Below are positions 1 to 64,000 of a stretch of DNA of 64,000 nucleotides, one piece after another. Below the pieces are notes generated by a model that did no database searches, was not told the origin of the DNA, and saw nothing but the letters and a program-made list of their open reading frames with translations. The stretch is from contig JAPPKD010000253.1 of assembly GCA_028820215.1 (NCBI GenBank), forward strand, positions 1 to 64,000, read 5' to 3'. The translations under genes were made by a program, and so were the position numbers. Numbering within the stretch: the stretch's first letter is position 1; every line of letters starts with the position of its first letter. The DNA comes from Spirochaetaceae bacterium (GTDB taxonomy: Bacteria; Spirochaetota; Spirochaetia; SZUA-6; Bin103).

Positions 1-98
1 CTCAGGAGAACGAACGAATGGCTGCCTGACCTGTCACGCTGACGGAATGCACCCTACACCGCGTGATCCCGTGACACGACAGTCCCCCGACGGTCAAG

Positions 99-1130
99 AT
101 GAGGTCGATGGAGTATCGGCAGCTCGGCACGACCGGCATCCGCGCATCGGCGCTCTGCGTCGGCGTGGCGTTTCGTGGCCGCCAGCGCCGCGGGCTGACG
201 GATGAGCACTGCATGACCACGATCGAGCGCGCGGTCGATCTCGGGATCAACTTCCTGGACTGCGCCAACGTGTACGGCCGCGGATGGAGCGAGGAGCTCC
301 TGGGGCGGACCGTCAAGCGCCTGGGCGGGCGTGACCGGCTCGTGATCACTACCAAGGTGGGCCAGGCGATGGGCGACGCGCCGTCCGAGCGGGGGCTGTC
401 GCGCGAGTACATCCTGGAACAGATCGACCGGAGCCTGCACCGCCTGCAGATGGACTACGTGGACATCTACCTCATGCACCAGCCTGACGCGACCGTGCCT
501 CTGGAGGAGTCGCTGCGGGCGATGGACGACGTGGTCCGGCAGGGCAAGGCGCGGCACGTGGGGGTGAGCAACCACCACGCGGCGGAGGTCGTGGAGATGC
601 TCTGGACAGCCGAGCGCGAGGGACTGGCCGCGCCGGCGATGCTCCAGTACCAGTACAGCCTGCTGCACCGCTGGCACACCGAGTACGACCTGGCGCCGCT
701 GTGCGTCCGGCACGGTCTGGGCCTCATGACCTACAGCCCGCTCGCCATCGGCCTGCTCACCGGACAGGTGCGCAGAGGCCGGCCGCTGCCGGCCGAAAGC
801 CACTGGCGCGACAGCGCCGACACGAGCCGGGTCCTGGACTACGCCGAACCCGCGATCGCCGCCCTGGTCGACGTCGCCGGCGAGCTGGGAAAGACGCCGG
901 CGCAGGTGGCCATCGCCTGGCTGCTGGCGAATCCGGCGCTCAGCGCGCCGATCCTGGGCCCCGACCTGCCGGAGCACGTCGACGAGGCGGTGGGGGCGGT
1001 CGGCTGGCGCCTGCCGCCGGAGCAGAAGGCCCGGCTCGACGAGGCCTCCGCAGACGGCGGCCCGTTCGTGATGAACGCCGCCAGCCTGCGTCCCTTGCCC
1101 CACCGGGGTCCGGCAAGCGGCCCGCGGTGA
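99..1130 (+). CDS. Aldo/keto reductase
   Basis: A 343-residue NAD(P)H-dependent oxidoreductase of the AKR superfamily, expected to be cytoplasmic and to interconvert sugar-type carbonyls and alcohols. The catalytic tetrad is visible as Asp54 and Tyr59 (FLDCANVYG), Lys86 (TTKVG) and His127 (LMHQPD). The C-terminal half keeps the family pattern, including a run resembling the NADP-binding region near the end. The ATG at 108 (MEYRQLG) is a plausible alternative start because AKRs usually begin that way; neither start has an ideal Shine-Dalgarno. Its TGA overlaps the GTG of the next gene (GTGA), implying joint translation with the enolase-superfamily enzyme. The substrate is not predictable from sequence. 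Confidence 0.88.
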   Translation: MRSMEYRQLGTTGIRASALCVGVAFRGRQRRGLTDEHCMTTIERAVDLGINFLDCANVYGRGWSEELLGRTVKRLGGRDRLVITTKVGQAMGDAPSERGLSREYILEQIDRSLHRLQMDYVDIYLMHQPDATVPLEESLRAMDDVVRQGKARHVGVSNHHAAEVVEMLWTAEREGLAAPAMLQYQYSLLHRWHTEYDLAPLCVRHGLGLMTYSPLAIGLLTGQVRRGRPLPAESHWRDSADTSRVLDYAEPAIAALVDVAGELGKTPAQVAIAWLLANPALSAPILGPDLPEHVDEAVGAVGWRLPPEQKARLDEASADGGPFVMNAASLRPLPHRGPASGPR

Positions 1131-2374
1131 ACCCCGGCTACCTGCCGCCGCTGCCGGCGCCGGACACGGCGCTCCGCATCACCCGGATCGAGACGTACCG
1201 CCCCGCGGACCTGTTTCAGGGGCTGATCTTCTGCCGCATCCATACCGATCAGGGGCTGGTGGGCTGCGGCGAGAGCTACTACCTGCCCGAAGCCGTGGAG
1301 GCGGTGATCCACGACTGGTTCCGCCACCGCCTGCTGGGCGCCGATGCGCTGGCGATCGAAAGCCACTGGCGCTTCCTGTACGAGCGGGCCGCCAATTTCG
1401 GCGTGCGCGGCGCCGAGCTGCGCGCCCTGTCGGCGGTCGACCTGGCGCTGTGGGACATCCTCGGCCAGGCGACCGGCCAACCGATCCATCGCCTGCTGGG
1501 CGGCCCGGTGCGCGAGCGGGTGCGGGTCTACAACAGTTGCGGCCACCCGAGCTACGGCGCCGGAGCGGGCGCGCACGGCTGGCCCGGCATGGGATCGGTC
1601 GGCGAACCGGGGCCGCTGGCCGATACCTGGCAGGCGCTGCACGAGCCGGCGGCGCTTGCCAGAGAGCTGGCCGGACTGGGGTACTCGGCGCTGAAGGTGT
1701 GGCCGTTCGACCGCGCGGCGATCGAAGGCGGACCGGCGCTCATCGGCGCGTCCGCCATCGAGGAGGCGATGGGGCCGCTGCGCGCGATGCGCGACGCGGC
1801 CGGCCGGGACCTGGAGCTGCTCGTGGACGGACACGCCCACTTCCAGTTTCCGGCCGCGATGCGCATCGCCGACGCGTTGCGAGAGGTCGGCCCGCTGTGG
1901 CTGGAGGACATCCTGAAGATGGACAACATCGGCATGCTGGCCGAGTTCCGGCGGCAGAGCCGCATGCCGATCAGCGCCAGCGAGATGCTCCTGACCCGGC
2001 CCGACTTCGCGGAGGTGCTGGAGAAGCGGGCCGCCGACTACATCATGATCGACCCCACCTGGGTGGGCGGCATCTCCGAGGGCAGGCGCATCGCGGACAT
2101 GGCGCAGGCCTACAACCTCCCGGTGAGCACCCACGACTGCACCGGACCGCTGACGCTGTACGCCGGCATCCACCTGAACGCCGCGCTGCCCAACTGCGTG
2201 CTGCAGGAGACGGTGCGGGCGCACATCCAAACGGTGTACCCCAAGCTCATCGACGAGGTTCCGCAGGTCGCCGACGGCCACGTCGCGTTGCCGGGCCGGC
2301 CCGGCCTCGGCGCGTCCCTCAATGAGGACTTCTTCGACCCGAAGCGCGAGTGGTATCGCGCGAGCTCGCTGTGA
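1127..2374 (+). CDS. Mandelate racemase/muconate lactonizing enzyme family protein
   Basis: A 415-residue enolase-superfamily enzyme that would abstract a proton alpha to a carboxylate in a sugar acid or related substrate. Metal ligands are seen at Asp234 (LLVDGHAH), Glu260 (LWLEDI) and Glu286 (SASEML). A His-Asp dyad typical of the MandR-like subgroup is seen at Asp309 and His336 (STHDCTG). The catalytic-lysine strand reads LKVWP, so Lys190 is present but the second Lys of a KxK motif is replaced by Trp; this favours a dehydratase or racemase using the His-Asp base. The GTG start at 1127 is chosen because it overlaps the upstream stop and gives a normal family length. The longer open frame upstream is a shadow of the reductase gene. 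Confidence 0.85.
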   Translation: MNPGYLPPLPAPDTALRITRIETYRPADLFQGLIFCRIHTDQGLVGCGESYYLPEAVEAVIHDWFRHRLLGADALAIESHWRFLYERAANFGVRGAELRALSAVDLALWDILGQATGQPIHRLLGGPVRERVRVYNSCGHPSYGAGAGAHGWPGMGSVGEPGPLADTWQALHEPAALARELAGLGYSALKVWPFDRAAIEGGPALIGASAIEEAMGPLRAMRDAAGRDLELLVDGHAHFQFPAAMRIADALREVGPLWLEDILKMDNIGMLAEFRRQSRMPISASEMLLTRPDFAEVLEKRAADYIMIDPTWVGGISEGRRIADMAQAYNLPVSTHDCTGPLTLYAGIHLNAALPNCVLQETVRAHIQTVYPKLIDEVPQVADGHVALPGRPGLGASLNEDFFDPKREWYRASSL

Positions 2375-2964
2375 CGGCCGCGGAATCCGGGCGCCCCCGC
2401 GGCCTGCGGGCGAGCCTCACGCTGCGCTCCGGGGCCGATGCCACGTTGCGCTTGCTGAGCGCCGACGACGCGGACCTGCTCGGAGCCTACTTCGCGCGCC
2501 TGTCACCGCGGACGCGGGACTTCTACGGACCGCACCCATTCGACCAGGAGACGGCGGGCCGGCTCTGCAGGGAGACGCGCACCCACACGGAGGTCGTGCG
2601 GTTCGTGGTGACCGTGACCGACGGTGACGGCGCACGGATCATCGCCTACTTCATTGTCGGATTTCGCATGCAGGAATCCGACACGAAGCGCTACGCGGCC
2701 AGGGGGACACCGCTGGACGACCGTACCGACGCCTACCTGGCGCCATCGGTCGAGGATGGATGTCAGGACACCGGCGTGGGCTCCGCGGTGATGGGCCACC
2801 TGGTGCCCTGGCTGCGCGGACTCGGCCGGCGGCGACTCGTGCTGCTCGGCGGCGTGCAGCAACGCAACGAACGGGCGATCGCGTTCTACCGGAAGTGGGG
2901 ATTTCGGATCGTCGGCGACTTCGAGACGAGGGCTGCCTGCCACGACATGATCGCCACGCTGTAG
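2371..2964 (+). CDS. GNAT family N-acetyltransferase
   Basis: About 197 residues with a GNAT fold. The acetyl-CoA-binding motif A is visible as QDTGVGSAVM, followed by the NERAIAFYRKWGF region common at the C-terminal end of these enzymes. It would transfer an acetyl group from acetyl-CoA to an unknown amine. The GTG at 2371 overlaps the preceding TGA by four bases and is preferred to the GTG at 2350, which would add seven residues. It is the last gene of the forward trio and converges on the dioxygenase-like gene 23 nt away; no clear terminator hairpin was seen in that gap. Confidence 0.75.
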   Translation: MTAAESGRPRGLRASLTLRSGADATLRLLSADDADLLGAYFARLSPRTRDFYGPHPFDQETAGRLCRETRTHTEVVRFVVTVTDGDGARIIAYFIVGFRMQESDTKRYAARGTPLDDRTDAYLAPSVEDGCQDTGVGSAVMGHLVPWLRGLGRRRLVLLGGVQQRNERAIAFYRKWGFRIVGDFETRAACHDMIATL

Positions 2965-2987
2965 ACGGCCCCGCCCGGAGGTTCGTC

Positions 2988-3824
2988 TCAGTCGTCGATT
3001 CGCTCGGCTCCCGGGACCGACCGGTCCGGTATGGAGTACGCCATCCAGTGGGTGAGCGCCTCCTGCGCCGGGTTGAAGCGCGCCCGGATCGACGGCGGCA
3101 TCCAGTAGTGACGGACGTTGTGGTGGTCCCACATGCCGCCGCCGCGCTGGCGGTGGACGTGGTTGTACTGCAGCGTCGTGCGGCGCCGTGAGCTGGTCTT
3201 CGCGGCGCCGGCGTGGGTGAGGGCCTCGGTGAAGATCATCAGGTCACCCGGATCGCCGGTGATCTCGACCGATCCGGGCGTATCGAGCCCGGCCGTCCGC
3301 CAGCGTTTGTCCAGCTCGAAGTTCTTCTTGTGCGAGCCGGGGATGACGATGAAGCACCCGTCGCCGGGGTGATTCTCCGTCAGCATGATGGCGACGTTCA
3401 CCATGGTCGAGCTGATGACGCCGTCGCGCACCGTGTACTGCTCGGTCGGTATCCCGTGGTGCCAGCCAGAGGCTTCGCGCCCCGCGTACTTCGAGATCGA
3501 CCATGTGTTGACGAGCTGCGGCTCGCCCATGAACTCGTTGAGATAGGGCATGAGCGCCGGATGGGCGATGAGCTCGTCGAAGATAGGATCCAGCCGCGGC
3601 AGGCCGTTCAGCCGGATCTGGTTGTCGACCCAGGTGTCCTTGATGAAGTGCGCCGCCGTCACCACCGGCAGTCCTTCCGCCCAGCTCTCGTCGTGGTCGA
3701 TCGCCTCGTTGTCCACCACGGCCTTGTCCAGGGCCCGGATCAGGTCGCGATCGATCGCCCCGCGCAGGATCAGATACCCCTGCAGGTCGAACAGGAACTT
3801 CTCGTCGTCGGTCACCTGGTGCAT
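2988..3824 (-). CDS. Phytanoyl-CoA dioxygenase (PhyH) family protein
   Basis: A 278-residue double-stranded beta-helix protein of the Fe(II)/2-oxoglutarate oxygenase superfamily, recognised from the IPGSHKKNF strand, the distal His204 (LTHAGAA) and a following Arg cluster that would bind 2-oxoglutarate. The usual first metal motif HxD is not seen: the equivalent stretch reads WHHGIPTEQY (His122, His123, Gly124). Such an HxG arrangement is known in some Fe/2OG halogenases and in PhyH-like proteins of unknown activity, so the reaction is left open. It lies 10 nt downstream of the GH36-like gene and is probably the last gene of the reverse-strand glycan locus. Confidence 0.75.
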   Translation of the reverse strand: MHQVTDDEKFLFDLQGYLILRGAIDRDLIRALDKAVVDNEAIDHDESWAEGLPVVTAAHFIKDTWVDNQIRLNGLPRLDPIFDELIAHPALMPYLNEFMGEPQLVNTWSISKYAGREASGWHHGIPTEQYTVRDGVISSTMVNVAIMLTENHPGDGCFIVIPGSHKKNFELDKRWRTAGLDTPGSVEITGDPGDLMIFTEALTHAGAAKTSSRRRTTLQYNHVHRQRGGGMWDHHNVRHYWMPPSIRARFNPAQEALTHWMAYSIPDRSVPGAERIDD

Positions 3825-3834
3825 GTCATGCTCC

Positions 3835-6249
3835 TCATTCGAACACGCGCGGGTCGTCGGGTGCGCGGTGTCGCTCCGCGTACTCCAGCCACTCCCGCTC
3901 CGTCGTGTACGGCAGCCAGCCCTTGCGTGACACGTACGGCGTGTCCCGCGGCCTGAAGCGAAGCTCGAACGCCTCGCGCTCCGCGCTGAAGTGAACGGGT
4001 CTGCGAATCACCACGTTCATGTCCAGCACCTCCTTCATCAGAAACGACTCGGTTTGATTGATCAAGCTCATGGCGCGGGGCATCAGGAAGAACAGATTGC
4101 CGCGCTCGCCGGCCGGCCGGGTGGCGGTGCCGGCGAGCGTCATGCTCGCCTCGTCCCACGACAGGGCCGTGATCTCCATCGCGCCCTGCTGGAGGTGCAG
4201 GTCGGTGCCGAGCAGCCAGGGATACGGACGCGCCCGCGCTATCCGGTACAGCCGGCACGCCGACGGGGGCACGACTGTGCGAAAGCGGCCCCTGAAGGTT
4301 CCCCGGTACTCCTCGTTCCAGAGCTCGTAGACGCGATACGCCGACTCCGGAGCCAGTCCCAGGCGGGCGAACGAGACATCGGTGGCATACGCCTCGTCGT
4401 CCATGTTGAAGACCGCCACGAGGGTGTACTCATCCCAGCCCGTGTCGACCGCCAGCTTCAAGATTCGCGTGTAGCCGTCCGGATGGACGTCTTCGAAGAG
4501 GTCGACCGGCACCGGCACCCTCTGCGTGCGCGGCAGGCAGAGCTTGACCAGGCGCAGCCGCTCGGGATCGATCCGGCGGTAGTCGTCGCCGAGCATGAGG
4601 GGGCTGCCGCCCAGGCCGAACACGGTAGCGGCGACCCGCGCGTGCTCGATCGGCACCGGCTTGTCGACGGTCAGAAGGTTGAAATCGTTGAGATAGGTGC
4701 GGCGGTGGGTGAAGAAGCTGGCCGCCGCGTTCTGCACCAGGTACTCGATGCTGCCGAAGTGGCGGTCGTGCAGCGCGTAGACGGCGTTGCGCCAGTTGTT
4801 GTAGGGCGGGAACAGCGGCCGCCCTTCTCCGAAGTCGCGGCCGACGCGGGCGGCGTCGATCAGCCCCACGTACCCCGGAGTGGAGGAGACCGCCGTCTGC
4901 AGGTGGGTGTCGGGGCCGGCGGCATCGCGGATCACCTGGAGAATCGATCGCGCCGCCTGCAGCGGAGTGCGGGTCGGATCGTGCAGCCGGGCACCCTTCT
5001 TCACCGCCAGGAAGTCGAGCATGTAGTAGCGGACGCCCAGCTTCCGGTACCAGGCGAAGATGCGGCGGACGTATGCCGCGGTCTGCGGATGGGTGCCGTC
5101 CAGGAAGTACTGGTGGAGCCGGGGAGCGTCGTCAGGGTCCGAGTGGAGGTCGAACTCCCAGCTCCGCCGCTCGCAGATCGGCGCTCCGCTCGCGTCCCTC
5201 AGCAGGTTCTCGCGGTTCTCCTCGAGCGCTCCTTCCGCCTCGGCGAAGAACCAGAACGGGGACACCCACAGGGCGGGGACGAATCCGCGTTCCCCCAGCT
5301 TCGCGAAGAACCCGTCCAGGCCGCTCGGAATCTGCCGCTCGTCCGCGCGCAGCCAGTCGCCGGGGATCCCGTCGACGAAGTTGGTCTGACTGGTCCACAG
5401 GTAGCGGACGTCGAAGCCGCGCAGCTTCCGGCGCAGCGCGTCGGCGTTGTCCAGGGCCACGGTCTCCCAGCAGTCCTCCTCGGCGCTGAAGGCATCGATC
5501 CAGGCGCCTCCGCACCAGCCGACCGGCGGGTCGTCGGCATACGTCGTTCCATACCCGCGGTGGACGGCCTCGGCCCAATCCACCAGTGCGTCGTACGGAT
5601 CGTCGAAGATGCCCACGCGGAGCCGCTCGGAGGTGATCCAGGCTCCGGGCGCCAGCTCGACGCCGCCGAGCTGGCATGTGGCACGGTATCTCGCGACCCC
5701 GGTTCCGGCATCCAGCGAATGCCGGCCGACCATTCGGTCGACGGTGACGAATCCGCAGACCAGGGTATGTCCGCTGCCCGGATCGAAGAGGTGGCAGAGG
5801 TTGTCCGATTCGTGCCGGCCGTCGGACAGCAACTCCACGCGCATGTCCCACGGATGCCACGCGAAGAAACGCACGTTGTCCGGGTCCGCGCCGACCCGCA
5901 GGCCCGCGCCGTCGCCGGCGCGCAGATCCAGCACGTTCCAGTCGCCGATCGCGACCGGACGCGCGCCGGCGTTGTACAGCGATGCCGTCAGCTCGACCGC
6001 GGCGCCGGCGGGGACCACCTCCCACCGCCAGACCAGATCCGGAACGGCGAACCGGAACTCGGCCATGCCGCTGCCCTCTCCATCGAGGCCTTCGGAGTTC
6101 CCGCCCTCGGCATCGGCGAGGTGTAGCGTGGTGGCGTCCACCTTCACCGAGCCGCTGGCGCGCTGCATGGCCATCGCGCCGCCGTGTTCCGCGGCCACGG
6201 AGAAGCCATGTTTTTCGAACGCCCATGTGAGCCTCATCGCCGATCCCAC
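3835..6249 (-). CDS. GH36-like alpha-galactosidase family glycoside hydrolase
   Basis: An 804-residue protein with the layout of clan GH-D enzymes: an N-terminal beta-sandwich, a central TIM barrel and a C-terminal beta domain ending in PYPWLLGTDLHLQ. The likely nucleophile is Asp412 (YYMLDFL) and the acid/base is Asp472 (ARVGRDFG), matching the spacing of alpha-galactosidases. No signal peptide is seen, so it would act in the cytoplasm on imported oligosaccharide, which fits the ABC transporter genes upstream. The GTG at 6249 sits about 10 nt after a strong GGAAGGAGG; an ATG at 6237 is the alternative and would remove four residues. Exact glycosidic specificity cannot be told. Confidence 0.8.
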   Translation of the reverse strand: MGSAMRLTWAFEKHGFSVAAEHGGAMAMQRASGSVKVDATTLHLADAEGGNSEGLDGEGSGMAEFRFAVPDLVWRWEVVPAGAAVELTASLYNAGARPVAIGDWNVLDLRAGDGAGLRVGADPDNVRFFAWHPWDMRVELLSDGRHESDNLCHLFDPGSGHTLVCGFVTVDRMVGRHSLDAGTGVARYRATCQLGGVELAPGAWITSERLRVGIFDDPYDALVDWAEAVHRGYGTTYADDPPVGWCGGAWIDAFSAEEDCWETVALDNADALRRKLRGFDVRYLWTSQTNFVDGIPGDWLRADERQIPSGLDGFFAKLGERGFVPALWVSPFWFFAEAEGALEENRENLLRDASGAPICERRSWEFDLHSDPDDAPRLHQYFLDGTHPQTAAYVRRIFAWYRKLGVRYYMLDFLAVKKGARLHDPTRTPLQAARSILQVIRDAAGPDTHLQTAVSSTPGYVGLIDAARVGRDFGEGRPLFPPYNNWRNAVYALHDRHFGSIEYLVQNAAASFFTHRRTYLNDFNLLTVDKPVPIEHARVAATVFGLGGSPLMLGDDYRRIDPERLRLVKLCLPRTQRVPVPVDLFEDVHPDGYTRILKLAVDTGWDEYTLVAVFNMDDEAYATDVSFARLGLAPESAYRVYELWNEEYRGTFRGRFRTVVPPSACRLYRIARARPYPWLLGTDLHLQQGAMEITALSWDEASMTLAGTATRPAGERGNLFFLMPRAMSLINQTESFLMKEVLDMNVVIRRPVHFSAEREAFELRFRPRDTPYVSRKGWLPYTTEREWLEYAERHRAPDDPRVFE

Positions 6250-6345
6250 GCGCGTGTGTCCTCCTTCCTGTCTGCCCGATGACCGAAAGAGAGCGCCGAC
6301 CGATAGCCGGCCGGCGCTCCCATGAATGCCTCAGTCGACACGTGC

Positions 6346-6377
6346 GAATGTCGCAATCGCCGATTGTCCCAATCGCC
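6346..6377. repeat. 16-nt imperfect tandem duplication after the solute-binding protein stop
   Basis: Two adjacent 16-nt units (6346-6361 and 6362-6377) agree at 14 of 16 positions. They lie immediately downstream of the TAA of the solute-binding protein gene on the reverse strand. They are non-coding as far as can be seen. Confidence 0.7.
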
Positions 6378-6379
6378 GG

Positions 6380-7930
6380 TTACTGAATCATCCCCAGCGC
6401 CTTGAACTGACGCGTCGCCTCGTCCAGGAGATCCTGTCCGCCGGCCGCCAGCCACTCGTTCATGAAGCCTTCGTAGTCGTCCGTCTCGCCGATGATGTAC
6501 TTGTACTCGAACTCCGCAGCCAGGGTGTTCAGCTCCCCGACGACCGACTGGTCCAGGTGCAGGAAGTAGGCATCGGGCGCATAGGTCTCCTCGGCCAGCG
6601 CGCCGTTGTTTAGCTCGATCTCGCTGAAGACCGTCGCCGGCAGATCGTCGGCGCTGGTCGCGGGCGTGAAGATGGTGAAGTCGGCGCGGGTCGACATCCA
6701 GTTGCCCCAGTCGGCGGCGCCCAGGAAGTTCTCGACCGACCGGTAGCGCTCCGTGCCCGGCCCGGCGATGATGGCCGTGTAGCCGCCCGGCAGCTCGTGC
6801 CGGACTCCCTTGTCTATGTCGACGCCCCAGCGGATCGCGTAGTAGCCGGGATTCGGGTAGGCGACCCCGTCGATGAGCGCCAGGATCCGTTCCAGCTTGA
6901 CGGGATCCTCCGTCGCCTGCCGGGACAGGGTGAACATGCGGTCGAAGAACCGTGGAGCGGCAAGCTTGCCTCCCTCGGGCCGTCCCTTCGGCATCGGCAT
7001 GTGCGCCCAGAGGTCCACCGATTCCTCGACGGTTCGGCCTCCCTCGTTGACGAACTCGGTGACCAGCACGCCGGGATACCAGGCGGTGCCCAGCACGCCC
7101 TGGAAGAGCGGCGCCTTCCGCTCGTTCCACGCGATCGTGTACCAGTTCGGCTCGATCACGCCCTCCGCGACGGCAGCTCGCATGAAGTCCAGGAACGCAT
7201 GCTCGGTTCCGTCGACGACGTAGTGCGAGGCCTGCCCGCCGGCGATGTAGAAGTCGGTCGGTCCCCACATCAGCTTCAGGTTCCTGATCTCGCCGACCCC
7301 CTGGCCGTTGCCGGCCGACGTCAGTCCCCAGGTGTCGTCCTGGCCGTTGCCGTCCGGGTCGTCGTAGGTGAAGGCGCGCGCCACGCTCATCAGCTCGTCG
7401 GCCGTCGCCGGTATCTCCAGGCCGAGGTTCGCCAGCCAGTCCTTGCGGATCTGGAAGCCCCAGATGTTCGGCGGCCCGGCGGTCGACAGCGCGGTCAGCT
7501 TTCCGTCCTTGGTCAGATAGTCCTCCGCGTAGTCGTCCATGTATTCCATCCACGTCGGCAGGCTGGCCGCGTGCTCGTTCCAGTCCTCCAGCAGAAAACC
7601 CTCGTCGTAGAGCTGGGTCAGGAACGCCTCGCCGGTGGCGCCGGCACTGAACTTGACGATGTCCGGCGGGTCGTTGGTGGCGAATCGGGTCAGGATCTCA
7701 TTGTTGAACTCCGCCGTGTTGTTCATGGTGATGTCCACGCCGAAGGTCTCGTTGAGATAGGCGCGGAACGGGTCGTTCTCGTCGGTCGGCTGATTGACCC
7801 AGCCGCCGAACATCAGCTCGATCTCCGGCACCTGGTCCGCGGCTCCCTCTTCCTCGCCGGAAGCCCAGGCAAGGTGGGAGAGCGCCAGAAACGTCGCGAC
7901 CCCGACGGCCACGAATCTGATATTTTTCAT
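6380..7930 (-). CDS. Carbohydrate ABC transporter, extracellular solute-binding protein
   Basis: A 516-residue substrate-binding protein of the LplA-like type that accompanies LplB/LplC permeases. The mature start is preceded by a signal peptide (basic start MKNIRF, hydrophobic core, likely cleavage after AWA at residue 23). No lipobox cysteine is seen, so it may be periplasmic rather than a lipoprotein. The chosen ATG at 7930 has an AGGAG six bases upstream; the open frame extends further but lacks support. Aromatic-rich segments later in the protein fit sugar binding. It would deliver an oligosaccharide to the two permeases encoded just upstream. No ATPase gene is in the locus, so a shared MsmK-type ATPase is likely. 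Confidence 0.88.
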   Translation of the reverse strand: MKNIRFVAVGVATFLALSHLAWASGEEEGAADQVPEIELMFGGWVNQPTDENDPFRAYLNETFGVDITMNNTAEFNNEILTRFATNDPPDIVKFSAGATGEAFLTQLYDEGFLLEDWNEHAASLPTWMEYMDDYAEDYLTKDGKLTALSTAGPPNIWGFQIRKDWLANLGLEIPATADELMSVARAFTYDDPDGNGQDDTWGLTSAGNGQGVGEIRNLKLMWGPTDFYIAGGQASHYVVDGTEHAFLDFMRAAVAEGVIEPNWYTIAWNERKAPLFQGVLGTAWYPGVLVTEFVNEGGRTVEESVDLWAHMPMPKGRPEGGKLAAPRFFDRMFTLSRQATEDPVKLERILALIDGVAYPNPGYYAIRWGVDIDKGVRHELPGGYTAIIAGPGTERYRSVENFLGAADWGNWMSTRADFTIFTPATSADDLPATVFSEIELNNGALAEETYAPDAYFLHLDQSVVGELNTLAAEFEYKYIIGETDDYEGFMNEWLAAGGQDLLDEATRQFKALGMIQ

Positions 7931-7977
7931 TACGATTCTCCTGTCGTGTCTCTTATCGTGGTTGTTGCGATGAGGCA

Positions 7978-8007
7978 CACTGCCTCCCTGGGAGCACTGC
8001 CTCCCTG
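7978..8007. repeat. 17-nt period tandem duplication in the permease/solute-binding protein gap
   Basis: One full 17-nt unit (7978-7994) is followed by 13 matching bases (7995-8007). Read on the coding (reverse) strand it duplicates a GGGAGGCAGTG element that resembles a Shine-Dalgarno followed by GTG. It lies between the permease stop and the solute-binding protein start. Confidence 0.7.
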
Positions 8008-8035
8008 TGTCGACTACGGGCGGCCGACGCCGACC

Positions 8036-8914
8036 CTATTCCTTGACCGATCCCGTATACACCCCCTTGATGAAATACCTCTGCAGAAACGGATAGACGC
8101 ACATGATCGGCACGATCCCCACCACGGTCACGGCCATCTTCACGCTGACCGGCGTCGAGCGGATCGCGGGATCCAGGAGGAGCTGTCCGCCGGCGAACGG
8201 ATTGCTGGCGATGTTGAAGATGCTGCGCAGGTATAGCATGAACGGCCTGAGCTCCTGGTCCTTGGTGAACACCAGGGCCGTGAACCACTCGTTCCACAGG
8301 TCGACGGCCGTGAACAGGGAGAGAGCGGCGATCACGGGCTTGCTCATCGGTGCGTAGATCCTGAAGGCGATGGTGATCTGGCTGGCGCCGTCGATGTCGG
8401 CCGACTCCTCGATCTCTCCGGGGACGTTCTGGAAGAACTGCTTGAAGACCAGCACGTTCCACGCGCCGATCATGCCCGGCACGATCAGGGCCAGGAACGT
8501 GTTGTAGATGCGGGTGTGGAACACGGCCAGGTAGGTGGGTATGAGCCCGCCGCTGAACAGGAACGTGACGAGCACGAGCGTGATCAGCACGTTCCTGCCG
8601 ATCATGTCCCGCCGCGATGCGGCGAAGCCGGTGACCATCGCCCAGAACACGCCGAGCGCCGTTCCGGACAGGGCGCGGAGCACGCTCACGAAGAAGCTGT
8701 GGAACAGGATCGGGTTCTTCAGCACCGTCTGGTAGCCGTTGAGGATGGGGCGGTCGACCCACAGGAGGATGCCGCCCTTGCTGACCCACTCCGCCTCGCT
8801 GACGAATGACAGGACCACGACGTAGAACAGCGGAAAGAACGAGGTGAGCGATACCAGCGCCACGACCGAGATGACCCCGATCTGGTAGCTCAGCTCCGTG
8901 CCCTGCAGCTTCAC
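8036..8914 (-). CDS. Carbohydrate ABC transporter permease (LplC/YtcP-like)
   Basis: An inner-membrane permease of about 292 residues with six predicted hydrophobic spans. It contains the cytoplasmic EAA-type loop (ADIDGASQITIAFRIYAP) that contacts the ATPase. The GTG at 8914 is chosen because an AGGAG lies eight bases upstream and the length is then typical; the open frame could extend to 8977 but would overlap the upstream permease. It forms a heterodimer with the product of the adjacent gene for sugar import. Confidence 0.87.
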   Translation of the reverse strand: MKLQGTELSYQIGVISVVALVSLTSFFPLFYVVVLSFVSEAEWVSKGGILLWVDRPILNGYQTVLKNPILFHSFFVSVLRALSGTALGVFWAMVTGFAASRRDMIGRNVLITLVLVTFLFSGGLIPTYLAVFHTRIYNTFLALIVPGMIGAWNVLVFKQFFQNVPGEIEESADIDGASQITIAFRIYAPMSKPVIAALSLFTAVDLWNEWFTALVFTKDQELRPFMLYLRSIFNIASNPFAGGQLLLDPAIRSTPVSVKMAVTVVGIVPIMCVYPFLQRYFIKGVYTGSVKE

Positions 8915-8936
8915 CGGTCCGCTCCTGTGCCGCCGA

Positions 8937-9902
8937 TCACCAGATGCCGACCTTGAGCCGCCTCTTGGCGAACTCATTGACGCCCAGGATGAGCGCCAGG
9001 CCGAAGATCGACTCGATGAACGCCAGCGCGGTGCCCAGGCTGTACTGCAGCTTGGTGAGTCCCTGGCGGTACACCCAGGTGCCGATCACGTCGCCCACCT
9101 CCAGGGTCGCCGGCGAGTAGAACAGCAGGATCTGCTCCACGCCCGTGGACTGAAAGAGGCGGCCGATGGACAGGGTGAGCAGGAACACGACGACCGGCCT
9201 GATGCCGGGCAGGGTGATGTAGCGGATCCTCTGCAGGGGGCCGGTGCCGTCGATCTTGGCCGCGTCGAACAGGCCCGGATCGAGATTCGACAGGGCGGCC
9301 AGGTAGATGATGGTGCCCCAGCCGACCTCTCTCCAGACCCCGGAGCCGATGAGCAGCGGACGGAACGCCGCCGTGCTCACCAGGAAGTCCTTGGGCTCCC
9401 CGCCCATGGCGGCGATGACGCTGTTGACGATGCCGGTCTTCGTGAACAGCGCGAAGGCGATGGCGTAGATGATCACCCAGGAGAAGAAGTGGGGAATGTA
9501 GAGGATGGTCTGACTGATGCGCCGCAGCGTGCTGTGGTGCAGGTCGTAGAGGAAGATGGACAGCACGATCGGCGGAAAGAACCCCGCGACCAGGCGCAGC
9601 ACGCTGATGTAGACGGTGTTTACGAACACGCGCTCGATGTCGCGTATGTCGAACAGTTCGCGAAAGTTGCCCAGGCCGATCCACTCGCTGCCGAACACGC
9701 CCGCCGACAGCTTGTAGTCCTTGAACGCGATCACCGCCTGCAGCACGATCGGGTAGTAGCGGTAGACCAGCAGGTAGGCGATCGGAATGAGCAGCAGGAC
9801 GTAGACGCCGGCGTACTTGCGCAGTTTCGCCGTGGTGCGGGCGCGGGAGCTGCGGCGGAGCGATGCCGCGGGGGCGGCGGTAGCAGCGACCGCGCCGCGC
9901 AT
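8937..9902 (-). CDS. Carbohydrate ABC transporter permease (LplB-like)
   Basis: About 321 residues from the ATG at 9902, with six hydrophobic spans beginning YAGVYVLLLIPIAYLLVY. The EAA loop reads AAKIDGTGPLQRIRYITLPG. These features define the LplB-type partner of the LplC-like permease. The open frame continues upstream to a TTG at 10010, but that would overlap the sulfatase gene and add a Pro/Ala-rich stretch, so the shorter form is preferred. No convincing Shine-Dalgarno precedes 9902, so the start is uncertain. Confidence 0.83.
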   Translation of the reverse strand: MRGAVAATAAPAASLRRSSRARTTAKLRKYAGVYVLLLIPIAYLLVYRYYPIVLQAVIAFKDYKLSAGVFGSEWIGLGNFRELFDIRDIERVFVNTVYISVLRLVAGFFPPIVLSIFLYDLHHSTLRRISQTILYIPHFFSWVIIYAIAFALFTKTGIVNSVIAAMGGEPKDFLVSTAAFRPLLIGSGVWREVGWGTIIYLAALSNLDPGLFDAAKIDGTGPLQRIRYITLPGIRPVVVFLLTLSIGRLFQSTGVEQILLFYSPATLEVGDVIGTWVYRQGLTKLQYSLGTALAFIESIFGLALILGVNEFAKRRLKVGIW

Positions 9903-9969
9903 TCCGGTTCCCGCGCGCCCGGCGGTCACGATTGTGCGGGTTCCGGCTGGAGGTTCATCATCCTGGCGG

Positions 9970-11502
9970 TCAGGGCATCCGATGGTCTCCCGGGCCGTGT
10001 GCGAGGTCAAGGCGGGGACCGGTGGTGCCGGTGTCGACCCAGTTCTCGAGCCTCCCGGAGAACCACGGCGGATCGGGCTCCGGCGGCTGCGCCGTTCGCT
10101 CCCAGGTGCCGATGAGGGTCAGTTCCTCGGAGCGGCGCTGCATGCGGGCGGCGATGTCGTCGGGGTTCCAGTCGGTCAGGGCCAGCTCCGTAAGCCGCCG
10201 CTCGACGTCCCGGTGCCGGGCGCTGCCCGCCAGGTCGTTCGTTTCGCCGGGGTCCTCCTCCATCCGGAACAGCTCCGGTTGCAGGCCGCGGTAGTAGTTC
10301 AGCTTCCAGCCGCCGGAGCGGACCATGCGGCCCGCGACGTCGGATCCCCGTTCGGCGTGCTCGGCGATCGCGGTGTCCTTCCACGCGGCGCCGTCTCCCG
10401 TCAGCAGCCGGCGGAAACTGCTCCCCGAGGCCCCCGGAAGGGCATCGACGCCGCACAGATCCAGCAGCGTCGGTCCGAGGTCCAGCAAGCTCACGTTCTC
10501 GGCCCGCACCTGCCCGGCGGGGACGCGGCCGGGCCATGACACGGTGAGCGGCACGCGGCTGGCCCCGTCGTAGAACGTGCTCTTCCACCACATCCCGTGC
10601 TCTCCGAGCATCTCCCCGTGATCGGAGCAGTAGACGATGACGGTGTGCTCGCGCAGTCCGCTCTCCGCCAGGGCGGTGAGGATGGTGCCGACCTGCCGGT
10701 CCAGGAACGTGCAGAGTCCGTAATAGGCCACTCGTGTTCGCCACTGCGCATCGCGGGGTGGCGGAGGGTCGATTCCCCAGCGCCTGCGCTTGGCCGCGTT
10801 GACCGGGTGCAGGTGGTCGTCCGGCGGCGGAAGGTCCGGGTAGCCGATCATGTCGCGGTGGGCTCGGAAGTCGTGCGGGGGCGCAACGAACGGGCAGTGC
10901 GGAGCGACGTAGCCGACGGTCAGCAGAAACGGCCTGTCGTGCTCGCCGCGGCCGCGCTCGCCCAGCCAGCGAACCGTCGCACGGGTGACCGCCTCGTCGT
11001 AGGCGTGATAGCCCGTGCGTCCCGGCCCGCTCTTGACCACGCCCGCCAGGCCCATACCGGGCGTGTCGGCAAGGTCGCCGAGGATCCTCTCCAGTTTCAA
11101 GCCCGCGCCCGCATACGCCGACTCGGTCACGTCACCCACGATCCGATCGCGATAGCCATGCCGCTGATCCGGACCCACGAAGTGCATGCGGCCGGCGAGC
11201 ACGGTGTCGTAGCCGGCAGAGAGGAACGCGTGCGCAAGCGTGGGGACATCGCTGCCGAGGTGGCCTTCGTTGTCGAAGAGACCCAACTCGTGGGGATGGC
11301 GAGCGGTCATGAACGACATGCGGCTCGGGGCGCACAGCGGATAGGTGCAGTAGGCGTTGCGGAAGCGCGTGCCGCCCTCGGCGAGGCGGTCCAGGTTCGG
11401 GGTGTGGGCAACCCGGTCTCCGGCGCACCCCATGATCCCCGCATGATGCTGGTCGCTCATGACCAGCACCACGTTGGGAGGCCTGCGCGGCGAGCCTGCC
11501 AT
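9970..11502 (-). CDS. Sulfatase (type I, formylglycine-dependent)
   Basis: A 510-residue arylsulfatase-family hydrolase. The signature CAPSR begins at Cys57, the residue converted to formylglycine by a maturase not seen in this window. Metal-binding motifs include MSDQHH near the N-terminus and SDHGEMLGEHG in the middle. No signal peptide is evident from the ATG at 11502, implying cytoplasmic desulfation of imported sugars; longer in-frame starts exist but add non-family sequence. It is the first gene of the reverse-strand glycan set and is divergent from the M81 gene with only 49 nt between starts, so both promoters must be packed there or overlap the coding ends. Confidence 0.87.
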   Translation of the reverse strand: MAGSPRRPPNVVLVMSDQHHAGIMGCAGDRVAHTPNLDRLAEGGTRFRNAYCTYPLCAPSRMSFMTARHPHELGLFDNEGHLGSDVPTLAHAFLSAGYDTVLAGRMHFVGPDQRHGYRDRIVGDVTESAYAGAGLKLERILGDLADTPGMGLAGVVKSGPGRTGYHAYDEAVTRATVRWLGERGRGEHDRPFLLTVGYVAPHCPFVAPPHDFRAHRDMIGYPDLPPPDDHLHPVNAAKRRRWGIDPPPPRDAQWRTRVAYYGLCTFLDRQVGTILTALAESGLREHTVIVYCSDHGEMLGEHGMWWKSTFYDGASRVPLTVSWPGRVPAGQVRAENVSLLDLGPTLLDLCGVDALPGASGSSFRRLLTGDGAAWKDTAIAEHAERGSDVAGRMVRSGGWKLNYYRGLQPELFRMEEDPGETNDLAGSARHRDVERRLTELALTDWNPDDIAARMQRRSEELTLIGTWERTAQPPEPDPPWFSGRLENWVDTGTTGPRLDLAHGPGDHRMP

Positions 11503-11551
11503 GGCGCACGCTACCATGCGGTCCGGCACGGGCAGAGGGGAAGACGGGCAC

Positions 11552-13033
11552 ATGCGAGTAGGGATCGTCGCCTTGCAGCACGAGACCAACACGTTCATCG
11601 AGGCACCGACCGGCATCGACGCCTTTCGCGGCAACCTGCTGGCGGCGGGCGACTCCTTGCGGGCCGCGGTCGCCGGTACCCGTCATGAGCTCGGCGGTTT
11701 TCTCGCCGGACTTGAGGAGGCGGCCGCGGAGGCGGTTCCGCTGTTCGGCGCCCGGGCACTGCCGTACGGACTCGTGTCGGCCGCCGCCTATGCCGAGCTG
11801 AAGCGCCGCCTGCTTGCGGAGATCCGGTTGCATCTGCCGCTCGACGGGGTGCTGGTTGCGCCTCATGGTGCCGCCGTCAGCGAGGACGTGCGCGACGTGG
11901 ACGGCGACTGGCTCGGTGCGGTCCGCGCGTTATTGGGAGCCGACGTCCCGATCGTCGCCACCGGCGATCCCCACGCGAACCTCTCGCCACGGATGGCCGG
12001 AGCGGTCGACGCGATCGTCGCCTACCGCACGAACCCGCATGTCGACCAGTGGGACCGCGGGCTGGAGGCGGCGCGGCTGCTCGCCGGTCGACTGCACGCG
12101 ACGGTCACGCCCCGCATGGCCGCCGTGTTCCCGCCGGTGGCGATCAGCATCGACAAGCAGTGCACGGACGAGCCGCCGCTCAGCGCGCTCGTGGAGCGGA
12201 TCGAAGCCATCCGCGAACGGCCGGGGATTCTCGCGGCAAGCCTCTGGCTGGGGTTCCCCTACGCCGACGTAGCCGAGATGGGCTCTGCGGTGACCGTGGT
12301 TGCGGACGGGGATCCGCTCACCGCGGAGGAGGCGGCAGGCGACATCGCGCGGGCGCTGTGGGACATGCGGGCGGAACTGCAGGCGGATCTTCCCGGCGTC
12401 CCGGACGCGGTCGATCGCGCCGAGCGGCTCGCGCCTCCGGTCTGCCTGCTAGATGTCGGCGACAACGTCGGCGGCGGATCGGCGGCCGACGGCACCGCCC
12501 TGGCTGCCGAGCTCCACCGGCGCGGTGCCGGCCCGTCGTTCGCGTGCCTCTACGATCCCGAATCGGTCGCCGCGGCCGAGGCCGCCGGCCGCGGAGCGGT
12601 TCGGTCGTTCCGGATCGGCGGCAAGACCGACCGCCTGCACGGCGAGCCCCTGGCGATCGAGGGACGGGTCCTCGACGTGTTCGACGGCCGCTTCCACGAA
12701 CCGGAGGCCCGGCACGGCGGCGTCCACCACTACGACCAGGGGCGCACGGCGGTCGTCGAGAGCACGACCGGGCTTGTCACCATGCTGACCTCGAAGCGCA
12801 TGGTGCCGTTCAGCCTGCACCAGCTCACCGACTTCGGCATCGACCCGAGCACGTTCCGCTTCATCGTCGCCAAGGGGGTCAACGCGCCGCTCGCCGCCTA
12901 CCGCGAGGTCTGCCCGTCCTTCGTTCGCGTCGATACGCCCGGCAGCACGGCGGCGAACATGACCTCGTTCGCGTACCGCCATCGACGCTGCCCGATGTAC
13001 CCTTTCGAGCCCGACCTGAGCTGGGCTCCGTAG
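11552..13033 (+). CDS. M81 family (MlrC-like) metallopeptidase
   Basis: A 493-residue protein matching the DUF1485/MlrC family, named after microcystinase C. The N-terminal strand MRVGIVALQHETNTF, the VAPHGAAVSED loop and ATGDPHANLS supply the conserved Asp/His metal ligands. Family members occur widely in sugar and amino-acid catabolic loci, so microcystin degradation should not be assumed. The ATG at 11552 is used because the family fold begins there; an AGGGG lies upstream. Its position divergent from the sulfatase ties it loosely to the glycan locus. Confidence 0.83.
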   Translation: MRVGIVALQHETNTFIEAPTGIDAFRGNLLAAGDSLRAAVAGTRHELGGFLAGLEEAAAEAVPLFGARALPYGLVSAAAYAELKRRLLAEIRLHLPLDGVLVAPHGAAVSEDVRDVDGDWLGAVRALLGADVPIVATGDPHANLSPRMAGAVDAIVAYRTNPHVDQWDRGLEAARLLAGRLHATVTPRMAAVFPPVAISIDKQCTDEPPLSALVERIEAIRERPGILAASLWLGFPYADVAEMGSAVTVVADGDPLTAEEAAGDIARALWDMRAELQADLPGVPDAVDRAERLAPPVCLLDVGDNVGGGSAADGTALAAELHRRGAGPSFACLYDPESVAAAEAAGRGAVRSFRIGGKTDRLHGEPLAIEGRVLDVFDGRFHEPEARHGGVHHYDQGRTAVVESTTGLVTMLTSKRMVPFSLHQLTDFGIDPSTFRFIVAKGVNAPLAAYREVCPSFVRVDTPGSTAANMTSFAYRHRRCPMYPFEPDLSWAP

Positions 13034-13090
13034 CGTCCAACCCTGCGTCCACGTTCAGCGAACCTGCGCGATCAACGCGAAGCCTCGCAA

Positions 13091-13104
13091 AACAACGCGT
13101 TGTT
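13091..13104. other. 14-bp perfect palindrome in convergent gap
   Basis: AACAACGCGTTGTT is a perfect dyad between the convergent M81 and kinase genes. It could be a bidirectional terminator stem without a U tract, or a protein-binding site. Nothing else recognisable was seen in this 153-nt gap. Confidence 0.35.
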
Positions 13105-13186
13105 CTTGAAGCCAGGATGTCGTTTTCCCACGTTGATGCCGATGGATGGGGTCATCCGGCCTCCGCGTTTGCTTCGCGTGGTGTGC

Positions 13187-14650
13187 TCACGGCTTGACCG
13201 TGCCGGAACCTCCGCCGAGGTGCGGGTAGAGGGGCTGCAGCGCGTCGCCGGCACGCTGATAGGTGTCGAACAGCTCGGCGTACAGCGCCGCCAGCGAACG
13301 ATCCGGCTCGAACTCCCGGCCGGGCCGCACTAGTGCCGCCGCCGCTGACGCCAGATCGGGGAACTGGCCTTCGGCCGTCAGCGCCACGCAGGCGCAGCCG
13401 ACCAGGTCGGCTTCCGGGTTGGCGAGCGTCCGCACCGGTACGCCGGTGACGTCGGCCTTGATCCGGTTCCAGGCGTCGTGGCGTGCCGGGCCGCCGCAGG
13501 CGGTCAGCTCCTGCACGCGGCACCCGTGCTCGGCCAGGATGGCGATGATCTGGCGGATCGCGAACCCGACCGACTCCAGCACGGCGCGCGCCATCTCGTC
13601 CCAGCCGTGCCGGAGGGTCAGCCCCAGGAAGGCGGCGGATGCCTCCGCGTTCCAGTGCGGGGTCCGTTCGCCCGACAGGTAGGGCAGGAACAGGGCGCGC
13701 CGCGCTCCGGCCGGCGCGGCGGCGCCGCGCGCCACCGCCGCGCTCACCGCCACGGGACTCGGCGACGCCGACTGCGCCAGCCAGGACAGCGCACGGCCGC
13801 TGGCCGACGTCACGCCGCCCAGGTTGTACAGCCCGTCGACCAGGTGCGGCAGGACGATCAGGCGCGGGTCGTCGACCGGAACGGGGCTGGCGTGGTTGAT
13901 GCCCTCCGAGCTGCCGCTGCGGTCCAGGGTGCGGCCGGCACGGACGGTGGCCGACCCGATCAGCGCCATCTGGAAGTCGGCGGCGCCGGCGTACACGCGG
14001 GCGCCCGCGGCGATCCCGAACCGCTCGGCCGCCTGCCGGGTGACCGCTCCGATCTCCTCTGCGGCGACCGCGAACGGCGGAAAGCGCGCGGCGTCCAGGC
14101 CGAGCGCGGCCAGCGCCTCGCCCGACCAGTAGAACCGGTCGACGCCGTGCGCGCCGATCGCGGTGTGCGCGCAGCCGGTGAGCAGGAACACCACCCACTC
14201 CGCGCACGACAGGAGCCAGGCCGAGCGCTCGAACGTCGCCGGCCGCCGGCGCGCCAGCCACTGCGCCTTGGGCAGCGGAAAGGAGGCGTCCACGGCGATG
14301 CCGGTCCGTGCGGCCACCTCGCTCGCTTCCTGCCGGGCGCGGGCGTGCAGCCAGGTGAGCGCCGGACCGACCGGCTCGCCGTCGGCGTCGCACGGGATCA
14401 GCGTCGGCCCGTTGCCGGTGACCACGCACGCGGTCGCCGCTCGCGCCGCATGCGGCAGGCGCGCGATCGCGGTCTGGACGGCGCTCGACCACACGTGCGC
14501 GTCCGTCTCCTCCCGCACCCCCTCGGCCGAGACCGGCGCACGCCCGACGGCCAAACATGACCCGCGCGCCGCACCGGTATCCGCGCCCCCGTCGCGCGCG
14601 AACAGTCCGCACTTGACCGCCGTGGTGCCGATGTCTATCGCCAGGATCAT
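13187..14650 (-). CDS. FGGY-family carbohydrate kinase
   Basis: A 487-residue sugar kinase with the N-terminal ATPase motif MILAIDIGTTAVKCG. The C-terminal region around LTACGGPARHDAWNRIKADVTG corresponds to the second FGGY signature area, where the nucleotide is bound. It would phosphorylate a pentulose, hexulose or polyol; xylulokinase is one option but key specificity residues were not assigned. The ATG at 14650 overlaps the DNA ligase stop (ATGA), so the two are translationally coupled although functionally unrelated. The Ala/Arg-rich middle is lower in similarity to standard XylB. Confidence 0.85.
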   Translation of the reverse strand: MILAIDIGTTAVKCGLFARDGGADTGAARGSCLAVGRAPVSAEGVREETDAHVWSSAVQTAIARLPHAARAATACVVTGNGPTLIPCDADGEPVGPALTWLHARARQEASEVAARTGIAVDASFPLPKAQWLARRRPATFERSAWLLSCAEWVVFLLTGCAHTAIGAHGVDRFYWSGEALAALGLDAARFPPFAVAAEEIGAVTRQAAERFGIAAGARVYAGAADFQMALIGSATVRAGRTLDRSGSSEGINHASPVPVDDPRLIVLPHLVDGLYNLGGVTSASGRALSWLAQSASPSPVAVSAAVARGAAAPAGARRALFLPYLSGERTPHWNAEASAAFLGLTLRHGWDEMARAVLESVGFAIRQIIAILAEHGCRVQELTACGGPARHDAWNRIKADVTGVPVRTLANPEADLVGCACVALTAEGQFPDLASAAAALVRPGREFEPDRSLAALYAELFDTYQRAGDALQPLYPHLGGGSGTVKP

Positions 14651-16755
14651 GCCGGTGGGTCCGGGGAGCGCCGCAGCAGGCTCAGGAACGCCTGTTCGTC
14701 GACGATCTCGACGCCTGCCTCCTCGGCCCTGATCACCTTGCTGCCGCCGCCGCTGCCGGCGAGCAGATGGGTGGTGGCGCCGGATACCGCGCCGGTCACG
14801 GTGCCGCCGCGTGCGCGGATCTCGTCCGCGGCCCGCGCCCGCGGCTTGAACGCCTCGAACGAGCCGGTGATGCACCACGTCTGGCCTGCAAATGGCTGTT
14901 CGCCGCCGCCGTCCGTGCCGGCCGGATCGGACGGATCCGCGGCAAACCGCAGGCCGCGGGCGCGCAGCGCCGCGATCAGCCCGCGCGGCGTGGCCCGCCA
15001 GGTCGCCATGCGCGAACCGGTCAGCGCGTCCGGCCGGCCGAGCTGTCGCATGATGCTCTCCGTCGTGCGCTCGCCGATGCCGTCGATGCCGGTGAACACC
15101 TCCGGGTCGCCGGCGTCGACCGCCGCGTACAGACTCTCGATGTCGCGGAACCCCGCCTGCAGGAGCAGATCGCTCACCTTGGGCCCGAGCTCCGGCAAGC
15201 CCAGCGCCGGCAGCACGATCGCGAACGGCTTGGCCTTGCTGGCCTCGATGCCGTCCGCGAGCGCGGCCACCGACTTCTCGCCGAACCCCTCCTCGCCCAG
15301 CAGCCGCTGCGGGTCGAAGCGGTACAGTTCGGCGATGTCGCGCACCCACCCCCGGTCGACCAGCAGGTCGATGGTCGCCGGCCCCAGCCCGGCGATGTCC
15401 ATCTGGTCGCGGGCGACGAAGAAGCGCAGGCGTCCGCGCACCTGGTCCCGGCATGCGGCGTTGGGGCAGAACGAGTGCGCTCCCTGCACGGTCAGGGCGC
15501 TTCCGCACGACGGGCACTCCGCGGGCATGCGCCAGACCGGCTGGCCCGCCGGGTCCTTCTCCAGGACGCGCTCCACCGCCGGGATGACGTCGCCGCGCTT
15601 CGACACTGCCACGGTGTCGCCCACCGCCAGCTCCAGGCTGTCGACGTAGTCCTGGTTGTGCAGCGTGACGTTGGCGATCGTGGAGCCTGCGATCGGCACC
15701 GGATCGATGCGCGCGACCGGCGTCACCCGGCCGGTGCGGCCGACCTGGATCTCGATCGACCGCACCACGCTCACGCCCTCGGGCGCGTCGAACTTGACCG
15801 CGATCGCCCAGCGCGGGTGGTGCTCGGTGGCGCCCATCGCCTCGCGCGCCGCCAGCCGGTCGACCTTCAGCACCAGGCCGTCGATGTCGTAGGGCAGGTC
15901 CGGCCGGGCCGCGGCCCGCTCCTCCACGTACTTCACCGTCGAAGCGGTGTCGATCACCTCGAACCCGGCCGCCCCATCCGCGGGAGACGATCCGTCCGCG
16001 TCGTCCTCGATCACCACGGTAGCGGGATTGATGCGGAAGCCAAGGCGGCGCAGGTGAGCCAGCAGCTCCGTGTGCGTGGTCGGCGGATCGGCCATGAATC
16101 CCTCGTAGACGAAGATCTCCAGCGGCACGGTGGCCACGTCGACGCTCTTCACGCGCCGCAGGCTGCCGGCCGCGAAGTTGCGGGCGTTGGCGTACGGAGT
16201 CTCGACACCGTCGTTGAGCGCCTCGAAGGCCGCGCGCCGGATGAAGATTTCGCCCCGCACCACCAGCGTCTCCGCTGCCTGCAGCCGGAGCGGCACCGTG
16301 CGGATGGTGCGCACGTTCGCGGTCACGTCGTTGCCCGAGCGGCCGTTGCCGCGGGTGACGGCGCGTTCCAGCACGCCGTCGCGGTAGTGCAGCAGGATGG
16401 AGCTGCCGTCGATCTTCTCCTCGACCACGAAGGCGGTCCCGGGGTCGGCGGCCCTGGCCTTGTCCATCCAGCGCTCGACGCCGGCCATGTCGTACGCCTT
16501 GTCCAGGCTCAGCACCGGCACCGTGTGCTCCACCTCGGGGAGATCCTGGGTCAGGTCCGAGCCGACCCGGCGGGTAGGCGAGTCCGGCATGGCCAACTGC
16601 GGGTGCCGCCGTTCCAGCTCCACCAGGGTGTCGAACAGGCCGTCGAACTCGGCGTCGGAGATTTCGGGCCGCGACAGCACGTGGTAGGCGTGCTCATGCA
16701 GGCGGATCTCCGCCGACAGCCGCTCGATCTCCACGGCAGCCTGGCGCTCGGTCAC
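14647..16755 (-). CDS. ligA: NAD-dependent DNA ligase LigA
   Basis: A full-length 702-residue ligase that seals nicks during replication and repair. The order is: Ia/adenylation domain with the nucleophile Lys114 in EEKIDGSS, OB fold, a four-cysteine zinc finger (CPSCG and CPNAAC), helix-hairpin-helix repeats, and a C-terminal BRCT domain (WCITGSFEAFKPRARA). The start is a GTG at 16755 without a Shine-Dalgarno. A TATAAC element lies six bases upstream, suggesting a leaderless or nearly leaderless transcript. It is the first gene of a two-gene unit with the sugar kinase. Confidence 0.96.
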   Translation of the reverse strand: MTERQAAVEIERLSAEIRLHEHAYHVLSRPEISDAEFDGLFDTLVELERRHPQLAMPDSPTRRVGSDLTQDLPEVEHTVPVLSLDKAYDMAGVERWMDKARAADPGTAFVVEEKIDGSSILLHYRDGVLERAVTRGNGRSGNDVTANVRTIRTVPLRLQAAETLVVRGEIFIRRAAFEALNDGVETPYANARNFAAGSLRRVKSVDVATVPLEIFVYEGFMADPPTTHTELLAHLRRLGFRINPATVVIEDDADGSSPADGAAGFEVIDTASTVKYVEERAAARPDLPYDIDGLVLKVDRLAAREAMGATEHHPRWAIAVKFDAPEGVSVVRSIEIQVGRTGRVTPVARIDPVPIAGSTIANVTLHNQDYVDSLELAVGDTVAVSKRGDVIPAVERVLEKDPAGQPVWRMPAECPSCGSALTVQGAHSFCPNAACRDQVRGRLRFFVARDQMDIAGLGPATIDLLVDRGWVRDIAELYRFDPQRLLGEEGFGEKSVAALADGIEASKAKPFAIVLPALGLPELGPKVSDLLLQAGFRDIESLYAAVDAGDPEVFTGIDGIGERTTESIMRQLGRPDALTGSRMATWRATPRGLIAALRARGLRFAADPSDPAGTDGGGEQPFAGQTWCITGSFEAFKPRARAADEIRARGGTVTGAVSGATTHLLAGSGGGSKVIRAEEAGVEIVDEQAFLSLLRRSPDPPA

Positions 16756-16761
16756 GCGACA

Positions 16762-16792
16762 GTTATATACGGGGCGGCCTGGGATGCGGCAA
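16762..16792 (-). promoter_or_regulatory. Putative sigma-70 promoter for ligA
   Basis: On the reverse strand TTGCCG (16787-16792) is followed by a 19-bp spacer and TATAAC (16762-16767). The predicted transcription start falls on or next to the GTG at 16755. Confidence 0.45.
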
Positions 16793-16814
16793 CCTTCGAT
16801 CGGAGTGGCGAGCG

Positions 16815-17963
16815 ATGGTGGATGAGCACGTCGAGCGGCTGATCGCGGAGCTGCGGCCGAAGTGCCCGGCGATCGTGGAGTCGCCGTGGCTGGAGGCGGC
16901 GGTGCGTGCCGTTCCGCGTCACCTGTTCATCGAGCGGTACGCCGAGGGTGTCAACTCGAATGACCCCTGGGCTCCGGTGGACTGGGTGACCGTGGATCGG
17001 AAAAGACCCTTGCCGGAAGCGCTCCGGAGGATCTACTCGGATCAGGGGCTCATGATGAGATCGCCACCCGATCACAGCGCCGCGTCTCAGCCGGCCCTGG
17101 TGGTGACGATGCTCCACGACCTGGGGCTGGAGCCGGGGATGAAGGTTCTGGAGATCGGCACGGGGTCGGGCTGGAACGCCGGGCTGATCGCGCACGGCGT
17201 GAGCCATGATGGCCTCGTCCATTCCGTGGATATCCAGCACGATCTGGTCGAACAGGCGCGCGAGCATCTGAGTGCGGCCGGCCATCCCGGAGTGCGGCTC
17301 CGCAGCGGCGACGGTGGTGCCGGATGGCCGGAGGCGGCGTCCTTCGATCGCATCATCGCCACCGTCGGATGCCCGGACATCCCGCCGGCGTGGCTGGACC
17401 AGCTCACGGATGGGGGAGTCCTCCTCGTACCGCTCCTGATGCGCGGCTTCTGGGCTCCTCCGCTGCGTCTCCAGAAGCGCGGCACGACGTTCGTGGGTGC
17501 ATTCCGCGGTCACTCGGGGTTCATGACGCTGCAGGGAGCCCATCACACGGACGCCCACGACCGGCTCATCATCGACGACCTGCCCACGGGCCTGCCCGTC
17601 AGATCCGTCTCGCTGCCCGAGGGGATGACGTTCCGCTTCCTCTGGTTTCTGTTCATGACGAATGGCTCGTTCCGATATGCCGTGCGGCGCACCGAAGAGA
17701 TCCCCCATATCCTTCATCACGTGGAATCCGGTTCCTGGATCACGTTCATGCCGGATGATCCGAGCGTCGAGGTCGCGGGCCGATCCCGCGCGTTCGATGA
17801 CCTCAGATCGGCTCAGGAGGAGTGGGTCGGCTGCGGGCGACCGTCCTTGAAGTCGTTCGAGGTCGACGTCGTTGCCGCGGACGAACCGCCGGATGGCGGT
17901 TGGCTGGATACCCGGCGCAGCCTCACACTCCGGTACCGGCTGCCGGCGAGTGCCGGATCGTGA
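16815..17963 (+). CDS. Protein-L-isoaspartate O-methyltransferase family protein
   Basis: A 382-residue SAM-dependent methyltransferase. Motif I is VLEIGTGSGW at residues 111-120, followed by the acidic SVDIQHDLVEQA loop and the DRIIATVGCPDIP strand characteristic of PCMT, which repairs isoaspartyl residues. It is about 170 residues longer than E. coli Pcm. The C-terminal extension resembles the long actinobacterial-type forms, so a modified substrate range is possible. GGAG precedes the ATG. The TGA is shared with the GTG of the HIT gene (GTGA). Confidence 0.82.
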   Translation: MVDEHVERLIAELRPKCPAIVESPWLEAAVRAVPRHLFIERYAEGVNSNDPWAPVDWVTVDRKRPLPEALRRIYSDQGLMMRSPPDHSAASQPALVVTMLHDLGLEPGMKVLEIGTGSGWNAGLIAHGVSHDGLVHSVDIQHDLVEQAREHLSAAGHPGVRLRSGDGGAGWPEAASFDRIIATVGCPDIPPAWLDQLTDGGVLLVPLLMRGFWAPPLRLQKRGTTFVGAFRGHSGFMTLQGAHHTDAHDRLIIDDLPTGLPVRSVSLPEGMTFRFLWFLFMTNGSFRYAVRRTEEIPHILHHVESGSWITFMPDDPSVEVAGRSRAFDDLRSAQEEWVGCGRPSLKSFEVDVVAADEPPDGGWLDTRRSLTLRYRLPASAGS

Positions 17964-18415
17964 TCCCCCCCTCCCACGAGCCGGCCGGGTACCGCTGTCC
18001 GTTCTGCGCCATAGCGGCCGGAGCGGAATCGGAGTTCACCGCGTGGCGTGACGATCACGCAGTGGTGCAGATTTCGCTGCACTGGAACCCGGCCCATCCC
18101 GGCAAGGCGCTGGTGATTCCGTTGGCGCACCACGAGAACGTCTACACGCTGCCCGACGAGCTGGCCGGCCGCGTCGCGGCCGTGGTGCGCCGCGTGGCGC
18201 TCGCCATGCGCACCGGGTATCCCAGCGATGGGGTGACGGTGCTGCAGAACAACGAGCCGGCCGGCGACCAGGACGTCTGGCATCTGCACACGCACGTGAT
18301 CCCGCGATACGCGGGCGACCGGAAGGATCAGGCGTTGCGCGTGCGCGCCGACGATCGCGACCGCGCCCGCTATGCATCCCGTCTGCGCGAGCTCCTGGGA
18401 CGGAACCGGGGCTGA
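17960..18415 (+). CDS. HIT family hydrolase
   Basis: A 151-residue histidine-triad protein with the nucleotidyl-binding motif HLHTH (His108, His110, His112). A zinc-type CPFC pair (Cys13, Cys16) sits near the N-terminus. HIT proteins cleave nucleoside phosphoramidates or dinucleoside polyphosphates. The GTG at 17960 is selected because it overlaps the methyltransferase stop and places CPFC at the usual distance from the N-terminus; the longer open frame upstream is a shadow of the methyltransferase C-terminus. Confidence 0.87.
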   Translation: MIPPSHEPAGYRCPFCAIAAGAESEFTAWRDDHAVVQISLHWNPAHPGKALVIPLAHHENVYTLPDELAGRVAAVVRRVALAMRTGYPSDGVTVLQNNEPAGDQDVWHLHTHVIPRYAGDRKDQALRVRADDRDRARYASRLRELLGRNRG

Positions 18416-18433
18416 GGGCTCCGGTTCGGCGAG

Positions 18434-19156
18434 TCAGCCGGAAGCGGCGCAGGGGTCCTGGCGGTAGAAGGCGGCGAGCTGGGCGTAGACCGCCGGGTGC
18501 TCGTCGGCCAGGGTTTCCGGCAGCTCGAAGAAGTACTCGCTGGCCACCGCGAAGAACTCCTCCGGGGCCTCGGCGGCGTAGGGGTCGAGTGCGAAGTCGT
18601 CCGGCGCCTCGCACAGCGCCGTGAACGCGTCGGTGAACGCGCGGGCCCACGCGTCCGGATCCATGCCGGCGTGCAGCGGCGGCCGGCCGTTCAGGCTGCC
18701 GTCGAGCGCGTCGAGCTTGTGGGCGACCTCGTGGACGACCACGTTGAATCCCTCGCCCGTGCCGGACGCGTCGATGTCGGCCACCGACAGGACGATCGGT
18801 CCCCCTTCGTCCCAGAACTCGCCGGCGGCATCCTCCGTCCACTCGTGGACGACGCCGGCCTCGTCCACCTCCTCGAAGTCGGCGGTGAACCGGTCGGGCA
18901 CGATCACCACGGTCGACCAGTCGGCGTACCAATCCGGGCCGAGCGCCAGCACCGGCAGGCATGCCTGCGCCGCGACCCGCGCCAGCAGCTCCGCGTCGAG
19001 CTCGGCGCCGCGGGCCGCCTCGAACCGCTTGCCGGCCAGGAATCGGTCCCCCAACCTGCGCAGCCGGACCCGCTCCGCGGGCGTGAGGCGCCGCAGGATC
19101 GCCAGGTCGCGGGTCGCCGCGCGCCACGCGTGGTCGTCTACGGCCCTCCCCCGCAT
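18434..19156 (-). CDS. mtfA: MtfA-like zinc-dependent peptidase
   Basis: A 240-residue cytoplasmic protein of the MtfA/YeeI family. The zinc-binding HEVAH motif (His142, Glu143, His146) is preceded by FNVVV, and a conserved EFFAVASEYFF helix supplies the remaining family signature. In E. coli MtfA interacts with the Mlc glucose regulator and has aminopeptidase activity; the partner here is unknown. The ATG at 19156 has GGGAG upstream. The open frame continues for some 960 codons antisense to dnaE, which is treated as a GC-rich shadow. It is divergent from dnaE with a 39-nt gap. Confidence 0.82.
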   Translation of the reverse strand: MRGRAVDDHAWRAATRDLAILRRLTPAERVRLRRLGDRFLAGKRFEAARGAELDAELLARVAAQACLPVLALGPDWYADWSTVVIVPDRFTADFEEVDEAGVVHEWTEDAAGEFWDEGGPIVLSVADIDASGTGEGFNVVVHEVAHKLDALDGSLNGRPPLHAGMDPDAWARAFTDAFTALCEAPDDFALDPYAAEAPEEFFAVASEYFFELPETLADEHPAVYAQLAAFYRQDPCAASG

Positions 19157-19160
19157 TACG

Positions 19161-19189
19161 TGGAAAACTCCCGCCGAACGGGGTACCGT
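19161..19189 (+). promoter_or_regulatory. Putative promoter for dnaE
   Basis: TGGAAA (19161-19166), a 17-bp spacer and TACCGT (19184-19189). The GTG start is only six bases beyond the -10 element, which suggests leaderless initiation. The same TACCGT hexamer occurs at the rny and der promoters. Confidence 0.45.
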
Positions 19190-19195
19190 TGGGCC

Positions 19196-22100
19196 GTGCC
19201 GCAGGCTTCGGATTTCGTCCATCTGCACGTCCACTCCGACCACTCGCTGCTCGACGGCGCGGCCACCGTGGAAGGGCTGGCCGAGTGCGCGCACCGCCAC
19301 GAGATGTCGCACCTGGCGCTCACCGACCACGGCAACATGTTCGGCGTCGCGCGCTTCGATCGCGCCTGCCGCTCGGCAGGGGTCAACCCGATCATCGGTT
19401 GCGAGTTCTACCTGGCGCCCGGTTCGCGCCACGACCGCGGCGGCGACCACTCGCGGTCGCACCACATGGGGCTGGTCGCCGCGGACGAGGTCGGGTACCG
19501 CAATCTCATGGCGCTTTCCACGATCGGCTACACGGAGGGCTTCTACTATAGGCCGCGTATCGACGACGAGGCGATTGCCCGGCACGCGGAGGGCCTGATC
19601 GGCTTCTCCGGCTGCATGTCCGGCAAGATCCCGATGCTGCTGCAACAGGACCGCATGCAGGAAGCGGAGGAGCTGGCCGGCAGGTACCGCGACATCTTCG
19701 GTCCGGACCGCTTTTACCTGGAACTGCAGGACCACGGCGCCCCCGCGGCGCAGAAGGTGCAGAACGAGCGGCTGCTTGTCCTGGCCCGGCGCACGGGTCT
19801 GCCGCTGGTCGCGACCAACGACATCCACTACTGCGGCCGCGACGACGCCGATGCTCAGGACGTGCTGATCTGCATCGGCACCAACAAGCGGCGCTCGGAC
19901 ACCGACCGGCTCAAGCACGAGCACAGCGAGCTGTACTTCAAGGGCATGGACGAGATGGCCGGCCTGTTCGCCGACCTGCCGCAGGCCCTCATCAGCACGC
20001 GCGCGATCGCCGAGCAGTGCACGCTGCAGATCCCGATGCCGGGCCCGCAGATGCCCGCCTACGAGGTGCCGGAAGGCCACACCCAGGAGTCGTACCTGGT
20101 CGCGCTCGCCCGGGAGGGCCTGCGGGAGCGCTACGGCAGCCCCACGGAGGAGGCGCAGGAACGGCTGCAGTACGAGCTCGACGTCATCGGCTCGATGGGC
20201 TACGCCGGCTACTTCCTGATCGTCTGGGACTTCATCCGCTTCGCCCGCGAGCATGGCATCCCGGTCGGCCCGGGACGTGGGTCGGGGGCGGCGTCGCTGG
20301 TGGGCTACTGCCTGCACATCACCGACATCGACCCGCTGCGGTACAACCTGCTGTTCGAGCGCTTTCTGAACGCCGAACGCGTCACCCTGCCCGACTTCGA
20401 CAACGACTTCTGCTACGAGCGGCGCGGCGAGGTGATCGACTACATCACGGGGAAGTACGGCGCCGACCGCGTGGCCCAGGTGATCACCTTCGGCAGCCTC
20501 AAGGCGCGGGCCGTGGTGCGTGACGTTGCGCGCGTGCTGGAGATCCCCTTCGGCGAAGCGGACGAGATCGCCAAGCTCATTCCCGGCGGACCGAACTCCG
20601 ACCTGAGCACGGCTCTCAAGCAGGAGGCGCGCCTGCGCGAGGTGAGGGAACAGAGCGACACGCACCGCACGCTGATCGACACTTCGCTGAAGCTGGAGGG
20701 ACTCAGCCGGCACGCCTCCACCCACGCTGCGGCGATCGTCATCGGCACCTCCGCGCTGACCGATTTCGTGCCGCTCTACCGCGACACGCGCACCGAGGCG
20801 ATTTCCACCCAGTACTCGCACGAATACCTGGAGGACTGCGGCCTGGTAAAGATCGACATCCTGGGCCTGAAGACCCTCACCCTGATCGAGCGCACGCTGC
20901 CGATGGTGCGCGCGCGCGGCGTCGAGCTCGACATGCAGACCATCCCGGAGGATGACGAGCAGACCTTCCGCATGCTGGGCGAGGGCCGGAGCGCCTGCGT
21001 GTTTCAGTTCGAGAGCGCGGGCATGCGCGCCGTCCTGACGCGCGTGAAGCCCACCTGCGTGGAGGACCTGATCGCGCTCAACGCGCTGTACCGGCCCGGG
21101 CCCATGCAGTTCATCGATCAGTTCGTCGACGCCAAGTCGGGCCGGCGCCCGATCCGCCACAAGGTCGCGGAGCTGGAGCCGATTCTGCGGGAGACCTACG
21201 GAGTGATCGTGTACCAGGAGCAGGTGATGGAGATCGCCCGCGCCGTGGCCGGCTTCAGCTTGGGACAGGCCGACCTGCTGCGGCGGGCGATGGGCAAGAA
21301 GAAGATGGAGGAGATGGAGAAGCAGCGGTCGCGCTTCGTCGACGGCGCGGTCGCAGGCGGCTTCGACCGCCAGGTCGCCGCCGAGCTGTTCGAGTCGCTG
21401 GTTCCGTTCGCGGAGTACGGCTTCCCCAAGACCCACGCCGCCCCGTATGCCGTGGTCGCCTACCGCACGGCGTACCTGAAGGCCAACTACCCGGCGGAGT
21501 TCATGGCCGCGAACCTCACCAACGAAATGCACGACACCGACAAGCTGGCGGAGTACGTGAACGAGGCGCGCGACCTGGGGCTGGAGGTGCTGCCGCCCTC
21601 CATCAACCGGTCGGCGGCCGACTTCAGCGTCGCCGAGGAACGAATCCTCTTCGGCCTGCGCGGTATCAAGAACGTGGGCACCGGTGCGGTCGACTCGATC
21701 GTCGCCGAACGGGAGCACGGCGGCCCGTACCAGGATTTCATCGACTTCGTCTCCCGCATCGACGCGCGCGCGGTCAACCGCAAGGTGATCGAGACGCTGG
21801 TTCGCGTGGGCGCATTCGACGGGCTGGGTCACAATCGCGCCACGCTGTGTGAGAACCTGGAACGGTTGCTGGAGTCGGCCGACGCGGAGCGGCAGCGCAC
21901 CGCCCACGGACAGCAGGATCTGTTCGCCGCTGACGAGGGGGTGCAGGCAGCGCGGCCGGAGCTTGCACGGCACGACGAGTGGGACCAGGCGGCGATGCTT
22001 CAGGACGAGCGCGACAACCTCGGCATGTACTTCACCGGTCATCCGCTGGACGACTACGCAGATCTGCGACCGCAGAAGGGGGTCGCCGAGCTGGCGACGC

Positions 22101-22660
22101 TGGACTCCCGCCCCGACGGGTCGCCGGTGGCGGCCATCGGCATCGTCGGCGAGATCCGGGAGATCGCCACCCGTTCCGGCCAGCGCATGGCGTTCGCGCA
22201 GTTGGAGGACTACGGCGTCACCGCGGAGGTGGTTGTGTTTCCGGACGCATTCGATGCCGGCCGCGACCGGCTCGCTACCGGTGCCGTGGTCGCCGTGAGC
22301 GGCCGGGTGGACCGCTCACGGGGCAGCAGCAAGATCCTGGCCGAAACGATCACGGCCCCCGACCGTCTGCCGGAACGACCCTACCGGAGCGTGCACCTGC
22401 GCCTGCAGGCCGACGACGAACACGGCCTGGTGGCGTTGCGCGACCTCTGCATGGATCGCCCCGGGCAGTGTCAGCTCTTTCTGCACTACGGCAACGGCAC
22501 GCCGGCCGACGACACCGGCAACGGCGACGGCGATGCGGCACGCGCCGCCGCGGGGGAAGTGGTCATCCGCGCGGGTCCGCAGCTCTCCGTGTCGAGCGAC
22601 GGCGAGATGCTGCAGGCGCTGTCCGCGTCTCCATTGGTGGTGGAAGCATGGGCGGAATGA
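19196..22660 (+). CDS. dnaE: DNA polymerase III subunit alpha
   Basis: A 1154-residue C-family replicative polymerase. The N-terminal PHP domain starts at once (HLHVHSDHS) and retains metal-binding motifs such as TDHGNM and GCEFY. The palm carries the catalytic aspartates in PDFDND (Asp400, Asp402, Asp404). Later regions include the fingers, helix-hairpin-helix and a C-terminal OB-fold. The GTG at 19196 is chosen because the PHP domain begins eight residues later; the frame is open upstream but antisense to mtfA. Its TGA overlaps the ATG of the YggT gene. Confidence 0.96.
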   Translation: MPQASDFVHLHVHSDHSLLDGAATVEGLAECAHRHEMSHLALTDHGNMFGVARFDRACRSAGVNPIIGCEFYLAPGSRHDRGGDHSRSHHMGLVAADEVGYRNLMALSTIGYTEGFYYRPRIDDEAIARHAEGLIGFSGCMSGKIPMLLQQDRMQEAEELAGRYRDIFGPDRFYLELQDHGAPAAQKVQNERLLVLARRTGLPLVATNDIHYCGRDDADAQDVLICIGTNKRRSDTDRLKHEHSELYFKGMDEMAGLFADLPQALISTRAIAEQCTLQIPMPGPQMPAYEVPEGHTQESYLVALAREGLRERYGSPTEEAQERLQYELDVIGSMGYAGYFLIVWDFIRFAREHGIPVGPGRGSGAASLVGYCLHITDIDPLRYNLLFERFLNAERVTLPDFDNDFCYERRGEVIDYITGKYGADRVAQVITFGSLKARAVVRDVARVLEIPFGEADEIAKLIPGGPNSDLSTALKQEARLREVREQSDTHRTLIDTSLKLEGLSRHASTHAAAIVIGTSALTDFVPLYRDTRTEAISTQYSHEYLEDCGLVKIDILGLKTLTLIERTLPMVRARGVELDMQTIPEDDEQTFRMLGEGRSACVFQFESAGMRAVLTRVKPTCVEDLIALNALYRPGPMQFIDQFVDAKSGRRPIRHKVAELEPILRETYGVIVYQEQVMEIARAVAGFSLGQADLLRRAMGKKKMEEMEKQRSRFVDGAVAGGFDRQVAAELFESLVPFAEYGFPKTHAAPYAVVAYRTAYLKANYPAEFMAANLTNEMHDTDKLAEYVNEARDLGLEVLPPSINRSAADFSVAEERILFGLRGIKNVGTGAVDSIVAEREHGGPYQDFIDFVSRIDARAVNRKVIETLVRVGAFDGLGHNRATLCENLERLLESADAERQRTAHGQQDLFAADEGVQAARPELARHDEWDQAAMLQDERDNLGMYFTGHPLDDYADLRPQKGVAELATLDSRPDGSPVAAIGIVGEIREIATRSGQRMAFAQLEDYGVTAEVVVFPDAFDAGRDRLATGAVVAVSGRVDRSRGSSKILAETITAPDRLPERPYRSVHLRLQADDEHGLVALRDLCMDRPGQCQLFLHYGNGTPADDTGNGDGDAARAAAGEVVIRAGPQLSVSSDGEMLQALSASPLVVEAWAE

Positions 22661-23265
22661 CGGATCTGTTTCGGTTCCTGCAGGCGGTCGTGCTGGTGTA
22701 CCTGGTGCTGGTCGCGCTCCGGATCATCATCACGTGGTTCCGCGGCGCCGATCACCACGCCCCGACCGAGATCCTGGCGCGCGTCACCGATCCCTATCTG
22801 CGCTGGTTCCAGCGCCTGCGATTCCTGCGCGTCGGCGTGTTGGACTTCTCCCCCGCGGCAGCCATTCTGGTCCTGATCGTCGCCGGGAACGTGCTGCAGC
22901 GGCTCGCGGCGGCGCAACGCGTGACCGCCGGCATCGTGCTTGCTCAGGTGCTGCTGGTCACCTGGTCGGCGGCGTCGGTACTGGTGGTGGTGTTCATGAT
23001 CATGGCCGTCGCGCGTGCGTTCATCGCCGCCATGCGCTGGGAGCAGGGCGGCGGACTGCTGAACATGCTCGATCACACGCTGCAGCCGATGGTCACCTTC
23101 GTGTCTCGCCGGATTTCGCTGGGTGAACGGCTCATGGAGCGGGGACAGACGGTGCAGAAGGTGGCCTACCTGGGCCTGATCGCCGTGCTGCTCCTGGTGG
23201 TGCTGATCGTCGGCAACATCGTGGTGCGGTGGCTGGTCGCACAGTTCCTGAGCTCTCCGTTCTAG
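22657..23265 (+). CDS. YggT family integral membrane protein
   Basis: About 202 residues with four to five hydrophobic segments and two tandem YGGT-type units. The first is around LRIIITWF with TDPYLRWFQRL; the second is around LDHTLQPMVTFVSRR. YggT proteins are linked to osmotic tolerance and cell-envelope organisation in other bacteria. ATG 22657 overlaps the dnaE stop (ATGA); an ATG at 22648 would add three residues. A hairpin follows the stop directly. Confidence 0.82.
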   Translation: MTDLFRFLQAVVLVYLVLVALRIIITWFRGADHHAPTEILARVTDPYLRWFQRLRFLRVGVLDFSPAAAILVLIVAGNVLQRLAAAQRVTAGIVLAQVLLVTWSAASVLVVVFMIMAVARAFIAAMRWEQGGGLLNMLDHTLQPMVTFVSRRISLGERLMERGQTVQKVAYLGLIAVLLLVVLIVGNIVVRWLVAQFLSSPF

Positions 23266-23267
23266 CC

Positions 23268-23298
23268 CCAAAGGCGTCGCCTGCGGCTCCGTCTTTGG
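23268..23298. terminator. Hairpin between yggT-like gene and recG
   Basis: A nine-base-pair stem (23268-23276 with 23290-23298, one G-U pair) and a 13-nt loop begin just after the YggT stop. No U tract follows, so it may be a weak or factor-assisted terminator. Its 3' arm overlaps the predicted recG -35 element. Confidence 0.35.
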
Positions 23299-23323
23299 CC
23301 CATCCCCACCTTTTCGCTACGGT
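23295..23323 (+). promoter_or_regulatory. Putative promoter for recG
   Basis: TTGGCC (23295-23300), a 17-bp spacer and TACGGT (23318-23323), eleven bases before the recG ATG. No Shine-Dalgarno lies in the short leader. Confidence 0.35.
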
Positions 23324-23334
23324 GTCCGTCGGAT

Positions 23335-25497
23335 ATGCCGCTGGCGCGCCAATCCGACGGACTCCGCAGCGGGACTCTGTCCGCACCGATCCTGGCGTGG
23401 GACGATGACGTAGCGACGCTCCGCGGCGTGGGCCCCGCCACGCGGGAGCGGCTGGGGCGGCTCGGCGTGCAGACCGTCGGCGACCTGCTGATGCACCTGC
23501 CGCGCGGCTACCAGGACCGCCGGCGGTCGCTGCCGCTGGCGCAGGTCGCCGCCGGCACCGACGCCTGCGTCAGCGCGACCGTGGTGCGCATCGGGTCCTT
23601 CCGGTTCCGCGGCCGCCGTACGCCCACGATCACGATCGCCGACGCCGCCGGCGACAGGGCCACGCTGTACGCGTTCGGCCGGCCGCAACTCGGGAGGACG
23701 CTGACAGCCGGTCAGCCGGTGCTGGTCTACGGCAGGTTCGACCGTCGCAACGGCAGGCTCCAGGCCGGCAGCTTCGAGTTGATGAGCCCGGAAGAGATGG
23801 CGGCCGGAACGCTGCTGCCCGTATATCCGGCCGCCGCCGGACTCGCGCAGCGCCTGCTGCGCCGCCTGGTCGATGAAGCCCTTGCGGGGGCCGCGCGCTC
23901 CGCCCGCTATCGGGTGCCGCGGGAAGTGGCCGCCGTCCGCCGCCTGCCCGACAAGGGCGCGGCATTGCGATGTGTCCATGGTCCGCCGGGCCCAGAGGAG
24001 GCCGAACGGGCGCGGCGCGCGCTGGCCTACGAGGAGCTGTTTCTGCTTCAGCTCGAGCTGGCGCGCCGCTCGCCGGCCGGCCGGCCGCGCCCGGCACCCC
24101 GGAAGCGAGCCGGAAGGCTGCAGGCGGCGATGCTCGAGCGGCTCCCGTTCACGCTCACGGGCGCGCAACGCGCCGTCCTGGCCGAGATCGAGAAAGATCT
24201 CTACGGGCCTCACACCTCTGCCCGGCTGCTGCAGGGAGACGTGGGCTGCGGCAAGACCCTGGTGGCGCTGCTGGCGGCCGCGGGCGTGATCGACGCCGGC
24301 CGACAGGTGGCGGTCGTCGTCCCGTCGGAGGCGCTCTGCTACCAGCATGCCGAGACCGCGTCGAGGCTGCTGGAGCCGCTGGGGGTGCGACTGGGACTGC
24401 TGTCCGGAAGCACCGACCGGGCGGCCCGGACCCACCTGCTCCCGGCCCTGGCGGCCGGCGATGTCGACCTGCTGCTGAGCACTCACGCCGTGCTCTCCGA
24501 GCCGGTTCGCTTCGCCGACCTGGGGTTGGTGGTGATCGACGAGCAGCACAAGTTCGGAGTCGCGCAGCGAGCCGCAGTCGCCGCCAAGGCGCCTCGCGGC
24601 GACCTGATCCTGATGACCGCCACGCCGGTCCCGCGGACGCTGGCGCTCACGTTCTTCGGCGACCTGACGGTGAGCTCGATCGACCGCCAGCCGCCGGGAC
24701 GTCCGGCGCTGCATACCCACCTGGTGCGCACGGAGCGCCGGGAGCGAGTGTACGCGCATGTCGAATCCGAGCTGGCCGCCGGTCGCCAGGCCTATTTCGT
24801 CTGTCCCTCCATCGGCGGCGACGACACAGTGCCGGTCGGCACGGGGGCGGACGCCAGCGGAGACCTCTTCGCCGCGGCCGCGGAGCCCGGCCCCGCGGCC
24901 GTGCCCGGGGAGGATGCGCCCGAGGCGGGGGCGGACGGTCCCGCGGCTTCGGCGAACGCGCTCTTCGCGCGGCTCCGGCAACGCTTTGCCGGTTTCCGCG
25001 TCGGGCTGGCCCACGGCGGCATGCCCCCGGCCGAGCAGCGGGCGACCTTGAGCGCCTTTCACGCAGGATCGGTCGACGCGCTGGTGGCCACCACGGTCGT
25101 GGAGGTTGGGCTCGATGTTCCGAACGCGACCTGCATGGTGGTCGAGCACGCGGAACGCTTCGGGCTCGCGGCGCTGCACCAGCTTCGCGGACGGGTCGGC
25201 CGCGGCACCGATCCCGCGTACGCCTTCTTCGTCTACGGCAAGGACCTCACACCGCAGGCGGCCGAGCGGCTCCGTGCCGTCAAGGAGCACGCCGACGGCT
25301 TCGCGCTGGCGGACCTGGACCTGGCGCAGCGCGGTCCGGGTGAGCTGGCCGGCACGCGCCAAGCGGGCCTGCCGCGGTTGCGTGCCGCGCGTCTGGCCGA
25401 CGACCTGGACCTGATGCGTCAGGCGCAGGCCGACGCGCGCCGTCATCACCGCGGTGGTCAGGAAGCGTCGGCCGCCGGCGGCCGGACATGCGGGTGA
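23335..25497 (+). CDS. recG: ATP-dependent DNA helicase RecG
   Basis: A 720-residue helicase that remodels stalled forks and branched DNA. An N-terminal wedge/OB region is followed by the helicase core. Walker A is GDVGCGKT with Lys307, and motif II is DEQH at residues 402-405, the RecG-typical form of the DExH box. Motif III is MTATPVPRTLAL, and the C-terminal RecA lobe ends in the LRGRVGRG segment. The interlobe region contains an Ala/Gly/Pro-rich insertion around residues 500-540, compared with standard RecG. The last 10 nt overlap rsmD. Confidence 0.95.
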   Translation: MPLARQSDGLRSGTLSAPILAWDDDVATLRGVGPATRERLGRLGVQTVGDLLMHLPRGYQDRRRSLPLAQVAAGTDACVSATVVRIGSFRFRGRRTPTITIADAAGDRATLYAFGRPQLGRTLTAGQPVLVYGRFDRRNGRLQAGSFELMSPEEMAAGTLLPVYPAAAGLAQRLLRRLVDEALAGAARSARYRVPREVAAVRRLPDKGAALRCVHGPPGPEEAERARRALAYEELFLLQLELARRSPAGRPRPAPRKRAGRLQAAMLERLPFTLTGAQRAVLAEIEKDLYGPHTSARLLQGDVGCGKTLVALLAAAGVIDAGRQVAVVVPSEALCYQHAETASRLLEPLGVRLGLLSGSTDRAARTHLLPALAAGDVDLLLSTHAVLSEPVRFADLGLVVIDEQHKFGVAQRAAVAAKAPRGDLILMTATPVPRTLALTFFGDLTVSSIDRQPPGRPALHTHLVRTERRERVYAHVESELAAGRQAYFVCPSIGGDDTVPVGTGADASGDLFAAAAEPGPAAVPGEDAPEAGADGPAASANALFARLRQRFAGFRVGLAHGGMPPAEQRATLSAFHAGSVDALVATTVVEVGLDVPNATCMVVEHAERFGLAALHQLRGRVGRGTDPAYAFFVYGKDLTPQAAERLRAVKEHADGFALADLDLAQRGPGELAGTRQAGLPRLRAARLADDLDLMRQAQADARRHHRGGQEASAAGGRTCG

Positions 25498-26057
25498 CCG
25501 GCGGCGCGGCTCGCGGCCGCGCGCTCAGCGTCCCGGCGGGGGCGCGGCCGATGACCGCGCGCATGCGCGAGGCGCTGTTCGTCATCCTCGGTGGCGTCCT
25601 CGGCGGTGTGCCGGGCGGAATTGACGGCGGCGTGCGGGGCCGTTCGTTCCTGGACCTGTTCGCCGGCTCGGGCCTGCTGTCCGCCGAGGCCGCCTCCCGC
25701 GGGGCGGGACCGATCGTCGCGGTGGAGCGCGACGCACGCAAGCGGCGCACGATCCGGGCGAACATCGCCGCCGTCGGCGCTCGGGCCACGGTGATCACGG
25801 CGCCGGCCGAACGGTTCATCGCCGCGGCCGGCCGGCGCGGGCAGCGGTTCGACGTGGTCTGCGTGGATCCGCCCTACGCGTACCGCCACAAGCACGGGCT
25901 GTTGACCGCGCTGGCGCAGGCGGAGCTCGTGGAGACATCCGGCTGCCTGGCGCTGCACTGCCCCGCGGACGATCCGCTCAATCCTGCGACTGTGCCGCTC
26001 AGGCTGGTCGACCGCCGGCGCTATGGACAGTCGGCGCTGATGCTCTTCCAGCCGTGA
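25488..26057 (+). CDS. rsmD: 16S rRNA (guanine(966)-N(2))-methyltransferase RsmD
   Basis: A 189-residue SAM methyltransferase acting on 16S rRNA in the 30S subunit. Key signatures are MRVTGGAARGR at the start, the SAM motif FLDLFAGSGLLS and the catalytic DPPY. Between LFVIL and SFLDLFAG it carries an extra block of tetrapeptide repeats (LGGV, LGGV, PGGI, DGGV). The block is encoded by four 12-nt units and sits in the loop before the SAM strand. The ATG overlaps the recG end. Confidence 0.9.
   Translation: MRVTGGAARGRALSVPAGARPMTARMREALFVILGGVLGGVPGGIDGGVRGRSFLDLFAGSGLLSAEAASRGAGPIVAVERDARKRRTIRANIAAVGARATVITAPAERFIAAAGRRGQRFDVVCVDPPYAYRHKHGLLTALAQAELVETSGCLALHCPADDPLNPATVPLRLVDRRRYGQSALMLFQP
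25587..25634 (+). repeat. 12-nt in-frame tandem repeat inside rsmD
   Basis: Four consecutive 12-nt units encode LGGV, LGGV, PGGI and DGGV. The units differ mostly at third codon positions, so the array is old enough to have drifted while keeping the Gly-Gly core. Confidence 0.65.
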
Positions 26058-26081
26058 CCGGCCCGATCCCACCGACGGGGG

Positions 26082-26110
26082 TTGCAAGCGTGGAGGATCG
26101 GTAGTAGAAC
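26082..26110 (+). promoter_or_regulatory. Putative promoter for tRNA-Thr
   Basis: TTGCAA (26082-26087), a 17-bp spacer and TAGAAC (26105-26110), placing transcription start about 15 nt before the tRNA. Confidence 0.45.
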
Positions 26111-26131
26111 CTGCCGCATGTACGAGGGGCT

Positions 26132-26204
26132 GCCTCTGTAGCTCAGTTGGTAGAGCACCTCCATGGTAAGGAGGGGGTCACCGGTTCAAATCCGGTCGGA
26201 GGCT
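26132..26204 (+). tRNA. tRNA-Thr (anticodon GGT)
   Basis: A 73-nt cloverleaf. Acceptor GCCTCTG pairs with CGGAGGC, with discriminator T. The D stem is GCTC/GAGC, the anticodon stem CCTCC/GGAGG with loop ATGGTAA, and the T arm contains GGTTCAAATCC. Anticodon GGT reads ACC/ACU threonine codons. The CCA end is not encoded. Confidence 0.95.
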
Positions 26205-26209
26205 CGTTT

Positions 26210-26243
26210 CGGGCCCGTTCCGCACAGGGGTGACGTGGGCCCG
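26210..26243. terminator. Possible hairpin after tRNA-Thr
   Basis: CGGGCCC (26210-26216) can pair with GGGCCCG (26237-26243) across a 20-nt loop. There is no U tract; it ends just before the rpmG -35 element. Confidence 0.25.
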
Positions 26244-26244
26244 C

Positions 26245-26278
26245 TTGACACGTGCCCGGCGTTCCCGTATTCCTATAT
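26245..26278 (+). promoter_or_regulatory. Putative promoter for rpmG
   Basis: A perfect TTGACA (26245-26250) precedes an AT-rich patch (26268-26280, beginning TATTCCTATATG) at 17 or more bp. The exact -10 is ambiguous, but this is the best -35 box in the block and probably drives rpmG and possibly the tRNA-Trp/secE/nusG genes. Confidence 0.5.
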
Positions 26279-26304
26279 GACCCTTCGGCAACGGAGTACT
26301 CTCG

Positions 26305-26502
26305 ATGGCCAAGACCAAGGTGGTGGAGTTGGTGGCGTTGGCTTGCACGCAGCCTGACGGCTGCACGCAGCCCGACGGCCTGGAGCTTCGCAACTACACG
26401 ACGACCAAGAATCGTCGCAATACGCAGGGCAAGCTTGAGCTCAAGAAGTATTGCCCCCGCTGCCGCACGCACACGGTGCATCGAGAGGCGCGCGTCAAGT
26501 AG
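26305..26502 (+). CDS. rpmG: 50S ribosomal protein L33
   Basis: A 65-residue L33 with the conserved [10 protein letters not shown] and [18 protein letters not shown] segments. The C-terminal zinc pair CPRC is intact. In the N-terminal half the usual CxxC is replaced by a duplicated CTQPDG hexapeptide, giving Cys14 and Cys20 five residues apart and an extra 13 or so residues in the loop before RNY. CGGAG lies upstream of the ATG. Confidence 0.95.
26344..26379 (+). repeat. 18-nt in-frame tandem duplication inside rpmG
   Basis: Units 26344-26361 and 26362-26379 differ at one position and each encodes CTQPDG. Confidence 0.85.
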
Positions 26503-26562
26503 CTGCAGAGTGGTTTGACGAGTCGGATTGAAGGCGAGCGGGCGCGGAACGAAGGCATCGGA

Positions 26563-26637
26563 AGGCCAGTAGCTCCAACTGGTTAGAGCGCCGGTCTCCA
26601 AAACCGGATGTTGCAGGTTCGAATCCTGCCTGGCCTG
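26563..26637 (+). tRNA. tRNA-Trp (anticodon CCA)
   Basis: A 75-nt cloverleaf. Acceptor AGGCCAG pairs with CTGGCCT, with discriminator G. The anticodon stem CCGGT/ACCGG carries CCA in the loop, and the T arm has GGTTCGAATCC. Its place between rpmG and secE is typical of several bacterial phyla including spirochaetes. Confidence 0.96.
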
Positions 26638-26661
26638 GAAGCGAGTTGAGGAAGCGATATC

Positions 26662-26841
26662 GTGGGTCGGATCATACAGTTCTTTCGCGAGAGCTACGGC
26701 GAGTTGCGCAAGGTGGCGTGGCCGAGCCGAGAGGAGGTCGCCAGCTCCACGAAGGTGGTGCTCGTGTCGGTCTCCCTCATTGCGCTCGCGCTGGGGCTGA
26801 TCGACTTCCTGCTGTTTCAGGCGATCGATCTGGTCTTCTGA
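26662..26841 (+). CDS. secE: Preprotein translocase subunit SecE
   Basis: A 59-residue single-span subunit of SecYEG. The amphipathic helix FFRESYGELRKVAWPSREE contains the conserved WPSR motif and is followed by one transmembrane helix of about 20 residues. The GTG at 26662 is preceded by GAGGAAG. SecE stabilises SecY, which is encoded about 25 kb downstream in the spc cluster. Confidence 0.93.
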   Translation: MGRIIQFFRESYGELRKVAWPSREEVASSTKVVLVSVSLIALALGLIDFLLFQAIDLVF

Positions 26842-26887
26842 GCGGCAGCACGCGCACGGGAAACGGCTGAGGAGCGGGTTTCGAGGA

Positions 26888-27442
26888 ATGGCGAAGGGTT
26901 GGTACGTGGTCCACACCTACTCGGGGTTCGAGAACAAGGTGCACAAGCATCTGGCGCGCCTGATCGAGTCGCCGCGCATGCACAACCACCTGTTCGACGC
27001 CAAGGTCCCGGCCGAAGAGGTCGTCGAGGTCAAGGACGGCAAGAAGAAGGTGACGTCCCGCAAGTTCCTTCCCGGCTACATCCTGGTGGAAATGGACCTT
27101 GAGGGCGACGCCTGGATGGACGTCTGCGCCGCCGTCCGGCAGATACAGGGAGTCACCGGCTTCGTGGGGGCCACCAAGAACCGCAAGCCGCAGCCCATCT
27201 CCTCCGACGAAGCGCGCGAGCTGCTGCAGAAGGCGGGAGAGATCAAGAGCGACCGCACGCTGAAGCCCAAGCAGTCGTTCGTCATCGGCGAAAGCGTGCG
27301 CATCATCGACGGGCCGTTCGACTCGTTCACCGGAGCGGTGGAGGAGATCAACGAGGAAAAGGCGAAGCTGCGGGTGATGGTGGGCATCTTCGGCCGCTCG
27401 ACACCCGTGGAGCTCGACTTCATGCAGGTAGAAAAGGTCTAA
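26888..27442 (+). CDS. nusG: Transcription termination/antitermination protein NusG
   Basis: A 184-residue elongation factor with an NGN domain (GWYVVHTYSGFENKV and RKFLPGYILVEM) and a C-terminal KOW domain (VRIIDGPFDSFTGAVEEI). It binds RNA polymerase and couples it to Rho or to the ribosome via S10, whose gene is in this same window. It is 46 nt downstream of secE and 12 nt upstream of rplK. Confidence 0.96.
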   Translation: MAKGWYVVHTYSGFENKVHKHLARLIESPRMHNHLFDAKVPAEEVVEVKDGKKKVTSRKFLPGYILVEMDLEGDAWMDVCAAVRQIQGVTGFVGATKNRKPQPISSDEARELLQKAGEIKSDRTLKPKQSFVIGESVRIIDGPFDSFTGAVEEINEEKAKLRVMVGIFGRSTPVELDFMQVEKV

Positions 27443-27454
27443 AGGAGCGTAAGC

Positions 27455-27886
27455 GTGGCCAAGAAACGGATCGCTGCGGTGGTCAAGGTACAGGTGCCGG
27501 CGGGGCAGGCGACGCCGGCGCCGCCGGTGGGGCCGGCGCTCGGCCCGCACGGGGTGAGCGCGCCGATGTTCGTGCAGCAGTTCAACGAGCGCACCAAGGG
27601 TCTGGAGCCCGGGCTCACTACCCCCGTGGAGATCACCATCTACGCCGACAAGACCTTCACCTTCGTGACCAAGACGCCGCCGGCGGCGGTGTTGATCCGC
27701 AAGGCGTGCGGGCTGGGGAAGGGCTCGGCGGAGCCGAACAAGGAAAAGGTGGCCTCCATCACACGCGCGCAGCTGCTGGAGATCGCTCAGACCAAGCGCC
27801 CCGACCTCAACGCCATCGACGATGATGCGGCCATCGCCATCATCGCCGGCACGGCGCGCAGCATGGGCGTCACGGTCGAAGCCTGA
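27455..27886 (+). CDS. rplK: 50S ribosomal protein L11
   Basis: A 143-residue GTPase-centre protein. [20 protein letters not shown] is the classic proline-rich N-terminal region, and the C-terminal rRNA-binding domain ends in [11 protein letters not shown]. The GTG start follows AAAGGAG. Confidence 0.97.
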
Positions 27887-27915
27887 AGACCGGGCGCGGA
27901 AAAGGAGAGAACGCA

Positions 27916-28587
27916 ATGGCACGAAACGGCAAGCGCTATCGCGCCGCCCTGGAAGCCATCGATCGGCGGCACACCTATCCGGTCGAAGAAGGTTTGAGGC
28001 TGCTGAAGGGCCTGCCCCCGGCGAAATTCGACGAGACCGTGGAGATCGCGGTTCGGGTGACCCTCAGGGGCAACCAGACGGTGCGCGACACGATGGTCCT
28101 CCCGCACAGCTTCGAGCAGGAGCAACGGATCCTGGTGTTCGCCGAAGGCGACAAGGCACGGGAGGCCGAGGAGGCCGGCGCCACGTACGTCGGCGGCCAG
28201 GAACTGATCGACAGGATCAAGGACGGCTGGCTGGAGTTCGACGTGACGGTTGCCACGCCTGACATGATGCGCAACGTCGGCAGGCTCGGCCCGATCCTGG
28301 GCCGGCGCGGCCTGATGCCCAATCCGAAGACCCGCACCGTCACCCAGGACGTCGCCGGCACCATCGCCGAGCTCAAGCGCGGCCGGGTGGAGTTTCGCGC
28401 CGATCGCACCGGTGTCGTCCACCTGCCGATCGGCAGGCTCAGCATGGACGGGCAGGCGCTGGCCGAGAACGCGCGGTCCGTGGTCGCGGAAGTGGAGCGC
28501 AAGCGGCCCGCCGACACGAAGGGCGACTTCCTTCGGAGCGTCGCGGTGTGCACGACGATGAGCCCCGGCGTGAAGGTGGCCGTATGA
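27916..28587 (+). CDS. rplA: 50S ribosomal protein L1
   Basis: A 223-residue L1-stalk protein. GRLGPILGRRGLMPNPK is the diagnostic segment. It normally also represses its own operon by binding the mRNA leader; such a site was not resolved here. The stop overlaps rplJ (ATGA). Confidence 0.97.
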   Translation: MARNGKRYRAALEAIDRRHTYPVEEGLRLLKGLPPAKFDETVEIAVRVTLRGNQTVRDTMVLPHSFEQEQRILVFAEGDKAREAEEAGATYVGGQELIDRIKDGWLEFDVTVATPDMMRNVGRLGPILGRRGLMPNPKTRTVTQDVAGTIAELKRGRVEFRADRTGVVHLPIGRLSMDGQALAENARSVVAEVERKRPADTKGDFLRSVAVCTTMSPGVKVAV

Positions 28588-29177
28588 GCGACGGCGTAGC
28601 CACACTTCCCGAGGGCGTCGCCGAGCGCGAGCCGCAGCAGTACAAACGCGATGCGGTGGCACGCCTCCGCGAGATGCTTGAGCAGACGCCGAATGCCGTG
28701 TACGCGGACTACACCGGGCTTGACGTCAGCGCGATGACCGCGTTGCGGCGGGCCTTGGGCGAACAGGACTCCACCCTGCGGGTGGTGAAGAACCGGTTCA
28801 TGCGGATCGCCCTCGACTCGCTGGAGTTGCCGGCTTCCGACGAATGCCTGACCGGCCCGACCGTGATTGCCACGCTGGGAGCGGAGCCGGGTGCCGCCTG
28901 CAAGGTGCTGGTGGACGTGCGCCGCGATTCGCCGCTGGTGATCAAGGGCGCGTTGGTCGACGGCCAGATCCTCGACACCGCCCAGGTGGAGGCACTGGCC
29001 GACCTGCCGCCACGCGACCAGTTGTACGCGATGCTGCTCGCCGCCATGAACGGACCGATCCGCTCGGTGGCGGGGGTCTTGCAGGGGGTGATCCGGAAGC
29101 TGGTAGGAACCCTGCAGGCCGTGGCGGACAGCCAGGCGGCCACGGACCAGCCCGGCGCAGAAGAAACAGACGGTTGA
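28584..29177 (+). CDS. rplJ: 50S ribosomal protein L10
   Basis: A 197-residue stalk base that carries L7/L12 dimers on its C-terminal helix. The core includes VVKNRFMRIAL and the long C-terminal helix region. The ATG at 28584, overlapping the rplA stop, is preferred to the in-frame start at 28548. The tail after the helix is somewhat longer than in E. coli. Confidence 0.95.
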   Translation: MSDGVATLPEGVAEREPQQYKRDAVARLREMLEQTPNAVYADYTGLDVSAMTALRRALGEQDSTLRVVKNRFMRIALDSLELPASDECLTGPTVIATLGAEPGAACKVLVDVRRDSPLVIKGALVDGQILDTAQVEALADLPPRDQLYAMLLAAMNGPIRSVAGVLQGVIRKLVGTLQAVADSQAATDQPGAEETDG

Positions 29178-29220
29178 GACAGACCGACCGAAAAGCAAAG
29201 AGAACGTTTAGGAGCATACG

Positions 29221-29607
29221 ATGGGCAAACTGACAGCAGAGCAGATCATGGACGGGATCGCGGAGATGACCGTTCTGGAGGTGTCCGACCTGGTCAAGGC
29301 CTTGGAGGACAAGTTCGGCGTGACCGCCGCGGCGCCCATGGCCGCGGTGGCAGTGGCGCCGGCCGACGCCGAAGCCGCGGAGGAAGAGGAGCAGACGGAG
29401 TTCACCGTCATACTCAAGAGCTTCGCGGACGGCAAGAAGATCCCGGTCATCAAGGAGGTTCGCGCCCTCACCGGACTCGGCCTCAAGGAGGCCAAGGAAC
29501 TGGTCGAAGCCGGTGACAAGCCGGTCAAGGAGATGGTCGGCAAGGAAGAGGCCGACACGGCCAAGGAAAAGCTGGAGAGCGCTGGCGGCGTCGTTGAGCT
29601 CAAGTAG
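29221..29607 (+). CDS. rplL: 50S ribosomal protein L7/L12
   Basis: A 128-residue stalk protein: N-terminal dimerisation helix pair, Ala/Glu-rich hinge, and C-terminal factor-binding domain with [26 protein letters not shown] precedes the ATG. The 43-nt gap from rplJ is the first non-overlapping junction after rplA. Confidence 0.97.
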
Positions 29608-29652
29608 CCCGACTCCAGCACCGACCGACAACAGATCCGACGCGTCTCATCC

Positions 29653-29669
29653 CCGGCCTGCGAGGCCGG
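29653..29669 (+). promoter_or_regulatory. GC-rich hairpin upstream of rpoB
   Basis: CCGGCCT (29653-29659) and AGGCCGG (29663-29669) form a seven-base-pair stem with a three-base loop. It ends about seven bases before the AGGAGGGG Shine-Dalgarno of rpoB. It may be an attenuator or processing site that sets the ratio of rplL to rpoB. Confidence 0.4.
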
Positions 29670-29688
29670 TCTGACAGGAGGGGTATGT

Positions 29689-32600
29689 ATGCCCGGTACG
29701 CTTACCAAGGTCCCGCGCCAGTTCATGGGCCGTGGCTCCGACGACGTGATGGCCATGCCGAACCTCGTGGACATCCAGATCTTGTCCTACGAGCGCCTGC
29801 TGCAGCGCGAACGGCTGCGCGACGGCGAGGGGCCGGACCGGCAGGGGCTCGAAGAGGTGTTCCGCGACGTGTTTCCGATCGAGAGCCCGAATGGAGACAT
29901 GGTCCTGGAGTACGCCGGCTACTCGCTCGATGAGGCGAACATCAAGTTCTCGGAGAGCGCGTGCAAGACCAAGGGACTGACGTACGCGATCCCGATCAAG
30001 GCCAAGATCAACCTGGTGTTCCTGCAGACCGGCGAAATCCGGCAGAAGGAAATCTACATGGGCGACATCCCGCTCATGACCGAGCGGGGAACCTTCATCA
30101 TCAACGGCGCCGAGCGCGTGGTGGTCAGCCAGATCCACCGCTCGCCCGGCGCGATCTTCTCGCACGAGAAAGGCGTCTACGCTTCGCGGATCATCCCCTA
30201 CCGCGGCTCCTGGCTGGAGTTCGAGATCGACCAGAAGAAGGAGTTGATCTACGCCAAGATCGACCGCAAGAAGCGCCTGCTCGCCACGGTGTTCCTGCGC
30301 GCGCTGGGATTCGACAGCCGCGAAGCGATCGTCGACCTGTTCTACCAGCGCACCACCATCCCGGTAACGGACGACCCGGAGGCGAAGTCGCAGCTTGTGG
30401 GCAAGATCCTGGCGCGGCCGTTGCATCGCGACGACACTCGACTCTACCGGGCCGGCGAGAAGCTCCTGTCCCACGACGTCGAGGAGCTGGTCAACCTGCA
30501 GGTGCCGGAGGTCGAGGCCATCGACTTCGACCATCCGGACAGCCTGCACTCACCCATCGTGGTCAACTGCTTCGAGCGCGAGGAGACCAGGCTGGTCCCC
30601 AGCGACGAGGACGACGAGATGACCAGGGAAGACGCGGTGATCCGCGTCTATTCGGCCATCAAGCCGGGCGAGCCGGTCACGATCGACAGCGCGGAGAAGG
30701 ACCTGCACAGCATGTTCTTCTCCTCGCGCCGCTACGACCTGGGGCGGGTGGGGCGCTACAAGCTCAACAAGAAGTTCGACTACGCAGAGCCGCCGGAGAC
30801 GCACACGCTGGTGCCGGAGGACATCGTCAACACGATGATCATGCTCACCAAGGTCTACATCGGCGAAGGCAACGTCGACGACATCGACCACTTGGGCAAC
30901 CGCCGCATCCGCTCGGTCGGAGAGCTCCTGACCAACCATCTGAAGATCGCCTTCTCCCGCATGGAGCGCATCGCCAAGGAGCGCATGTCGCTGAAGGAGG
31001 CGGACACGATCCGGCCGCAGGACCTGGTGTCGATCAAGCCGATCGTTGCCACGATCAAGGAGTTCTTCGGCTCCAGCCAGCTCTCGCAGTTCATGGAGCA
31101 GGTCAACCCTCTTGCCGAGCTGACCCACAAGAGGCGGCTGAACGCGCTCGGCCCCGGCGGCCTGTCACGGGACCGCGCCGGCTTCGAGGTGCGCGACGTC
31201 CATTACACCCATTACGGCCGCATGTGCCCGATCGAGACCCCCGAAGGGCCGAACATCGGGTTGATCGTGTCGCTGGCCAACTACACGCGCGTCAACTCCT
31301 ACGGCTTCCTGGAGACCCCGTATCGCAAGGTGATCGACGGCCGCGTCACGCGCGAGATCGAGTACCTGTCGGCGATCGACGAAGAGAAGTACTTCATCGC
31401 CCAGGCCGGCGCGCCGGTCGACGATGACGGGCAGTTCACGGAAACCCTGGTGCCGGTCCGGCGGGGCGGCGACTACATCACCCGCGAGCCCGACTCCATC
31501 CAGTACATGGACGTCTCGCCCAAGCAGATCATCTCGGTATCCGCCTCGCTGATTCCGTTCCTGGAGCACGATGACGCAAACCGGGCTTTGATGGGATCCA
31601 ACATGCAGCGGCAGGCGGTGCCGCTGATCATTCCGGAGCCGCCGCGCGTCGGTACCGGCATGGAGGAGAAGACCGCCTACGATTCCGGCGTGCTGGTGCT
31701 TGCCAGGCGGGCGGGCGTGGTCGACTACGTCAGCTCCCAGCGGGTGGAGATCCGTCCCGACGGCGCCGCCGATGGTGAGATCGACACCTACCCGATGGTC
31801 AAGTACCAGCGCACCAACCAGGACACCTGCTTCCTGCAGAAGCCGGTGTGCCGCGTCGGCGACCGGGTGGCGGCCGGCCAGGTCCTGGCCGACGGGCCGT
31901 CCACCTATGCCGGCGAGCTGGCGCTGGGCCGCAACGTGATCGTCGCCTTCATGCCGTGGAACGGCTACAACTACGAGGACGCCATCCTGGTCTCCTCGCG
32001 CGTGGTCAAGGAGGACGTGTTCACCTCCATCCACATCAAGGAATTCTCGATCGAGGTGCGCGAGACCAAGCTCGGTCCGGAGAAGATCACCCGCGACATC
32101 CCCAACACGGCCGAGGATGCCTTCGAGCACCTGGACGCCGAGGGGATCGTGCGGATCGGCGCCAAGGTAAAGTCGGGGTCGATCCTGGTCGGCAAAGTCA
32201 CGCCCAAGAGCGAGACCGACTCCACGCCGGAGTTCAAGCTGTTGAACTCGATCTTCGGTGAGAAGGCCAAGGAGGTACGGGACACCTCGCTGCGCATCCA
32301 GCACGGCGTGGAAGGCACGGTGATCGACGTCCAGCGCATGCGCCGCTCGGCCGGCGACGAGTTGAGTCCGGGAGTCGAGGAAGTGGTCAAGGTGCTGGTC
32401 GCATCCAAGCGCAAGCTGCAGGAAGGCGACAAGATGGCCGGCCGCCACGGCAACAAGGGGGTGATCGCCCGCGTGCTGCCGGAAGAGGACATGCCGTTCA
32501 TGGCCGACGGCACCTCCGTGGACGTGGTGCTGAACCCGCTCGGCGTCCCGTCGCGGATGAACCTGGGCCAGATCATGGAAACCCAGCTCGGCTGGGCGGG

Positions 32601-33171
32601 ACTGAGGCTGGACGAATGGTACGCGACCCCGGTGTTCCAGTCGGCGTCGAACGAGATGATCGAGGGCAAGCTGTCCCAGGCGGACCTTCCGTCCAGCTCC
32701 AAGATTACCCTGTACGACGGGCTGACAGGCGAACCGTTCGAGAACCCGGTCACCTGCGGCGTCATCTACATGATGAAGCTCAGCCACCTGGTCGACGACA
32801 AGATGCACTCCCGTTCCACGGGGCCGTACTCGCTGGTCACCCAGCAGCCGCTCGGCGGCAAGGCTCAGAACGGCGGCCAGCGGCTCGGCGAGATGGAGGT
32901 GTGGGCGCTGGAGGCGTACGGCGCGTCAAACACGCTGCGCGAGCTGCTCACGGTCAAGTCGGATGACATGAACGGCCGCGCCAAGGTGTACGAGAGCATC
33001 GTGAAGGGTGAGCCGTTCGAGTCCGGCGGCATCCCCGAGTCGTTCAACGTGCTGGTGCAGGAGCTGCGCGGCCTGGCGCTGGACATCACGATCTTCGACG
33101 GCAAGGGCAAGCCGGTGCCGCTCACCGAGCGGGACGAGGAGCTGATCACCCGCGAGGGAGCGCGCTTCTGA
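29689..33171 (+). CDS. rpoB: DNA-directed RNA polymerase subunit beta
   Basis: An 1160-residue catalytic subunit. Regions include the rifampicin pocket ([13 protein letters not shown] and [14 protein letters not shown]), [13 protein letters not shown] and GRHGNKGVI. The residue equivalent to E. coli Ser531 is Asn485, encoded by AAC at 31141-31143, a change associated with natural rifampicin resistance in spirochaetes. The ATG has a strong AGGAGGGG. It is followed at 81 nt by rpoC, with which it is certainly co-transcribed. Confidence 0.97.
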
Positions 33172-33252
33172 TGGGCGGGCTGCCGATGCGGACAGGCGGA
33201 TTGAGATCACGCGGTCCGCGGTCGCAGAGATCCGACAGGAGGGGAGGAACTC

Positions 33253-37506
<4,254 letters not shown>

Positions 37507-37550
37507 TTTCCGGCCGACCTGACTCCCTGCCGACCGGCGGCGTGCGCGGG

Positions 37551-37589
37551 GCCCGTTTGACGAGCCCGCTTGACGAGCCCGCTTGACGA
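37551..37589 (+). repeat. 13-nt tandem repeat, three copies
   Basis: Copies at 37551-37563, 37564-37576 and 37577-37589 match except for one base in the first. Each contains TTGACG, a -35-like hexamer, but no matching -10 elements follow. Confidence 0.85.
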
Positions 37590-37634
37590 GCCGCGCCGTC
37601 GCTCGGTACGTTCTGGAGCAAGCCCCGAAGCGGA

Positions 37635-37660
37635 GGCAGCGGGCCATCGTGTCCGCTGCC
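37635..37660 (+). terminator. Hairpin downstream of rpoC
   Basis: GGCAGCGG and CCGCTGCC make an eight-base-pair stem with a 10-nt loop, about 130 nt after rpoC and just upstream of the rpsL promoter. There is no U tract, so intrinsic termination would be weak. Confidence 0.35.
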
Positions 37661-37688
37661 GTCGCAGGAAAAGGAAGGTCGGGGGTAC

Positions 37689-37718
37689 TTGACTGTCCGT
37701 GCCGAAGGCGCGTATGGT
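37689..37718 (+). promoter_or_regulatory. Promoter for the rpsL-rpsG-fusA-tuf operon
   Basis: TTGACT (37689-37694), an 18-bp spacer and TATGGT (37713-37718). It would start transcription near 37725 and give a leader of about 150 nt before rpsL. Confidence 0.6.
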
Positions 37719-37770
37719 AGTGGCTCGGTTTCTATCAAGCCGTAGACACCTGCGGTCAGCCTGAGTCGCA

Positions 37771-37806
37771 TGCCGGCGGTTCCGCCGGCAGGCAGTTCCG
37801 CCGGAA
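37771..37806 (+). promoter_or_regulatory. rpsL leader hairpin and duplicated element
   Basis: TGCCGGCGG and CCGCCGGCA (37771-37790) form a perfect nine-base-pair stem with a two-base TT centre. A related 16-nt unit follows (37791-37806, 14 of 16 identical to 37775-37790) and can form a smaller stem. The position suits translational or attenuation control of the str operon, for example by S7, but no direct homology to a known S7 site was seen. Confidence 0.45.
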
Positions 37807-37872
37807 GGACGGGTGTACCCGTGAAGTGGGCGGTTCGTTGGAGTGTGGTAGTTCGAGTATGAGGAGTCAGGA

Positions 37873-38247
37873 GTGCCGACGATAAACCAGCTTGTCCGGA
37901 ACGGACGCAAGCGCAGCACCAAGACCAGCAAGAGTCCTGCGCTCCAGTCATGCCCGCAGAAGCGCGGTGTATGCACGAGGGTGATGATCGTCACCCCGCG
38001 CAAGCCGAACTCCGCTTTGCGCAAGGTGGCGCGCGTGCGTCTGGTTTCGGGGGTCGAAGTGACCGCCTACATTCCCGGGATCGGGCACAACCTGCAGGAG
38101 CACTCCGTCGTTCTGATCCGGGGCGGACGCGTCAAGGATCTGGCGGGTGTCCGCTACCACGTGGTACGCGGGGCCAAGGATACGCTCGGTGTCGACGATC
38201 GGCGTCGCGCGCGATCGAAGTACGGCACCAAGCGGCCGAGGTCCTGA
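37873..38247 (+). CDS. rpsL: 30S ribosomal protein S12
   Basis: A 124-residue decoding-centre protein. [11 protein letters not shown] and [19 protein letters not shown] are conserved. The residue equivalent to E. coli Lys43 (counting Met) is Arg43, in [11 protein letters not shown] where the usual form is [11 protein letters not shown]; Lys88 is unchanged. Arg at this position is a well-known streptomycin-resistance allele. The start is GTG with GGAG close upstream. Confidence 0.97.
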
Positions 38248-38297
38248 GGGCCGTATCCGGACAGTTCGTAGCGGGATAATTCAGGGAGTTCACGGAA

Positions 38298-38768
38298 ATG
38301 CCCAGACGTAGCGTAAGTACGCAGCGGCGCGACGTGCGCGATGCGCGATTTCGCGACCCGCTTGCGGGACGGTTCATCAACAGCATGCTGCTGCGCGGCA
38401 AGAAGTCGCTGGCGGCGCGCACGTTCTATCAGGCGCTCGACTTCCTTGACGGCAAGGGAGAGGGAGATGCGATCGAGATGTTCCACAAGGCGGTGGACAA
38501 CATCAAGCCGATGCTGGAAGTGAAATCGCGGCGCGTGGGAGGATCCACCTACCAGGTGCCGGTGGAGGTTCGCGAAGACCGCCAGGTCGCGCTCGCGATC
38601 CGCTGGCTGCTACAGTTCGCGCGTGCCCGTCGCGGGCGCACCATGGCCGAGCGGCTGGGCGCCGAGTTCCTGGACGCCTACAACAACACCGGCTCGGCTG
38701 CCAAGAAGAAAGAGGACACGCACCGGATGGCCGAAGCCAACAGGGCGTTCGCCCACTACCGCTGGTAG
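38298..38768 (+). CDS. rpsG: 30S ribosomal protein S7
   Basis: A 156-residue 16S-binding assembly initiator. The [11 protein letters not shown]-terminus, [13 protein letters not shown] and [20 protein letters not shown] are typical. It lies 50 nt after rpsL. Confidence 0.97.
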
Positions 38769-38810
38769 CACGGCATCGCTGGCAGGCGGCAGGTCACAGG
38801 TAGGGCACCG

Positions 38811-40946
<2,136 letters not shown>

Positions 40947-40992
40947 GGAGTCCAGGGTTCGTCGAGGAGAACAGGCCAAGGAGACACAAGGG

Positions 40993-42183
<1,191 letters not shown>

Positions 42184-42214
42184 GGCGACAGGGGAGACTG
42201 GCTGGTACCGGGCG

Positions 42215-42523
42215 ATGGCTACGGAACGGATTCGGGTGCGCTTGCGCGGGTTCGACATAGAGCTCGTGGATCAAAGTTCACGGGCGATCGTGCAGACCGT
42301 GCAAAAGGCGGGGGCGCGCGTCGCGGGTCCGATCCCGCTGCCGACCCGGATCAACAAATTCACGGTGCTCCGATCCCCGCACGTCTACAAGAAGTCGCGT
42401 GAGCAGTTCGAAATGCGGACTCACAAGCGGCTCATCGACATCCTGGAGCCAAGCAGCGCCGTCATGGATGCGCTGATGAAGCTTGAGCTTCCGGCCGGCG
42501 TCGACGTCGAGATCAGGCAGTAG
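42215..42523 (+). CDS. rpsJ: 30S ribosomal protein S10
   Basis: A 102-residue first gene of the S10 cluster; ends [15 protein letters not shown]10 is also NusE and binds NusG. The central [20 protein letters not shown] segment is diagnostic. Confidence 0.97.
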
Positions 42524-42535
42524 GGAGCGTGCGGC

Positions 42536-43183
42536 GTGGTAGCGGTAGTTGGCGTCAAGGTGGGAATGACGCAGGTATTCGACGATGCGGGCGCGGCGCG
42601 CCCGGTGACGCTGGTGCGAGTCGAACCAAATGTCGTGATCGGCACGCGCGTTGCCGCAGGTGACGGGTATGACGCCGTCGTGCTGGGCTGGGGGACGGCT
42701 CGCAAGCGGCGGTTGACGAAGCCGTTTGCCGGTCAGTTCCCGGAGGGCATCGATCCGACGCGACGCATCATGGAGTTGCGCGGCTTCGACGGAGAGTTCG
42801 AGGTCGGGAAGCCGCTGGACCTGTCCATCTTTTCCGACCGGCGCTTCGTGGATGTCCAGGGCGTGTCGCTCGGGAAGGGTTTTCAGGGCGTGATCAAGCG
42901 TCACGGGTTTCGGGGCGGCCGAGCGACGCACGGCTCCAAGTTCCATCGCGCCGGCGGGTCCACCGGTCAGTCGGCGTGGCCGTCGCGGGTGCTGAAGGGC
43001 ACACGCATGGCGGGGCGCATGGGTGGCCGGCGCGCCACGGTGCAGAACCTCGAGCTGCTGCGCATCGACCAGGAGCGGCGGCTGCTGATGATCGCCGGAC
43101 CGATTCCCGGCCGCCGCGGCGGGCATGTGTTGGTGGCGAGCGCGAAGAAGAAGCAGGGCGGCCGGAACGGGAGTGCGGAGTGA
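42536..43183 (+). CDS. rplC: 50S ribosomal protein L3
   Basis: A 215-residue core protein. GFQGVIKRHGFRGGRATHGS is the conserved loop and GRMGGRRATVQNL follows. It starts at a GTG 12 nt after rpsJ. The TGA overlaps the rplD GTG. Confidence 0.96.
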   Translation: MVAVVGVKVGMTQVFDDAGAARPVTLVRVEPNVVIGTRVAAGDGYDAVVLGWGTARKRRLTKPFAGQFPEGIDPTRRIMELRGFDGEFEVGKPLDLSIFSDRRFVDVQGVSLGKGFQGVIKRHGFRGGRATHGSKFHRAGGSTGQSAWPSRVLKGTRMAGRMGGRRATVQNLELLRIDQERRLLMIAGPIPGRRGGHVLVASAKKKQGGRNGSAE

Positions 43184-43830
43184 AGGTTCCGGTTTTGGGC
43201 CCGGACGGCAATCCTTCCGGAGAGATCGAGTTGGACGACCGGGTCTTCGACATCGAGGTCTCGGACGGGGCCATCCATGCGGCGCTGCGCAATGAGCTTG
43301 CCAATCAGCGCGTCGGCACGGCGGCGACCAAGCGCCGCGGCCAGGTGCGCGGCGGTGGCCGCAAGCCCTACCGGCAGAAGGGTACGGGGCGGGCGCGCGC
43401 GGGATCGAGGCGATCACCGCTGTGGGTCGGCGGCGGCATCACCTTTGGCCCGCAGCCGCGCGACTACCGGTATCGGATACCGCGCAAGGTGAAGCGACTG
43501 GCCATACGTTCGGTGCTCACGTCCAAATGCCGGGGGAACCAGTTGATGGTGGTCGACGGCGTGCAGTCCGCTTCGGGCCGCACGCGTGAGCTCGCGGCGA
43601 CGATCGATGCCCTGTCGCCGGGACTGAAGACCGTGTTGGTGTTGGGCGCCGACGACCCGATGACGCGGCGCGCGGGACGCAATCTGTCTTCCTTGCGCAT
43701 TCTTTCCAGCCAACGGCTCCGGGTGCACGAACTGCTGTACGGAGACCGGGTGCTGCTGCAGCGCGAAGCCGTGGCGCGATTGAACGCCGGATACGGCGGC
43801 GCAGATCTGGAGGCCGACGATGGCGGGTGA
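43180..43830 (+). CDS. rplD: 50S ribosomal protein L4
   Basis: A 216-residue protein lining the exit tunnel. GGGRKPYRQKGTGRARAGS is the conserved extended loop. The GTG at 43180 overlaps the rplC stop and gives the usual length. The end overlaps rplW by 11 nt. Confidence 0.95.
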   Translation: MKVPVLGPDGNPSGEIELDDRVFDIEVSDGAIHAALRNELANQRVGTAATKRRGQVRGGGRKPYRQKGTGRARAGSRRSPLWVGGGITFGPQPRDYRYRIPRKVKRLAIRSVLTSKCRGNQLMVVDGVQSASGRTRELAATIDALSPGLKTVLVLGADDPMTRRAGRNLSSLRILSSQRLRVHELLYGDRVLLQREAVARLNAGYGGADLEADDGG

Positions 43831-44100
43831 GATTATCCTCGAGCCGCTGGTGACCGAGAAATCCAACTCCTTGCGCGAGGCCGGCAAGTACAGCTTCCGC
43901 GTTGATCCGCGCGCCTCCAAGCAGCAGGTGCTCGCGGAGGTGCGGCGGCTGTTCGACGTCAAACCGGTTCGCTGCAACATCATCAATGTCCCCCGCAAGC
44001 CGAAGCGGGTTCGCTACCGGCGCGGTTACACAGCCTCGTGGAAGAAGGCGATCGTGACCCTGTCCGGTGACCAGACCATCGAAATCTTCGAGGGCGTCTG

Positions 44101-44101
<1 letters not shown>
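43820..44101 (+). CDS. rplW: 50S ribosomal protein L23
   Basis: A 93-residue tunnel-exit protein that docks SRP and trigger factor. EPLVTEKS at the start and [12 protein letters not shown] in the loop are typical. It overlaps both neighbours. Confidence 0.95.
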
Positions 44102-44918
<817 letters not shown>

Positions 44919-44922
<4 letters not shown>

Positions 44923-44954
44923 CCACGCGCGAGACCGGAAGGATGACGAGGTAG
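44919..44954 (+). other. Bridging minicistron rplB to rpsS (11 codons)
   Basis: ATG overlapping the rplB TGA opens a frame ([11 protein letters not shown]) that stops three bases before the rpsS ATG. The rpsS Shine-Dalgarno (GAGG) lies inside it. It may keep terminating ribosomes in contact with the next start; it could also be chance. Confidence 0.35.
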
Positions 44955-44957
44955 ATT

Positions 44958-45239
44958 ATGTCACGATCGATCAAGAAAGGGCCGTTCGTGTCGCCGGGCC
45001 TGTTCAAGCGGGTGATCGAGGCCTCCAAGTCCTCCGGCAAGCAGATGGTCAAGACGTATTCGCGCTGCTCGACGATCATCCCGCAGATGGTCGGGATGAC
45101 CATCTCGGTCTACAACGGCAAGAATTGGATTCCGGTCTACATCACGGAGAACCTGGTGGGGCACAAGCTCGGCGAGTTCGCTCCGACGCGGGTATTTCGA
45201 GGGCACGCGGGGTCGGATCGCAAGGCGGTGCGGCGCTGA
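44958..45239 (+). CDS. rpsS: 30S ribosomal protein S19
   Basis: A 93-residue 30S head protein. RSIKKGPFV at the N-terminus, [14 protein letters not shown] and the C-terminal [13 protein letters not shown] are conserved. The stop shares one base with the rplV start. Confidence 0.97.
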
Positions 45240-45592
45240 TGGTCAGGGGCAAGCAGGGCTACACGGCCCACAGCAAGTTCCTGCGTATTTCGCCGAGCAA
45301 GGTGCGCCCCCTCGCCGATCTGGTTCGTCGCCAGCCCTATGCCGAGGCGCTGGCGCTACTGGAGACGATGCCGCACAAGGGCGCCGCGCTCCTGCGCAAG
45401 ACGATCAAGTCGGCCGGCGACAACGCACTGTTTCAAAATGAGGATCTCGACGAGGAGACGCTGTACGTCCGCGAGCTGCAGGTGCTCGACGGTCCGCGCC
45501 TGAAGCGCATCTGGGTGCGCGGGCGCGGCCGAGCAGATCGCCAGGTGAGCCGCCTCTGCCATATCTCGGTAGCGGTGGAGGAGATGAGCTAG
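45239..45592 (+). CDS. rplV: 50S ribosomal protein L22
   Basis: A 117-residue tunnel protein. FLRISPSKVRPLADLVR and the beta-hairpin segment precede the end of the gene. The ATG overlaps the rpsS TGA by one base. Confidence 0.95.
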   Translation: MVRGKQGYTAHSKFLRISPSKVRPLADLVRRQPYAEALALLETMPHKGAALLRKTIKSAGDNALFQNEDLDEETLYVRELQVLDGPRLKRIWVRGRGRADRQVSRLCHISVAVEEMS

Positions 45593-45593
45593 T

Positions 45594-46292
45594 ATGGGAC
45601 AGAAGGTCAATCCGACCGGGCTGCGCATGGGGATCAACCAGTCATGGCGCAGCAAGTGGTACGTGGACCCGCGCGAATACGCGGCGACGCTTCACGAGGA
45701 TCTGTCGTTGCGCAAGACGATCGACACCGCTCCGGAGACGCGCGGCGCGGACATCGCCCAGGTGGAGATCATCCGCCATCCTCAGCGCATCGCACTGATC
45801 ATCCACACCGGCCGCCCCGGCGTCGTGATCGGAGCCAAGGGGCAGAACATCGAGCGGCTGGGTTCCAAGCTGCAGCGCCAGGTCGGCAAGAAGATCCAGA
45901 TCAAGATCAAGGAGATCCAGCGGCCCGAGACCAACGCCCAGTTGATCGCGATGAACATCGCGCGCCAGTTGCGAGGGCGGGCGTCGTTCCGGCGGGTCAT
46001 GAAGATGGCGATCAACAACGCGATGCGCGCCGGCGTACAGGGCATCAAGATCCGGGCCGGCGGACGGTTGAACGGCGCGGAGATGTCGCGCGTCCAGCAG
46101 TACAAGGAGGGACGCATCCCGTTGCACACGTTCCGCGCCGACATCGAGTACGGATTCTCCGTGGCTATCACCACGGTCGGAACGCTGGGCATCAAGGTAT
46201 GGGTCTTTCACGGCGAGGTGTTTGGCCGCGACAAGAAGGACGACGCGGGGCTGCTCCTGAAGCGGCAGCGCGGCCGTGAGGAGGCAGCGTAA
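45594..46292 (+). CDS. rpsC: 30S ribosomal protein S3
   Basis: A 232-residue mRNA-entry protein. MGQKVNPTGLRMGI at the start and the KH motif VIGAKGQNIERL are clear. The ATG is one base after the rplV stop. Confidence 0.97.
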   Translation: MGQKVNPTGLRMGINQSWRSKWYVDPREYAATLHEDLSLRKTIDTAPETRGADIAQVEIIRHPQRIALIIHTGRPGVVIGAKGQNIERLGSKLQRQVGKKIQIKIKEIQRPETNAQLIAMNIARQLRGRASFRRVMKMAINNAMRAGVQGIKIRAGGRLNGAEMSRVQQYKEGRIPLHTFRADIEYGFSVAITTVGTLGIKVWVFHGEVFGRDKKDDAGLLLKRQRGREEAA

Positions 46293-46295
46293 CCG

Positions 46296-46727
46296 ATGCT
46301 GGCTCCAAAGCGGGAGAAGTTTCGCAAGCGCCAGCGCGGCGGGCCGCTACGGCGCGGCGGGGAGCGCCAGCAGGAATTGGCGTTCGGTGATTTCGGTCTG
46401 ATCGCGCTCGAACACAAGTGGATCACCAACCGGCAGATCGAGGCCGCTCGGGTGGCCATGACCCGGCACGTGAAACGGGGTGGCAAGGTATGGATACGGA
46501 TCTTTCCCGACATGCCTTACACCATGAAACCTGCCGAAACGCGCATGGGGAAGGGCAAGGGCAACGTGGAGTACCACGTCGCGCCGGTCAGACGCGGTAC
46601 GGTCATGTTCGAGCTCGCCGGCGTGGAGACCGATCTGGCGCGGGAAGCGCTCACGCTGGCCGGCAGCAAGCTGCCGATCAAGACGACGATCTGTGTGCGC
46701 GGCAGCGTGTTCGCACCACAGGCATGA
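46296..46727 (+). CDS. rplP: 50S ribosomal protein L16
   Basis: A 143-residue protein near the A-site t[19 protein letters not shown] and GRAM-like basic stretches identify it. The final ATGA is the first copy of a tandem repeat that leads to rpmC. Confidence 0.96.
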
Positions 46728-46770
46728 GGACAGTGTTGGCATGAGGACAGTGTTGGCATGAGGACGGTGG
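46724..46770 (+). repeat. 17-nt tandem repeat between rplP and rpmC
   Basis: Two identical 17-nt units (46724-46740 and 46741-46757) are followed by a diverged partial third copy. The period equals six codons minus one base, which is exactly what an ATGA hand-off needs. Confidence 0.9.
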
Positions 46771-46775
46771 CGTGA
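46724..46775 (+). other. Three-step minicistron relay between rplP and rpmC
   Basis: Three tiny ORFs follow in succession. MRTVLA (46724-46744) starts on the ATGA of the rplP stop; MRTVLA (46741-46761) starts on the ATGA of the first stop; MRTVA (46758-46775) starts on the second stop and its TGA overlaps the GTG of rpmC. Each contains an AGGA about ten bases before the next start. The arrangement is seen directly; a coupling role is inferred. Confidence 0.5.
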
Positions 46776-46972
46776 AGGAACAGTATGGTGAGCTCGCCTA
46801 CCCGGAGCTGCTGCTCAAGCATGACGAGCTGGTGTCGGAGTACCGCAAGGCACGGTTCGACGCGGTGGTCGGCCACCTGGACAATCCGGTCAGTGTCCGC
46901 GTGCTGCGCCGAAGGCTGGCTCGCGCCAAGACCATAATCAATGAGTACGAGCTGGGGATTCGACAGCGATGA
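46772..46972 (+). CDS. rpmC: 50S ribosomal protein L29
   Basis: A 66-residue helical protein near the tunnel exit. The coiled region around ELLLKHDELVSEYRKARFD and the LRRRLARAKTIINE C-terminal helix fit L29. It starts at GTG and its stop forms ATGA with the next minicistron. Confidence 0.93.
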   Translation: MKEQYGELAYPELLLKHDELVSEYRKARFDAVVGHLDNPVSVRVLRRRLARAKTIINEYELGIRQR

Positions 46973-46986
46973 ATGGAACGGAATGA
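46969..46986 (+). other. Bridging minicistron rpmC to rpsQ (5 codons)
   Basis: ATG on the rpmC stop encodes MNGTE and its TGA overlaps the rpsQ ATG. Both ends are ATGA. Confidence 0.35.
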
Positions 46987-47240
46987 GTAGCACGGAACGT
47001 CTTCGCGTACTGGCAGGAACGGTAGTCTCGGATCGCATGGACAAGACGATCGTGGTCCTGGTCAGTTCCCAGAAGCGCCATCCGATGTACGAGAAATACA
47101 TCCGCAGGTCCAAGCGCGTGAAAGCGCACGATGCGGACAACGCCTGCCGCATCGGCGACCGCGTCCGGGTCGTGGAATCGCGGCCGCTGAGTCGCGACAA
47201 GCGGTGGCGGCTGCTGGAGATCTTGGAACGGAGCAGCTGA
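46983..47240 (+). CDS. rpsQ: 30S ribosomal protein S17
   Basis: An 85-residue primary 16S binder. [14 protein letters not shown] and [12 protein letters not shown] are diagnostic. The ATG at 46983 is preferred over 46941, which would add 14 residues inside rpmC. The stop overlaps rplN by one base. Confidence 0.94.
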
Positions 47241-47608
47241 TGGTACAGGCGATGAGCTATCTCAACGTCGCGGACAACTCGGGCGCCAAGCGCGTGCAGT
47301 GCATCAAGGTACTCGGCGGCACGCGCCACGTAAGCGCCGGGGTCGGCGATCGGATCGTGGTGACGGTCAAGACCGCGATACCGTCCGCCACGGTACGCAA
47401 GGGCACGGTAGTGCGGGCGGTGATCGTGAGGACGCGGAAGGAGACGCGCCGAGTCGACGGCTCATACATCCGCTTCGACGACAACGCCTGCGTCCTGATC
47501 GACGAGGCCGGCAATCCGTCCGGAAAGCGTATCTTCGGTCCGGTCGCGCGGGAATTGCGCGATCGTGACTACATGAAGATCGTCTCCCTGGCACCGGAGG
47601 TGCTGTAA
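47240..47608 (+). CDS. rplN: 50S ribosomal protein L14
   Basis: A 122-residue protein, the normal length from this start. [20 protein letters not shown] and [17 protein letters not shown] are clear. L14 is also the target of the silencing factor RsfS. Confidence 0.97.
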
Positions 47609-47609
47609 C

Positions 47610-47978
47610 ATGGCGCGCAAGCGTGGAGTCGGCCGCGCGCAGGTGCGGGTACGACTGCGCCGTGATGACCAGGTGGTGGTGATCGCCGGCAGGGAGCGGG
47701 GCAAGACCGGCCGCGTGTTGCGCATCGACATCGATCGGCAGCAAGTGGTCGTGGAGGGGCTCAACCTGGTGAAGAAGGCGATACGACCCACTCAGCAGCG
47801 CCAGCAGGGAGGCATCTCCGAGATCGAGGCGCCTATCCACCTGTCGAACGTGATGCTGAGCACGCCGGAGGGACGCTCGAGGATCCGGTATGAGACCGGT
47901 GGTGCCGGTGCCTCCGGCGGGGGCAGCAGCGGTGAGGGCACTCGCCGCGTCGCCGCGCGTACGGGGCAGGAGCTGTGA
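47610..47978 (+). CDS. rplX: 50S ribosomal protein L24
   Basis: A 122-residue assembly initiator with a KOW motif ([18 protein letters not shown]) and [15 protein letters not shown]. The C-terminal 25 residues are Gly/Ser/Ala/Arg-rich and longer than usual. The TGA overlaps the rplE GTG. Confidence 0.94.
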
Positions 47979-48580
47979 GCAAGAACAAAGCCGGCAATGG
48001 AACGGCAAGCGGGAACGGCGACGCCAGAGGCGGGTACGTGCCGCGTCTGCGCGCCCTGTACCGGGACACGGTTGCGCCGGCGCTGATCGAGGAGTTCAGC
48101 TACGACAGCGCCATGCAGGTCCCCAGGCTGACCAAGATCCTGCTGAGCATGGGCGTCGGCATGGCTCCCACCAATCGCCAGCTCCTCGACACCGCGGTTA
48201 ACGAGCTCACGCTGATCGCCGGCCAGCGGGCGGTGACCACGCGCGCGCGGCGCTCGATCGCAGCGTTCAAGATCCGGGCCGGAATGGAGATCGGCGCGAT
48301 GGTGACCCTTCGCGGCGATCGCATGCTGGAGTTCCTCGATCGTTTCGTGAACGTGGCCGTGCCCCGCATCAAGGACTTCCGTGGTCTGTCCCCCAACTCA
48401 TTCGACGGAAGAGGCAACTACTCGGTGGGGGTCGATGAACAGATCATCTTTTCCGAGATCGACTACGATCGCATCGACTCGATTCATGGACTCAACGTCA
48501 CCATCGTTACCTCGGCGCATACCGACCGGGAGGGCCGCAGTCTTCTCGCCGGATTGGGAATGCCGTTCCGCAGCGAGTGA
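47975..48580 (+). CDS. rplE: 50S ribosomal protein L5
   Basis: A 201-residue 5S rRNA-binding protein. [27 protein letters not shown] and [18 protein letters not shown] are conserved. An N-terminal Gly/Asn-rich extension of about 15 residues precedes the family core. The stop opens a GTGA minicistron. Confidence 0.95.
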
Positions 48581-48675
48581 CGGACTGCACGGCGGTGAAG
48601 AGGATCAGGATGGTACGGACCGCGACGGGCGGGCAGGACGGAGTCCGGGCCCGCGCATGGACGATGGAGGTATAG
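48577..48675 (+). other. 32-codon frame exactly filling the rplE-rpsN gap
   Basis: GTG overlapping the rplE stop opens a 32-codon frame whose TAG abuts the rpsN GTG directly. The rpsN Shine-Dalgarno GGAGG is inside. Rich in Arg, Thr and Gly; no domain recognised. Confidence 0.35.
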
Positions 48676-48861
48676 GTGGCACGCAAGGCACTGATCGTGC
48701 GCGCGCAGCGCAAACCCAAGTTCTCGACACGCAAGGTCAACCGGTGCCGCTGCTGCGGGCGGCCACGGGGCTATCTGCGTCGTTTCGAGATGTGTCGGAT
48801 CTGCTTCAGAGATCTCGCCAGCCGGGGACTGATACCCGGCGTGACGAAGTCGAGCTGGTAG
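48676..48861 (+). CDS. rpsN: 30S ribosomal protein S14, zinc-binding type
   Basis: A 61-residue C+ S14 with CxxC pairs at Cys24/Cys27 and Cys40/Cys43, and the ending [11 protein letters not shown]. Start GTG with GGAGG seven bases upstream. Confidence 0.97.
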
Positions 48862-48865
48862 TCCC

Positions 48866-49264
48866 GTGGGTGTGACCGATCCGGTAGCGGACATGCTGGC
48901 CAAGATCCGCAACGCGGGCATGGCCGGCCACGAGAGCGTGGATATCGTGCCCTCGAAGTTCAAGTTGGAGATCGTCAAGACGTTGAAGACCGAGGGCTAC
49001 GTGCGCAACTTCAAGCGCGCCGGCCAGGACGGTCAGGGACCGGTGCGCGTGTTCCTCAAGTACGACGACCAGCGCAGGCCGGTCATCCGCGGAATGCAGC
49101 GGATCTCGAAGCCGGGGCGCCGGGTGTATCGGAGCTATCGCACCATGCCTCGTATCCTGAACGGGTATGGGACACTGATCGTCTCCACCTCGTCGGGCGT
49201 GATCACCGGCCGCAAGGCCGCTCAGCAACAGGTCGGCGGCGAGCTGATCTGCAGTGTGTGGTAG
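48866..49264 (+). CDS. rpsH: 30S ribosomal protein S8
   Basis: A 132-residue 16S-binding protein. [13 protein letters not shown] and the C-terminal [23 protein letters not shown] region are conserved; S8 represses spc operons in other bacteria. GTG 48866 is used; GTG 48872 would remove two residues. Confidence 0.96.
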
Positions 49265-49268
49265 CCGG

Positions 49269-49817
49269 ATGTCACGCGTAGGAGTGTTGCCGATTCCGGT
49301 GCCGACGGGAGTCGAAGTGGCGGTGCATGACAGGCAGGTGGACGTTGCCGGTCCCAAGGGCACGCTCAGCACGTCGTTGCCCGATGTCGTGCGGGTCGAT
49401 GTCGCGGACGGAACGGTCGCCGTCAGCCGAGCCGACGATGAACGGTCCTCGCGGGCGGTGCACGGTCTGACCCGCAACCTGATCGCCAACATGGTGACCG
49501 GGGTGTCGACCGGGTTCACGCGGGAGCTTCTCATCAACGGGGTGGGGTACCGTGCGGAGGTTCAGGGGACGACGCTGGTCGTCGACGCCCGCTACTCGCG
49601 GCCGGTCCAGTTGCAGATTCCGGACGACCTCGCCGTTCAGGTGGAGGGCGGCAATCGTATCCAGATCTCCGGCGTCGACAAACAGCGTGTCGGCCAGTTC
49701 GCCTCGGATGTCCGGTCGGTACGGCCGCCGGAACCGTACAAGGGCAAGGGCATCCGCTACGCGGACGAGCACGTGCGCCGCAAGGTAGGAAAGTCGGCCG
49801 TGGGAGGTGCCGACTGA
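49269..49817 (+). CDS. rplF: 50S ribosomal protein L6
   Basis: A 182-residue two-domain protein. MSRVGVLPIPVPTGVEV at the start and PPEPYKGKGIRYADE at the end are diagnostic. The stop overlaps rplR. Confidence 0.96.
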   Translation: MSRVGVLPIPVPTGVEVAVHDRQVDVAGPKGTLSTSLPDVVRVDVADGTVAVSRADDERSSRAVHGLTRNLIANMVTGVSTGFTRELLINGVGYRAEVQGTTLVVDARYSRPVQLQIPDDLAVQVEGGNRIQISGVDKQRVGQFASDVRSVRPPEPYKGKGIRYADEHVRRKVGKSAVGGAD

Positions 49818-50170
49818 TGGGTGCGCCGGCCAAGGTGGTGCGTCGTCTTCGGCGCAAGCGGAGCATTCGTGGTAAGGTGCGCGGCACCGCCGTGCGGCCG
49901 CGGATGACGGTTTTCAAGAGCAACCGATACACCTACGTTCAGGTGATCGACGACGACGCAGAGCGTACCGTGGTGGCGGTTTCGAATCGGGAAGCGGCGG
50001 TCGATGTGCCCAACCGGGTGACCGACCTCGGCCGGCTCGGTGAGCTCGCGGGCGAACGATTGCGCGCGAGTGGGATACGGAGTGTGGTGTTCGATCGCAA
50101 CGGCTATCCCTATCACGGCAAGATCAAGGCGATCGCGGACGGCGCACGCAAGTCCGGCATCGCATTGTAG
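49817..50170 (+). CDS. rplR: 50S ribosomal protein L18
   Basis: A 117-residue 5S rRNA binder. [23 protein letters not shown] is the basic N-terminus, and [20 protein letters not shown] matches the C-terminus. Confidence 0.95.
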
Positions 50171-50187
50171 GATTTCGAGGGGTAACG

Positions 50188-50697
50188 GTGGGCGACAGAG
50201 ACCGGGAACGCGGCGACCGGGGTGAGGGATTCGAGAAACTCGTTCGCCTCAACCGAATTGCCAAGGTAGTGAAGGGAGGCCGCAGATTCTCGTTTTCTGC
50301 GGTGATGGTGGTCGGTGACCGCAACGGCCATGTCGGCGTCGGGTTCGGCAAGGCTGCCTATGTGGCCGACGCCATTCGCAAGGGTTCGGAACGGGCGCGG
50401 CGCAACATGGTGAGAGTTCCGATGCGGGGCGGCACTCTGCCGCACCAGGTCAACGGTGTGTTCAAGGGGGCGAAGGTGCTGCTGAAGCCCGCAGCTCCGG
50501 GAACCGGCGTGATTGCCGGCGGTCCGGTGAGGGCGGTGCTCGAGGCGGCCGGCGTGCGCGATGCGCTCAGCAAGTCGCTGGGCTCGCAGAACTCGATGAA
50601 CCTGGTGAAGGCCGTGTTTCAGGGCCTGGGTCAGATCATGGAAGCCTCGGAAGTTGCCGCCCGCCGTGGCAAGACCGTTTCGGAGCTGTGGCGATAG
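50188..50697 (+). CDS. rpsE: 30S ribosomal protein S5
   Basis: A 169-residue fidelity protein. [16 protein letters not shown] and [14 protein letters not shown] are conserved. GTG start after GAGGGG. It is the one longer junction (17 nt from rplR) not spanned by an RTGA minicistron. It overlaps rpmD. Confidence 0.96.
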
Positions 50698-50921
50698 TGG
50701 CTGCCATCGGCACCGAAGGCCCCCTGCGGCTCACCGACGGCGCGCGCGTGCGCGTGACGCTCGCCCGGAGCGTTATCGGGCGCAGCCCCAGGCATCGGGC
50801 CACGGTTGAGGCGCTCGGGTTGCGCGGCATCGGCTCGTCGGCCGAGCACACCGCCTCCGCGCCGATCATCGGCATGATCCGCAAGGTGCGCTACCTGCTT
50901 GCGATCGAGGAGATCTCATGA
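50688..50921 (+). CDS. rpmD: 50S ribosomal protein L30
   Basis: A 77-residue L30. The family core begins around [26 protein letters not shown], preceded by about 20 extra residues. GTG 50688 or GTG 50697 could be the start; both overlap rpsE. The end forms ATGA with rplO. Confidence 0.88.
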
Positions 50922-51451
50922 GCGAACCTGACAGCACCGTGGATGCGCCGCGGGTCCGCCGGCCGGCCGGCGCCGTACGCAAGCGACGCGTCGTCGGCCG
51001 CGGCTCGGCGAGCGGGCATGGCGGCACCTCGGGACGTGGAACGAAAGGACAGCGGGCCCGCGCCGGCAGCGGCGTTCGCCCCACCTTCGAGGGCGGGCAG
51101 ATGCCGCTGTACCGGCGTATCGCGCGCCGCGGCTTCAGCAATCACCCGTTCCGGAATGTCCACGAGGTATTGGATGTCCGCGATCTCAACCGCTTTGCGG
51201 ACGGGGCCACCGTCGACCGGCAGGCGCTCCTGGAAGCCGGCATGATCGGATCGGCCGGCGTGCCGGTCAAGCTGTTGGGCTCGGGAGAACTCGAACGTGC
51301 GCTCACCGTACGCATCGATCGCGCGTCCTCCGGCGCTTGCCGGAAGGTGACGGCCGCCGGTGGCACGATCCATCTGACCGATGCCGCCGCTGATGCTTCG
51401 CCCGATGACGCTCCGGCGTCGGATGGAACCGCAGGCGACGAGTCGGGCTGA
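50918..51451 (+). CDS. rplO: 50S ribosomal protein L15
   Basis: A 177-residue protein. GRGSASGHGGTSGRGTKGQRAR is the classic Gly/Arg-rich N-terminus (shown in part here), and FEGGQMPLYRRIARRGF follows. The last 25 residues are an Ala/Asp-rich acidic tail. The TGA overlaps secY by one base. Confidence 0.94.
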   Translation: MSEPDSTVDAPRVRRPAGAVRKRRVVGRGSASGHGGTSGRGTKGQRARAGSGVRPTFEGGQMPLYRRIARRGFSNHPFRNVHEVLDVRDLNRFADGATVDRQALLEAGMIGSAGVPVKLLGSGELERALTVRIDRASSGACRKVTAAGGTIHLTDAAADASPDDAPASDGTAGDESG

Positions 51452-52767
51452 TGGCTAATCCGCTGCTCGACATCTTTCGGATCCGCGACCTGCGGGAACG
51501 AATCCTCTTCACGGTCATGATCCTTGTGATATTCCGGATCGGCGCGTTCCTGCCGATCCCCGGGATCGATGTCAGCACCGTCAAGAACTTCTACGCCGCG
51601 CAGCAGTCGGGCGGCATCGGCATTACGGACTACTTCGACTTCTTCTCGGGCGGCGCATTCACGAACTTCTCCGTCTTCATGTTGGGAATCGTGCCGTACA
51701 TCACCACGTCGATCATGATGCAGCTCCTGGTCCTGGTGTTCCCGAAGCTGAAGAAGATCTCCCAGGAGGATGGCGGCAAGAAGCGCATCCAGCGGTACAC
51801 CCGGATCGCTACGGTCGGCGTTTGTCTCATTCAGTCCTTGACCGTCACGACCTTCGCCGGCCAGATCCCCGGTGCGATCATCATGGATCGCATCCCGTTC
51901 ACGATCCTGGCTACCGTCACCGTGACCGCCGGCACGATCTTCCTGATGTGGCTGGGGGAGCAGATCACGCAGCGTGGCATCGGCAACGGCATATCGCTGC
52001 TGATCTTCGCCGGAATCGTCGCCCGCATCCCGGACGCGATCTACCTCATGATCAACCAGGTGCAGCGTGGCGACTTGAATCCGGTCTTCTTCGTCCTCGT
52101 GCTCGGCGCGTTCGTCGGAGTGATCTCGCTGGTCATCTACGAACAGCAGGGACAGCGAAGGATCCCGGTCAACTACGCCAAGCGGGTGATCGGCCGCAAG
52201 GTCTACGGCGCGCAGAACGCCTATCTCCCGTTCAAGATCAACCCCTCGGGAGTCATCCCGGTGATCTTCGCTTCTTCGGTCCTGATCTTCCCGCTGCAGA
52301 TCGCGCAGAACCTGGGCGGCGGCGTGCCGTGGCTCTCGCGCTTCGCGGCATGGCTGACGCCGAACGGCGTGCCGTACATGCTGTTCTACGCGCTGTTGAT
52401 CGTGTTCTTCGCCTACTTCTACACGCAGGTCACGCTGAACCCGGTCGAGATCAGCAAGCAGATCCGCGAGAACGGCGGCTCGATCCGCGGCATCAGCTCC
52501 GACAACATGACGGAGTACCTGACGCGGATCCTGAACCGGATCATCTTGCCGGGAGCGCTGTTCCTGGCGGTCATCGCCATCATTCCGTCCATCATCCAGG
52601 CGTTGTTCCGGTTTCCATCCAGCGTCGCCTTCCTGATGGGCGGCACGTCGCTGTTGATCATGGTCGGCGTCGACCTGGACACGATGAGTCAGATCGAAGG
52701 GCATCTGAAGATGCACCATCACGACGGGATCGTTCGCAAGGGCCGCGTACGGGCCCGCAATCTGTAG
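51451..52767 (+). CDS. secY: Preprotein translocase subunit SecY
   Basis: A 438-residue channel with ten transmembrane segments. Plug and lateral-gate regions include GALFNFSVF-type sequence (here [10 protein letters not shown]) and the C-terminal [10 protein letters not shown]. It forms the protein-conducting channel with SecE encoded upstream in this window. Confidence 0.96.
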
Positions 52768-52775
52768 AGGTCATC

Positions 52776-52889
52776 ATGAAGGTCAGGGCCAGCGTGAAGA
52801 AGATGTGCGCGAAGTGTAAGGTCATCAGGCGTCGCGGCGTCGTCCGCGTCATCTGCGACAACCCGAAACACAAACAGCGACAGGGGTAA
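52776..52889 (+). CDS. rpmJ: 50S ribosomal protein L36
   Basis: A 37-residue zinc-ribbon protein. It reads [19 protein letters not shown] then [14 protein letters not shown], with three Cys and one His as zinc ligands. GAGG precedes the ATG. It was found by direct translation because it is too short for ordinary ORF calling. Confidence 0.96.
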
Positions 52890-52893
52890 CGAC

Positions 52894-53274
52894 ATGGCGA
52901 GGATCGCGGGGATCGACCTGCCGAACAAGCATGTGAGCGTAGGCCTGACCTACATCTTTGGAATCGGAGCGCCTTCGGCGGCTGCGATCTGTGACAAGAC
53001 CGGGATCGCCCGGGACCGGATGCTGAACGACCTGGCACCGGAAGAGGTCAACGAGTTGCGGCGCGTGATCGAGAGCGACTACGTGGTCGAAGGGTCGTTG
53101 CGCACCGAGGCGTCGCTCAACATCAAGCGGCTGATGGACATCGGCTGTTATCGGGGCATACGCCACCGGCGCGGACTGCCGGTGCGCGGACAGCGTACGC
53201 GAACCAACGCGCGCGGGCGCAAGGGCAGCAAGAAGACGGTCGCGGGCAAGAAGAAAGCGCCCACCGCCAAGTGA
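52894..53274 (+). CDS. rpsM: 30S ribosomal protein S13
   Basis: A 126-residue head protein. [29 protein letters not shown] and a Lys-rich C-terminal tail identify it. The stop opens the 23-codon minicistron in the gap to rpsK. Confidence 0.97.
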
Positions 53275-53342
53275 CGACAGGGCTGATTCGGCGGACAGGG
53301 CCGATTCGACGGACAAGACTGGTAAAGGACGGTTGCGAGTAA
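53271..53342 (+). other. 23-codon bridging frame with hexapeptide repeats
   Basis: GTG overlapping the rpsM TGA opens a frame that ends five bases before the rpsK ATG. The predicted peptide carries TGLIRR, TGPIRR and TRLVKD in succession, from an 18-nt tandem repeat. Confidence 0.4.
53277..53330 (+). repeat. 18-nt tandem repeat in the rpsM-rpsK gap
   Basis: Units 53277-53294 and 53295-53312 match at 16 of 18 positions; 53313-53330 is a more diverged third copy. All keep the minicistron frame. Confidence 0.75.
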
Positions 53343-53347
53343 CGTAG

Positions 53348-53725
53348 ATGGCAAAATCGAAAGGCAAACGGGACCGGGCGGTCAGCGAGGGGAACGTCTA
53401 TATCCAGGCGACCTTCAACAACACGATCGTGACGATCACCGACCTTATGGGAAACGCGGTGTCGTGGGCTTCGGCGGGCTCTCTCGGGTTCCGCGGGGCG
53501 AAGAAGTCCACTCCGTTCGCGGCGCAGACGACCGCTGAGACCGCCGCGCGGAAGGCGATGGACTACGGCCTGATGGAGGTCAACGTGTTCGTCAAGGGTC
53601 CCGGTGGGGGCGGCGAATCGGCTGTTCGGTCCCTCGGGGCGCTCGGCCTCCGCGTGCGCACGATTCAGAACGTCACGCCGATTCCACACAACGGCTGCCG
53701 GCCGCAGAAGAAGCGGAGGGTGTAG
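53348..53725 (+). CDS. rpsK: 30S ribosomal protein S11
   Basis: A 125-residue platform protein. [17 protein letters not shown] and [13 protein letters not shown] are diagnostic. The ATG follows the bridging frame by five bases. Confidence 0.97.
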
Positions 53726-53727
53726 CG

Positions 53728-54363
53728 ATGGCTCGCTACATCGGCCCTGCCTGCCGGCTTTGCCGAGCGGAAGGGGTAAAGCTGTTCCTCAAGGGGGCGC
53801 GCTGTCATTCCGACAAGTGTCAGATCACCAGGCGGCGCGGCAAGCCGGGCAAGGCCCCGCGGGCCCGCATGCAGAAACTGTCGGACTACGGCATGCAGCT
53901 TCGCGAGAAGCAGCGCGTGAAGCGCATGTACGGAATGCTGGAACGACAGTTCCGCATCTTCTTTGATCGCGCCAACCGGCAGCGCGGCGTTACCGCGGAG
54001 AACTTGGTGCGCATGTTGGAGCAGCGCCTCGACAACGTAGTATACCGCATGCACTTCGCCAGTTCGCGCAAGCAGGCGCGGCAGCTCGTCTCGCACGGTC
54101 ACGTCATGGTCAACGACCGGCGGGTGACCATCCCGAGCTATCTGGTACAGAAGGACGACGTGCTGGAGTTGCAGGAGCGGGGCAAGATGATGACCGCGGT
54201 CAAGGACAGTCTGAAGGAGTATTCCCGCTCCGGAACGCTGCCATGGCTGGAGGTCGACCCGGATGCGGTCCGTGGTCGGGTCCTGGCTCTGCCACGGCGG
54301 GCCGACGTCCCGGATCTCGAAGGCGTCAACGAGCAGCTGATCGTCGAGCTGTATTCCAAGTGA
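53728..54363 (+). CDS. rpsD: 30S ribosomal protein S4, zinc-binding type
   Basis: A 211-residue 16S primary binder. Cysteines 9, 12, 26 and 31 (CRLC and CHSDKC) form the zinc site of C+ S4. The S4 RNA-binding domain includes [17 protein letters not shown]. The stop forms GTGA with a three-codon frame (VRG) whose TGA overlaps the rpoA ATG. Confidence 0.97.
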
Positions 54364-54370
54364 GGGGCTG

Positions 54371-55543
54371 ATGGCGAGAAAAAACCTCTTGAAGGGGCTC
54401 AATCGGCCGACCGGTATGGTCTTCGAGCACACCGACGTGGATGCCTCCTACGGGAAGTTCATCGCGTATCCGTTCGAGCGGGGCTATGGCGCGACCATCG
54501 GCAACAGCCTGCGGCGCATTCTGCTTTCGGGAATCCAGGGGTATGCGATCACGGCCGTGCGGATCGCCAGCCGCGAGGAGGACGGATCATCGCACACGGT
54601 TTCCAGTGAATTCGAGCCCATTCCTCATGTCGTCGAAGACACGCCGGATATCATCAACGCCCTTAAGCAGATCAGACTGGCGCTGGACGAAGGGGTGGAG
54701 GAGCGGACGGTGTACGTGGAAGCGTCCGGCCCCAAGACGCTGGTCGCCGGCGATCTGGCGGTGGACACGGGCATAGTGGTGACTACGCCGGAGCTGGCGA
54801 TCGCCACCCTCATGGAAGACGCGAATCTCGAGTTCGAGGTGCAGATCGAGTTCTCGCGTGGTTATCTGCCGGCGGAGAACAGCGAACGCTTCATCGACAT
54901 TGTAGGCACGATTCCGATCGACGCTCTGTTCTCGCCGATCACGCGCGTGAAGTACGCGGTGGAGAACACCAGAGTCGGCCAGCGGACCGACTACGACAAG
55001 TTGGTGCTGGAGGTGTGGACGGACGGCACGCTCAAGCCTGAGGACGCGGTCGCGGAGGCGGCCAAGATCGCCAAGGACCACTACACGATATTCATCAACT
55101 TCGAGGAAGACGAGGTCGGCGACCACGAGGAGCTCGATCTCGAGGACGAACGGCTGCGCCGCTTGCTCGATACCCCGGTCGAAGAACTGGAGCTGTCGGT
55201 GCGTTCCAGCAACTGCCTGCGGAACGAGAACATCCGCACGATCGGCGACCTGACGCGCAGGACCGAGGAAGAGATCGCCAAGACGCGAAATTTCGGACGG
55301 AAGTCCCTCGACGAGATCAAGAAGCGGCTGGAAGAGCGTGGGTTGCAGCTTGGCATGAGCGACTACAGCGCGGTGCGGCAGCAGCTTGCCAGCGCCGAAT
55401 CGGTCGCTCCCGCCACGGGTGAGGGGGGCGATGAGGCAGCGGTCGGCAACACGGAGGCAACGGTGGGCGGCACCGAGGCAACGGTGGGGACCGAGGCCGC
55501 GGCGGGCGCTGAGGTTGCGGCGCTTGACGAGACCGACGAGTGA
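54371..55543 (+). CDS. rpoA: DNA-directed RNA polymerase subunit alpha
   Basis: A 390-residue subunit. The N-terminal dimerisation domain has [19 protein letters not shown]. The C-terminal DNA/activator-binding domain includes [15 protein letters not shown]. Beyond it lies an extra acidic Ala/Thr/Gly-rich tail of roughly 55 residues containing repeats ([14 protein letters not shown]). This makes the protein longer than the usual 320-350 residues. Confidence 0.96.
55445..55486 (+). repeat. 21-nt tandem repeat in the rpoA tail
   Basis: Units 55445-55465 and 55466-55486 encode GNTEATV and GGTEATV. A shorter third copy (GTEAAA) follows. Confidence 0.75.
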
Positions 55544-55584
55544 GCATCATGTACGGAAACCGGTGCATCCTAGGGGTGGAGTGA
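55540..55584 (+). other. 14-codon bridging frame rpoA to rplQ
   Basis: GTG overlapping the rpoA TGA opens a frame that ends one base before the rplQ GTG. No family recognised. Confidence 0.3.
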
Positions 55585-55585
55585 A

Positions 55586-55966
55586 GTGAGACATCGCGTC
55601 GGCTACAATCCGCTCGGCCGCACGCCGAGCCACCGCAAGGCGCTCCATTCCAACATGGTGGCGGCGCTGTTCCGGCACGAACGCATCCGCACCACCCGTG
55701 CCAAGGCACTTGCCGTGCGTCGCAGCGCGGAGAAGATGATTACGCGCGCCAAGCACGACAGTGTGCACAGCCGGAGAATCATCGCGCGGCGCCTGCATGA
55801 TCCGGCGGTGCTGGCCAAGCTGTTCGATGTCCTGGGACCTCGCTTTCAGAGCCGTCCCGGCGGATATACGCGTGTGCTGAAGCTCGGCCCGCGATACGGC
55901 GATGCCAGCGAGATGGTGATCCTGGAGTTGCTCGACCGGCCGGTCGATACGGAAGAAGCTCCCTGA
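55586..55966 (+). CDS. rplQ: 50S ribosomal protein L17
   Basis: A 126-residue protein. [19 protein letters not shown] is the conserved N-terminal region, and [19 protein letters not shown] is near the end. GTG start with AGGGG upstream. Last gene of the alpha cluster. Confidence 0.96.
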
Positions 55967-56054
55967 GCAGTCACCCCGGCGCCGCGTAGGCAGCCGATCG
56001 GACGAGTACGCCGCGGGCGCGGATGAAGCGCATGCGAGGCCGCATCGCTCGGGG

Positions 56055-56681
56055 TTGCCCGCACTGAGAGTCACCGCGGCCCGCTGGCTTGACGGCAACC
56101 TGTCGGCTTCAACGCGGTTGTTGGTGGGTCTGCTGCTGGCCGCCGGACTGGTCGCGCAGGAGGACCTGATGCTGCGCGGAGCCCAGGCGCTGATCTTCGC
56201 CGCGCTGGCATGGCTGGTGCAACCGCGCCTGCGGCTGCGGCGCACCATGTTGTTCCTCGGCGTGACGGTCGCGTTCAATCTGCTCACCCCGGCCGGTCGC
56301 GTCCTGCTGCGGATCGGCGGCGTCGCGGTCACGGAGGGGGCTCTGACCGTCGGCGCGGGCAAGGCCGCAAGCCTGGGCGGATTGATGTTCCTCTCGCGGC
56401 TCATGGTCGATTCGCGCCTGCGGCTACCCGGAGCGGCGGGGGCACTGCTCGCCTCGAGCCTCGCGTTCCTTGCGCGTCTCATGGACGGCCGTGTGCGTTT
56501 CGACCTGCGCCATCCTGCCCGGAGCCTCGACCGGGCATTGCTCTGTGCCCGGGACGCCGCGCCCGAAGCGCCACCGGCCGGAGGCGGTTCCGGCACGACG
56601 ACTCTGCTGGGCGGGACGTGCGTGGCCGTGCTGCTTGCGCTCGCAGGCGGAGCGCTCGTCTGGAGCCGCCTCCGCGGCTGA
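56055..56681 (+). CDS. Predicted membrane protein, possibly EcfT/CbiQ-like
   Basis: About 208 residues with four to five hydrophobic segments (for example LLVGLLLAAGLVA, MLFLGVTVAFNLL and a final TTTLLGGTCVAVLLAL). The pattern FNLLTPAGRVLLRIGGVAVTEGAL resembles the transmembrane region of ECF-transporter T subunits, but the Arg-containing coupling motifs were not found. The start is a TTG without a convincing Shine-Dalgarno, so the N-terminus is uncertain. It may be a degenerate or divergent relative; function is not assigned. Confidence 0.5.
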   Translation: MPALRVTAARWLDGNLSASTRLLVGLLLAAGLVAQEDLMLRGAQALIFAALAWLVQPRLRLRRTMLFLGVTVAFNLLTPAGRVLLRIGGVAVTEGALTVGAGKAASLGGLMFLSRLMVDSRLRLPGAAGALLASSLAFLARLMDGRVRFDLRHPARSLDRALLCARDAAPEAPPAGGGSGTTTLLGGTCVAVLLALAGGALVWSRLRG

Positions 56682-56771
56682 TCCGTGACGGTGTGCGTCT
56701 CTGCGGTACACTGAGCGCGAGGCGAGCGGAGCGGTGCCGGGAACGCGAGCGGCGGAGGGACGCCGGACGTC

Positions 56772-57680
56772 GTGAGGCTGGAGCAACTGCCGGCCGTGGG
56801 TCGCCCGCGCAAGCCGGTAAAGCCGCCGCCGGTGACCTCCACGGCTCGGGACGAGCACCTGGAGGAATTGCCGCCTGCACGGGAAGCCGAGGACCCGTTG
56901 CGGGCGAACCGTCGCGCGGCGGCAGCGGAGAACCGGCCGTCCGCCCACATCAGCGTCCATCCGATGCGGGAGCTGCTTGATCTGGCGGCTCCGGGCAGCC
57001 CGGCGGTCGCGGTCGAGGACGGGGTCTACCGCGTTCAGCCGCACGCCTACGGCGGGGGCCCGGGGCGCGATCCGGGTTTGCGCCGGCTGGCGGCTGCGGT
57101 GACCGGCGGCGCGGCGGACGCAGATGGTCCGGCCGGTGGTGAGGTGGACGTGGGAAGCGAGGACGGCGACGCGCTGCAGGTGACCGTGTACGGCATCGAG
57201 ATGGACGCGTTCCTGGCAGACGCGCGCGGCGACGAGCAGACCGGGACCCGCGGTGGTCCGTTGGATCGCCTGGCTCGCCGCGTGGACGCCGTCGGCGCGG
57301 CTCTCCTGGTTCGCGGTCGACACGGGGGATACCGGTCGCGGCAGATCGTCGGCATCCTGGACCGGGCGGGCGGGCGGCTCGCGTTCGCGGATGAGGATCC
57401 GGTGTCCGCCCGTTACCTCACCCGTCGCGTGGCGCTCATCGTGGAGGATCCGCTGCAAGCGATCCCCGGATTGGGCCGCCGCTTCGCCGCGTCGGCGCGC
57501 GACCGGATCGATTGCCTGTCCTTCCTTCCCGCACGGGCGGGCGGGCGGGCGGCCTACCTCATGCTTGCCGGCGCGCAGGGTGCGGGCGCCCAAGGTGTGG
57601 GCGCATGGAACGTACAGGTCCTCGTGCGACGGTTGCGGCTGGTGAGGGATGCCGGGAAGGGCGGCCCGCCTCCTCCTTGA
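56772..57680 (+). CDS. Hypothetical protein between rplQ and rny
   Basis: A 302-residue protein not recognised. The N-terminal 65 residues are Pro/Ala/Arg/Glu-rich and probably disordered. The middle contains a mixed alpha/beta region and the C-terminal third carries GAQGA/GAQGV repeats. No signal peptide or membrane span is seen. GTG start preceded by GGAGGGA at about 11 nt. The rny promoter overlaps its last codons. Confidence 0.5.
   Translation: MRLEQLPAVGRPRKPVKPPPVTSTARDEHLEELPPAREAEDPLRANRRAAAAENRPSAHISVHPMRELLDLAAPGSPAVAVEDGVYRVQPHAYGGGPGRDPGLRRLAAAVTGGAADADGPAGGEVDVGSEDGDALQVTVYGIEMDAFLADARGDEQTGTRGGPLDRLARRVDAVGAALLVRGRHGGYRSRQIVGILDRAGGRLAFADEDPVSARYLTRRVALIVEDPLQAIPGLGRRFAASARDRIDCLSFLPARAGGRAAYLMLAGAQGAGAQGVGAWNVQVLVRRLRLVRDAGKGGPPPP
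57570..57599 (+). repeat. 15-nt in-frame tandem duplication
   Basis: Units 57570-57584 (GAQGA) and 57585-57599 (GAQGV) lie near the end of the hypothetical gene. Confidence 0.65.
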
Positions 57681-57705
57681 CTTTGCCCGGCCCGGCCCGT
57701 ACCGT
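57677..57705 (+). promoter_or_regulatory. Putative promoter for rny
   Basis: TTGACT (57677-57682), a 17-bp spacer and TACCGT (57700-57705), giving a leader of about 20 nt that includes GGAGGA. Confidence 0.5.
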
Positions 57706-57732
57706 GGATGTCAGCCATTATGGAGGAACGAA

Positions 57733-59262
57733 GTGGGACTGGTATGGTTCTTCATTCTTCCTCTCGCCGGTTTGCTGATCGGCTGGCTCGTCCGATGGTC
57801 CTACGCAAGATTCGAGCTTGCTTCTGCGGAGCAGAAGGCAAGAAGAGTACTCCAAGACGCGATACGAGAGGCGGAAGAGAGGAAACGTGAAGCCCTCATC
57901 GAGACAAAGGACCAGCTCCTCGCCGAGCGCGAGACGCTGGACCAGGAGGCCCGTGATCAACGGCGCGAGATCGAGCGCTATGAACGGAAGATTCGTCAGA
58001 GGGAAGAGAGCCTCCAGGAGCGACTTGAGACCATAGGCCGTCAGGAACGAGCACTCGCGACGCGCGAGCAGCAAGTACAGGAGCGAGAGGACGCCGTCGA
58101 CCACGCTGGAGCGGCGTTGAACGCCGAACTGGAGAAGGTCGCCCAACTCACGGTTGCGGAGGCCAAGCGGCAACTGACCGCGAACATAGAAACGGAAGCG
58201 CGCCGGGAGGCGCACGACTTGGTGCGGCGCATCGAGGCGGAGGCGGCAGAGGGTGCCGAGCGGCGTTCCCGTGCGGTCATCATCTCCGCAATGCAGCGCC
58301 TGGCGACCGAGGTTACCGCCGAGACCAGCGTCACCTCGGTCGATCTCCCCTCCGACGAAATGAAGGGGCGGATCATCGGCCGGGAAGGCCGCAACATACG
58401 GGCCCTGGAGACCCTGACTGGCGTCGACATCATCATCGACGACACGCCTGAAGCCGTGATTCTCTCCTGCTTCGATCCGGTGCGCCGGGAGACCGCGAAG
58501 CTGGCTCTGCATCGGCTGGTATCGGACGGGCGCATCCATCCGGCGCGGATCGAGGAGGTCGTACGCAAAGTGATGCGGGAGCTCGAGCAGACGCTGTTCG
58601 AAGAGGGGCAGCGGGTGTTGTTCGAGCTCGGCATCCACGACATGCACCCGGACGGCGTGGCGGCGCTCGGTCGCCTGCGCTACCGAACCAGCTATGGCCA
58701 GAACCAGCTCGCCCACTCCAAGGAAGCCGCCGTGCTCGCCGGGTTCATCGCGGTCGAGATCGGGGCCGACACAAAAGCCGCCAAGCGGGCGGCTCTGCTG
58801 CACGACGTGGGCAAGGGCATGGTATCGGACGGGGAGGTCGGGCACGCCGAGCTCGGCATGGATCTGGCCAAGCGGATCGGCGAGAACGACATCGTGTGCA
58901 ACGCGATCGGATCGCATCACAACGACATCGAGCCCGAGACGGTGGAGGCCATCATCGTCCAGATCGCGGACACCGTCTCGTCCTCGCGGCCCGGCGCGCG
59001 CCGGGAAGCGCTCGACAACTACCTCAAGAGGTTGGAGGACCTCGAGCGGATCGCCGGCGAGTACCAAGGGGTGGAAAAGACCTATGCGATCCAGGCCGGA
59101 CGCGAGCTGCGCATACTGGTGAGCGCCGACTCGGTTTCCGACCATCGCGCCGGCGAGCTGAGCCGAGCGGTGGCGCGCCGGATCGAAGACGAAGTCACCT
59201 ATCCCGGCCGCATCAAGGTGACGGTGATCCGCGAGACGCGCATCACCGAGTACGCGCGGTAA
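57733..59262 (+). CDS. rny: Ribonuclease Y
   Basis: A 509-residue membrane-anchored endoribonuclease that initiates mRNA decay. There is an N-terminal transmembrane helix (GLVWFFILPLAGLLIGWLV), then a long coiled coil to about residue 190. A KH domain with GREG at residues 216-219 follows, then an HD domain with His357 and Asp358 (LLHDVGKG). The GTG at 57733 follows GGAGGA at six bases and gives the normal length. The ymdB-type gene follows. Confidence 0.96.
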   Translation: MGLVWFFILPLAGLLIGWLVRWSYARFELASAEQKARRVLQDAIREAEERKREALIETKDQLLAERETLDQEARDQRREIERYERKIRQREESLQERLETIGRQERALATREQQVQEREDAVDHAGAALNAELEKVAQLTVAEAKRQLTANIETEARREAHDLVRRIEAEAAEGAERRSRAVIISAMQRLATEVTAETSVTSVDLPSDEMKGRIIGREGRNIRALETLTGVDIIIDDTPEAVILSCFDPVRRETAKLALHRLVSDGRIHPARIEEVVRKVMRELEQTLFEEGQRVLFELGIHDMHPDGVAALGRLRYRTSYGQNQLAHSKEAAVLAGFIAVEIGADTKAAKRAALLHDVGKGMVSDGEVGHAELGMDLAKRIGENDIVCNAIGSHHNDIEPETVEAIIVQIADTVSSSRPGARREALDNYLKRLEDLERIAGEYQGVEKTYAIQAGRELRILVSADSVSDHRAGELSRAVARRIEDEVTYPGRIKVTVIRETRITEYAR

Positions 59263-59321
59263 GCGTTCGCGTAGCTTCGCGCCCGGCTTGCCTGCTGTTG
59301 ATCCACGCTGACCCTGCGCCC

Positions 59322-60170
59322 ATGGATCCGGCAGGGCCGGCCGCAGCCACGCAGCTCCGAACCCCTCGCGGGGAGTCGTCGGCGCGGCTCGGAGTCCTCC
59401 TCATCGGGGACATCGTCGGCGACGCAGGCATGAGAGCCGTGTTCGCCGGACTGCGAGGCCTGCAGCGGCGAACCGGCGCCGCGGTAGTCATCGCCAATGG
59501 GGAAAACGCCGTCGATGGCTACGGACTGACACCGGAAGTTGTGGACCGCATCCTCGGTTTCGGAGTTCAGGTGATCACGTCAGGCAATCATGTCTGGCAG
59601 CATCCCGTGTTGCATCACACGCTCGAACAGGAACAGCGGTTGCTGCGTCCCGAGAACTACCTCCCCGATGCACCGGGGCACGGATGGTGCGTGGTGCGGA
59701 CGCCGGCGGCTGACGTCGGCGTGCTCAACGTGCAAGGCCGTCATGCGCTCCCGTCACCGCGGTGTCCGTTCCGGACGGCGGACAGCGCCGTCGCTGCCCT
59801 GCGCACCAGGACACCCGTGATCGTGGTCGACATGCACGCCGAGTCATCGGAGGAAAAGGAAGCGCTGGCGCTCCATCTGGATGGCCGCGTGTCGGCCGTG
59901 ATCGGCACGCACACGCACGTGACCACGGCAGATGAGCGCATTCTCCCGGGCGGCACCGCCTACATCACCGATGTCGGCATGACCGGCCCTGCCGGTGGGG
60001 TGATCGGGTTCGATCAGCGGGTGTCGGTACGGCGCAGCCTGTCGCAGATGCCCCTGAAGCTTGCGGTGGCCGACGGTCCAAGCCTGTTGAACGCCGTCCA
60101 CGTCGAGGTGGACGCCGCCAGCGGCCGCGCGCTGGCGATCGAACGCATGAGAGTCGGCGAGGCCCGATGA
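59322..60170 (+). CDS. YmdB-family (TIGR00282-type) metallophosphoesterase
   Basis: A 282-residue protein of the YmdB/TIGR00282 phosphodiesterase family. Metal-binding motifs are LIGDIVGDAG, ANGENAVDGYG, SGNHVW and GTHTHVTTAD. In Bacillus YmdB hydrolyses 2',3'-cyclic nucleotides and genetically links to RNase Y, matching the adjacency here. The ATG at 59322 adds about 25 residues before the fold; an alternative start closer to the fold was not found. Confidence 0.88.
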   Translation: MDPAGPAAATQLRTPRGESSARLGVLLIGDIVGDAGMRAVFAGLRGLQRRTGAAVVIANGENAVDGYGLTPEVVDRILGFGVQVITSGNHVWQHPVLHHTLEQEQRLLRPENYLPDAPGHGWCVVRTPAADVGVLNVQGRHALPSPRCPFRTADSAVAALRTRTPVIVVDMHAESSEEKEALALHLDGRVSAVIGTHTHVTTADERILPGGTAYITDVGMTGPAGGVIGFDQRVSVRRSLSQMPLKLAVADGPSLLNAVHVEVDAASGRALAIERMRVGEAR

Positions 60171-60230
60171 CGCTCCGCGGCTTCTCCGGGGCGGTTGGGT
60201 ACGGTAGACGGAGCGGTGACCAGGAGGGAT

Positions 60231-60956
60231 TCAGCGCTCGATTGAGTCCCGGGTGAGCGGTTCGCCGATGTAGATGCCTTCCGGCCCGAGGTAGTCGACG
60301 TTGGTTCCATCGATGAGGACCTGCACCGCGTCGACGGTAGGAAGATCGGTGGCCGAATACACGAGCTGCTTCAGGCGGCCCAGGAGTGCTTCCTGGCCGA
60401 GCGAGCTGAAGCGGAATCCCTGGCCGAGATCGATGGTCGCTGTCCCGTCCTGGACGGATACACCGTGAAGCTCCACATCCTCGGGCAGCAGGCTGATGAG
60501 ATCGAGGCGCTGCTCGGCATCCGTGGGCCCGGCCAGGAGCTCGCGCAGCGTCGCCGTGAGCGGCGCGGCATCGGCGCTGACCGATCGCTGCACGCCGTGG
60601 AGCCGGATTTCGCCGGCCTCGTCCACCATCACGAAGAACACCCGGGCGGTGCGCTGCGGCACGGGCGGTTCGGGTTGCTCCACACGGGCAGGCTGCGGGG
60701 CCTCAGGCTCCTGCGTCGGGTCGATCGTCTCCGCACGGTCCGGCGCCTGGCTCCGATTCACGTACCGGTTCGACGGCTGGCCGGATGGTCGCTGCACGAC
60801 TACGGAGGAACCATTCCCCGGCCTCACCGCCGAAAAGAAGTCGGTTGACTCCAGCACCCGTTCGATGGTCGGACGGCTGAAAACGAACACCACCAGCACC
60901 GCGGTAACCAGGCCCAGCCAGAAGACGAACCCCACCCACGACCGCTTGCGAGCCAT
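60231..60956 (-). CDS. GerMN-domain protein with N-terminal anchor
   Basis: About 241 residues. An N-terminal transmembrane segment (SWVGFVFWLGLVTAVLVVFVF) is followed by a Pro/Glu-rich linker and a C-terminal GerMN (sporulation/germination) domain, recognised from LTATLRELLAGPTDAE and YSATDLPTVDAVQVLIDG. Such domains occur in many non-sporulating bacteria, probably in peptidoglycan-linked functions. The start at 60956 is preferred because the membrane anchor then begins at once; 60971 is an alternative. Divergent from der. Confidence 0.8.
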   Translation of the reverse strand: MARKRSWVGFVFWLGLVTAVLVVFVFSRPTIERVLESTDFFSAVRPGNGSSVVVQRPSGQPSNRYVNRSQAPDRAETIDPTQEPEAPQPARVEQPEPPVPQRTARVFFVMVDEAGEIRLHGVQRSVSADAAPLTATLRELLAGPTDAEQRLDLISLLPEDVELHGVSVQDGTATIDLGQGFRFSSLGQEALLGRLKQLVYSATDLPTVDAVQVLIDGTNVDYLGPEGIYIGEPLTRDSIER

Positions 60957-61028
60957 TCCTATTGAGATCATCGGCACGCCGGTCCGCCGATTTGATGCGG
61001 TCGGCGGTGTCGTGTCAGGGCCGCGAGT

Positions 61029-61058
61029 TTGACAGTGCGGAGGTCGGGGACGTACCGT
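61029..61058 (+). promoter_or_regulatory. Putative promoter for der
   Basis: A perfect TTGACA (61029-61034), an 18-bp spacer and TACCGT (61053-61058). The leader of about 45 nt includes five GCT triplets (61075-61089) and lacks a Shine-Dalgarno. Confidence 0.5.
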
Positions 61059-61109
61059 GGGCCCAGGGAGTGCCGCTGCTGCTGCTGCTGCCGACGCTCC
61101 GTTCAGATC

Positions 61110-62504
61110 ATGACTGTCGCCATCATCGGGCGGCCCAACGTCGGCAAGTCCACCTTGTTCAATCGGCTCTGCAACCTCCGCCGGGCGATCACCCACGCGG
61201 ATCCCGGGGTTACCAGAGACCTGGGCTACGCGCCATGGGATATTGGCGGCGGCCTGACGGCCACGCTGATGGACTCAGGCGGTGTCGTCAGTGCGCGGAT
61301 CCCTGACGAACCGCTTGCAGACCAGGTTTCGACGCGCGCGCGTGAGGCGGCGGCCGCGGCCGACGTGGTCCTGCTGGTCGTCGACTTCGACGGACCGAGC
61401 TCCGACGACCATGCGCTCGCGGAGGATCTTCGCCGCCGCGGAAAGGACCCGATCGTGGCGGTCAACAAGGCCGACCATGCCGCCCTTGACGTCGAGGCGG
61501 CTCGATTCCACGAACTCGGCTTCCCCGACGTCGTGGCGATCTCCGCAGCCCACGGCCGCGGCATCGATGCGCTTGCAGAGATCACCCGCACGCGTCTCGC
61601 GGCCGCGGGTGGGGTTCTCCATCACGCTCACGACCCGGTGCCCGATGAGGACACCCCGGACGGAGTGATTCGTCTTGCGCTGCTCGGGCGGCCCAACACT
61701 GGCAAGTCGACGTTGCTCAATGCGCTCACCGGACGCCCGCTGGCGCTGGTGGACGCCACGCCCGGCACGACCCGGGATCCGGTGAGCGGCCGCTTCGTCG
61801 CAGATGGCCTGCGGTTCGAGGTCGTGGACACCGCGGGGCTCCGGCGGCGGACGCGCGTACAGGAACCGGTGGAATACTATTCCACACAACGTTCCGTCGA
61901 CGCGCTGGAGCACAGCGACGTGGTCGTGCTGCTGGCGGATGCCGGGGAGGAGATCGCCGACCAGGACAAACGCCTGGCGTCCCTGGCGGTGCGCAAGGGA
62001 AACGGCCTGGTGGTAGCGCTCAACAAGTGGGACCTGTTCCAGCCTCACCAGCGCGATGGGGTGATCGCGCGCGCCCGCTACCAGCTTCCGGCACTGAACT
62101 ACGTGCCGCTGATCACGTTGTCCGCCCGCGAGCGAACCGGCATTTCCAGCCTGACCGAAGCGTGCGCGGCGGTGAGCAGGCAGCGCTCCCGGCTGGTCTC
62201 CACCAGCCGGATCAACGATGCGGTGCGGAAGTGGAACCGGAGGCCGGGCACTTCGGAGAAAGGAAGGCGCGCGGCGCCGGGCCGCCAACCTCTCCGAGTC
62301 CAGTATGGGGTGCAGACCGGCACGAATCCCGTGCGCCTCCTGTTTTTCGTCAACAGGGTTCGTGTTCCGTCCCACTACCGCCGCTTCCTCGAGAACCGGG
62401 CGCGGGCGGACCTGGGCTTCGACCGGGTCCCGATCATCATCGACGTTCGCGGGCCTGCGCAGGGCGACCGATCGGGCAGGGGCGACCGACCGGGCAGGCG
62501 CTGA
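61110..62504 (+). CDS. der: GTPase Der (EngA)
   Basis: A 464-residue ribosome-assembly GTPase with two tandem G domains. The first G1 is GRPNVGKST near residue 7 and the second GRPNTGKST near residue 193; NKWD and a C-terminal KH-like domain follow. The ATG at 61110 is fixed by MTVAIIGRPN. The extreme C-terminus carries two hexapeptides (GDRSGR and GDRPGR) encoded by an 18-nt duplication. Confidence 0.95.
   Translation: MTVAIIGRPNVGKSTLFNRLCNLRRAITHADPGVTRDLGYAPWDIGGGLTATLMDSGGVVSARIPDEPLADQVSTRAREAAAAADVVLLVVDFDGPSSDDHALAEDLRRRGKDPIVAVNKADHAALDVEAARFHELGFPDVVAISAAHGRGIDALAEITRTRLAAAGGVLHHAHDPVPDEDTPDGVIRLALLGRPNTGKSTLLNALTGRPLALVDATPGTTRDPVSGRFVADGLRFEVVDTAGLRRRTRVQEPVEYYSTQRSVDALEHSDVVVLLADAGEEIADQDKRLASLAVRKGNGLVVALNKWDLFQPHQRDGVIARARYQLPALNYVPLITLSARERTGISSLTEACAAVSRQRSRLVSTSRINDAVRKWNRRPGTSEKGRRAAPGRQPLRVQYGVQTGTNPVRLLFFVNRVRVPSHYRRFLENRARADLGFDRVPIIIDVRGPAQGDRSGRGDRPGRR
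62463..62498 (+). repeat. 18-nt in-frame tandem duplication at the end of der
   Basis: Units 62463-62480 and 62481-62498 differ at one position and encode GDRSGR and GDRPGR just before the stop. Confidence 0.85.
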
Positions 62505-62517
62505 AAGGGGGACCGGT

Positions 62518-62907
62518 ACGTACTACTCGATCGGGCAGGTCAGCGAACTGCTGGGGGTCAAGCCGCACATCCTGCGCTACTGGGAGCGTTCCATCCCGCA
62601 GATCGCTCCTCGCAAGAATGCCTACGGCCGACGAGTGTACGGCAGCTATGAGGTGAACGTGCTGTTTCGCGTCCGCTACCTGCTGCAGGAGGCGCACTTT
62701 ACGGTCGACGGCGCGAGCCGTCGGCTGTGGCAGGAAACCGAGCGGGTCGATCCGGAGTTGCGCGCCCAGCTCGCCGAGATCCGCGACGACCTGCTGGCCG
62801 CGCTGGTCGCCAGCAGGTCGGTGCGGCGCGCCATCGCGGGGAGGGCCGGCAACGGCCGCGGTGCTGCTTCCGGCGCTTCGACGATGCCGGCGCAGGCACG
62901 GCCATGA
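62518..62907 (+). CDS. MerR family transcriptional regulator, probable ACG start
   Basis: About 129 residues with a MerR helix-turn-helix: TYYSIGQVSELLGVKPHILR, then YWERSIPQIAP and GRRVY. A short dimerisation helix and a Gly/Ala-rich tail follow. No ATG, GTG or TTG lies near the expected N-terminus. An ACG at 62518-62520 sits six bases after AAAGGGGG, so it is the best candidate start unless the base is a substitution in this genome copy. The nearest upstream GTG (62362) would add over 50 residues in a frame that overlaps der. Regulated targets are unknown. Confidence 0.65.
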   Translation, partial: TYYSIGQVSELLGVKPHILRYWERSIPQIAPRKNAYGRRVYGSYEVNVLFRVRYLLQEAHFTVDGASRRLWQETERVDPELRAQLAEIRDDLLAALVASRSVRRAIAGRAGNGRGAASGASTMPAQARP

Positions 62908-62971
62908 AGCGAACTATCTTGTAGTTCCACGTCAAGAGCGGGGCGGTTCGTACCGTCATTCAATAGGTAGG

Positions 62972-64000
62972 ATGAAGGGGTACGTGTCCGCGGGTGCCCG
63001 GATGCTGCTCGCGATGTCGAGCCTCGCCGGACGCAGGGCCTCCCGCCCCGGCGTGTGCCTTGCCCTGGCCGCGAGTGCCGTCGCTCTGCCGCTTGCGATC
63101 CTGGCCGACGAGCGTGAGCTCCTGAGCGAAGCCGCGCGGCGGATTACCGATGGCGACTACGAGCTCGCCTTGCAGGTGTACGACACGTTTCTCGCCCGCT
63201 ATCCGAAGTCCGAGTCGATTGCGGATGTTCACTTCGGCAGGGGGGTCTCGCTGTATCACCTCGGCCGCTACGAGGAGGCGCTGGAGACCTTCGCACTGAT
63301 CGGAAGCCGCTACCGGCTCGCCGCGTTCCTCGAAGAGATCCCCTATTGGACCGGCATCACCCGGTATCAGCTCGGTGCCTTCGAAGCCGCGGCGCTGGAT
63401 CTCAAGCAGTTCGTGAGCTCGGGCGCCGCGCCCGCACGCCGGCCGCAGGCACTGCTGTACCAGGGCTTGGCCGAGTTGGGGGCCGGGAGGGTTGCCGCGG
63501 CGCAGGAGTCGCTCGCGGAGCTGATGCGTCAGAGCGAGGGCATGTCCGACGGAACGATCGCCTACGCCGCGGTCCTGCTGGCCCACAGCTATCGTGCGGG
63601 CGGACAACACGAGGAGCTGGTCGCCTTCGCATCCGGCCTGCCGATCGCATCGTATCCGCCACGGTACCGGGAGCAGATCATGTTCTACGAGGCGGAGGCG
63701 CTGTGGGAGCTGGAGCGCGTGGAGCTTGCCGCGGAGCTCTACCGGCAACTCGTGTCGGCCGCTCCCGAGATCGCGGCGGCCGCACACCGTCGGTTATTCG
63801 CCGCCGCACGGCGAGCCGGCGACCTCGAAGCCATGCAGCGCTGGACGCACAGCGCCGAGAGCCGTTTCGCCTCATCACCCGGGATCCTGAGCGACTTCTG
63901 GTTGCGCCTGGGCACCGAGAGCTACGAGCGTGGCGCCGACGAGCTCGCCGAGCTGTTCCTCCGCAAGGTGTGGGAACGCGAACTGGCCGCCGGCAGGACG
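62972..64000 (+). CDS. TPR-like exported protein (partial, runs off the window)
   Basis: An open frame of 343 codons with no stop before the window end. The N-terminus is a signal-like segment (basic RRASRPG, hydrophobic core and probable cleavage near LAILA). The remainder consists of helical pairs resembling tetratricopeptide repeats (for example YELALQVYDTFLARYPKSE and GRYEEALETFALIGSRY). It would be periplasmic or envelope-associated and is likely a scaffold or tol/bam-type accessory protein; function is not assigned. A TACCGT lies 16 nt upstream of the ATG, but no good -35. Confidence 0.7.
   Translation, partial: MKGYVSAGARMLLAMSSLAGRRASRPGVCLALAASAVALPLAILADERELLSEAARRITDGDYELALQVYDTFLARYPKSESIADVHFGRGVSLYHLGRYEEALETFALIGSRYRLAAFLEEIPYWTGITRYQLGAFEAAALDLKQFVSSGAAPARRPQALLYQGLAELGAGRVAAAQESLAELMRQSEGMSDGTIAYAAVLLAHSYRAGGQHEELVAFASGLPIASYPPRYREQIMFYEAEALWELERVELAAELYRQLVSAAPEIAAAAHRRLFAAARRAGDLEAMQRWTHSAESRFASSPGILSDFWLRLGTESYERGADELAELFLRKVWERELAAGRT

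Follow-up and report, generated by a model that had tools for sequence, protein, structure and literature searches.

A 17-nt tandem array at a spirochaete rplP-rpmC junction encodes a series of ATGA-linked minicistrons that may relay ribosomes from L16 to L29

Coupling of neighbouring genes through overlapping stop and start codons is textbook biology, and engineered versions exist in synthetic bicistronic design leaders, in which a short leader cistron overlaps the start of the main gene in a single step. The reach of such coupling has been measured in E. coli. In excerpts from one study, the last 15 nt of the upstream gene suffice for re-initiation in the two gene pairs tested, and a distance of +38 nt abolished re-initiation in one of three pairs and cut it by 80-90% in the other two (PMC10666635). 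Excerpts from a review describe coupling that falls roughly 3- to 10-fold as the distance nears +40 nt, and add that some studies report longer-range coupling (PMC12548453). According to part of a report on integrons, a short ORF in attC carries ribosomes between cassette genes by termination-reinitiation, with attI1 ORF-11 as a further case (PMC8876359).

The junction described here lies in a 64,000-nt stretch of DNA (the window) from a Spirochaetaceae bacterium, a high-GC organism (67%) whose best L16 matches likewise point to the spirochaetes. On the + strand, rplP (L16, 143 aa; 46296..46727) ends GCA TGA, and its stop (TGA 46725-46727) sits inside an ATGA whose ATG opens a first minicistron, MRTVLA (46724..46744; ATG AGG ACA GTG TTG GCA TGA). 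A second, identical frame begins at the ATG at 46741 (MRTVLA; 46741..46761), and a third, MRTVA (46758..46775; ATG AGG ACG GTG GCG TGA), closes in a GTGA overlap on the GTG start (46772-46774) of rpmC (L29, Pfam PF00831; 46772..46972). The first-pass annotation had described three ATGA-linked minicistrons joining rplP to rpmC, the last of them overlapping the rpmC GTG, and we confirmed this letter by letter.

The minicistrons run along a 17-nt tandem array (46721..46769, + strand; TRF period 17, 2.9 copies, 96% matches), whose score of 91 is the highest among 48 tandem-repeat rows in the window. Steps along the array measure 17, 17 and 14 nt rather than three times 17, the third unit differing from the others by two substitutions and one codon deletion. 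Four NTGA links thus stand in series, each a 4-nt stop/start overlap within the -4/-1 distance typical of coupled pairs, and each short ORF opens at an upstream stop and closes at a downstream start, as expected of a bridging minicistron. The rplP-to-rpmC distance itself is +44 nt. No other in-frame rpmC start is present between the array and the upstream stop at 46742-46744. The 17-nt unit resembles the start of rpmC itself only weakly (620 of 20000 shuffles were as good), and we do not claim that it arose there.

Relatives were collected through L16, which gave a match in 360 of 394 genomes from the class of one spirochaete match and in 60 of 61 relatives of the best of those genomes in a second search; two further classes, with L16 in 42/46 and 43/46 genomes, have their junctions outside the survey given below. 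The closest genome found, G150, is collinear with the window neighbourhood at 85% DNA identity over 32 kb. It shares the rpmC GTG start, and its rplP and rpmC meet in a direct GTGA overlap without an array. Aligned to G150, the window carries a 48-nt insertion at rplP-rpmC. The L16 relatives P0001-P0006 are 142-143 aa long versus 143 in the window (P0002-P0006 compared as proteins, P0002-P0005 being at 87-90%). The position of the rplP stop is therefore old and roughly ancestral, and the insertion lies 3' of it.

For the junction survey, 203 sequences of spirochaetes and other phyla were reduced to 159 distinct loci, and both genes could be located in 111 of these. The rplP-rpmC gap falls between -11 and +12 in 110 of these junctions and is +44 in the window alone. 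Ten junctions, including that of G150, are at -4 and three at -1; the rest are at -11, -8 or +1 to +12, and the overlap is not kept across relatives. Because G150 has no array and the other 110 gaps are at most 12 nt, the array looks recent rather than conserved, as if an overlapping junction had been duplicated not long ago in this lineage alone. The earlier suggestion that repeat copy number tunes the L16/L29 ratio gains no support from these data. The proposed check for varying copy number in relatives returned gaps too short for a 17-nt unit and no second copy-number state: the lineage is represented by a single sequence, the window, and G150, at 85% DNA identity, has zero copies.

An array known from one sequence could be an artefact of assembly or sequencing. 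We regard this as very improbable, given that the third unit has diverged from the first two, that the neighbourhood is collinear with G150 over the full 32 kb, and that similar duplications are present in another assembly.

The predicted Shine-Dalgarno strengths differ along the chain. Upstream of minicistron 1 there is no notable Shine-Dalgarno (-2.5 kcal/mol), whereas each of minicistrons 2 and 3 has AUGAGGAC 9 nt 5' of the ATG (-6.0 kcal/mol), and rpmC has a Shine-Dalgarno-like GAGGACGGT within the last repeat (46760..46768, + strand; -8.5 kcal/mol versus -9.7 in G150). As rpmC has such a sequence of its own, coupling need not be required. Another proposal is that the repeats serve as extra Shine-Dalgarno or start sites, which would bring ribosomes to rpmC, keep them close to it or protect the mRNA, without any hand-off; mini-ORFs of six and two codons are discussed in such a role in part of one report (PMC8708949). 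Units 1 and 2 do place AUGAGGAC before the next ATG, as this proposal would have it. It is nevertheless an improbable account, since minicistron 1 is poorly provided, the -6.0 kcal/mol of minicistrons 2 and 3 is weaker than the value of 10 of the 13 window genes scored alongside, and RNA folding of 46690-46810 gave a stability that is not unusual (z +1.30). Rfam gave no match at gathering scores over 38000-54500, and viral and plasmid collections gave no match.

The first-pass annotation had also argued that a period of six codons minus one base lets every duplication add a hand-off. This logic is right and turns out to be general. When tandem duplications of 8-45 nt holding the overlap were simulated at 70 G150 junctions, 34% gave a relay, 33% an in-frame extension and 33% a broken link, and lengths of 3k-1 gave a relay in 7232 of 7280 cases. 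The outcome is a frame rule for the growth of operon junctions, in which a 3k duplication lengthens the protein, 3k-1 makes a relay and 3k+1 breaks the link. With relays arising in 34% of simulations, the ‘designed’ look of the chain needs little explaining, and no design is required.

Relays of this kind recur. A second, separate one lies immediately downstream on the + strand, where the minicistron MNGTE (46969..46986) is joined by one ATGA to the stop of rpmC and by another to the start of rpsQ. It was made by an imperfect 14-nt tandem duplication (46969..46996; 11/14) that is absent from G150, in which rpmC-rpsQ is a direct ATGA overlap; 12 of 20000 shuffles were as good, or 245 of 20000 with ATGA held. 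The start of rpsQ (S17; 46983..47240) was placed at the ATG overlapping the minicistron stop, just as the G150 start overlaps the rpmC stop, and the rpsQ frame is also open upstream to 46941. In another genome, G014, a 14-nt duplication (13/14 identical) at rplP-rpmC makes ATGA-MKLEA-ATGA; G074, closely similar around this junction, has a direct ATGA overlap there. G014 also has a two-step relay in the 75-nt gap of a permease pair (PF00528; ABC, oligopeptide; L257:17959-18041, contig C15). Here, the 3' end of the upstream gene is repeated in two degraded copies, which open on the upstream GTGA stop and close on an ATGA start. The steps measure 38 and 41 nt, each of the form 3k-1, and the copies are alike at 0 of 20000 shuffles. 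The unequal steps inside one array differ by exactly 3 nt in both cases (17/14 and 38/41). As a side observation, the peptides of the permease copies still resemble the LDPRVRY tail.

At rplR-rpsE, 15-nt tandem repeats in L129 (G190) and L127 (G014) appear, from their frame, to lengthen the S5 N-terminus. An 18-nt duplication at rplF-rplR in L034 includes the GTGA stop of the upstream gene without the start of the downstream one, and was left out of the five spanning duplications counted below. Separately, L127 and L128 (G014 and G074) have, after rpmC and ahead of the conserved portion of rpsQ, about 400 nt that look like coding sequence rich in Ala, Pro and Glu; S17 may have a long N-terminal extension there.

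Several other gaps in the window have repeats or relays. An 18-nt tandem repeat (53276-53315) without an ATGA chain lies in a 50-nt insertion at rpsM-rpsK. A 13-nt repeat of 3.2 copies (37551-37592), which contains TTGA, lies in the long gap after rpoC, a gap beyond the length covered by the junction survey. Between minus-strand genes, the gap 7930-8036 holds a 17-nt tandem duplication (15/17 alike) with an upstream TAG stop and no chain. The gap 55543-55586, after the gene 54416-55543 and apparently rpoA-rplQ, holds a two-step relay of 14 and 2 codons in which no repeat was seen.

When 2465 gapped junctions were scanned without bias for a repeated downstream start region, 13 rows reached a score of at least 24, and in six the copy included a start codon: the window (14 nt), the permease pair (41 nt), G014 rplP-rpmC (14 nt), two rplR-rpsE junctions (15 nt) and one G150 junction (16 nt), the last with a non-overlapping TAG upstream stop. 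The scan's own shuffles scored as high in 26 of 100 cases for G014 rplP-rpmC, a duplication that rests on 13/14 identity, and in 28 of 100 for the 16-nt G150 junction, because the short copy sits in the unshuffled part. Start-region duplications at an NTGA stop, taken from the scan plus rpmC-rpsQ, number five, and comprise four relays, one in-frame extension and no broken link. Under the simulated thirds, finding none broken has p ~0.13 and finding at least four relays p ~0.05. The lack of broken links is no more than suggestive of selection on phase, at a small sample size and with partly biased discovery: rpmC-rpsQ was noticed in the alignment to G150 and missed by the scan, and the permease case was first noticed in a list of relays and then recovered by the scan.

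Gap phase was also tabulated and is not used as proof. Junctions with NTGA on both sides have gaps of 0, 1 and 2 modulo 3 in 4, 16 and 8 cases (1925 junctions, gaps of 3-60 nt) and in 5, 13 and 1 cases in G150 (gaps of 1-80 nt). In-frame cases are absorbed by start calling, the genomes share ancestry, and a skew is also seen in the controls, which have NTGA on the upstream side only (12/23/21 in the 1925 junctions, 9/14/17 in G150).

The frequency of relays depends on their length. Relays of at least one step are near chance, at 28 of 1925 junctions in ribosomal clusters (gaps of 1-160 nt in 1516 of them) versus 21.8 +/- 3.2 in gap shuffles, and at 16 of 204 gapped junctions in G150 versus 12.8 +/- 1.5, where 17 of 500 shuffles were as high; an enlarged set gave a plain count of 39 of 3086. 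Chains of at least three minicistrons came up 0.145 times per set in 200 shuffles of the 1925 junctions, or ~1e-4 per gapped junction, under a null that ignores tandem duplication, the array's origin. Across the junction surveys, a three-step relay is found in the window only. Relays of at least two steps total seven in three sets versus 1.36 expected: 3 of 257 junctions in G150 (0.66 expected, a count equalled or exceeded in 5 of 300 shuffles), 2 of 30 in the window, namely the array and apparently rpoA-rplQ (0.15; 1 of 300), and 2 of 100 in G014 (0.55; 24 of 300), with shuffles that keep base composition only and starts that are script-called. Downstream starts in all surveys were called by script, so the surveys carry start errors, and the gene caller missed some known window genes. 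The excess of multi-step relays favours selection or an unmodelled bias. Two-step relays elsewhere are mostly without obvious repeats, and the architecture does not need them.

These results bear on the main alternative, that the array is neutral slippage debris, its ATGA chain a one-in-three outcome of frame, with de novo initiation of rpmC at the GAGGA of the final repeat. This is a serious possibility, if short of an even chance. Simulated spanning duplications yield relays at the 34% rate with no selection applied, the 11 tandem duplications that were scored among the junctions of G150 include none with a 3k-1 period, and the nearby repeats at rpsM-rpsK (18 nt) and after rpoC (13 nt) form no chain; in addition, the rpmC Shine-Dalgarno reaches -8.5 kcal/mol and none of the relatives surveyed has the chain. 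Debris does not, however, readily account for the lack of any 3k+1 duplication among the five at overlapping junctions, for recurrence at one junction in two genomes, for degenerate permease copies that remain linked, or for multi-step relays in excess of shuffles.

We rate the relay somewhat above neutral debris. The best reading, to which we give marginally better than even credence, is that duplications arising by slippage were retained, or at least tolerated, when their phase left termination-reinitiation intact. The ancestral rplP-rpmC junction would have been a 4-nt GTGA overlap, probably translated by termination-reinitiation, and slipped-strand tandem duplication of the segment containing it would have produced the 44-nt gap. 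With steps of 3k-1 nt (17, 17 and 14), each copied start reads to a stop in the next copy, and a ribosome finishing L16 could restart on minicistrons 1, 2 and 3 and then on rpmC without scanning. Duplications in this phase would be kept or tolerated because the hand-off is preserved, whereas 3k steps lengthen the downstream protein and 3k+1 steps break the link. Re-initiation through the minicistrons is plausible from their arrangement; we infer their translation, the transfer of ribosomes and selection on phase. Given the loss of re-initiation near +38/+40 nt in E. coli, a 44-nt gap should remove most of the coupling to rpmC, unless ribosomes use the chain or rpmC initiates by itself.

A broader and more doubtful proposal is that junction-spanning duplication plus phase selection is a recurrent route to multi-step relays, coupling genes across gaps of 44-75 nt. 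If so, the gaps bridged would be as long as those at which re-initiation is reportedly almost lost in E. coli gene pairs, and the window and G014 would hold natural ladders of one, two and three rungs. If ribosomes do walk the chain, it would be a natural test of re-initiation without scanning, with the efficiency per step readable from ladders of 0-3 rungs, and would bear on the disputed scanning and local re-initiation models, as far as these are set out in excerpts of PMC10666635 and PMC12548453.

How does the array compare with described systems? The first-pass annotation knew of no example of such a relay. For a multi-step relay encoded by tandem repeats this holds, none being found in the openly licensed PMC literature among the matches listed; it does not hold for a single bridging short ORF, which is known from integron attC in the part of PMC8876359 cited above. 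As in the 4-nt-overlap coupled pairs described in parts of PMC10666635 and PMC12548453, every link is an NTGA overlap, and the G150 junction is such a pair by sequence; the window differs in having three extra serial links, short frames without a known product. As with the attC ORF, a short ORF bridges a gap, seen in the window from its sequence, but attC as excerpted has one ORF and no repeat array, and its links need not be 4-nt overlaps (PMC8876359). The axe-txe minigene is likewise a mini-ORF preceding an operon gene and affects translation in cis, yet in the portion of the report at hand it has two codons and forms no chain, and mRNA protection is proposed for it (PMC8708949). The tandem repeat at G190 rplR-rpsE also begins on an ATGA overlap; its period of 15 nt, unlike that of the window array, appears to lengthen S5 rather than make minicistrons. 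Bridging by a single ORF is already known, and what is new, against the literature matches listed, is the multi-step chain built from repeats.
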